31,433 nucleotides of DNA from a virus, in the IMG/VR virus record IMGVR_UViG_3300032309_003027, positions 1-31,433 of that record. One strand, written 5' to 3'. The first letter of the stretch is position 1, and each line of letters begins with the position of its first letter. Positions 1 to 31,433 of the stretch are shown here, in pieces. The translations under genes were made by a program, and so were the position numbers. Under the pieces are notes generated by a model. It was given only the letters and a program-made list of their open reading frames with translations. It did not search any database and had not been told where the DNA came from.

Positions 1-219
1 AGATTCAAATCCTTTTGATTCAACTTCTACTGATCCACCACCAGATGGAACATCATAGCTTTTGCCCATAATATCAAAAGATATTGGAACTGAATGTCCA
101 GAACTAACTAAAGTTATCTTGCCGTTTTTATCTTTATTGATTGATATTTTGATTTTATCTTCAGCATAAGAAGATTGAATTAAAATTGCGGCTAATAGTA
201 TATATATTAATTTTTGCAT
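1..219 (-). CDS. Secreted small protein, truncated by window edge
   Basis: An open frame of 73 codons runs off the left edge of the window, so only the N-terminus is visible. It begins MQKLIYILLAAILIQSSYA followed by EDK, a clear Sec signal peptide with a likely signal-peptidase cut after the SYA. The visible mature part is rich in Lys, Ser, Gly and Val with alternating hydrophobic residues, which suggests a small beta-rich domain. The start codon lies inside the end of the upstream gene, whose TAA stop is at 207-209, a 13-nt overlap. This indicates translational coupling and makes it the last visible gene of the minus-strand operon. I do not recognise a family, and the function is unknown. 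Confidence 0.6.
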   Translation of the reverse strand, partial: MQKLIYILLAAILIQSSYAEDKIKISINKDKNGKITLVSSGHSVPISFDIMGKSYDVPSGGGSVEVESKGFES

Positions 220-509
220 AAATTTGTTTTTAATCTTACTTCTTTTATCATATATCCTACTGATACATAGATTGCTTCATTGTAAATTGGATTAGATGGT
301 TTGTGGCTATTTAAATTTAATATCCATTTATGAGATTCTAATCCTATTGGCTCAATACCTTTGGTAAAGCACGAAGCTTCTTTTGTAACATATACAAACT
401 CTAATCCAGATTTTTCTATATCTTCTTGTAGTGTAGACTCAGGCATATAAGCTAAACAAAAAAGAAGACCTGTTATAAAAATGCTAAATGTATAATAAAT
501 TTTATTCAT
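207..509 (-). CDS. Small membrane-anchored or secreted protein
   Basis: A 100-residue protein starting MNKIYYTFSIFITGLLFCLA, which is a hydrophobic signal anchor or signal peptide. The remaining roughly 75 residues are polar and contain two Cys (in EASCF and near the C-terminus, NLCKN) that could form a disulphide in the periplasm. The frame is open further upstream, to 548, but the start at 509 is preferred for two reasons. Its ATG overlaps the TGA stop of the preceding gene (ATGA, positions 506-509), and it places the hydrophobic segment at the N-terminus. No homologous family is recognised. Its neighbours are all predicted to be exported, so it probably acts at the envelope; that is inference. 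Confidence 0.6.
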   Translation of the reverse strand: MNKIYYTFSIFITGLLFCLAYMPESTLQEDIEKSGLEFVYVTKEASCFTKGIEPIGLESHKWILNLNSHKPSNPIYNEAIYVSVGYMIKEVRLKTNLCKN

Positions 510-724
510 TGTATTATGAAAATTGAATATCTTCCATGGCCCAAGCATTGATAATAGTATCTATAATTTTCTTCGCCATTTTTATATACCCCAAAAATAT
601 CATCTTGAAAATATTCTTTTAATGATACTGTTTGATGATCTCCAACATTTTTATTTATCCAATTAGATACTTCTTCGACATCTCCTTCAAAGACTACTTT
701 TTTTCCATGAGTTGCGTATTGCAT
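506..724 (-). CDS. Small hypothetical protein
   Basis: A 72-residue protein beginning MQYATHGKKVVFEGD and ending GHGRYSIFIIQ. It has no signal peptide or membrane segment and is rich in Tyr, Asp and Glu. A GGAG Shine-Dalgarno-like sequence lies about 8 nt upstream of this ATG, inside the end of the previous gene, which overlaps it by 31 nt. The stop overlaps the next start as ATGA. The tight overlaps on both sides, together with the RBS, are the main evidence that it is real. No function can be assigned from sequence. Confidence 0.5.
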   Translation of the reverse strand: MQYATHGKKVVFEGDVEEVSNWINKNVGDHQTVSLKEYFQDDIFGVYKNGEENYRYYYQCLGHGRYSIFIIQ

Positions 725-963
725 TTTTCAACTCCAGCTGCAGTTTGAATATCTAAATTATTTTTATTTTGCTTCATTACTATTGATCCTATCATAGTTA
801 ATACTAAAATACAAGCAAAAACTAATCCATAATGTGTTTTTTGTTGAGTTTTCTTTTTGGCCCTATATTGATGAAAATTACTTATAAAATCTTCTGTATC
901 CCTTTTGGATGGAAGGCTCTTTTCATAATTATTCAATAATATATTTCTCAATTGATTATCCAT
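694..963 (-). CDS. Single-pass membrane protein
   Basis: An 89-residue protein. It has a charged cytoplasmic-type N-terminal segment of about 45 residues (MDNQLRNILLNNYEKSLPS at the start, then a basic RAKKKTQQK stretch). One transmembrane helix follows at about residues 47-63 (LVFACILVLTMIGSIVM), then a short polar tail. The basic residues before the helix predict N-in/C-out topology. Its ATG overlaps the TAA stop of the PEP-CTERM gene by 8 nt. The short soluble N-terminus with one helix superficially resembles small anti-sigma or regulator proteins, but no diagnostic motif supports that. Treat it as an unknown envelope protein of the accessory operon. Confidence 0.6.
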   Translation of the reverse strand: MDNQLRNILLNNYEKSLPSKRDTEDFISNFHQYRAKKKTQQKTHYGLVFACILVLTMIGSIVMKQNKNNLDIQTAAGVEKCNTQLMEKK

Positions 964-2671
964 TTCTATTTATTCTATGACAAGCAAGTAAAGAAATCAA
1001 ACCTATTCCAAATAATTGAAGAGCTGATGGTTCTGGAATATTGGAAACAACACTAACTAGTCCATCTGTTGTAAAAGAGGTCGTGTCCCAAACTAATTCA
1101 TTTGAACTTAAAGTTGGTAATGCAATATCTAGTCTTGTTATATCAAATCCAGTTGCATCAATACTTCCAAAATTAAATAGATCATATGAATCTCCAATGG
1201 TATAATTATAATTATCTAATACTTCAAATGTAAAGTTTGTATCTGCTCCAAGAGTTAATAAACTACTTACATCTATTGCATCGTAAGTAATACCTCTAGA
1301 ACTTGGCGCACCTAACTCAAAAATAAAATTACCATTACTTGCATCTAAACTATTCATGCTTAATAAGCCAGCGCTATTTCCTGCTGATATAGTGCCACCA
1401 TTCAAAAGTACTCCTTGTAGTGAACCAGATCCACCCAATAAAGCTCCATTGTTTACTGTAGTCAGAGGACTTTGCAAAGAACCATTCACTATTAATGTTC
1501 CTCCTCCAACGACAGTGTCTCCATTGTATGTGTTCGCTGCTTGTAATGTTACTTTGCCTGTGCCATCTTTTCTTAATCCTCGTACACCAATGCCAGTGTT
1601 GAATAATGATCCATTGAATATGAAATCACCTTGACCACTAATTACGCTAATGTCTGAAACAGTACCACCAACGTCCATAGTTCCATCAAACTGCACTAGC
1701 AAATTAGTACTATTATTAAACAATCTTCTGCCTCCTCCTGAAGCTGCAGATGAAGTTAATATATTAGCAGTATTGGTAAATTGTAGTAACGTCTTACCTT
1801 CGCCACGATTTGTAAAATTTATGTTATTACCTTGGTATTGATTCATAACAAAAGTTGTAACAGCGTTTGTATCATTTCCAATAAGATCTAATGTGCCCAT
1901 GGTTGATATGCTAGTTGAACCTTTTAAACTATTGAGATTAGATAATCCGTTGGTAGTGTTAATTCTTAGTATTGGCATATTAGTTGTTCCACTAGCTCCA
2001 CCCAATGTTATCAAACCTTGACCAAAGCCAGTTCCACCATTTACATTAACTGTACCACCTCCTGTTATATCAAAACCACCACCAAGGGTGTTAGTACCAT
2101 TAAATGTAACACTACCATTTCCTGTATATATAACTTTACCAGCAGTTGACAACCCTCCTTGTCTTAATTCTTTGTTGAATGTGAATGAACCATCTCCTGC
2201 TAATGTAAGAGTTCTGGATGTGCTAGAAGAAGCAGTAGTGAGTGAAGCTGTATTATTAAATACCAATGCTCCTCCTGCAGTTTGAAACCACGTGTTGCTA
2301 TTGTTAGCGTTTTCTAGCAATATGTTAAATGTTTGGGTAGCTATAGAGTTGTTGGTTATGCCTCTGCTAGTTGATAATGTTTGACTACCATTGAAGCTGT
2401 TGATGTTATATGGATTTGCATTGGTTAAGAATGTTATGTTCTGTGCAGATCTGGTAGAAGTTAATACAACAGTATTGTTACTTGCTCCAAAATTGCCAAA
2501 CTGAATTTCATCTGTTGTAGTACTAGAACTAGTAGATGTAGGTTGTACTCCATTAGTCCAACTTGTTGGAGATGTCCAGTTTGTGCCAGTATTATTCCAC
2601 AAGAAAATAACCGCTTGTGAATTAGCAGTTAGTGTTATTGCTGTTAGTATTGTTAGTATTATTTTTTTCAT
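956..2671 (-). CDS. PEP-CTERM surface protein with autotransporter-type beta-strand repeats
   Basis: A 571-residue exported protein. Residues 1-20 (MKKIILTILTAITLTANSQA) are a signal peptide. The body is Thr/Ser/Asn/Gly-rich with the repetitive beta-strand pattern of autotransporter-associated repeats, for example LRKDGTGKVTLQAANTYNGD followed by a GGGTLIVNGSL strand near residues 365-395. This predicts a right-handed beta-helix passenger. Residues from about 547 read IPEPSALQLFGIGLISLLA and then a short basic tail: a PEP-CTERM signal made of Pro-Glu-Pro, a hydrophobic helix and Arg-containing end. In known bacteria such signals are processed by exosortase and the protein goes to the surface or matrix. 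An AAGGAAAA RBS precedes the start. Sampled lines are more GC-rich than neighbouring phage genes (about 38% against about 20%), hinting at acquisition from a host. Confidence 0.88.
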   Translation of the reverse strand: MKKIILTILTAITLTANSQAVIFLWNNTGTNWTSPTSWTNGVQPTSTSSSTTTDEIQFGNFGASNNTVVLTSTRSAQNITFLTNANPYNINSFNGSQTLSTSRGITNNSIATQTFNILLENANNSNTWFQTAGGALVFNNTASLTTASSSTSRTLTLAGDGSFTFNKELRQGGLSTAGKVIYTGNGSVTFNGTNTLGGGFDITGGGTVNVNGGTGFGQGLITLGGASGTTNMPILRINTTNGLSNLNSLKGSTSISTMGTLDLIGNDTNAVTTFVMNQYQGNNINFTNRGEGKTLLQFTNTANILTSSAASGGGRRLFNNSTNLLVQFDGTMDVGGTVSDISVISGQGDFIFNGSLFNTGIGVRGLRKDGTGKVTLQAANTYNGDTVVGGGTLIVNGSLQSPLTTVNNGALLGGSGSLQGVLLNGGTISAGNSAGLLSMNSLDASNGNFIFELGAPSSRGITYDAIDVSSLLTLGADTNFTFEVLDNYNYTIGDSYDLFNFGSIDATGFDITRLDIALPTLSSNELVWDTTSFTTDGLVSVVSNIPEPSALQLFGIGLISLLACHRINRNG

Positions 2672-2672
2672 T

Positions 2673-3404
2673 TTATTTTTTCCTTAACGCTCTTAATCCA
2701 AGTAGTAATCCACTGCCTAATAATAAAGTTGAAACTACTGATGGTTCTGGAACAATTTGTAAAGTCATATTATCTACATTAATTGATCCAGGGCTATAAT
2801 TTTGTTGAGTAATTTCTAAACCAAATTGAGCGACAGATACATCATTTGGAACTATTACTGTAAATTCTCTATAAGTCCAAGTGTCGAGTGGAGTATCTTT
2901 TAATGATAAAAATACAGATGCCCAATCATAATAGTATGAATAATCTTGATTAAAAAATTTAGCATACATTAAAACATCTGTAGTTGCTGCAATTGGATCA
3001 TAACTAGAAACATATACATCCATAGAAAATTTAAGTTCTTTACTTTGGATATATGGAATCCAACCATTTTCTATATCATACCAATCGTCATATATATAAC
3101 CATTAGATGTTGTTACATCTCCTGGACTCCAATATAAGGGCCACATTTTACCTAATTTAGAACCACCTGGAGCTACTATATAAGTTCCATCTGCACCAGT
3201 AGGTGGCGCTCCATATATTGTATCTCCAGAATTTAATACTGATATATTTGCAGATGGATAAGCACTAAATCCAGTCCATGTATCGTCTTCAAAATCCTCA
3301 ACGAAAAGTATTTCAGATTTTAATGATGCTATAGGCAATAAAAAAACCGCAATTAATATTGCGGCTTGGCTTCTTAGTAACCCTTTTAGTAGGTTTATTT
3401 TCAT
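2673..3404 (-). CDS. PEP-CTERM protein, beta-sandwich (lectin/CBM-like) ectodomain
   Basis: A 243-residue exported protein. An N-terminal signal segment (hydrophobic residues about 13-30, AAILIAVFLLPIASLKS) is followed by an aromatic-rich domain starting ILFVEDFED. That opening and the closing NVDNMTLQIVPEPS are typical of PEP-CTERM proteins whose single domain is a concanavalin-like or carbohydrate-binding beta-sandwich. Residues from about 218 (VPEPSVVSTLLLGSGLLLG then LRALRKK) are a classic PEP-CTERM tail: PEP motif, hydrophobic helix, basic end. The RBS AAAGGAG overlaps the stop codon of the upstream gene, and the downstream gene starts 2 nt after this stop, so the three are clearly co-transcribed. 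The ligand is unknown; carbohydrate binding is inference. Confidence 0.85.
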   Translation of the reverse strand: MKINLLKGLLRSQAAILIAVFLLPIASLKSEILFVEDFEDDTWTGFSAYPSANISVLNSGDTIYGAPPTGADGTYIVAPGGSKLGKMWPLYWSPGDVTTSNGYIYDDWYDIENGWIPYIQSKELKFSMDVYVSSYDPIAATTDVLMYAKFFNQDYSYYYDWASVFLSLKDTPLDTWTYREFTVIVPNDVSVAQFGLEITQQNYSPGSINVDNMTLQIVPEPSVVSTLLLGSGLLLGLRALRKK

Positions 3405-3413
3405 GATATTAGT

Positions 3414-3944
3414 TTACTCCTTTTTGTTTTCATCTAAATGTATAGACACCTCTTTATATGAATTGTTCATTTTATTTTTCTTTGTTTTTTGAACGTATGT
3501 CCAGTCATTTAACATGAAATCCTCTATTACTATTATAGGGTAATTTTTGTTAATATGCAATTTTATTTTTTCTTTGTATTTTTTTCTATCTCCAATTTGG
3601 CATATAGGAGATGTACCCCAATTAGGATCATACATCCATAAGTTATTATTATATTCAAAAACACAAACTGCATGACCAAGGATAGCTTCCTTATCGTCTT
3701 TATAACCGAAAGTAAAACCATAAACACTATTCCAAGAGTCTGAGGTAGTTACTAAAAGAAGATTGCATCTAGAAGCATAAATCATTGCATCAACAAAGCA
3801 AGAATTAGGAAGATTTGTTATTGAGTTATATTTTTTTAATTCAAAACCAATTTTTAAACAAGAGAGCCAAGATACGATTAATGCAAGCCCAACTAATAAT
3901 GTTTTTGTTTTCCAATTCCAAAGTTTATTTAGTTTGTCTATCAT
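3414..3944 (-). CDS. Membrane-anchored papain/transglutaminase-like Cys-His-Asp protein
   Basis: A 176-residue protein with one N-terminal transmembrane helix at about residues 14-30 (TLLVGLALIVSWLSCLK) and a soluble domain. The domain shows an ordered candidate catalytic triad: Cys49 at the start of a helix (NSCFVDAMIYASRCN), His91 in a strand (GHAVCVFEY), and Asp106 in the next strand (LWMYDPNWG). That order and spacing is characteristic of the papain-like/transglutaminase-like superfamily, which includes peptidase C39. The enzyme type cannot be told from these motifs, and activity is inference. It sits directly upstream of two PEP-CTERM genes in the same operon, so processing or cross-linking of those proteins is one possibility. 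It is not an exosortase: there is one helix rather than many, and the catalytic arrangement differs. Confidence 0.65.
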   Translation of the reverse strand: MIDKLNKLWNWKTKTLLVGLALIVSWLSCLKIGFELKKYNSITNLPNSCFVDAMIYASRCNLLLVTTSDSWNSVYGFTFGYKDDKEAILGHAVCVFEYNNNLWMYDPNWGTSPICQIGDRKKYKEKIKLHINKNYPIIVIEDFMLNDWTYVQKTKKNKMNNSYKEVSIHLDENKKE

Positions 3945-3970
3945 CCAATCTGCATTTTAAATAAAGATCT

Positions 3971-4615
3971 TTACGAGCCATTTGTACTATTTACACCATA
4001 TTCATAATTATCAGAATCTTCGGTAATCCATTTTGGACTGTTTTCTGAAGTATAAATATGAGAATTTATCTTTCTTTGTAATATTAATTCATTTGGTTTT
4101 GTTGCAAAACTTGGATCAAATACTCTAATTCTATTATTGGGTTGTATTGCAAAATTACCATTATCAAGCTTTATAACATGACCCGCTTTGTGCTGATCTG
4201 GTTTTTCACTAAATCCAAAATTTAATTCATTATAATCACTATGCGCCCAATCAAGAGTAAACAAATAACGCCCCATGTATTCTTTGCCACTTCTTCCAGT
4301 ATATTTTACTACTTTATTTTGTAATAAATAAAAAGTTGTTACAGCTATATGATAACTAAAACTATCCCACAATTCTAATTCATCTAATTCCATATCTGGT
4401 GCATCTTCTTTAGAGCAAAACGAACTTATCGGAGCATGCCACCAAATACCACCATCTTCCATAAGAAAATTAAAAAGTGGAACTTGACTTGGCAAACTTG
4501 TAACACCAAAAATTAAACATTTATATTTTTTATCAAAACTATCTTCTTGATTTCTAAGAAAATTACCACGCACGAAGCATTCGATTGGAGGTATGTTAGT
4601 ATTTAAAAAACTCAT
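3971..4615 (-). CDS. Conserved-looking phage protein of unknown function
   Basis: A 214-residue soluble protein without a signal peptide, beginning MSFLNTNIPPIECFVRGNFL. It contains several motifs that look like a globular conserved phage family: EDGGIWWHAPIS, KYTGRSGKEYMGRYLFTLDW, and GHVIKLDNGNFAIQPNNRIR followed by VFDPSFA. I have an impression of similar proteins in environmental phages but cannot name a domain or function. It is the first gene of the minus-strand operon, 17 nt downstream of one arm of the palindromic promoter candidate. Because it lacks export signals it may be functionally separate from the secreted proteins behind it. Confidence 0.65.
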   Translation of the reverse strand: MSFLNTNIPPIECFVRGNFLRNQEDSFDKKYKCLIFGVTSLPSQVPLFNFLMEDGGIWWHAPISSFCSKEDAPDMELDELELWDSFSYHIAVTTFYLLQNKVVKYTGRSGKEYMGRYLFTLDWAHSDYNELNFGFSEKPDQHKAGHVIKLDNGNFAIQPNNRIRVFDPSFATKPNELILQRKINSHIYTSENSPKWITEDSDNYEYGVNSTNGS

Positions 4616-4631
4616 AATTTCTCTATATAAG

Positions 4632-4646
4632 ATTACACCGTGTAAT
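4632..4646. promoter_or_regulatory. Palindromic bidirectional promoter candidate
   Basis: ATTACAC-C-GTGTAAT is a perfect 7+1+7 palindrome placed between the divergent genes starting at 4615 (minus) and 4689 (plus). Each arm is a GTGTAAT motif pointing outwards, the same motif found before several other transcription units in the window. The minus arm is followed by CTTATATAGAG and the plus arm by AACTTTTATAG, both AT-rich and containing TATA. I infer a shared promoter or operator serving both operons. Confidence 0.5.
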
Positions 4647-4688
4647 AACTTTTATAGCTTAAATAAGGAAAGCTACCTAACATTAACT

Positions 4689-4970
4689 ATGAAAAAAACA
4701 TTCAAAATAACAGATAGAAATATATTCGAAGGCGAAAAAGCAAATCCACAAAACTGTGCAATTGCTAAAGCCATTAAAAAAGAAATGAAAAGTAAAATAC
4801 AAGATGTTTCCGTATTACCTTCTCATGTGACTCTTAGAATAGACAACAAAATGTTTATTGCTGAAATGCCAAAATATGGTGCAAATTTTATAAAAAGATT
4901 TGATCATGGCCAAGCAGTAAACAATTTTAAATTGAATTTAAATTTCAAAAAAGGTTACGCTTTAGTTTAA
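4689..4970 (+). CDS. Small conserved phage protein (Cx(I/V)AxA type)
   Basis: A 93-residue protein. The frame is open from 4593, but the ATG at 4689 is preferred: the extra N-terminus would run through the promoter palindrome, and MKKTFKITDRNIFEGEKANP is a natural start. The block QNCAIAKAIKKEM resembles small phage proteins with the form 'ITxxDIxxGxxxxxxxCPIALAI', of unknown function and common in tailed-phage genomes; that comparison is from memory. The rest has alternating beta strands (VSVLPSHVTLRID) and ends in basic residues. No catalytic motif is seen. An AT-only hairpin follows the stop immediately, so this is probably a single-gene transcript. Confidence 0.65.
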   Translation: MKKTFKITDRNIFEGEKANPQNCAIAKAIKKEMKSKIQDVSVLPSHVTLRIDNKMFIAEMPKYGANFIKRFDHGQAVNNFKLNLNFKKGYALV

Positions 4971-4972
4971 TT

Positions 4973-4995
4973 ATTTTATTCTTAAAGAATAAAAT
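4973..4995 (+). terminator. AT-only hairpin terminator candidate
   Basis: ATTTTATTCT, loop TAA, then AGAATAAAAT form a perfect 10-bp inverted repeat starting 3 nt after the stop of the 4689-4970 gene and upstream of the next GTGTAAT site. The stem has only one G-C pair and there is no long U tract after it, so its strength is uncertain. The location fits a transcript end. Confidence 0.45.
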
Positions 4996-5015
4996 GGTTA
5001 TTTAAGATATTTGGG

Positions 5016-5022
5016 GTGTAAT
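5016..5022 (+). promoter_or_regulatory. GTGTAAT promoter candidate before phoH-like gene
   Basis: GTGTAAT followed by TATAGG lies 24 nt upstream of the ATG at 5040, in an otherwise gene-free gap that follows a hairpin. It matches the motif at other unit starts (4640, 10828, 26037, 27873, 27950 on plus; 4638 and 14680 on minus). No convincing -35 box is seen. Confidence 0.45.
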
Positions 5023-5039
5023 TATAGGTAGTAAGTTTA

Positions 5040-5759
5040 ATGTCTAAAAAAAATAAACAAAAAGAAGACAAGTCAGTTCCTGTTCCTCAAAGAGATAAAA
5101 TTGAAGGTTTCTTAACTATTCGCGAATTACAATGGACAGATAATCAAAAGAAGTTTATTCAATTACTTCAAGATAAGAACACTAAAATGGTTTTCTGTAA
5201 AGGCCCAGCAGGAACAGCCAAAAGTTTACTTAGCGTATACGCAGCTTTAAACGCAATTAATAGCAAAAAGATTGGTGAAATATTCTATGTTCGTAATCCA
5301 GTAGAAAGTTCTTCTCATAATTTAGGATTTCTTAAAGGTGATCTTCATAGTAAATTAGATCCTTATCTTCAACCTTTAATGGATAAACTTTACGAATTAC
5401 TTCCAAAAAATCAAGTAGAAATGTTATTGAAACAAGAAAGAGTAAAGGGATTACCAGTAGGATTTCTTCGTGGGTTAAGTATTAATGCCAGTTATATTAT
5501 ATGTGACGAAGCTCAAAATTTAAGTGTTCATGATTTATTATTAATCACTACAAGAATGGGTAGGTTCAGTAAATTGATATTAATTGGAGATATTCGTCAA
5601 GCAGATATTAAAAATAGTGGTTTTGAAAAAATATACAATTTATTTGATGATAAAAAAAGTAACGATAAGGGAATATGCACATTTAAATTTGGCAGAGAAG
5701 ATATCATGAGAAATGATATTTTAGCTTATATTATAGAAAAATTTGAAGAATTGAATTAA
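5040..5759 (+). CDS. phoH: PhoH-like P-loop ATPase
   Basis: A 239-residue protein of the PhoH family, cytoplasmic ATPases common in tailed phages and often discussed as auxiliary genes. Walker A is GPAGTAKS (residues 55-62), Walker B is IICDEAQN (153-160), and a following LILIGDIRQADI segment (about 180-190) matches the sensor-like GDxxQ motif of PhoH and superfamily 1 helicases. The LGFLKGDLHSKLDPYLQPLMD region around 95-115 (GDLHSKLDPYLQP) is typical of the family core. The N-terminus is short and basic, and there is no PIN or KH domain, so it is the compact phage form. The exact role in infection is not established; RNA metabolism is suggested for the family. It is transcribed alone, since a separate promoter precedes the next gene. 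Confidence 0.92.
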   Translation: MSKKNKQKEDKSVPVPQRDKIEGFLTIRELQWTDNQKKFIQLLQDKNTKMVFCKGPAGTAKSLLSVYAALNAINSKKIGEIFYVRNPVESSSHNLGFLKGDLHSKLDPYLQPLMDKLYELLPKNQVEMLLKQERVKGLPVGFLRGLSINASYIICDEAQNLSVHDLLLITTRMGRFSKLILIGDIRQADIKNSGFEKIYNLFDDKKSNDKGICTFKFGREDIMRNDILAYIIEKFEELN

Positions 5760-5766
5760 TAATGTT

Positions 5767-5795
5767 TTGAATTTTATCAATATATATAGTATAAT
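5767..5795 (+). promoter_or_regulatory. Sigma70-type promoter with leaderless start
   Basis: TTGAAT (5767-5772), a 17-nt spacer and TATAAT (5790-5795) make a near-perfect bacterial vegetative promoter. Initiation about 7 nt downstream would fall at 5802-5803, on or next to the ATG of the zinc-ribbon gene at 5803, so the mRNA would be leaderless. Consistent with that, the bases before 5803 have no Shine-Dalgarno. This unit lacks the GTGTAAT motif. Confidence 0.6.
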
Positions 5796-5802
5796 ATATA
5801 TT

Positions 5803-6288
5803 ATGTTAAAGATATATTGTCAAGATTGTGGATCTCCTACCTCATATACTAGTTTAAAACCTAAATTTTGCAGTTCATGCGCGAAACCATTTGATAAAAG
5901 TATTGTAGTTAATAAAGTCCAAATGGAAAAACCTACATTTACAAAACCGCAAAATATTAAAAAACAAGTTAAATCAAATGTAGACGACGATTATGACTAT
6001 GATAATGAAGATTCGGATAATATTGATTATGTTCCAGATATAGATAAAATTGATATAGAAATAAGTGAAGTAAAGCCAAGAAAAATTAAACTTGGAGACA
6101 TAGTTAATAACCTTACAGAAGAAGCATTTTCTCAAGTAGAAAACTCAAAGCCGATTAAAATGAAAAAGAGTAAAAATACACAAAAGAAAAATCAAATTAA
6201 AAATTCAAAATTTTTAAACGAATTTAAATCAGAAGCGGGTACTTTAAGACCATCTAATAGAAGAAATAGGAAAGAAATAGATGGCTAA
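5803..6288 (+). CDS. Zinc-ribbon protein with acidic and basic tail
   Basis: A 161-residue protein. The frame extends upstream to 5767, but that would translate through the promoter, so ATG 5803 (MLKIYCQDCG) is chosen. Residues 6-26 hold a four-cysteine zinc ribbon: C6xxC9 and C23xxC26 (YCQDCG ... KFCSSCAKPF). After about residue 55 comes a low-complexity acidic stretch (DDDYDYDNEDSDNIDY), then a Lys-rich tail. Such a zinc ribbon plus disordered acidic tail suits a nucleic-acid or RNA-polymerase contacting role. It is the first gene of the operon and overlaps the sigma-like gene by 8 nt, which makes a transcription accessory role attractive, but that is inference. Confidence 0.7.
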   Translation: MLKIYCQDCGSPTSYTSLKPKFCSSCAKPFDKSIVVNKVQMEKPTFTKPQNIKKQVKSNVDDDYDYDNEDSDNIDYVPDIDKIDIEISEVKPRKIKLGDIVNNLTEEAFSQVENSKPIKMKKSKNTQKKNQIKNSKFLNEFKSEAGTLRPSNRRNRKEIDG

Positions 6289-6961
6289 GAAAACAAAGTT
6301 TGAAGATAGAATTGATGAAATAAACACTGAAATTTTAAAAAGAAAAAATAAGTGGAACTTAACAGCTATTGCTTGGATGGATTTCGCAGATGTTTCTCAA
6401 ATTTTAAGATTTCATATTTATAGAAAATGGCACTTATATAATCCAACAAAACCATTAGCTCCTTGGGTTAATCGTATTATAAGTAATCAAATTAAAAATT
6501 TAATACGAAACAATTACAGCAACTACACTAGACCTTGCCTTAAATGTTCTGCAGCAGAAGCAGATGATGGCTGCGCAATTTATCAAAAACAATGTGCGAA
6601 TTGTCCACTTTATGCAAATTGGTCTAAGAGTAAAAAAAATGCGCATGATACTAAATTAACTTTAAGTCTAGAAAATCATGTTCAAGAAATACATGAGATT
6701 CCAAATGAAAATTTTAATATTGAACAAAGCGTTTCAAATACTCATAGAAAAATGGAACAAGTTCTTAAGCCTATAGAATGGAAAGTATATACTTACCTTT
6801 ATATAGAAAATAAAAACGAAGAACAAACAGCAAAATTAATGGGTTATAAAACTACAGAAAAGAATAGAATGGCAGGATATAAGCAAATTAAAAATATCAA
6901 AAAAGCAATCATAACAAAAGTAAAAAAACATTTATATAATGGAGATATTGATATATCATGA
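6281..6961 (+). CDS. Phage sigma-like factor with Cys-cluster insertion
   Basis: A 226-residue protein with the two-domain layout of group 4 sigma factors. Residues about 33-80 (MDFADVSQILRFHIYRKWHL then PLAPWVNRIISNQIKNLIR) match region 2, including the W(L/V)xRIxxN pattern for -10 recognition and core binding. Residues about 165-220 (LKPIEWKVYTYLYIENKNEE, then QTAKLMGY) match a region-4 helix-turn-helix. Between them is an unusual cysteine cluster, C86xxC89, C98, C105 and C108 (RPCLKC ... GCAIYQKQCANC), probably binding zinc. The RBS AGGAAAG sits in the end of the preceding gene. By analogy with T4 gp55 I infer that it directs late transcription, possibly from the GTGTAAT sites. Confidence 0.75.
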   Translation: MAKKTKFEDRIDEINTEILKRKNKWNLTAIAWMDFADVSQILRFHIYRKWHLYNPTKPLAPWVNRIISNQIKNLIRNNYSNYTRPCLKCSAAEADDGCAIYQKQCANCPLYANWSKSKKNAHDTKLTLSLENHVQEIHEIPNENFNIEQSVSNTHRKMEQVLKPIEWKVYTYLYIENKNEEQTAKLMGYKTTEKNRMAGYKQIKNIKKAIITKVKKHLYNGDIDIS

Positions 6962-8052
6962 GTGAAGATATTCCAATTCTAACAGAAGAACAACAATTAA
7001 AACTATTAAATGAATGGAACAATCGCACAGATAATCCACCATCATTAGTAGAATTAGTTCAGCTAGCTTTTGGAAGAGATGATTTAGATGGCAGAAGCAA
7101 AGAAGGAAAAGCTGTTAAAAATTTTTTAGCCAGTAGACAAATTAAACCGAAAAAAAGCCACGAATATCAAGCCAAGGGTCTTCTGGAATTATCAATAGAA
7201 CAAAAAGAATATATTAGTAATAATTGCCATACAATGACAGGGCTTGAAATGTCAAAGATATTATTTAAAAATGAATCCTTAACTAATTTGTGCCAAGAAA
7301 CTAGAAGTGTTTTAGAATATATGAAAAATATTCCTAGTAATATAAAATTTAATAACGCAGAAAATGAAAATGCGTCTACAGAAGGATATAAACCTCCTCG
7401 TAGTGAAGAAAGAATGATAGTTAAAATTAATAAATATGTTTTAGATGGTATTGATAAAAATAAACTTACACATAAACATAAAAAAGAAATTAATTCACTG
7501 ATTAGTTATATGAATACTCATAGATTCATTCATCAAATGAATATTTATGATAACGAAGCTGATAGAGAACTTTTTGAAAGTAGTTTTGTTAGATATACTT
7601 ATGATAAAGGTGATCTTTCTCAAGAAGAAGTCGATCAATATATTGTTCTTTGTACAGAAGTAGTTATATCTTCAAATATTCAGCAAACAATTAACGTACT
7701 ACAACATCAAATTGAACTTTCCATGCAAGAAGACGGCAAGATCCCAATGGCTCTTGTTGAAGCTAGCAGTACGGCTAGAAAAGAATATAATGATTGCGTA
7801 AATCGTCAGCAAAAATTAAATAATGATCTTAAGGTAAAACGTAGTGATAAATTAAGCAAGCAAGTAAAAGAAACCGCATCAGTTATAAATCTTGTTCAGA
7901 TGTGGAAAGAAGAAGAGAGTAGAGCTAAACTTTTAAAGATGGCAGAAATGAGAAAGAAAACTATTGAAAAAGAGATAGATAGATTATCTACAATGGAAGA
8001 AATAAAATGCAAGATATTAGGAATCTCTAGAGATGAGATTTTAAATGGATGA
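6958..8052 (+). CDS. Packaging-operon protein, possible small terminase
   Basis: A 364-residue soluble protein whose start overlaps the upstream stop (ATGA) and whose stop overlaps the next start (ATGA). The N-terminal about 75 residues (LLNEWNNRTDNPPSLVELVQ, then AFGRDDLDGRSKEGKAVKNFL) look like a helical DNA-binding domain. The middle is helical, and the C-terminal about 90 residues (KQVKETASVINLVQMWKEEE onward) are a charged coiled coil. Position just upstream of the terminase large subunit, with a DNA-binding-like head and an oligomerising coiled coil, fits a TerS. However, 364 residues is long for a small terminase and no definitive motif is seen. Alternative: a transcription or packaging accessory factor. 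Confidence 0.6.
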   Translation: MSEDIPILTEEQQLKLLNEWNNRTDNPPSLVELVQLAFGRDDLDGRSKEGKAVKNFLASRQIKPKKSHEYQAKGLLELSIEQKEYISNNCHTMTGLEMSKILFKNESLTNLCQETRSVLEYMKNIPSNIKFNNAENENASTEGYKPPRSEERMIVKINKYVLDGIDKNKLTHKHKKEINSLISYMNTHRFIHQMNIYDNEADRELFESSFVRYTYDKGDLSQEEVDQYIVLCTEVVISSNIQQTINVLQHQIELSMQEDGKIPMALVEASSTARKEYNDCVNRQQKLNNDLKVKRSDKLSKQVKETASVINLVQMWKEEESRAKLLKMAEMRKKTIEKEIDRLSTMEEIKCKILGISRDEILNG

Positions 8053-8984
8053 GCGTAATATGCAAAGTAGATGGTAAAGAGTTCAAAGATGAAAAAAGTC
8101 TTCATCTTGCGCTTAGAGGATATGGTTTAAATAAAGAAAAATACTATCATACTTATTTTCCTAAAAAAGATTTATTAACTGGCGACATTATCTTATTTAA
8201 AACAAAAGAACAATATTTAAATAGTGATTTTAATGATAAGAATAATATGAAGAAATGGCTAAAGCAACAGCCATTAGCAGAAGCTCAAGAATATTGCAAG
8301 AACCTTTTGATAAAAAGAAAAAGTGAAAAGAACTTAATATATTCTCCAACTCAAATAGAACTTAGAACAATAATGAGTCCATCTATCATTTCTTACAATC
8401 AAATATTTGATGATTATTATCAATTATGCTCAGAAGTAGGATTAGAGAATAAATATATTCACCCAAATGCTATAACAGATCAATTTGAAAATAAATTATC
8501 TTCACAAGATACTATTTTCGTAGATACCAGAGAACAAAATTGGCTTAAATTTAATATACCATTTGAAATTAAGACTTTATCTTTTGGTGATTATGCTTGC
8601 AGTAATGATAATTGTGGATGCTACATAGAAAGAAAAAGCCTAAGTGATTTTATTAGTACTTTAAGTGCAGGAAACTTTGACAGATTCAAAAATGAGATAG
8701 ATAAGTCGCGTAAAAATAACTGCAATCTTATAGTTATTGTAGAAGAAAAGCTAGCTAATGCTTTGAGCTTTCAATATCTTCCTCATATCAGCAAAAAGAT
8801 TAAAGCCACTCCAGAATATATCTTTCATAATGTAAGATCCCTTATTCAAGAGTATAGTAATCTACAATTTTTATTTGTAGATGGCAGAGAAGAGATGAAA
8901 AGAGCAATTGAATCTATATTTGCAAGTAAATGTTTTTATAGTAAAGTAGATCTTCAATTAGCTTATGATATGAAACTATTATGA
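8049..8984 (+). CDS. ERCC4/XPF-type nuclease in packaging operon
   Basis: A 311-residue protein. The C-terminal half carries an ERCC4-family nuclease core: IFVDTREQNW (Asp158, Arg161, Glu162-type motif), a strand with FGDYA (180-183), then YIERKSLSDF (ERK at 194-196, Asp200), and ANALSF in the distal helix. These match the GDx(n)ERKx3D active site of XPF/MUS81-type endonucleases, which cut branched DNA. The N-terminal about 130 residues (VICKVDGKEFKDEKSLHLAL, then RGYGLNKEKYY) form a separate DNA-binding-like domain resembling phage regulatory or HNH-adjacent modules. Overlapping ATGA junctions on both sides tie it to the possible TerS and TerL genes. I infer a role resolving replication or recombination branches before packaging. 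Confidence 0.8.
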   Translation: MSVICKVDGKEFKDEKSLHLALRGYGLNKEKYYHTYFPKKDLLTGDIILFKTKEQYLNSDFNDKNNMKKWLKQQPLAEAQEYCKNLLIKRKSEKNLIYSPTQIELRTIMSPSIISYNQIFDDYYQLCSEVGLENKYIHPNAITDQFENKLSSQDTIFVDTREQNWLKFNIPFEIKTLSFGDYACSNDNCGCYIERKSLSDFISTLSAGNFDRFKNEIDKSRKNNCNLIVIVEEKLANALSFQYLPHISKKIKATPEYIFHNVRSLIQEYSNLQFLFVDGREEMKRAIESIFASKCFYSKVDLQLAYDMKLL

Positions 8985-10825
8985 TATACTGTCCAGATAA
9001 ATACATTAGAGAAGTTAAAGATATTAATGCTGAATTGGCAGAACTTAAGGGATATCTTAATGATAAAGAAGCTAAAATTAGTTTAGCAAAATTTATTAGA
9101 GCAAATCTTGGGTTTACAACTGAACTTATTAGCGGAGTAAAGCTAGCTCCTTATCAAGAGATTCATCTTAAAGCTTTGATGAATAGAAATTTTAATATGT
9201 GCGTGTTTGGTCGTGGTTGTGGTAAGTCATTTATTGCTGCAGTGTTTTGCTTTCTTCAGTGTGTATTTGAACCAAATACTAAAATTCTTATAGCTGGTCC
9301 AACATTTAGAACTGCTAGATTTATCTTTAATAATCTAGAAAAGATAGTTGAAAGTTCTGGTGCTGAATTACTTGCTCAATGTTTTGGAGCAAAAGCAAAA
9401 CGTAATGATCAATTTGAATGGCAAATTAATGGTGGAAGTATAGTAGCTATTCCTCTAAACGGAGAAAAGATTCGAGGATTTCGAGCAAACATTCTTGTGC
9501 TTGACGAGTTTCTTTTACTTCCAGAAGAAATTATTAAAAACGTATTAATGCCATTCTTAGTAGCTCCACAAAACATCAAAGAGAGAATGGAGATACGAGA
9601 ATTTGAAGACAAATTAATTGAAGAAGGTTTAATGAAAGAAGAAGATAGAATGGTATTTGAAAATACAAGTAAAATGGTCGCTCTATCTTCTGCTAGTTAT
9701 ACTTTTGAAAATCTTTATAAAACATATTCTGAATGGTGTACAAAAATTTTAGAAAAAGAACAAGGCGAAGCAAAATACTTTGTAAGTCAATTAAGTTATG
9801 AAGCTTTACCAGAAGAAATGATCGATAAAACAATTATTGAAGAAGCTCAAGCTGGCGGATCAAGTCATAGCAGTTTCCTTAGAGAATATTGTGCTCGATT
9901 TACGGATGGCAGCGATAGTTATTTTAATGCAAAAAAGATGGAAGAATGTACTTTAAAATTAGGAGAAAAACCCCATACTCTTTTAAAAGGTGAATCTGGA
10001 AAAAAATATATTCTTGGAATCGATCCTAATATGAGTGATAGTCCAAACGCAGATTATTTTGCTATGGCAGTACTAGAAATAGATGAAGAAACAAAAAGCT
10101 GCAGCCTAGTGCACACTTATGCTGGTTTAGGCAATTTGAAAAATCATGTTGCATATTTTCATTATATAATGACTCATTTTAATATTATATTTATCATACT
10201 TGATAATGCTGGTTCTGATGTATTCTTATCTAGCTGCAATGAGTCTGAATTATTTAAAAAAGATAAATTAAATATAAAATTATTGGATTTTAATTCAGAT
10301 TTAGAGGGTCTAGATTACGATTTAATGATTAAGGAAGTCAGAAATAAGTATAATTTACATGATGGCAGAATAGCAGTAAATCAAGTATTTACAAGTAATT
10401 TTATTAGAAAAGGTAATGAACATTTACAAGCTTGCATTGATTATAAAAAAATCTGGTTTGCTTCAAATACAGGTGGACATGAAGATTTCTTTAATAAAGT
10501 AATGAATAGTAATGCTAATTTAGCATCAATTCGCACAGAAGATAAAAAAGATTGGACAACTTTAGATTTTATAGAAAATCAAGATGACTTTATATATCAA
10601 ACCAAGAAACAATGTGCTTTAGTTGAATATACATCTACTAGCCGTGGTAATCAAAACTTTGATTTACCTCAACATTTAAAAAGAAGCGCTTCTGCAAATA
10701 AAGCTAGAAAAGATAATTATTCAGCTTTAATGCTTGCAAATTGGGGTTATAAATGCTATAATGATATTATGTCGCAACCAGAAATATTAGAAATTCCAAC
10801 TTTTTCGCCTATAATGATTACATAA
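8981..10825 (+). CDS. terL: Terminase large subunit
   Basis: A 614-residue packaging motor and nuclease that drives DNA into the prohead through the portal. The ATPase domain shows Walker A GRGCGKS (residues 77-83) and Walker B ILVLDE (171-176, catalytic Glu176). ALSSASY (about 234-240) is a motif-III-like coupling element. The C-terminal RNase H-like nuclease begins YILGIDPNMSDSPNADYFAM (first Asp near 348), with a second acidic site at FIILDNAG (Asp408). The length matches T4-like and marine myophage TerL. It starts with an ATGA overlap and is the last gene of the sigma-driven chain; the portal gene has its own GTGTAAT site 3 nt after this stop. Confidence 0.95.
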   Translation: MIYCPDKYIREVKDINAELAELKGYLNDKEAKISLAKFIRANLGFTTELISGVKLAPYQEIHLKALMNRNFNMCVFGRGCGKSFIAAVFCFLQCVFEPNTKILIAGPTFRTARFIFNNLEKIVESSGAELLAQCFGAKAKRNDQFEWQINGGSIVAIPLNGEKIRGFRANILVLDEFLLLPEEIIKNVLMPFLVAPQNIKERMEIREFEDKLIEEGLMKEEDRMVFENTSKMVALSSASYTFENLYKTYSEWCTKILEKEQGEAKYFVSQLSYEALPEEMIDKTIIEEAQAGGSSHSSFLREYCARFTDGSDSYFNAKKMEECTLKLGEKPHTLLKGESGKKYILGIDPNMSDSPNADYFAMAVLEIDEETKSCSLVHTYAGLGNLKNHVAYFHYIMTHFNIIFIILDNAGSDVFLSSCNESELFKKDKLNIKLLDFNSDLEGLDYDLMIKEVRNKYNLHDGRIAVNQVFTSNFIRKGNEHLQACIDYKKIWFASNTGGHEDFFNKVMNSNANLASIRTEDKKDWTTLDFIENQDDFIYQTKKQCALVEYTSTSRGNQNFDLPQHLKRSASANKARKDNYSALMLANWGYKCYNDIMSQPEILEIPTFSPIMIT

Positions 10826-10827
10826 AG

Positions 10828-10834
10828 TGTAATA
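10828..10834 (+). promoter_or_regulatory. GTGTAAT promoter candidate before portal
   Basis: GTGTAATAAT starts 2 nt after the terL stop, with the portal ATG 17 nt downstream of the motif start. No Shine-Dalgarno lies between the motif and the ATG (AATTTAAACAA). Confidence 0.4.
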
Positions 10835-10844
10835 ATTTAAACAA

Positions 10845-12755
10845 ATGTCTAAAAAAAATCAAAATAAATCAAAAAAAGCTAAAAATAGCGATATACAACC
10901 ATTAATGGTATCTCAAGCTAGTACTAATAAAATGTACGAAACAAAAGCTTCTGACGATACTAGAACAAGAAGAAATTTATCTGGAAATATCACAAGAACC
11001 GAAAGATATAAAAATATTGATGATGGATTAATTCCATTTAAATATTCTACTGGTATTAAAGGTAGTTCTAATATTAATATTAGAGATGCAGTTATTCTTT
11101 GTCAAAAATGCTATTATAACTTTGCAATTTTCCGTAATACTATTGATTTAATGACAGAATTTAGTTCAAGTCATATATATTTTCAAGGCGGAAGTCAAAA
11201 AAGTAGAGATTTCTTTTCTGCGCTTTTTAAGAAGATAAACATATCAGATTTACAAGATAAATTCTTTAGGGAGTATTATCGTTCTGGTAATGTATTTCTT
11301 TATAGATTTGATACTCAAATTCAAGATTCTGATTTAAGTAAAATTACTCAAACATTTGGTTTAACAAGTAAAGCTTCTGTAAGCTTACCAGCAAGATATA
11401 TAGTTTTAAATCCTGCTGATATTCAAATTGGTGGAAGTATTAATTTTGCAGTTGGAAGATATTATAAAATTTTAAGTGATTACGAATTAGAGAGATTAAA
11501 GAACCCAAAAACAGACGAAGACAAGGAAGTGTTTAATAGTTTACCAAAAGAAACTCAAAATCTAGTAATGCAAAAAGGCGTAGGAGTGTTGAGTATTCCT
11601 CTCGAAAGAGATAAGATTGCAGCTGTATTTTATAAGAAACAAGATTACGAACCATTTGCTGTGCCTATGGGATTTCCAGTATTAGAAGATATTAATTGGA
11701 AAGCTGAGATGAAAAAAATGGATATGGCTATCACAAGAACCATGCAACAAGCTGTTCTTTTAATTACCATGGGAGATACTCCTAATAATGGTGGCATTAA
11801 CCAAAAAAATCTTGAAGCTATGAGAAGTCTTTTCGAAAATCAAAGTATTGGTCGTGTTCTTATTGCTGATTATACAACTAAAGCTCAATTTGTTATACCA
11901 GAAATTGGCAATCTTATTGGTCCAGAAAAATATGAAGTTGTAGACAGAGATATTCAAATTGGATTAAATAATATTCTTATTGGTAGTGAAAAATTTGCTA
12001 ACACTAGCATAAAGGTTCAAGTATTCATGGAAAGACTAAAGCAAGCTCGTCAAACTTTTATTACTGAATTTTTAGTTCCAGAAATACGCAGAATAAGTAA
12101 AGATCTTGGATTTAAGAATTATCCAGAACCAGTTTTTGAAGATATTGATCTTAAAGATGATGTGCAATATTCTAGAATATTCAATAGATTAATGGAACTT
12201 GGAATCTTAACGCCAGAAGAAGGACTTAAAGCTATTGAAACTGGGAGACTTCCTACTAACGAAGAGTCTCTCGAATCACAACAAAAATATAAAGATTTAA
12301 GAGATCAAGGATTTTATCAACCATTAATTGGAGGAGCTCAAGCTGGAGGTGCTGGTAGACCAGCTGGATCAACTGGAATTCCTCAAAGTACTAAAAATGT
12401 CAAACCAATCGGTCAAGGACAACAATCAAAAGCTTCTATTGAAGAAAAATATAGCGTATTAAAAATTAAAGAAAATCTTTCTAAAGCTCAAAAACTAGAA
12501 GAAGAAGTTGGCGCAAAACTCAGAGAAATGCATAATATTAAAAAGATGAGCAATCAACAAAAAGAAATAGCAGAACAAATTTCTCATATTATTATTGCCA
12601 ACGAAAGTCCAGAGAATTGGAATGATAAAATATCAGATTACATTTCTAATCCAGTAGACACAAATGAAACAGCAGTAAAAGAAGTTCAAGAGATCGCTTA
12701 TAATCACCAACTTGATAGTTATATCTCAAGTATATTGAGACACAGTAAAGTTTAA
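10845..12755 (+). CDS. Portal protein
   Basis: A 636-residue protein directly after terL. Its N-terminus is Lys/Ser-rich and disordered. A core follows with features of portal proteins: AVILCQKCYYNFAIFRNTID then LMTEFSSSHIYFQGG, a helix-rich clip/wing region (DLQDKFFREYYRSGNVFLYR), a beta section giving positions and measures (PARYIVLNPADIQIGG), and a long C-terminal helical crown. It would form the dodecameric vertex ring that DNA enters through. The C-terminal tail from about residue 500 (Gly/Ala/Gln-rich, then coiled coil KENLSKAQKLEEEVGAKLRE) probably reaches into the capsid. The assignment rests on position, size and general sequence character rather than a single signature. Confidence 0.85.
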   Translation: MSKKNQNKSKKAKNSDIQPLMVSQASTNKMYETKASDDTRTRRNLSGNITRTERYKNIDDGLIPFKYSTGIKGSSNINIRDAVILCQKCYYNFAIFRNTIDLMTEFSSSHIYFQGGSQKSRDFFSALFKKINISDLQDKFFREYYRSGNVFLYRFDTQIQDSDLSKITQTFGLTSKASVSLPARYIVLNPADIQIGGSINFAVGRYYKILSDYELERLKNPKTDEDKEVFNSLPKETQNLVMQKGVGVLSIPLERDKIAAVFYKKQDYEPFAVPMGFPVLEDINWKAEMKKMDMAITRTMQQAVLLITMGDTPNNGGINQKNLEAMRSLFENQSIGRVLIADYTTKAQFVIPEIGNLIGPEKYEVVDRDIQIGLNNILIGSEKFANTSIKVQVFMERLKQARQTFITEFLVPEIRRISKDLGFKNYPEPVFEDIDLKDDVQYSRIFNRLMELGILTPEEGLKAIETGRLPTNEESLESQQKYKDLRDQGFYQPLIGGAQAGGAGRPAGSTGIPQSTKNVKPIGQGQQSKASIEEKYSVLKIKENLSKAQKLEEEVGAKLREMHNIKKMSNQQKEIAEQISHIIIANESPENWNDKISDYISNPVDTNETAVKEVQEIAYNHQLDSYISSILRHSKV

Positions 12756-12756
12756 A

Positions 12757-12772
12757 TTTAAATTAATTTAAA
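12757..12772. terminator. Bidirectional AT palindrome between convergent genes
   Basis: TTTAAATTAATTTAAA is a perfect 16-nt palindrome in the 20-nt gap between the convergent portal gene (ends 12755) and the minus-strand fibre gene (ends 12776). It is flanked by A and T runs on both sides, so either transcript would end with a short hairpin and U-rich tail. It has no G-C pairs, so it is a weak candidate. Confidence 0.35.
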
Positions 12773-12775
12773 ATT

Positions 12776-14650
12776 TTATCTGTAAGATTCTATATAAACA
12801 CCATTAATATCAAGCGCGATTCCAGTAACGCTAACTATATTTGTATGATGTAAACTTAAATTTGGAGCCATCATTGTTCCTAATGCTGGTAAATTAGTTG
12901 TTGCATAATATCCAGTTGCGAAAGTATTGCCACTATTGGCTATATTCACATGAAAGCCTACTCCACTTGAAGGCATAGCATACATACTAAATTCAATAAA
13001 ATTACCACTTTTATTTGTGCAATCATAATTTACAAGTGGAACTTTAGTACTATTATTAGATCCACTATTATGAAGGAAAGACCAAGTTCTATCTCCACTA
13101 TCAAAACCAACTCCAAGCATATCTACATTTCTTGTGCTAGGGTTACTAGTTAAAATATTCGCACCAGTTAAACTTGTGACTCCAATAAATCCTCGACTTC
13201 TTCCAGATATAGCCCCATCCATTTCACCAATACCAAATCTAGATTTAAAATAAAATCCACCAAATCCACTTCCTCCGCGCATCCATTGAGGTTGCCCATC
13301 ATCTCTGAAACCAACTGCTTGATTTGTTAGAGTTGTAGCGTAACCAATTCTTTTTGTAGCAGCATAAAAACTAGATGCAGTTATATTTCTAGCTGTTACT
13401 GTTCCTAAAGGATTTAAGTTTCCAAAACCAAAATTATCAGTTGATGTAACTCCATTTTTTGCATATAAATGGACTATACTATTTTTATCTATAAAGCTTG
13501 GTTGATATGCAAAAGTAACACCAGAAAATTCACTTTGAGCTAAAATTGGTCGAGTTGAATTTGCTCTTAGATGCAATAAAGCTTCACCAGTGGTACCACT
13601 ATTTATAACAACTGGAGAATTATTTAATCTGATATAACTTCCAGATAGAGTATCTAAGTAACCCGTAGACCAACTTAAAGTTGAACTTCCAAGATTTCTT
13701 GTTTTATCTGTTGAAGGTTCAAGGTTTGTATTAGCTCTTCCATTAAAAGAGACAGTATCTGTATTTGTGTCTCCTAAAGTAGTATTTCCATTCACAGTTA
13801 AAGCTAAATCTACTATTAAATTATCATCTGTTTTTAGGGTATCTGCTGCAGAACGATAAAGGTTAGTGTCTCCAATTGTCATTCCAACATTAACAGCGGT
13901 ATTATTTAAATGTAATGTATTTTTTCCACTATTTGCTGTTGTAGAAAGCAAACTATCAGTTTGTAATACGCCTGCACCACTTCGATAAAGGTTTGTGTCT
14001 CCACCGATGGTCATTCCAACGTTTGCTGTAGTATTGGTTAATTGAAAAGTTGTTTTTCCACCGTTAAATGTTGAAGCAAAATTATCATCCGTGTTTAATT
14101 GATTTGCACCAGAACGATAAAGATTAGTATCTGTTGCGATAGTTATTCCAACATTAGCAGTTGTATCAGATAAATTTAAAGTATCTTTTCCATAATTACC
14201 ACTAACTACAAATCTTAAATTAGATACCCAACCACTATTAGGAAGTGAAGTCTTATATACTAAATGTTTATCAGTTACGCTTCTTGTAGTATCTGTAGTT
14301 GTACTTTTTACTATCAATCCACCAAAATCTGCTCCAGTATCATCAGAAAATGCAACAGTAGTATAATTTCCTCCACCAATTGGAATACCAGTTTGCACAT
14401 TAAGTTCAATAGATTTATCTTCTGCAATAATTTGAGATACAGCAAATTGAGCAGTAGTTCCATAAACATTTAAATTTCCAGTAACATTAAGATCACCATT
14501 AACGTATCCAGTACCATCTAATCTAAAATTTCCACCACTTACATGCAATAATTGTACTGGATTAATAGTTCCAATACCAATTTTACCTTGGTTATAAGCC
14601 GTACCCTCTACTCTATAATAATTCTCATGATATTCTGGAATATAAGACAT
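12776..14650 (-). CDS. Fibre-like structural protein with GIGT motif and repeats
   Basis: A 624-residue protein, probably a virion fibre or appendage. Near the N-terminus is GKIGIGTINPVQLLHVSGGN (the 'GIGTxxPxxxLHV' motif of many phage and bacterial tail-fibre-like proteins), then GDLNVTGNLNVYG. Three imperfect repeats of about 44 residues follow at about 155-285, each with a TTANVGMTIG-type strand and TNLYRSGA, in a beta-rich shaft. The C-terminal third has GGSGFGGFYFKSRFGIGEMD and ends with an HTNIVSVTGIALDINGVYI strand, a probable receptor-binding tip or trimeric head domain. No signal peptide. The 25-nt leader element precedes the ATG. It is the downstream member of three minus-strand fibre genes. 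Confidence 0.75.
   Translation of the reverse strand: MSYIPEYHENYYRVEGTAYNQGKIGIGTINPVQLLHVSGGNFRLDGTGYVNGDLNVTGNLNVYGTTAQFAVSQIIAEDKSIELNVQTGIPIGGGNYTTVAFSDDTGADFGGLIVKSTTTDTTRSVTDKHLVYKTSLPNSGWVSNLRFVVSGNYGKDTLNLSDTTANVGITIATDTNLYRSGANQLNTDDNFASTFNGGKTTFQLTNTTANVGMTIGGDTNLYRSGAGVLQTDSLLSTTANSGKNTLHLNNTAVNVGMTIGDTNLYRSAADTLKTDDNLIVDLALTVNGNTTLGDTNTDTVSFNGRANTNLEPSTDKTRNLGSSTLSWSTGYLDTLSGSYIRLNNSPVVINSGTTGEALLHLRANSTRPILAQSEFSGVTFAYQPSFIDKNSIVHLYAKNGVTSTDNFGFGNLNPLGTVTARNITASSFYAATKRIGYATTLTNQAVGFRDDGQPQWMRGGSGFGGFYFKSRFGIGEMDGAISGRSRGFIGVTSLTGANILTSNPSTRNVDMLGVGFDSGDRTWSFLHNSGSNNSTKVPLVNYDCTNKSGNFIEFSMYAMPSSGVGFHVNIANSGNTFATGYYATTNLPALGTMMAPNLSLHHTNIVSVTGIALDINGVYIESYR
13795..14185 (-). repeat. 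Three tandem repeats (126-135 bp) in fibre gene
   Basis: Three imperfect coding repeats are visible at the DNA level. The block cgataaaggt-t-agtgtctcc followed by gtcattccaac recurs near 13856, 13982 and 14117, giving unit spacings of about 126 and 135 bp. They encode the TNLYRSGA/VGMTIG modules of the shaft. Such DNA-level identity suggests recent duplication and a potential for length variation by recombination. Boundaries are approximate. Confidence 0.7.
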
Positions 14651-14655
14651 AGTTA

Positions 14656-14680
14656 CCTTTTACCTTTCATTTTATTACAC
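14656..14680 (-). promoter_or_regulatory. 25-nt leader element: GTGTAAT ... AGGTAAAAGG
   Basis: Reading on the minus strand, GTGTAAT is at 14680-14674 and AGGTAAAAGG ends at 14656, followed 5 nt later by the ATG at 14650. GTGTAA overlaps the end of the upstream gene: its last Val codon is GTG and its stop TAA. The same two blocks at exactly the same spacing precede the other two fibre genes. AGGTAAAAGG contains two AGG cores and presumably acts as the ribosome-binding site. Confidence 0.55.
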
Positions 14681-17548
14681 CAAGAACCAGCCACTTCCAT
14701 TACTTAAAAATTCATAACTAGCAAATCTTTGATCTATCATAAATCCTGTAAAGAATAAATCTATTTTTTCATTAGGTCTAGAAAATATCATAATATTACC
14801 TTTTCCTAAATTTTTAACAGTATATAATACTCCACTATTTTGAATAACTGGAGGTAAATATAAATTAGTAGTTTTCATTATTGGAGTATTGACCAAAGTA
14901 TATCTACCAGTTATAATTGCTGAAGTTAGAGTACCATCTAAGAAAGTTGTTGCTATTCCACCTATTCTTCCTATTTCATGAGGTTGATAATCAAAATTAC
15001 AATTTCCATTACAAAAATCTGGTTGTGCAATTGCACCATCTTTTACTGATGCATTTGATATATATCCATTATCATAACCACCTAAATGAGTTACTGTTGG
15101 ACTTCCTGGGGTATCCCATCCAAGGTCTAAACCAGTTGGTCCCCATAGTCCAACTTTATGAATATAATTTACTCCATCGGTTCCAATTATATTTTCTGTT
15201 GAATTTGAATATGGATTTGATGTATTATCACAACTACCTCCTAAATTAGAAGGAGCATAACACCACATGCTGCCATCTAAATTTCTAGTAAATGCTTCTT
15301 GAAATATTCTTCCTGGTAAAAATTGTCCATCTTCTCCAATTCCAGTAGAAAGAATTAAATCTCCATCTATTTTAAAGTTTCCACCAGATACTATTGCTCT
15401 GATGTCTCCAGGTTGATCAACTTGAGATGGATTATCTCCAATATTATTATATTCATTTTTGTCATAAAATTTAAAGTATCCACCTTGTGTTGCATCAAGC
15501 AAAACATTCCCACTTCTGACATGAATTAATTCTTGAGGATTTTCAAAAGGTGCCCCAAGTTGAGTTCCAACTCCAATATTTCCATTAGATAAAATTGTTA
15601 TTTTTCCAACATTACTAACACCAATTTGCATGGCGCCATTCATATCACTATTTTGTAATTTATATCCACCATTACCAAGTAAAGGTAAAGTTATACCATT
15701 TCCAATTATAGTTGAATTATTAGAATAATTTAAATTATTACGCCCAATTATTGTATTAGAAGATAATGCTGGTCCAACTAAATTTGTATAACCCAAAACA
15801 CAATTACCTGTTGAATCAGTATAAATATCATTTAATTTTCCTAAGATATAATTATCATCAGTATTTCCAGAAGATCTATTTAATAAACCAAAAATATAAT
15901 TGTTCGTTGAACCAGTATAAATTTGATTTGATTTTCCTAATGTATAATTATAATTTGATAAATTATAATTTCTATTTAATTCCCCTAGAATATAATCATT
16001 CGTGGAATAATTTTCTATAGAGTTAGATCTTCCAACAATATAACTATTATCTGTATCAGTATTTAAAAGATTTCTTTGTCCAAATATATAACCACTGGTT
16101 CCAGAATTATCATTATCATATCCAAAAATATATCCTCTTTCTCTATATGCATTATTTCCCTCTCCGACTACAAAGATTTTTTGATTATAAATATGATTTA
16201 ATCTTCCAATTATAGAAGCTTCATTACTATTTATATCTGCAGTATTATCTTTTCCAACAATTAAAACTTTCCAACCTTTATTTGTATTATCTGTTCCATA
16301 AATTTCAGAGTAATATCCATTTCCATCAATAGTATTTCCTCTTCCAAAAATATTAGAAAAATCTCCATAATTATTTACTTTTATATCTCTTCCTACAGAA
16401 AGTATATCTACTCCAGTATAATAAGAATCTCTTCCACCTAACCAGTTTCCAGTTCCAGAAACAACTATACAATCTCCAAAAACTTGAGTATCTTTAATTA
16501 TTCCTTGATTTCTTTTTCCAGCGATATAATTTCCAGAACCATTATATATTATATTAGAATCACCCAAAAGATAACTTTCAACAACTGGTTTTTGAATTCT
16601 ATTAAAATCTCCAAGAATAAAATTGACATCGCCATAACCAGTATTGCTATGTCCATAAATTTGATTTGTTAATCCTGCATTAAAATTTAGTCTTCCATAA
16701 ACGTCAACTTCAATTCCGCTTACATCATTTTCTAATCCATATACAGAAATTTTTTCAAGTGCTCCACTTTTTATTTTAATTAAATTATTTCTACCATAAA
16801 CTAATGTATTTTTTCCGCTGATCTTATTAAGATCTCCATAAACTAAAGAATTTGCTCCTGCTTCTGTTTGATTTCCTATATAATTATTTTGACCAACAAT
16901 AAAAGATCCGCTAGAAAAAAATTCACCAGTATTATAATTACCAAATATTTTTACTTGTCTAGTATTATTTAATCTATTATCATGACCATTCACTTGTAAA
17001 TCTATTCCCGTAATATAATTATTTTTACCAACTATATCAGAATTACTTCCTGAAACGTAATTTCCAGATCCAATTACTTTTAGATTGATTCCAGTTGTAG
17101 AGTTTTTATGTCCAAAAACTGCATTAAAACTTCCAGTTGTAAGATTGAATTGACCAACTGATAGATTGTATACTCCAACTGTATTATTTGTATGACCTAA
17201 TTCTGTATGCCCACCATTTAATCCAGATATTATTCCAGAACCATTTAATATGAAATTTCCATCATAAAGCCTAAGAACGCAAGATCCGACATGAGGAATA
17301 CGAGCGTCGGTCCCTTTTCCACTAATCATTAAGTTTCCGCTAATAAATCTATATCTACCATAACGATTATTCAAATCATCAATAATATATGGATCTAAAT
17401 TATGAGTAACAAAATATGAGTCACTTTGAAATCTATTTAAATTATCTAGAGTAACTTTGTATGTTACTCCATTTTGAACAACAGGAATTAGATCTCCAGT
17501 TTTTTGGTATGTATTTTCGAATAACTGAGATATTTTTTTATTTGCCAT
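14675..17548 (-). CDS. YadA-like GxxN-repeat fibre protein
   Basis: A 957-residue virion adhesin-like protein. The N-terminus MANKKISQLFENTYQKTGDL is the usual start of phage fibre proteins that dock on the particle ('ISxL ... GDLIPVV'). Residues about 110-635 are dense 13-16-residue repeats of the form (V/I)xGxxNxxxG (VFGHKNSTTG, VIGSGNYVSG, IVGKNNYITG), the left-handed parallel beta-roll of YadA/BadA head domains. A GNIGVGTQLG junction follows, then a Cys-containing domain (MWCYAPSNLGGSCD). The C-terminus is VLYTVKNLGKGNIMIFSRPN with a final ASYEFLSNGSGWFLV, typical of phage fibre tips. It probably trimerises. The TAA stop is shared with the next gene's GTGTAAT element. Confidence 0.8.
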   Translation of the reverse strand: MANKKISQLFENTYQKTGDLIPVVQNGVTYKVTLDNLNRFQSDSYFVTHNLDPYIIDDLNNRYGRYRFISGNLMISGKGTDARIPHVGSCVLRLYDGNFILNGSGIISGLNGGHTELGHTNNTVGVYNLSVGQFNLTTGSFNAVFGHKNSTTGINLKVIGSGNYVSGSNSDIVGKNNYITGIDLQVNGHDNRLNNTRQVKIFGNYNTGEFFSSGSFIVGQNNYIGNQTEAGANSLVYGDLNKISGKNTLVYGRNNLIKIKSGALEKISVYGLENDVSGIEVDVYGRLNFNAGLTNQIYGHSNTGYGDVNFILGDFNRIQKPVVESYLLGDSNIIYNGSGNYIAGKRNQGIIKDTQVFGDCIVVSGTGNWLGGRDSYYTGVDILSVGRDIKVNNYGDFSNIFGRGNTIDGNGYYSEIYGTDNTNKGWKVLIVGKDNTADINSNEASIIGRLNHIYNQKIFVVGEGNNAYRERGYIFGYDNDNSGTSGYIFGQRNLLNTDTDNSYIVGRSNSIENYSTNDYILGELNRNYNLSNYNYTLGKSNQIYTGSTNNYIFGLLNRSSGNTDDNYILGKLNDIYTDSTGNCVLGYTNLVGPALSSNTIIGRNNLNYSNNSTIIGNGITLPLLGNGGYKLQNSDMNGAMQIGVSNVGKITILSNGNIGVGTQLGAPFENPQELIHVRSGNVLLDATQGGYFKFYDKNEYNNIGDNPSQVDQPGDIRAIVSGGNFKIDGDLILSTGIGEDGQFLPGRIFQEAFTRNLDGSMWCYAPSNLGGSCDNTSNPYSNSTENIIGTDGVNYIHKVGLWGPTGLDLGWDTPGSPTVTHLGGYDNGYISNASVKDGAIAQPDFCNGNCNFDYQPHEIGRIGGIATTFLDGTLTSAIITGRYTLVNTPIMKTTNLYLPPVIQNSGVLYTVKNLGKGNIMIFSRPNEKIDLFFTGFMIDQRFASYEFLSNGSGWFLV

Positions 17549-17557
17549 TTACAAATT

Positions 17558-17582
17558 CCTTTTACCTATTATAAATTTACAC
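17558..17582 (-). promoter_or_regulatory. 25-nt leader element: GTGTAAA ... AGGTAAAAGG
   Basis: On the minus strand GTGTAAATTTATA begins at 17582, 1 nt beyond the stop codon of the RCC1 gene, and AGGTAAAAGG ends at 17558, 9 nt before the ATG at 17548. This is the same architecture as at 14656-14680 and 21689-21713. Confidence 0.55.
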
Positions 17583-20500
17583 TTAATATAATACCGAAAG
17601 ATTACTAACCAATAAATCTTCATCCTCTTGATATAAATAAGATCCATCAGCGTAAATTTTTTGAACATCTATATTTAAAGATTGAGGCGTTTCATTTGTT
17701 ATATAAGCTATTTCTAAATCATTAGTTTCCCAAACTTTAACTCTATTGTTATACAAACCACCAGAAACAAAAACCATACTATCTTGATAATTTGTATTAA
17801 TTAATTTTATATTATTAAATTGACCAGCTTCTGTATCATTCCAATTTCCATTTAATCTTCCATTTACATCTTGAAAACCAGCAGTTTTAGAAATTTGATT
17901 ATTATGATTTAAACCCCAACCAGTTATAGTTTCATCATTAAAAATTACCATTGTATGAAACCATCCTGCGTGAATCGATTTAACATTATTTAATTTTCCA
18001 ACTGGAGTATTATCCCAATTTCCAGCAAATACTCCACTTAAATTATTTCCATTTATAATTCCAGCCACTTGACCATCATCGTTCCAACCCCAACCTGTAA
18101 CTTTTCCATTATTTAAAAGAGCAAATGAGTGAAGGTGACCTGCGCTTACCATTTTTACCCCAGTCAAGCCATTACCATTTGATGATTGAAAATATTCATC
18201 ATCTCCCCATCCAGTAACTGTTCCACCGCTAATATTTATAATTCCTAAAGAATGATATCCTCCAGCACTTATTTTAGTAATATTAGATAAAAATTTTCCA
18301 CCAGTAGCTTGATTGTAAGTATTATCTCCCCAACCTGTTATTGTACCATTACTTAAAAGAGCAAGAGAATGATATGCTCCAGCACTTATTCCAGTAATAT
18401 TAATAAGTTTTCCAACTTCAGTACTACTCCAATTTCCAGTAAATAAATCATTTATATCGTTACCAATAATTGATGAAGTTACTTGACCTTCATCGTTAGT
18501 ACCCCAACCAGTTACAGTTGTATTAGAAAGTAAAGCTAATGTATGAGCATAATTTGTTTCAATTTTTACTACATTATTTAATTTTCCAGGTTTTGTATTT
18601 TCCCATGTACCAGTAAAAAATCCATCAAAATTATTTTCATTTATACTATTAGTTAATTGTCCATAAGAATTATATCCATAACCAGTTATATTTCCATCAT
18701 TAAAATTTATATAAAAATAATTTAATCCTAAACTCAAACCAGAAATTGATTTATAAACGAAATAGTCTCCTATAAATTGATTCCAAATATCTACAAGATC
18801 TGGAGTGTCTACATTTGTTATATTTGATTTTGCAACAATATTATTATAATTATTTTTTAGTTTCCAAGTATTTGTATAGGAATCAAAATATATATATTTA
18901 TTATCTAAAGGAAACTTTTCTACGCTTATGTAATAATTTTTGTCATTAAAAGTCGTATTACTAGAATATATTCTACTTAAATCAGAAGAAGGGTCTACAT
19001 TCAAAAACACACTTTTATCATCAGATTCAATTAATATAAAATCTTCAATTTTTTCTATACCAAGAATTCCAGACATTTGTAAACTTCTATCATAATTTTG
19101 TTTGTCTGTAAGAGTTGAAAAATTAAACGTAGCAGTTTTTTTACTTCCTATAGTAGAAGAATAAGAAACATTATCAAATTTACAATTAAAAAATTCATAG
19201 TTAAAAGCATTTTTAAATCTTTTTTCAAAAAGACTAGATTGATTTTGTCCACTCCAAATAAAATTAGGATCATAATTACAATAATTTTCACAATTTATTT
19301 TTATATTATATTTTTTATTGCAATCATTGCCTACAAACGATAACAAATTTAAATCATTATTGTTCTCTACAATTAAATCAAGTTTAAGATTTATTGTAAA
19401 TGGAGTATTAACTTGTCTATCCATTGGAAGTTTATAACCAATTGCTTCCATTTTTTCTCTTTCAAAATTAATTGTAAATTCATAAGCTGTAAAAGAAGAT
19501 CCATTTAAATTTAAAAGATTAGCAGTATCTGATTCATTAATTTCTATTTTTATATCTGATGGCAGTAAAGCTGATATTGGATTTCTTGAATCAATTTCTG
19601 AGGGAATATTAAATTTAATTTCATCATTTGGAATATTAGTTTTTGGATTTACATAAGGAGTATTAACTCCGCTTCCACTTAATTGGAAAGACATATTTTC
19701 ACCAATATATGTAACTCCCGCTCTTATAAAATCTCCTACTTGTCCTTTTTGAGTATAAGAAGATATATAGCAATTTCCAAAACTTATTGTTTTAGTATTT
19801 TTAGATCTTTTATTTGCACTTCTTGATATAAAAGTTTGATCATCTGGATCAAAAAATGTTTCATTTAAATTTTCATTTTGATCTTCTTCATTTTCTGAAA
19901 CGGCAATAAAAATATTTCTTTGATCTTTTGTATTAAGAGGCCAATAAGGATCATTAGTTACGCAATCGTATTCAGTTACATTAGGAATTTCTTGTCCAAA
20001 ATTTTCTCCAAAAATATTTAGACTTGAATTAAAGTAGGTTAAAGATGTTCCGTAACTTGTAGCAATTTTATTTACATTTTCAAATTTACCTACTATTGTA
20101 GAATTCCAATCTCCAGTAAATATTCCGTTTACATCATTATAAGAAATATTTTGATTTAATTGTCCAACGTTATTAAATCCCCAACCAGTAATTTTATTAT
20201 TTTCTAAAAGTGCAAGAGTATGAAACCATCCTGCATGAATTGATTTTACTCCAGTAAGTTTTCCAACTGGAGTAGTGCTCCAATTTCCAGTAAAAATACC
20301 ACTATTATTATTTAAATTTTTTACTCCAGCAATTTGACCATCATCATTCCATCCCCATCCAGTAACTGTTCCATTATTAAAAAGTGCAAATGAATGCAAA
20401 TGACCAGCACTGACCATTTTTATTCCAGTTAAATTATTTCCTTTTGATGACTGAAGATATTCATTATCTCCCCATCCAGTAACTGTTCCATTATTTATAT

Positions 20501-21683
20501 CTCTTATTACTAAAGAGTGATACCCTCCTGCAGAAATTCCAATAATTCCAGTTAAATTATTTCCACCAAGAGCTTGTCCAGAGGAATTATCTCCCCATCC
20601 AGTAATTGTTTTATCATTCAATAAAACTAACGAATGATATGCTCCAGCACTAATTGCACTTGCTCCAGTTATATTACTTATTGGAGTATTATTAAAATTT
20701 CCAGTAAATAAAAAATTTTCATCATTATAAATAGTAGTTCCAACCGCTTGTCCTTCATCATTACTTCCCCAGCCAATTACAGTATCATCAGAAAGTATAG
20801 CTAAATTATGCAAATAATTAGAACTTATTTTTTTAATTCCATTTAATTGTCCAATTGAAGTAGCAGAAAAAAATCCAGTAAATTGTCCATTACTATCATT
20901 TTCATTTAGAGTATTAGTTATTTGTCCTTCGCTATTGTCACCAAAACCGATTAATCTACCATCACTTTTTAAAATAAATGCATGATAAAATCCAGCTGTA
21001 ATATCAATTAAATTATATAAATATGCATTTTTTCCTAAATAATATGGAACAATATTAGAAATAACATTTTTATTTGGACTTATATGTTTCCTGTATTCAA
21101 AACATTTAGAATCTATTGGTAAACCTTCTCCTCGTATTGTATCTGGAATAACTTCAGGTTTAATATAATCTCTATTCAAAAATCCACTAAAAAGAAATAA
21201 AGGTTCACTATTATCTGTTCTATAAAAATATTTATCTCCAGTATATGGATAATCTAATCTCGGATAGTTAACATTAAATCCCATGCGAGCTTCATTTCTT
21301 AAAGAAGATAAAATATAAGAAAAAGATATATCGACTTCTGGATTATTTATGCTGACACTATCTACGTAAGATTTTCCAGAATTTAATTGATTTATAATCG
21401 TTCTGTTTGATCTTATTTGATAAGAAATATCTTGTATTCTATCTAATCTTTTTAATAAATTATGGTTTCTTGGAAAAGTATTTTGATTTTTATCTTTAAG
21501 TATAACATTACTTATTACTGCTGGATTTGGGCTAATATGCTTAAAGTCTTCATAAGTTACATAAGGAAAGTCTTCATGATTATTATTTAGACCACCAGAA
21601 TAATTGATAAAATGATAACCGCTAGCTGGACAAGGACCAATAAAAATATCTTGAACATTATAATTTATCCTATTTCTAGACAT
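17583..21683 (-). CDS. Giant double RCC1 beta-propeller virion protein
   Basis: A 1366-residue protein with two RCC1-type beta-propellers. Block 1 spans about residues 225-560 and block 2 about 980-1330. Each shows seven blade motifs of the type ISAGAYHSLALLSNGTITGW followed by GDN..GQ. Both have the same blade spacing (about 58, 58, 39, 41, 58, 58 residues), and the longer blades carry the same FTGNW...GKL insertion, so an entire propeller was duplicated. Between them (about 570-970) is a non-repetitive region with SFGNCYISSYTQKGQVGDFI, resembling a phage tail or adaptor domain, and the N-terminal 220 residues form a separate domain. No signal peptide. RCC1 propellers bind proteins; here they probably form a particle-associated adhesin or spike. 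The 25-nt leader precedes the start. Confidence 0.8.
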   Translation of the reverse strand: MSRNRINYNVQDIFIGPCPASGYHFINYSGGLNNNHEDFPYVTYEDFKHISPNPAVISNVILKDKNQNTFPRNHNLLKRLDRIQDISYQIRSNRTIINQLNSGKSYVDSVSINNPEVDISFSYILSSLRNEARMGFNVNYPRLDYPYTGDKYFYRTDNSEPLFLFSGFLNRDYIKPEVIPDTIRGEGLPIDSKCFEYRKHISPNKNVISNIVPYYLGKNAYLYNLIDITAGFYHAFILKSDGRLIGFGDNSEGQITNTLNENDSNGQFTGFFSATSIGQLNGIKKISSNYLHNLAILSDDTVIGWGSNDEGQAVGTTIYNDENFLFTGNFNNTPISNITGASAISAGAYHSLVLLNDKTITGWGDNSSGQALGGNNLTGIIGISAGGYHSLVIRDINNGTVTGWGDNEYLQSSKGNNLTGIKMVSAGHLHSFALFNNGTVTGWGWNDDGQIAGVKNLNNNSGIFTGNWSTTPVGKLTGVKSIHAGWFHTLALLENNKITGWGFNNVGQLNQNISYNDVNGIFTGDWNSTIVGKFENVNKIATSYGTSLTYFNSSLNIFGENFGQEIPNVTEYDCVTNDPYWPLNTKDQRNIFIAVSENEEDQNENLNETFFDPDDQTFISRSANKRSKNTKTISFGNCYISSYTQKGQVGDFIRAGVTYIGENMSFQLSGSGVNTPYVNPKTNIPNDEIKFNIPSEIDSRNPISALLPSDIKIEINESDTANLLNLNGSSFTAYEFTINFEREKMEAIGYKLPMDRQVNTPFTINLKLDLIVENNNDLNLLSFVGNDCNKKYNIKINCENYCNYDPNFIWSGQNQSSLFEKRFKNAFNYEFFNCKFDNVSYSSTIGSKKTATFNFSTLTDKQNYDRSLQMSGILGIEKIEDFILIESDDKSVFLNVDPSSDLSRIYSSNTTFNDKNYYISVEKFPLDNKYIYFDSYTNTWKLKNNYNNIVAKSNITNVDTPDLVDIWNQFIGDYFVYKSISGLSLGLNYFYINFNDGNITGYGYNSYGQLTNSINENNFDGFFTGTWENTKPGKLNNVVKIETNYAHTLALLSNTTVTGWGTNDEGQVTSSIIGNDINDLFTGNWSSTEVGKLINITGISAGAYHSLALLSNGTITGWGDNTYNQATGGKFLSNITKISAGGYHSLGIINISGGTVTGWGDDEYFQSSNGNGLTGVKMVSAGHLHSFALLNNGKVTGWGWNDDGQVAGIINGNNLSGVFAGNWDNTPVGKLNNVKSIHAGWFHTMVIFNDETITGWGLNHNNQISKTAGFQDVNGRLNGNWNDTEAGQFNNIKLINTNYQDSMVFVSGGLYNNRVKVWETNDLEIAYITNETPQSLNIDVQKIYADGSYLYQEDEDLLVSNLSVLY

Positions 21684-21688
21684 ATTGA

Positions 21689-21713
21689 CCTTTTACCTCT
21701 ATAAAATTTACAC
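21689..21713 (-). promoter_or_regulatory. 25-nt leader element: GTGTAAA ... AGGTAAAAGG
   Basis: On the minus strand GTGTAAATTTTATA starts at 21713 and AGGTAAAAGG ends at 21689, 5 nt before the ATG of the RCC1 gene at 21683. With the plus-strand GTGTATTTATA at 21730 it forms a divergent promoter region between the fibre island and the head module. Confidence 0.55.
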
Positions 21714-21729
21714 GATAATTAAAATTTAA

Positions 21730-21740
21730 GTGTATTTATA
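21730..21740 (+). promoter_or_regulatory. GTGTATTTATA promoter candidate for head module
   Basis: GTGTATTTATA lies 17 nt upstream of the ATG at 21747, a one-base variant of GTGTAAT with a following TATA. It is followed by TTTAGG directly against the start codon. It would drive the head gene cluster, which has no other obvious promoter up to the terminator at 25609. Confidence 0.4.
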
Positions 21741-21746
21741 TTTAGG

Positions 21747-22331
21747 ATGAATTATAATTCTGAAAACTACGGCTTTGAACAAATTCAAGCCGCTCGTAAA
21801 GGTCCAAAATCAGCAGCTCAAACTCCAGCAAAACCAGGTGAAAAAAGAAAAGGTTCTTCACGTAATAAGCCAGGAAGCGCAGGAACAAAAAGTGATAAAG
21901 CAATTGAATTTTCTAAAAAAGTAATTGAAGCACTTAAAAATAAAGTTAAAGACCATAATTCTAAAAATAAAAAGAAAGTAACTTTAAATCAACTTAAAAA
22001 AGTATATCGTCGTGGAGCAGGCGCTTTTTCTTCTTCTCATCGTCCAGGAAAAACTCGCGGTCAATGGGCGATGGCAAGAGTAAATATGTTTCTTAGAATG
22101 GTTAGCGGTAAACAAGTAAAAGATGCTTACCGTAAAGCGGATAGCGATATTGCAAAAGCAAAATATGAATTTATTGCTGAAGCAAGCCTTAATCCTACTG
22201 ATGAAGATTTTGAAATAGCAGACAAAGATATCGAACAATATGATTTAAATAATTTTGATTTTGTTAGTGTAGAAGAATTATATCTCGATGATGAAGAAGA
22301 TCGTGTAATATATGGTTTAGACAATTTATAA
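21747..22331 (+). CDS. Conserved head-region protein, function unknown
   Basis: A 194-residue protein. The first 50 residues are low-complexity and basic (KGPKSAAQTPAKPGEKRKGS). A helical domain then carries the recognisable block LNQLKKVYRRGAGAFSSSHR followed by PGKTRGQWAMARVNMFLRMV, residues about 75-115. That block recurs, in my memory, in other environmental phages and phage-derived proteins, but I cannot name a function. The C-terminal about 45 residues are very acidic (DEEDRVIYGLDNL). It lies 4 nt before the prohead protease/scaffold gene, so a role in prohead assembly, as a core or internal virion protein, is the most likely inference. Confidence 0.65.
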   Translation: MNYNSENYGFEQIQAARKGPKSAAQTPAKPGEKRKGSSRNKPGSAGTKSDKAIEFSKKVIEALKNKVKDHNSKNKKKVTLNQLKKVYRRGAGAFSSSHRPGKTRGQWAMARVNMFLRMVSGKQVKDAYRKADSDIAKAKYEFIAEASLNPTDEDFEIADKDIEQYDLNNFDFVSVEELYLDDEEDRVIYGLDNL

Positions 22332-22335
22332 AATT

Positions 22336-23883
22336 ATGAAAAAACAAAAACATAAATTCGAATCAACATTTGCTAATATTAAAATTAGACCAGTAGTTAG
22401 CGAAGAGAAAGATAAATATTTATCTCTTGCTTCTATTGATAAATTAAAAAAGTTCTTACCAGAAATTAATACAGAAGATAATGTTGATCTTCTTCCTATC
22501 GCTTTTGATGCTTGCGTAGTTAATAGAGTAAATAAGAATGGTGATGTAATGGATGGTGCTACAGCAGCTAAAGTAACAAAGAATTTTATTAATAAACCAA
22601 TTAATATTGAACATAATCGTACTCAAGTTATTGGATGTATTGTATCTGCTAACTTTAGTAAATTTGGCTCTAACGAAAGTTTATCAGTGGATGAAATTAA
22701 AGATATGAAAGCTCCATTTAATATTACTCTTGGTGGAGTTATCTGGAAAGTCGTTAATAAAGACTTAGCAGAACAAATCGAAGAGAGTAATGATCCTACT
22801 AGTGAAAATTATATGAGTATTAGTGCTAGTTGGGAATTAGGATTTAATGACTATAATTTAGTAGTATTAGATGATGGCGAGAAAAATATTGAAAATGCTC
22901 AATTTATATCTGATGCTAAACAAATTGAAAAATATACTGATAAATTAAGATCTAATGGTGGCACAGGAAAAATCGAAAATAATAAATCAATTTACAGACA
23001 AGTTCTTGGAAAAGTAGTTCCTCTAGGTATAGGACTAACCCTAAACCCAGCCGCTGATGTGCAGGGTGTAGCCGTAAAAACTGAAGATCCAGTTGAATTA
23101 AAAATCAATGAAAATCAAAGTTCTGAGGAACAAAAAACTGAAGAATTGCCCTTAGAGGATAATGCTTCAGAAAATAATATTTCCCAAGAAGAGACTTTAA
23201 ATGTAAAAAAGGAGAGGATATATATGAAAATAACCAAAATTGAAGATATTACAGACGCACTGCTTAAGGAAGTAACAGCTAGTTCTGTTACTGAATTTGT
23301 AGCAGAAGAAATTAGAAAGGCTAACGATCAATTCCTAGCCCAAAAAACAGAAAAAGAGAACGAACTTAAAGCTGCTAATGAAAAAGCAGCAACTCTTGCT
23401 TCTGAACAAGAAGTTGCAAAAAAACAACTTGAAGAACTTACCCAAAAATTAGCTTCATTAGAAGCTGAACAACTTGCTAAAGCTCAAGAAGAAGCTTTCA
23501 ATATGCGCATGGCATCATTTGACGAAGAATACGAATTGAATGATGACGAGCGTAAAGTTTTAGCAGCAGATATCAAAGACATGAATGATGAATCTTTCTC
23601 TGCTTATAAAAATAAAATGGCTGTTATTATGAAAGATAAAAATAAAGAAGCCAAAAAAGCTAAAATGGAAAAAGAACAAAAAATGAAAGCTTCAGAAGAA
23701 GTAAAAGCTTCAGAAGTAGTAGCACAAATTTCTACAACCCAGGAGGTTGTTGAACAAGCTGTTGATAATGGATCAAAAGCTTCAGTCGAAATTCCAAATT
23801 CCGCACCAGTCGCAGAGCCAACCATACGTGAAAAATATGCTAAAGCTTTCGATTTCAGTGGATTTGAAATTGTTAATAAATAA
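22336..23883 (+). CDS. Prohead protease fused to scaffold (long form)
   Basis: A 515-residue protein. The N-terminal about 250 residues resemble phage prohead maturation proteases: FINKPINIEHNRTQVIGCIV (candidate catalytic His93) and ENYMSISASWELGF (candidate Ser161 or Ser163), a His/Ser order like S78/herpesvirus-type assembly proteases. Family assignment is from pattern only. A flexible acidic linker (about 258-295) leads to a C-terminal coiled-coil scaffold, rich in Glu, Lys and Ala (about 330-470), ending FDFSGFEIVNK. The linker contains a strong internal RBS and ATG, so the scaffold alone is probably also made. The decoration gene starts 14 nt after the stop. This protease would cut scaffold and capsid delta regions during maturation. 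Confidence 0.78.
   Translation: MKKQKHKFESTFANIKIRPVVSEEKDKYLSLASIDKLKKFLPEINTEDNVDLLPIAFDACVVNRVNKNGDVMDGATAAKVTKNFINKPINIEHNRTQVIGCIVSANFSKFGSNESLSVDEIKDMKAPFNITLGGVIWKVVNKDLAEQIEESNDPTSENYMSISASWELGFNDYNLVVLDDGEKNIENAQFISDAKQIEKYTDKLRSNGGTGKIENNKSIYRQVLGKVVPLGIGLTLNPAADVQGVAVKTEDPVELKINENQSSEEQKTEELPLEDNASENNISQEETLNVKKERIYMKITKIEDITDALLKEVTASSVTEFVAEEIRKANDQFLAQKTEKENELKAANEKAATLASEQEVAKKQLEELTQKLASLEAEQLAKAQEEAFNMRMASFDEEYELNDDERKVLAADIKDMNDESFSAYKNKMAVIMKDKNKEAKKAKMEKEQKMKASEEVKASEVVAQISTTQEVVEQAVDNGSKASVEIPNSAPVAEPTIREKYAKAFDFSGFEIVNK
23208..23226 (+). promoter_or_regulatory. Internal ribosome-binding site and start codon
   Basis: AAAGGAG at 23208-23214, then 9 nt, then an in-frame ATG at 23224-23226, inside the protease/scaffold gene. 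It is the same class of strong SD used by the decoration (TAAAGGAG) and major capsid (TTAAAGGAG) genes. The codons it occupies encode only a linker (KKERIY), so the sequence is free to be an RBS. Confidence 0.7.
23224..23883 (+). CDS. Nested in-frame scaffold protein
   Basis: A predicted 219-residue product beginning MKITKIEDITDALLKEVTAS, in the same frame as the protease gene and sharing its stop. It contains the entire Glu/Lys/Ala-rich coiled coil (from about residue 40, EKENELKAANEKAATLASEQ) and the C-terminal SGFEIVNK end that could contact the capsid protein. This reproduces the lambda C/Nu3 arrangement, in which scaffold is made in excess from an internal start within the protease gene. 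Evidence is the AAAGGAG 9 nt upstream and the clean domain boundary. Expression is inferred, not shown. Confidence 0.65.
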   Translation: MKITKIEDITDALLKEVTASSVTEFVAEEIRKANDQFLAQKTEKENELKAANEKAATLASEQEVAKKQLEELTQKLASLEAEQLAKAQEEAFNMRMASFDEEYELNDDERKVLAADIKDMNDESFSAYKNKMAVIMKDKNKEAKKAKMEKEQKMKASEEVKASEVVAQISTTQEVVEQAVDNGSKASVEIPNSAPVAEPTIREKYAKAFDFSGFEIVNK

Positions 23884-23897
23884 AGGAGAAAATATAT

Positions 23898-24467
23898 ATG
23901 GCACATAATTTAAGACCATTTAGACAATACAACGAGGCAGATGTTGTTAATCTATTTGCTTACAGTGGAACAGCAGAGAATGGTGCTGCTGGCATTGTTG
24001 CAACCAAAGGATTAGCAGTTAAAGCCACCGTTGGATGGACAAATGATGCTAACAGTAACCCAGTAGAATTACTAGGTAGCGTTGGCGCTTCATACAATAA
24101 TGTTGTATCTCAAAGATACGGAGTAAAACCTAAGATTGGAATCGCTGCTTCTGGTGATTCAATTCTAGGATTGACACTTATGGATGTTCGCGAACTAGAT
24201 GAAAACGGTGAAAAACTCATTTTCAATCCTCGCAAAGCAGCCGAAATGGGAGTTGTAGTTAGTGGACAAGCAGTTCCAGTTCTAACAAAAGGTTTAGTAA
24301 CCTATAGTGGTGCATCAAACGTAGCACTCGGATTTGTTGCTTTCGTTAGTGGTACTGCTGGTGAGCTAGCTGGTGCAGCTAGTCTTCCAAATGGATACAC
24401 TAAAGTTGGCAAATTCTTGAGCAACAATGATGCAAACAATACAGCTCTGCTCAAAATTGAGCTCTAA
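23898..24467 (+). CDS. Capsid decoration/stabilisation protein
   Basis: A 189-residue protein between the scaffold and the major capsid protein, preceded by AAAGGAGAAAATATAT. It starts MAHNLRPFRQYNEADVVNLF and is rich in Ala, Gly, Val and Ser in short beta strands (GIVATKGLAVKATVG, GMGVVVSGQAVPVLTKG-like segments), with no signal peptide. Position, size and the beta-rich Gly/Ala composition fit head decoration proteins that trimerise on the expanded capsid. The codon use is more GC-rich than in the flanking genes, like that of the major capsid gene, consistent with high expression. I judge the assignment likely but not proven by a signature motif. Confidence 0.7.
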   Translation: MAHNLRPFRQYNEADVVNLFAYSGTAENGAAGIVATKGLAVKATVGWTNDANSNPVELLGSVGASYNNVVSQRYGVKPKIGIAASGDSILGLTLMDVRELDENGEKLIFNPRKAAEMGVVVSGQAVPVLTKGLVTYSGASNVALGFVAFVSGTAGELAGAASLPNGYTKVGKFLSNNDANNTALLKIEL

Positions 24468-24489
24468 TTCTTAAAGGAGAATATTTAAA

Positions 24490-25584
24490 ATGAAATTAAA
24501 ACTAAAAAATACCCCAGAGCAAGTAGAGCTAATCAAAGCAATGGCTAGCCGTGAAGGTTCCGTTGCCCAAGAAGCTCAAGAAGCTTTTGCAGCTTTTATC
24601 GGACCAGTTGTAAACAAAGTCCTAATGGAAGCAGCAACCTCTAGCGCAGTCTATACTGACCTACCTTATGATGAAGATGATAGTCCCTCTATTCCTCTTG
24701 ATCTATTCCAAGGTGAAGGTGAAGGTCTAGTCTCCGTTTGGAGTCAAAATGTAGCAGGTGGTCTTCCAACTTCAACAGTTGAAGGTCTATCTGAATTGAA
24801 AGTTTCTACCTATCGTCTAGATAGCGCAGTTTCTTTCCTAAAACGTTATGCCCGTCGTGGTCGTCTTGATGTTGCTTCAAAAGCAATCGAGAGAATGACC
24901 AATGAAGTTCTCATCAAACAAGAACGTAATGCTTGGGCAGTAGTACTAAAAGCTCTTGCTGATAGTAGTAACACTGTTGACATGGGTTCTAATGCTGGTG
25001 AAACTTTCACCCTCTCTAGTTTAAATACTTTGGTCAAAAATGTAAAGAGATTGAATAGATCTTATGCTGGTGGCTCAACCAACAGTTCATATGGTTTAAC
25101 TGATATCTTCATTAGTCCAGAAAGTATGAGTGACATCCGTGCATTCGCTTACAATCCAGTAGGCGGTGGCCTCGCAAAGACCGCAACCCCAGCTATCACA
25201 GACATTGCCATAATCAATGATCTTCCAGCTGGTGTTCGTGAAGAAATCTATCGCGGTGGTGGAAGTCAAGAAATTTATGGAATCAGCATCCATGAACTAG
25301 TTGAACTTGGTGCAAACCAAAAGTATACTAAACTCTTTAATGAGTTTTATAATGGTTCAAACAACTTTGCCGATTCAGATGATCTCGTAGTAGGTCTTGA
25401 CCTAACTAAAGATGCATTTGTTCGCCCATTAGCTCGTAACGCTGATTCTGGCAGTACCTTCACTGCAATGCCTGACGATCAATTCGTTGCCCGTTCTGAG
25501 AAAATCGGATTCTACGGTTCTCTCGAAGAAGGTCGCGTTTGTATCGATTCACGCGCAGTAGCTGGTATCGCTATCAATCGCTAA
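24490..25584 (+). CDS. Major capsid protein (HK97 fold)
   Basis: A 364-residue protein with an optimal SD (AAAGGAG). The N-terminal about 40 residues are helical (MKLKLKNTPEQVELIKAMAS), like a delta/N-arm. The rest has the general HK97-fold layout: an E-loop-like beta region (PLDLFQGEGEGLVSVWSQNV), a spine helix (IERMTNEVLIKQERNAWAVV), and P/A-domain strands with an inserted loop (GGSTNSSYGLTDIFISPESM), ending FYGSLEEGRVCIDSRAVAGI. Order (protease/scaffold, decoration, capsid) and a strong terminator right after it confirm the role. It forms the icosahedral shell. Sampled codon use is more GC-rich than elsewhere (about 40% in one 60-nt line), as expected for the most abundant late product. 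Confidence 0.9.
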   Translation: MKLKLKNTPEQVELIKAMASREGSVAQEAQEAFAAFIGPVVNKVLMEAATSSAVYTDLPYDEDDSPSIPLDLFQGEGEGLVSVWSQNVAGGLPTSTVEGLSELKVSTYRLDSAVSFLKRYARRGRLDVASKAIERMTNEVLIKQERNAWAVVLKALADSSNTVDMGSNAGETFTLSSLNTLVKNVKRLNRSYAGGSTNSSYGLTDIFISPESMSDIRAFAYNPVGGGLAKTATPAITDIAIINDLPAGVREEIYRGGGSQEIYGISIHELVELGANQKYTKLFNEFYNGSNNFADSDDLVVGLDLTKDAFVRPLARNADSGSTFTAMPDDQFVARSEKIGFYGSLEEGRVCIDSRAVAGIAINR

Positions 25585-25601
25585 TTAATCTTTAGATTAA
25601 T
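25584..25601 (+). terminator. AT-rich hairpin at capsid stop codon
   Basis: ATTAATC, loop TTTA, GATTAAT: a perfect 7-bp stem starting at the last base of the capsid stop codon, only 7 nt before the strong terminator stem. It may protect the mRNA 3' end from exonucleases or assist termination. Confidence 0.4.
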
Positions 25602-25608
25602 ATCAGAG

Positions 25609-25640
25609 GCCCACAGGATAATCCCTGTGGGCTTCTTTTT
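25609..25640 (+). terminator. Strong intrinsic terminator after major capsid gene
   Basis: GCCCACAGG (25609-25617), loop ATAATC, CCTGTGGGC (25624-25632): a perfect 9-bp GC-rich stem, extendable by an A-U and a G-U pair, followed by TTCTTTTTTT. It is the clearest intrinsic terminator in this AT-rich window and closes the head operon. Confidence 0.9.
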
Positions 25641-25643
25641 TTA

Positions 25644-25673
25644 TTAGACATTTCTAACTTTAATATATACAAT
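25644..25673 (+). promoter_or_regulatory. Weak sigma70-like promoter candidate
   Basis: TTAGAC (25644-25649), an 18-nt spacer and TACAAT (25668-25673) lie between the terminator and the gene at 25691, whose RBS is AGGAGAA. There is no GTGTAAT here, so some promoter is needed unless the terminator leaks. The match is modest. Confidence 0.3.
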
Positions 25674-25690
25674 ATAGTATAGGAGAAAAT

Positions 25691-26032
25691 ATGCCAAAAA
25701 AGAAAAATAAATTAGATTCACTAACTCAAACTCATGCTCAAGTAGAAAGCCCAAGAACATTAGACCAAGTATGGGGAGATTCTGGTCAAGGTAAGTATGG
25801 AACACTAGTTCTTGCAGAGTATCAAAAATATTTAAAAGAATTAACTAAAAGTGACATTCAAGCTCACGCAATCAAAATAGGCCTTATTCCTGTAGACAAC
25901 AGAGACACTCTAGTAAAAAGACTAGAAAGAGAATTCAATAAACATGTTTCTCTTTATCAACCAGCACCAAAAACAAAAAATGATCTTAAAATTAGTAAAT
26001 CTGCAAGAGATATTCTAGCAGAAGGCCGCTAA
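25691..26032 (+). CDS. Small SAP/HeH-like protein next to capsid
   Basis: A 113-residue protein with RBS AGGAGAA. It has a basic N-terminus (MPKKKNK), a middle block TLDQVWGDSGQGKYGTLVLA, and a helix-turn-helix-like segment LTKSDIQAHAIKIGLIPVDN then RDTLVKRLEREF (about 55-90). That segment resembles SAP/HeH-type DNA-binding or Rho-N-like modules often found in small phage proteins near the major capsid gene. The tail is charged and disordered (DLKISKSARDILAEGR). Function is uncertain: a head-completion or internal DNA-contacting protein is possible. It is isolated between the capsid terminator and the next GTGTAAT site. Confidence 0.65.
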   Translation: MPKKKNKLDSLTQTHAQVESPRTLDQVWGDSGQGKYGTLVLAEYQKYLKELTKSDIQAHAIKIGLIPVDNRDTLVKRLEREFNKHVSLYQPAPKTKNDLKISKSARDILAEGR

Positions 26033-26036
26033 TTTT

Positions 26037-26043
26037 GTGTAAT
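26037..26043 (+). promoter_or_regulatory. GTGTAAT promoter candidate before structured leader
   Basis: GTGTAAT lies 4 nt after the stop of the preceding gene and overlaps the first two bases of the 5' arm of the three-way-junction RNA. If transcription begins just downstream, the mRNA would start within or at the base of that structure. Confidence 0.45.
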
Positions 26044-26101
26044 ATTTGTTGTTAGTCTGCCTAAAAGCAGCAATTTAGCGCAAGCTAATAACAACAAATA
26101 T
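26042..26101 (+). ncRNA. Compact three-way-junction RNA leader
   Basis: A 60-nt non-coding leader folds by inspection into a perfect three-way junction. P1 is 26042-26054 (ATATTTGTTGTTA) paired with 26089-26101 (TAACAACAAATAT), 13 bp without mismatch. P2 is CTGC (26057-26060) with GCAG (26067-26070), loop CTAAAA. P3 is TTAGC (26075-26079) with GCTAA (26084-26088), closed by a GCAA (GNRA) tetraloop. Linkers are GT, CAAT and none. The outer stem ends at the base directly before the fibre start codon at 26102, and no Shine-Dalgarno is present. It could be a translation-regulating element, an mRNA 5'-end stabiliser or a ribozyme-like domain. I do not recognise the class. No second copy was seen. 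Confidence 0.6.
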
Positions 26102-27829
26102 ATGGCACAAAGATTTAAGGCTAAGACATTACTATCAAATAGTGGCGTTTTTAATAACGAAGTAGTTGCTCCTAATCTCGTTTACAATACTGGTAATCAA
26201 ACTATTAGTGGAGATAAAACTTTTTCGGCTATTAGTTTATATGATCCAAATGATCGAATGCAAATTAGTATTTATCCATCTGGAGAAGGAAGTATTGCTG
26301 GGCCATTCATTGGTTCTAACGAATATTTAACAATTGCTGGTTTTAATAGAGCTCAAAATATAAATCTCAATGAGGAATATGTAAAAATTACAGCTGGAAG
26401 CGGAGCTTCTAGTATAGAAGTAAATTATAATGGATCAATTTATTTAAACGGCAAAACAGTTGGAAAGACTGGCACTTTTGAAAAACTTTATGCTGACAAT
26501 TTAGTTTACAAAACTGGCGATCAAACTATTTCTGGGATAAAAACTTTCGCAACTGGAGTAAATATTAGTGGTCATGTGGGTATTGGTATTAATAATAATG
26601 ATAAATTCGGATTGTATGTTAGAAAATCTGCAGCAGGAGTTACTGTAAATCCAGATGCGGGTAGTATTGCTGTGTTTGAAGGAAGTGGAAATTCTCATAT
26701 AACTGTTCTAGCATCAAATGCGCAAACTGCTGGTGTGGTACTTGGTAGTCCAGCTGATAACTTTGGTTCATACTTAAGCTGGAATCATGATAACAGTGCT
26801 TTGAAGCTTGCAACCGCAAAAACTAGTGGTTTTATACAAATCTTGACTAACGATGAAAATGAAGCTGTAAGAATTACAAGAAGTGGTGATGTTGGTATTG
26901 GCACAATTTCTCCATCTGAAAAATTACAAGTAGTTGGAAATATATTAGCAAATAATCTTGTATATAATACTGGAAATCAAAGTATAAGTGGAAATAAAAC
27001 TTTTGTTACAGGAATAGTAGCTCCTAATTTAGTTTATAATACTGGTGAACAATTTGTTTCTGGATTAAAACAATTTGACACAAGACCAACTGTCAATGGT
27101 ACAGGAGTTCTTCTTAGTGGTGAAGCAGCAAGTCTTCCAACAACTATAGTTTATACCACTGGTAACCAAACTATTAGTGGAGTAAAAACTTTTCAAACTG
27201 GAGTAGTAGTTTCTGGCAACCTTCAAGTTTCTGGATCTGGTATTTTTAATTCTGTTGATTTAAATAACGTAGATACTCTAAGTCTTTCTGGAGTAAATGT
27301 AACTATAACAAATGGAAATATTGCTTTAACAAATCGTCCAACAGTAAATGGCACAGGAGTTCTTTTAAGTGGATCTACGCCATTTGTTATGAATTTTGGT
27401 CATGTACGACATAATACAACCGCAGGTGATCAAAGACATTATTTTGGACCACCAATAGAGATTAGTCCAGTTAGTTTAGCTAATAATGAAAAAAGAAGAG
27501 TTCAAATACTCCAAGACTGTTTTTTAAGAAAAATTGTATGGACTAGTTTATCAAGAGATAACGCTCCAACCCCAAGTAATGCAATGACTGGATATTTTAA
27601 AAATTTTGGAAACAATGCGCTTACTGATGATCCATCTTCAGGAATTCAAGTCACGTCCGCAATAAATATTCCTTCGACAAACACAATGTACTCTAACTCT
27701 ACTGGAACTTTAAATATACCAATAACAGGTGGAAATTATGTATCTTTTTATTATCAAAGTAATTTTAATGCTGGATCTAATAATCAGGCCTCTGGTTTAG
27801 GGGTCAATGTTTATGCATACTTTGAGTAG
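26102..27829 (+). CDS. Fibre protein with GNQTISG repeats
   Basis: A 575-residue virion fibre-like protein. Five copies of a module like NLVYNTGNQTISGDKTF occur near residues 26, 133, 283, 309 and 350, and RPTVNGTGVLLSG occurs twice (about 330 and 418), a shaft pattern familiar from phage tail fibres. SGDVGIGTISPSEKLQVVGN (about 260) is the same GIGT motif seen in the minus-strand fibres. The C-terminal about 150 residues (PFVMNFGHVRHNTTAGDQRH onward, ending GLGVNVYAYFE) are non-repetitive beta-rich sequence, the likely receptor-binding or trimerising tip. There is no SD: translation starts directly after the three-way-junction RNA. Its end overlaps a 21-codon ORF. Confidence 0.8.
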   Translation: MAQRFKAKTLLSNSGVFNNEVVAPNLVYNTGNQTISGDKTFSAISLYDPNDRMQISIYPSGEGSIAGPFIGSNEYLTIAGFNRAQNINLNEEYVKITAGSGASSIEVNYNGSIYLNGKTVGKTGTFEKLYADNLVYKTGDQTISGIKTFATGVNISGHVGIGINNNDKFGLYVRKSAAGVTVNPDAGSIAVFEGSGNSHITVLASNAQTAGVVLGSPADNFGSYLSWNHDNSALKLATAKTSGFIQILTNDENEAVRITRSGDVGIGTISPSEKLQVVGNILANNLVYNTGNQSISGNKTFVTGIVAPNLVYNTGEQFVSGLKQFDTRPTVNGTGVLLSGEAASLPTTIVYTTGNQTISGVKTFQTGVVVSGNLQVSGSGIFNSVDLNNVDTLSLSGVNVTITNGNIALTNRPTVNGTGVLLSGSTPFVMNFGHVRHNTTAGDQRHYFGPPIEISPVSLANNEKRRVQILQDCFLRKIVWTSLSRDNAPTPSNAMTGYFKNFGNNALTDDPSSGIQVTSAINIPSTNTMYSNSTGTLNIPITGGNYVSFYYQSNFNAGSNNQASGLGVNVYAYFE

Positions 27830-27878
27830 AAGACGAGATGCAGAAGCCAAATTAATTGAAGAATCGTTAAAAGTGTAA
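27813..27878 (+). CDS. Possible 21-residue microprotein
   Basis: A 21-codon frame, MHTLSRRRDAEAKLIEESLK plus a final Val, overlaps the last 17 nt of the fibre gene in another frame. AGGGG (27799-27803) sits 9 nt upstream as a plausible RBS. The peptide would be one amphipathic, highly charged helix. Its final codon and stop (GTG TAA) coincide with a GTGTAAT motif, as at the end of the YadA-like gene. It fills most of an otherwise empty gap. Function is unknown and the length makes chance quite possible. Confidence 0.35.
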   Translation: MHTLSRRRDAEAKLIEESLKV

Positions 27879-27879
27879 T
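27873..27879 (+). promoter_or_regulatory. GTGTAAT motif with short AT-rich gap
   Basis: GTGTAAT lies 14 nt before an ATG at 27887 that opens only an 8-residue frame (ending at 27913). The remaining gap to 27949 is AT-rich and contains ATATTAAATAT followed by a T-rich run (about 27921-27940), possibly a weak terminator. Confidence 0.35.
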
Positions 27880-27949
27880 AGTTATTATGAAAAAGGTATT
27901 ATTGTACGTTTAATTATTAGATATTAAATATTTTTTCTTTTATAATAAT

Positions 27950-27956
27950 GTGTAAT
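27950..27956 (+). promoter_or_regulatory. GTGTAAT promoter candidate for lysis cassette
   Basis: GTGTAATATAC sits 12 nt upstream of the holin-like ATG at 27962, the shortest spacing in the window and without a Shine-Dalgarno. If this is a promoter core, the mRNA may be nearly leaderless. Confidence 0.4.
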
Positions 27957-27961
27957 ATACT

Positions 27962-28246
27962 ATGAAAACTATGTTATCTAAAATATTTGGCCCAAATTGG
28001 AGATCTAGCTCATCTGGCATTGCAACAGTTGTAGCAGTTTCTACTGCAATAGCAATTCATTCTGACCCTTCATTAGTAGCATTTCTTCCAGATCATGCAG
28101 AATCTTATATCACAGGAATTTCAAAATTAATTGCAGTTGTATCTGGTATTATTTTTGCATTAACAGTAAAAGATGCAGCAGTTACTGGTGGAACAGTAGC
28201 TCAAACAAGTGAAGCAAAAGATAGAACACATGGAGAAAACATATGA
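27962..28246 (+). CDS. Holin-like two-helix membrane protein
   Basis: A 94-residue protein with two predicted membrane segments, about residues 18-36 (SGIATVVAVSTAIAIHS) and 48-68 (YITGISKLIAVVSGIIFALT), and a charged hydrophilic C-terminus (KDAAVTGGTVAQTSEAKDRT). Size, topology and position at the head of a membrane/lipoprotein cassette fit a small class II-type phage holin, which permeabilises the inner membrane to start lysis. No sequence signature proves it. Its TGA stop overlaps the next ATG (ATGA), so it is coupled to the lipoprotein gene. Confidence 0.6.
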   Translation: MKTMLSKIFGPNWRSSSSGIATVVAVSTAIAIHSDPSLVAFLPDHAESYITGISKLIAVVSGIIFALTVKDAAVTGGTVAQTSEAKDRTHGENI

Positions 28247-28692
28247 ATAAATTACAATTAGCCGCAGTTGCTCTTTTGAGCGTATTTCTTGGAGCTTGTG
28301 CCACAACCAATACTGGAAAAGTTGATGTTGCAACAAGTGTTGAAAACACTCTTCCTTATGTTAAACCAGCAGTAATATTAGCTTGCACCGTTGTTCTTGA
28401 TCAAGCCGTTTCTGGTAGCGATAGAATTGAAAAAGCTAAAATGATAAACAACGTTGCAGCAATTGTAGAAGCACTAACAGTTGGAAATACTCCAACTCCA
28501 GAACAACTTCAAAAAGCTCTTAACGATTATCTTCCAAGTGAAAAAACTCATTGGGCAAATTATGTTACTGTTATCAAAGATCTTTATGCTCAACAATTTG
28601 CTAGACTAAATGGAAATGGTGCTCTTGCAGTAAAGGTACTTAACGCTATTGCTTCTGGATGCAAAGATGCAACAGCAAGTTACGTAGAGTAA
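28243..28692 (+). CDS. Lipoprotein in lysis cassette
   Basis: A 149-residue protein with a lipoprotein signal: MNKLQLAAVALLSVFLGACA, lipobox LGAC with Cys19. The mature domain is mostly helical (TLPYVKPAVILACTVVLDQA, then a TPEQLQKALNDYLP stretch and a C-terminal helix with GCKDATASYVE). Two further Cys (in ILAC and SGC) may pair. It starts by ATGA overlap with the holin-like gene and ends 2 nt before the next ATG. Position suggests a lysis or envelope-associated role, perhaps an outer-membrane lipoprotein, but its domain is not a typical o-spanin and I leave the function open. Confidence 0.65.
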   Translation: MNKLQLAAVALLSVFLGACATTNTGKVDVATSVENTLPYVKPAVILACTVVLDQAVSGSDRIEKAKMINNVAAIVEALTVGNTPTPEQLQKALNDYLPSEKTHWANYVTVIKDLYAQQFARLNGNGALAVKVLNAIASGCKDATASYVE

Positions 28693-28694
28693 TC

Positions 28695-28895
28695 ATGCCA
28701 ACTGGAATATTAACAGCATTACTTTCAGCAGTATCTGGAATATTCGCAGCAATCAATAACGTATTCGGCGCAAAGAACACAAAAGAAATGAAAGAGCGCC
28801 AAGAAGCTCAAAAAGAAGTTGACCATCAAAGTGGAATCGAAAATGCAGTAAAGGAAAAAGACCTTGAAGAAGCTCGCAAGCATATTAGTTCTTAA
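28695..28895 (+). CDS. Putative inner-membrane spanin-like protein
   Basis: A 66-residue protein. The frame is open further upstream (28659), but ATG 28695 is chosen because it follows the previous stop by 2 nt. One hydrophobic N-terminal segment (TGILTALLSAVSGIFAAINN) is followed by a highly charged helical tail (KNTKEMKERQEAQKEVDHQS and KEKDLEEARKHISS). A membrane anchor plus periplasmic coiled coil, overlapping a downstream lipoprotein gene in another frame, is the i-spanin/o-spanin (Rz/Rz1) arrangement. It is short for an i-spanin, so the assignment is inferential. Confidence 0.5.
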   Translation: MPTGILTALLSAVSGIFAAINNVFGAKNTKEMKERQEAQKEVDHQSGIENAVKEKDLEEARKHISS

Positions 28896-29280
28896 TTTTC
28901 TTCTTGTTGGTTGCGCTACTGTGACACCAAATAAAATACAAGATGACAAATCATCTTATGATGCAACTACTCCAAAGCAATATGATAAAGATAATGGTGG
29001 ATTAATTTCTTTTGTTGGTGATGATGCGCTTATTACTCGTCAAGCGCGTGAAAGATATAATAATTTAATTAAAATGTATAGAATCAAATTTAAAAAAGAA
29101 AAGGCAATTGATCTAACTGAAGACTCTGGAATAACTCCTTACAAAGATAATTTTGGAAATCAATTATTTCTTATTAGTAGCGAACATCTTGTTTATTTTG
29201 GTGTTATGAACTCTTGGTTAAAAGAAAAAGTACCTCAAGATAATATACTAGACAAGACAATAGATAAAATAAATAATTAA
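28864..29280 (+). CDS. Putative outer-membrane lipoprotein (o-spanin-like), TTG start
   Basis: A 138-residue protein that starts with TTG inside the end of the upstream gene (32-nt overlap, different frame). AAGGA at 28851-28855, 8 nt before the TTG, is a good RBS, and this start gives an excellent lipoprotein signal: MKKLASILVLNFLLVGCATV with lipobox LVGC, Cys17. The mature part is polar and helical, with GLISFVGDDALITRQARERY then NNLIKMYRIKFKKEKAIDL. Together with the anchored coiled-coil gene it resembles the Rz/Rz1 spanin pair that fuses inner and outer membranes in Gram-negative lysis. Its length exceeds typical o-spanins, which weakens the assignment. Confidence 0.6.
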   Translation: MKKLASILVLNFLLVGCATVTPNKIQDDKSSYDATTPKQYDKDNGGLISFVGDDALITRQARERYNNLIKMYRIKFKKEKAIDLTEDSGITPYKDNFGNQLFLISSEHLVYFGVMNSWLKEKVPQDNILDKTIDKINN

Positions 29281-29285
29281 ATTAT

Positions 29286-30587
29286 ATGCCCGCTACTTAT
29301 TCGTATGATGCAGGAACAGACTCTTATTTTGTAACTGGTGGCTGCGGTGATGCAACTATAATTATAACAGATACACATGATGATGGAAGTAATGGGGTTC
29401 GTCCAGTAACAAGAATTAATGCTGACACTTTTGTAAATTGCACAAGTTTAGTAACTCTTATACTAGGCAATAACGTAACAACAATTGGACGTCGAGCTTT
29501 TCAATATTGTAGTAATTTAACTTCAGTTACATTTCCTACAAGTAGTTTAACAACAATTCGTCGTGGTGCGTTTTGGGGAACTGGATTGATTAGCGTAGCT
29601 ATCCCAAACTCTGTAACAAGTATGGAAGATAGTATATTTGTAGATTGCATTAATTTAGCTAGTGCTACTTTACCAATTAACGCAACTATAACTACAGTTC
29701 CTCAAGGAACATTTGTAAATTGCACATCATTAACATCAATAACTATACCTTCAAATTATACTACAATTGCACAAGACGCTTTCACCATATCTGGTTTACA
29801 AACAGTAGTATTAAATGAAGGATTATTAGATATTAGAACTCAAGCTTTTTATGGATGTAGATCTTTAAGAGGTACTTTAACTATTCCTAATAGCGTAATA
29901 AGTATTCGAAATAGAGCATTCGAAAAAACAGGAGTGGCTCCATCTGGATCAAATGAATTTAATGTGGTAATTGGCTCAGGAGTAACAAGTCTTCAGTCTC
30001 ATTGTTTTTATGAATGCTATGCTAAAAGTTTTACTTTTATTACAGGAAATTCATCAATGCTTATTGGTCCTGGAGTATTTTTTGGTTGTATTTATTTAAC
30101 AAATTTATCTATTCCAAATTCTGTAACTACTATATATCCATATAGTGTGGATCCAGCTGGTTTTCGTTATACAGATGCACCATTTACTGGAACTACTTTA
30201 AATTCTTTAAGAATTGGAAATGGATTAGTCGTAAATTCTCTCTCTTCTGGCGGTACGAGTCATCTTGATTTTTCTCAAATATTTGTTGGAGCAAATATAT
30301 CAAATTTAGTACTTGGAAAAGGAATAATTGAGGTGGAGCAGAATTCATTTTATAGTTCTGGAAATACATTTAGAACTAATTTAAAATCTATAACTTTTGA
30401 AGGTAAAATGAGGGGATTATTCAATACTTCTACTTTTGGTACTTTGTATAGGCCTATGCCAAATTTAACTGAAATTTTTTTTGATGAATTTACTGATGAA
30501 TTTATTATGGGCGATGATACTTATTTTAATGTAAATTATGATATAAAAATTTATATTAAACCAAAACAAAATTTAAGGATATTTTAA
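29286..30587 (+). CDS. BspA-type leucine-rich-repeat adhesin
   Basis: A 433-residue protein without a signal peptide, so presumably virion-associated rather than secreted. An N-terminal block MPATYSYDAGTDSYFVTGGC is followed by tandem BspA/LRR_5-type repeats of about 23 residues through most of the protein: TFVNCTSLVTLILGNNVTTI, AFQYCSNLTSVTFP, AFWGTGLISVAIPNSVTSM and others ('I..xAFxxCxxLxxVxIPxSVTxI'). Such repeats form a curved solenoid used for ligand binding, and in phages and bacteria they are typical of adhesins. The C-terminal 100 residues degenerate and end IKPKQNLRIF. Placement beside fibre genes suggests a receptor-binding accessory. It starts 5 nt after the lipoprotein stop. Confidence 0.8.
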   Translation: MPATYSYDAGTDSYFVTGGCGDATIIITDTHDDGSNGVRPVTRINADTFVNCTSLVTLILGNNVTTIGRRAFQYCSNLTSVTFPTSSLTTIRRGAFWGTGLISVAIPNSVTSMEDSIFVDCINLASATLPINATITTVPQGTFVNCTSLTSITIPSNYTTIAQDAFTISGLQTVVLNEGLLDIRTQAFYGCRSLRGTLTIPNSVISIRNRAFEKTGVAPSGSNEFNVVIGSGVTSLQSHCFYECYAKSFTFITGNSSMLIGPGVFFGCIYLTNLSIPNSVTTIYPYSVDPAGFRYTDAPFTGTTLNSLRIGNGLVVNSLSSGGTSHLDFSQIFVGANISNLVLGKGIIEVEQNSFYSSGNTFRTNLKSITFEGKMRGLFNTSTFGTLYRPMPNLTEIFFDEFTDEFIMGDDTYFNVNYDIKIYIKPKQNLRIF

Positions 30588-30589
30588 AA

Positions 30590-31433
30590 ATGACAAATAT
30601 TTCTACTAATAAAGGTTTAGGAAAAATTAGTATTAAAAACTTCGCAGATTCTATAAGCTATAATGGTCCAAATCTAATAAAAAATCCTAAATTTGATCAA
30701 GATAATTTATATCCTTATTATGGATATGATCAAAATTATTTTGGAGATACTACAAATGGTACAATTATTATGTCTAAATATTGGCATAATTCGCCATTAC
30801 GATTTGATCCATCTTCATATGTAACTTTATTTCGTAAAACTTTTCATATAGCAAAACCACCATATGATATGTTACCACTCCGTGCTCCATTACAAAAAAG
30901 ATTCATGAAAATTTTACCAGTTGGAAATAGATTTCCAGATCTAAACACAGACCTTGGATTAATAAGAACTATTTCAAGCGTACCTTCTCCAGCAAATGGA
31001 GCAGGAAATACAGATTCAACAAGTTGGGTAAAATATTCAGCAGAGACAATAGGATTTCGGAGTTTGAGTTCAGATGGATTTGGATCTTCTCAATATCCTA
31101 TATCAGTGCCAGCAGAAGCAACAACTGTTAATTTTGGATGCTCTGTTAGAATAGCAAAAAATGATCAATTAAGACCTAAAAATTTTGGTGGAATATTTAT
31201 TAATTTTAAAAAATCGACTTATAGAAGTTATGTAAATTATATTGCAGTATGTGGAAACGAAGTTCCAACACTTCTAGGAGATGGCAATCCATATACAACG
31301 TTTAATGCAGATGCAGATTCTAATGCAATGTCTCAATGGTTAGGACCAAATACATCAAAAGTAAAAGTAAAAAAATTATCTCAAACCTTTCAAGATGATA
31401 CTTATGATAGTTGGAGAATTATAAATGGATCTG
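30590..31433 (+). CDS. Structural/appendage protein, truncated by window edge
   Basis: The ATG at 30590 opens a frame of 281 codons with no stop before the right edge, starting 2 nt after the LRR gene stop. It begins MTNISTNKGLGKISIKNFAD, followed by NLIKNPKFDQDNLYPYYGYD, the 'NL(I/L)xNPxFD' opening common to carbohydrate-binding modules and phage appendage proteins. The visible part is rich in Tyr, Phe, Asn and Ser and has repeated beta-strand patterns (VNFGCSVRIAKNDQLRPKNF). There is no signal peptide. Position next to the LRR adhesin suggests a fibre, tailspike or binding protein. The function of the missing C-terminus is unknown. Confidence 0.7.
   Translation, partial: MTNISTNKGLGKISIKNFADSISYNGPNLIKNPKFDQDNLYPYYGYDQNYFGDTTNGTIIMSKYWHNSPLRFDPSSYVTLFRKTFHIAKPPYDMLPLRAPLQKRFMKILPVGNRFPDLNTDLGLIRTISSVPSPANGAGNTDSTSWVKYSAETIGFRSLSSDGFGSSQYPISVPAEATTVNFGCSVRIAKNDQLRPKNFGGIFINFKKSTYRSYVNYIAVCGNEVPTLLGDGNPYTTFNADADSNAMSQWLGPNTSKVKVKKLSQTFQDDTYDSWRIINGS

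Follow-up and report, generated by a model that had tools for sequence, protein, structure and literature searches.

A structured element directly upstream of a fibre gene

The window, by which we mean the whole stretch of 31,433 nucleotides of viral DNA analysed here (IMG/VR record IMGVR_UViG_3300032309_003027), contains a fibre gene whose ATG has no Shine-Dalgarno sequence and directly abuts an element made of a perfect 13-bp inverted repeat enclosing two hairpins (Table 1). The arms, the hairpins, their positions and the abutment on the ATG had been described correctly in an initial annotation of the sequence. RNAfold gives a three-way junction as the minimum free energy structure of the element, at -19.2 kcal/mol (z -5.1), and none of 200 shuffles folded as well. 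The window is A+T-rich, and neither the repeat nor the folding energy is unique in it. Of 200 dinucleotide-shuffled windows, 22 (11%) contained a perfect inverted repeat of 13 bp with arms 3-60 nt apart, and 23 of the 10,458 60-nt segments scanned folded at -19.2 kcal/mol or below, roughly half of these covering the terminator that follows the capsid gene. The element is thus not the only structured non-coding stretch of its size, as had been thought. Since such repeats occur in shuffled sequence and other segments are equally stable, the evidence that the single sequence provides for the element is moderate. The most stable fold in the window is a strong intrinsic-terminator-like hairpin followed by a T run, located directly 3' of the capsid gene (25598-25643).

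Table 1. Positions of the features discussed in the text
Feature	Position	Strand	Description or basis
Long lock	26030-26118	+	read-through RNA only, window clade only; opening-cost computation
Fibre promoter motif GTGTAAT	26037-26043	+	phage-specific, -10-like; copy statistics
All GTGTAAT copies	4632, 4640, 5016, 10827, 14674, 22303, 26037, 27873, 27950		
Whole element	26042-26101	+	perfect 13-bp inverted repeat enclosing two hairpins
Outer stem, 5' arm ATATTTGTTGTTA	26042-26054	+	fully complementary to TAACAACAAATAT, spacing 34 nt
Outer stem, 3' arm TAACAACAAATAT	26089-26101	+	fully complementary to ATATTTGTTGTTA
Outer-stem extension ATATTT	26042-26047	+	overlaps promoter; pairs with 26096-26101 in read-through RNA only
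P1, 5' strand GTTGTTA	26048-26054	+	conserved portion of outer stem
Predicted start of fibre mRNA	26048-26051	+	inferred from promoter spacing
P2 hairpin CTGC-CTAAAA-GCAG	26057-26070	+	conserved AAAA in loop; double compensatory changes
P3 hairpin A-(U)-UUAGC-GCAA-GCUAA-U	26073-26089	+	GNRA loop; covarying pairs
Hairpin 2, TTAGC-GCAA-GCTAA	26075-26088	+	core of P3
P1, 3' strand TAACAAC	26089-26095	+	RNAfold and comparison of relatives
Linker AAATAT, 6 nt, from P1 to start codon	26096-26101	+	
Fibre start codon ATG	26102-26104	+	conserved N-terminus MA[QN]xFKAKTL in about 30 contigs
Fibre gene	26102-27829	+	
Sigma-70-like protein with Cys-rich middle	6281-6961	+	candidate reader of GTGTAAT; PF04542, TIGR02937

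Elsewhere the window carries other genes of note. Downstream of the fibre gene, 29286-30587 encodes a 433-amino-acid protein with BspA-type leucine-rich repeats (PF13306, E 2e-52). On the minus strand, 17583-21683 encodes a predicted protein of 1366 amino acids with many 'GWGxNxxGQ'-type repeats, which we take to be reminiscent of RCC1 repeats. Two adjacent minus-strand genes at 956-3404 encode secreted-looking proteins with C-termini resembling PEP-CTERM sorting signals, one of which also has autotransporter-type beta-strand repeats; this is unusual cargo beside phage genes and hints at the host group.

Compensatory changes support a two-hairpin junction

Relatives of the fibre gene and of the major-capsid-like gene are numerous in IMG/VR, and the same core was found before fibre genes with the N-terminus MA[QN]xFKAKTL in about 30 IMG/VR contigs, with 25 distinct element sequences in all. 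Across these relatives, 95.7% of the alignment cells of P2 and P3 are paired and five pairs show double compensatory changes. Covariation was seen in 37 cells compared with 13.8 in shuffled alignments, none of 500 shuffles reached the score, and the signal collapsed in a control in which the pairing partner was slid by one column. In P2, two pairs are doubly changed (CU/AG to UC/GA), with 100% pairing in 23 distinct sequences. In P3, the pairs 26073-26089 and 26077-26086 switch jointly between A-U and G-C in 11 of 23 distinct sequences. When states were traced on a tree from the coding DNA of the fibre, at least two changes were needed for the P2 state and for each of the two P3 states followed; the statistics rest on only 4-5 distinct leader lineages, so that independent events are few. 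The initial annotation had held that a lack of compensatory substitutions in relatives, or a folding energy no lower than that of dinucleotide shuffles, would speak against a functional RNA. Neither condition refutes it: compensatory substitutions are present in the stems, and the element folds better than its shuffles.

The P3 loop is of the GNRA type (GCAA, GUAA or GAAA) in all clades but one, which has CCUAAAA(A) instead of the tetraloop. The unpaired AG before P2, the AAAA in the P2 loop and the CA between P2 and P3 are conserved to the same degree as the paired bases. P1 is paired in all four members of the window clade. Its innermost five pairs form in each of the 24 sequences, the pairs themselves differing in the other clades; the alignment contains a two-column register shift between clades that was placed by hand. 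In each of the three nearest relatives (L001, L024 and L027), a G.A mismatch interrupts the outer 6 bp (ATATTT/AAATAT). We therefore do not regard the 13-bp outer stem, perfect as it is in the window, as a conserved feature: only about 7 inner base pairs are kept.

A rod-like alternative is the minimum free energy fold of the trimmed sequence 26048-26101 (-17.1 kcal/mol). Only 68.8% of its cells are paired across the relatives, with no clear excess of covariation, and it was rejected in favour of the two-hairpin junction on the strength of this conservation. U26089, which can pair within P1, may alternatively close P3 with A26073, a pair that covaries as A-U/G-C. The element is a conserved structured RNA consisting of two hairpins, P2 and P3, held by a short stem, P1.

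A search of the window against Rfam, ribozymes and riboswitches included, gave no match above the gathering score, and at permissive E-values the window and four relatives gave chance matches only. The suggestion of a ribozyme-like domain thus finds no backing in Rfam, and no ribozyme signature was seen. Searching the open-access literature, we found no description of a leader of this kind. Structured leaders of phage mRNAs are a known kind of element; this RNA motif is new.

The element accompanies a single fibre family

The initial annotation had proposed a covariance search for the element in viral sequences. Searches of whole records with a covariance model gave a single strong match in each, always before a fibre gene with the MA[QN]xFKAKTL N-terminus. 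The core accompanies this gene even in contigs in which it has moved away from its place behind the capsid gene and a gene for a 113-amino-acid protein. In capsid-bearing records without this fibre, the search returned nothing beyond two chance-level matches. Occurrence before other genes was rejected, the two weak covariance matches (20-21 bits) having no GTGTAAT at the locus and being attributed to chance. A comparison of the window clade with the L045/L048/L058 clade gave 94% identity for the core and 32% for third codon positions at the beginning of the fibre gene. The distance of 6 nt between P1 and the ATG also recurs in the L119/L135 clade. Element and fibre N-terminus are conserved as a unit across genome contexts and the remaining fibre is mosaic. 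The mosaic fibre of the window is composed of 'PNLVYNTGxQTISGxKTF' repeats, which recur in many different fibres of related phages.

Two contigs differ from this picture. L137 is truncated by the contig end and just a P3-like hairpin is visible. The diverged fibre of L157 has a different two-hairpin leader at the same place (2916-3000 of L157), unrelated to the core, with one hairpin at the inferred transcript start and a second with a GUAAAA loop. Outside this phage group, bacterial homologues were rejected: a pattern search of 84,980 genomes gave 8 matches, all chance-like, the best of them (in SAR86, before lepA) without P3. A relaxed promoter-plus-P2 pattern run over IMG/VR revealed by eye no member beyond the known contigs. 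Among isolated phages, the capsid protein matched none of 50,697 phage records and DNA matches stayed at chance level.

A phage-specific promoter motif makes the element a probable 5' leader

Each of the nine GTGTAAT copies of the window closely precedes a gene and is in the correct orientation. In the relatives, 139 of 199 copies (70%) lie at most 70 nt before the start of an open reading frame, compared with a mean of 3% for permuted heptamers, and the motif precedes every complete fibre leader found. GTGTAAT had been noted as the motif inside which the element starts; it is a promoter motif and no part of the RNA fold. Since it stands directly upstream, the element would form the 5' leader of a fibre mRNA transcribed from this promoter. 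Among the promoters of the relatives, 48 of 139 show the favoured spacing GTGTAAT-N7-ATG. From this peak we infer that transcription starts about 8 nt after GTGTAAT and that many transcripts are leaderless; the phage group thus has a probable large set of leaderless mRNAs. The fibre leader is among the longest at GTGTAAT promoters.

The motif may plausibly be read by the sigma-70-like protein of the window, a candidate late sigma factor that matches PF04542 (region 2) at an E-value of 6e-5, just below the curated cut-off, and TIGR02937 at 5e-6, also below the cut-off.

The 5' end and the start region of the predicted transcripts

We computed how accessible the 5' end and the initiation region would be. 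Over the first five nucleotides of the predicted fibre transcripts, the mean unpaired probability ranged from 0.00 to 0.79 and was mostly below 0.5, compared with a mean of 0.73 for 120 other GTGTAAT transcripts. Most fibre leaders have 0-1 free 5' nucleotides in the minimum free energy structure at the inferred start; 5'-end pairing was weaker in L024, L065 and L119 (0.69-0.79 unpaired). The initiation region opens at about 4 kcal/mol in the predicted promoter-initiated RNAs.

A different situation is predicted for RNA that reads through from upstream. GTGTAAT overlaps the 5' arm of the outer stem, so the promoter lies within the 5' strand of a longer lock, in which pairing of the promoter region with codons 3-6 would enclose the element and the AUG. 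In the window, opening the region from -14 to +12 costs 17.5 kcal/mol in read-through RNA versus 3.8 kcal/mol in the predicted promoter-initiated RNA. The read-through cost is 8-11 kcal/mol in the three nearest relatives. The other clades show no consistent difference (2-7 kcal/mol for read-through versus 1-5 kcal/mol), and 119 control genes have a mean opening cost of 7.2 kcal/mol. In the window clade, locking of the start codon in read-through RNA would mean that fibre is made only from its own promoter. As a general function, a lock like that of T4 gene e was rejected, since it is confined to the window clade and the other clades fall within or below the control range.

Discussion

The proposal that the element is an mRNA 5' element controlling fibre translation or stability is supported by its position, its conservation, the compensatory changes and its linkage to one fibre family. 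As to how it acts, we tentatively favour, with a confidence somewhat short of even, a conserved structured leader of a separately promoted fibre mRNA that likely shields the 5' end and presents the start codon. Transcription would begin about 8 nt 3' of GTGTAAT; given such a start, the 5' end of the fibre RNA would itself be base-paired. The pairing would be provided by P1 in the window and L119/L135 clades, by a separate hairpin at the 5' end in the L048/L060 clades and by a 9-bp hairpin in L157. The ribosome-binding region would stay open, and the 5'-terminal structure would guard the message against 5'-end-dependent decay. The A-rich loop of P2, which is conserved, and the bases of the junction would probably bind a protein or form a tertiary contact. 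Several observations count against this reading: 5'-end pairing is weaker in L024, L065 and L119, energy models prefer the rod over the junction for the window without the outer 6 bp, a start at 26051 leaves about 4 bp of P1, and the leader lineages behind the statistics are few. In addition, the conserved loop sequences exceed the needs of simple end protection. In a more far-reaching version, which we consider improbable, the leader would represent a novel class of cis-regulatory RNA in phages, its junction tying the 5' end to about 6 nt before the start codon. An mRNA with a leader of about 50 nt and no Shine-Dalgarno sequence would then be presented to the ribosome like the leaderless mRNAs that seem to be in wide use in this phage group, and the conserved A-rich loop would contact a protein or the ribosome.

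The conserved unpaired bases bear on a translational operator, in which the P2 loop and the junction would be bound by the fibre protein, by a chaperone or by some other protein of phage or host. The bound protein would repress or activate fibre translation, as gp43 and gp32 of T4 act on their own mRNAs (PMC3014915). That the AG, the loop AAAA and the CA are as conserved as paired bases fits this idea, as do the recurrence of an A-rich UAAAA loop in the diverged leader L157 and the T4 precedents. However, no candidate binding protein was identified, and conserved loops may also be tertiary contacts. Nor does the window have another TAAAA-loop hairpin with similar pairing at a similar distance before a gene, so no regulon is visible. 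We consider an operator, in either direction of control, rather unlikely. The timing lock, by which the start region would be shut in read-through RNA and only promoter-derived RNA translated, draws on the position of the window promoter in the 5' strand, on the difference in opening cost and on a layout equal to that of T4 e, soc, 49 and I-TevI (PMC3014915). As the main function it is unlikely: it is not conserved outside the window clade and cannot account for the conserved P2/P3 core. It is probably a secondary feature of the window clade.

Sensing of a ligand or of temperature by a riboswitch whose P1 hides the ribosome-binding site would suit the L045/L048 and L119 clades, where an AAGGA-like sequence in P1 is paired with UCUUU. 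The window clade, however, keeps P1 although its P1 has no Shine-Dalgarno sequence, no Rfam riboswitch matches, and the start region is cheap to open in the predicted RNAs, which makes such a switch very unlikely. We are equally doubtful that the conservation is one of DNA, as a recombination boundary for exchange of fibre modules or as an operator. The conserved unit of element and fibre N-terminus in differing contexts, next to a mosaic fibre, would agree with this, but the double changes in P2 and P3, the GNRA loop varying only at N and the variation of the bulged base form the pattern of an RNA fold, with which a recombination role could coexist. That the repeat is without function can be practically dismissed: its frequency in shuffled windows is outweighed by the conservation and covariation of the element and by its perfect association with the fibre gene. 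Chance is refuted for P2 and P3; the outer 6 bp may be due to it.

The structured leader that we favour has parallels in several known systems. According to literature cited in PMC3997798, the leaders of E. coli ompA and papA are 5'-terminal stem-loops that stabilise mRNA. They share with the element a structured leader with an open initiation region and a 5' end that, in the element, is paired from the predicted transcript start. They differ from it in that the element is a three-way junction with sequence-conserved loops, found in uncultured phages before one fibre family, and that its stabilising effect is predicted. The other comparisons with T4 come from PMC3014915. As in gene e, soc, 49 and I-TevI, the DNA for the 5' strand of a structure contains the promoter, and in read-through RNA this structure shuts the start region; unlike in gene e, the lock is restricted to the window clade and the core is separate from it, persisting in promoter-initiated RNA. 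Like the split ribosome-binding sites of genes 38 and 25, the element is a leader structure before the start codon of a late tail or fibre gene, but it has no upstream Shine-Dalgarno sequence whose spacing the structure could shorten: between the predicted start and P1 none was found in any clade, AAGGA occurring in or after P1 in other clades. A conserved UA-rich loop in a leader hairpin is shared with the gene 43 RNA operator (UAAC in T4), which in contrast is a single hairpin serving an autoregulated polymerase. The marine phage motifs manA and wcaG (Rfam; PMC2864571) are likewise conserved structured RNAs, possible phage 5' UTRs and mostly metagenomic, but they belong to different genes and the element matches no Rfam model.

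This work provides an undescribed RNA motif, with its alignment and covariance model, for a group of uncultured phages, and it reveals the promoter motif of the group and its probable large set of leaderless mRNAs. It also shows that the leader and the N-terminal part of the fibre travel together from one genome context to another. If the mechanism that we favour is true, the element would be a simple case in which an RNA structure sets the level of a host-recognition protein.
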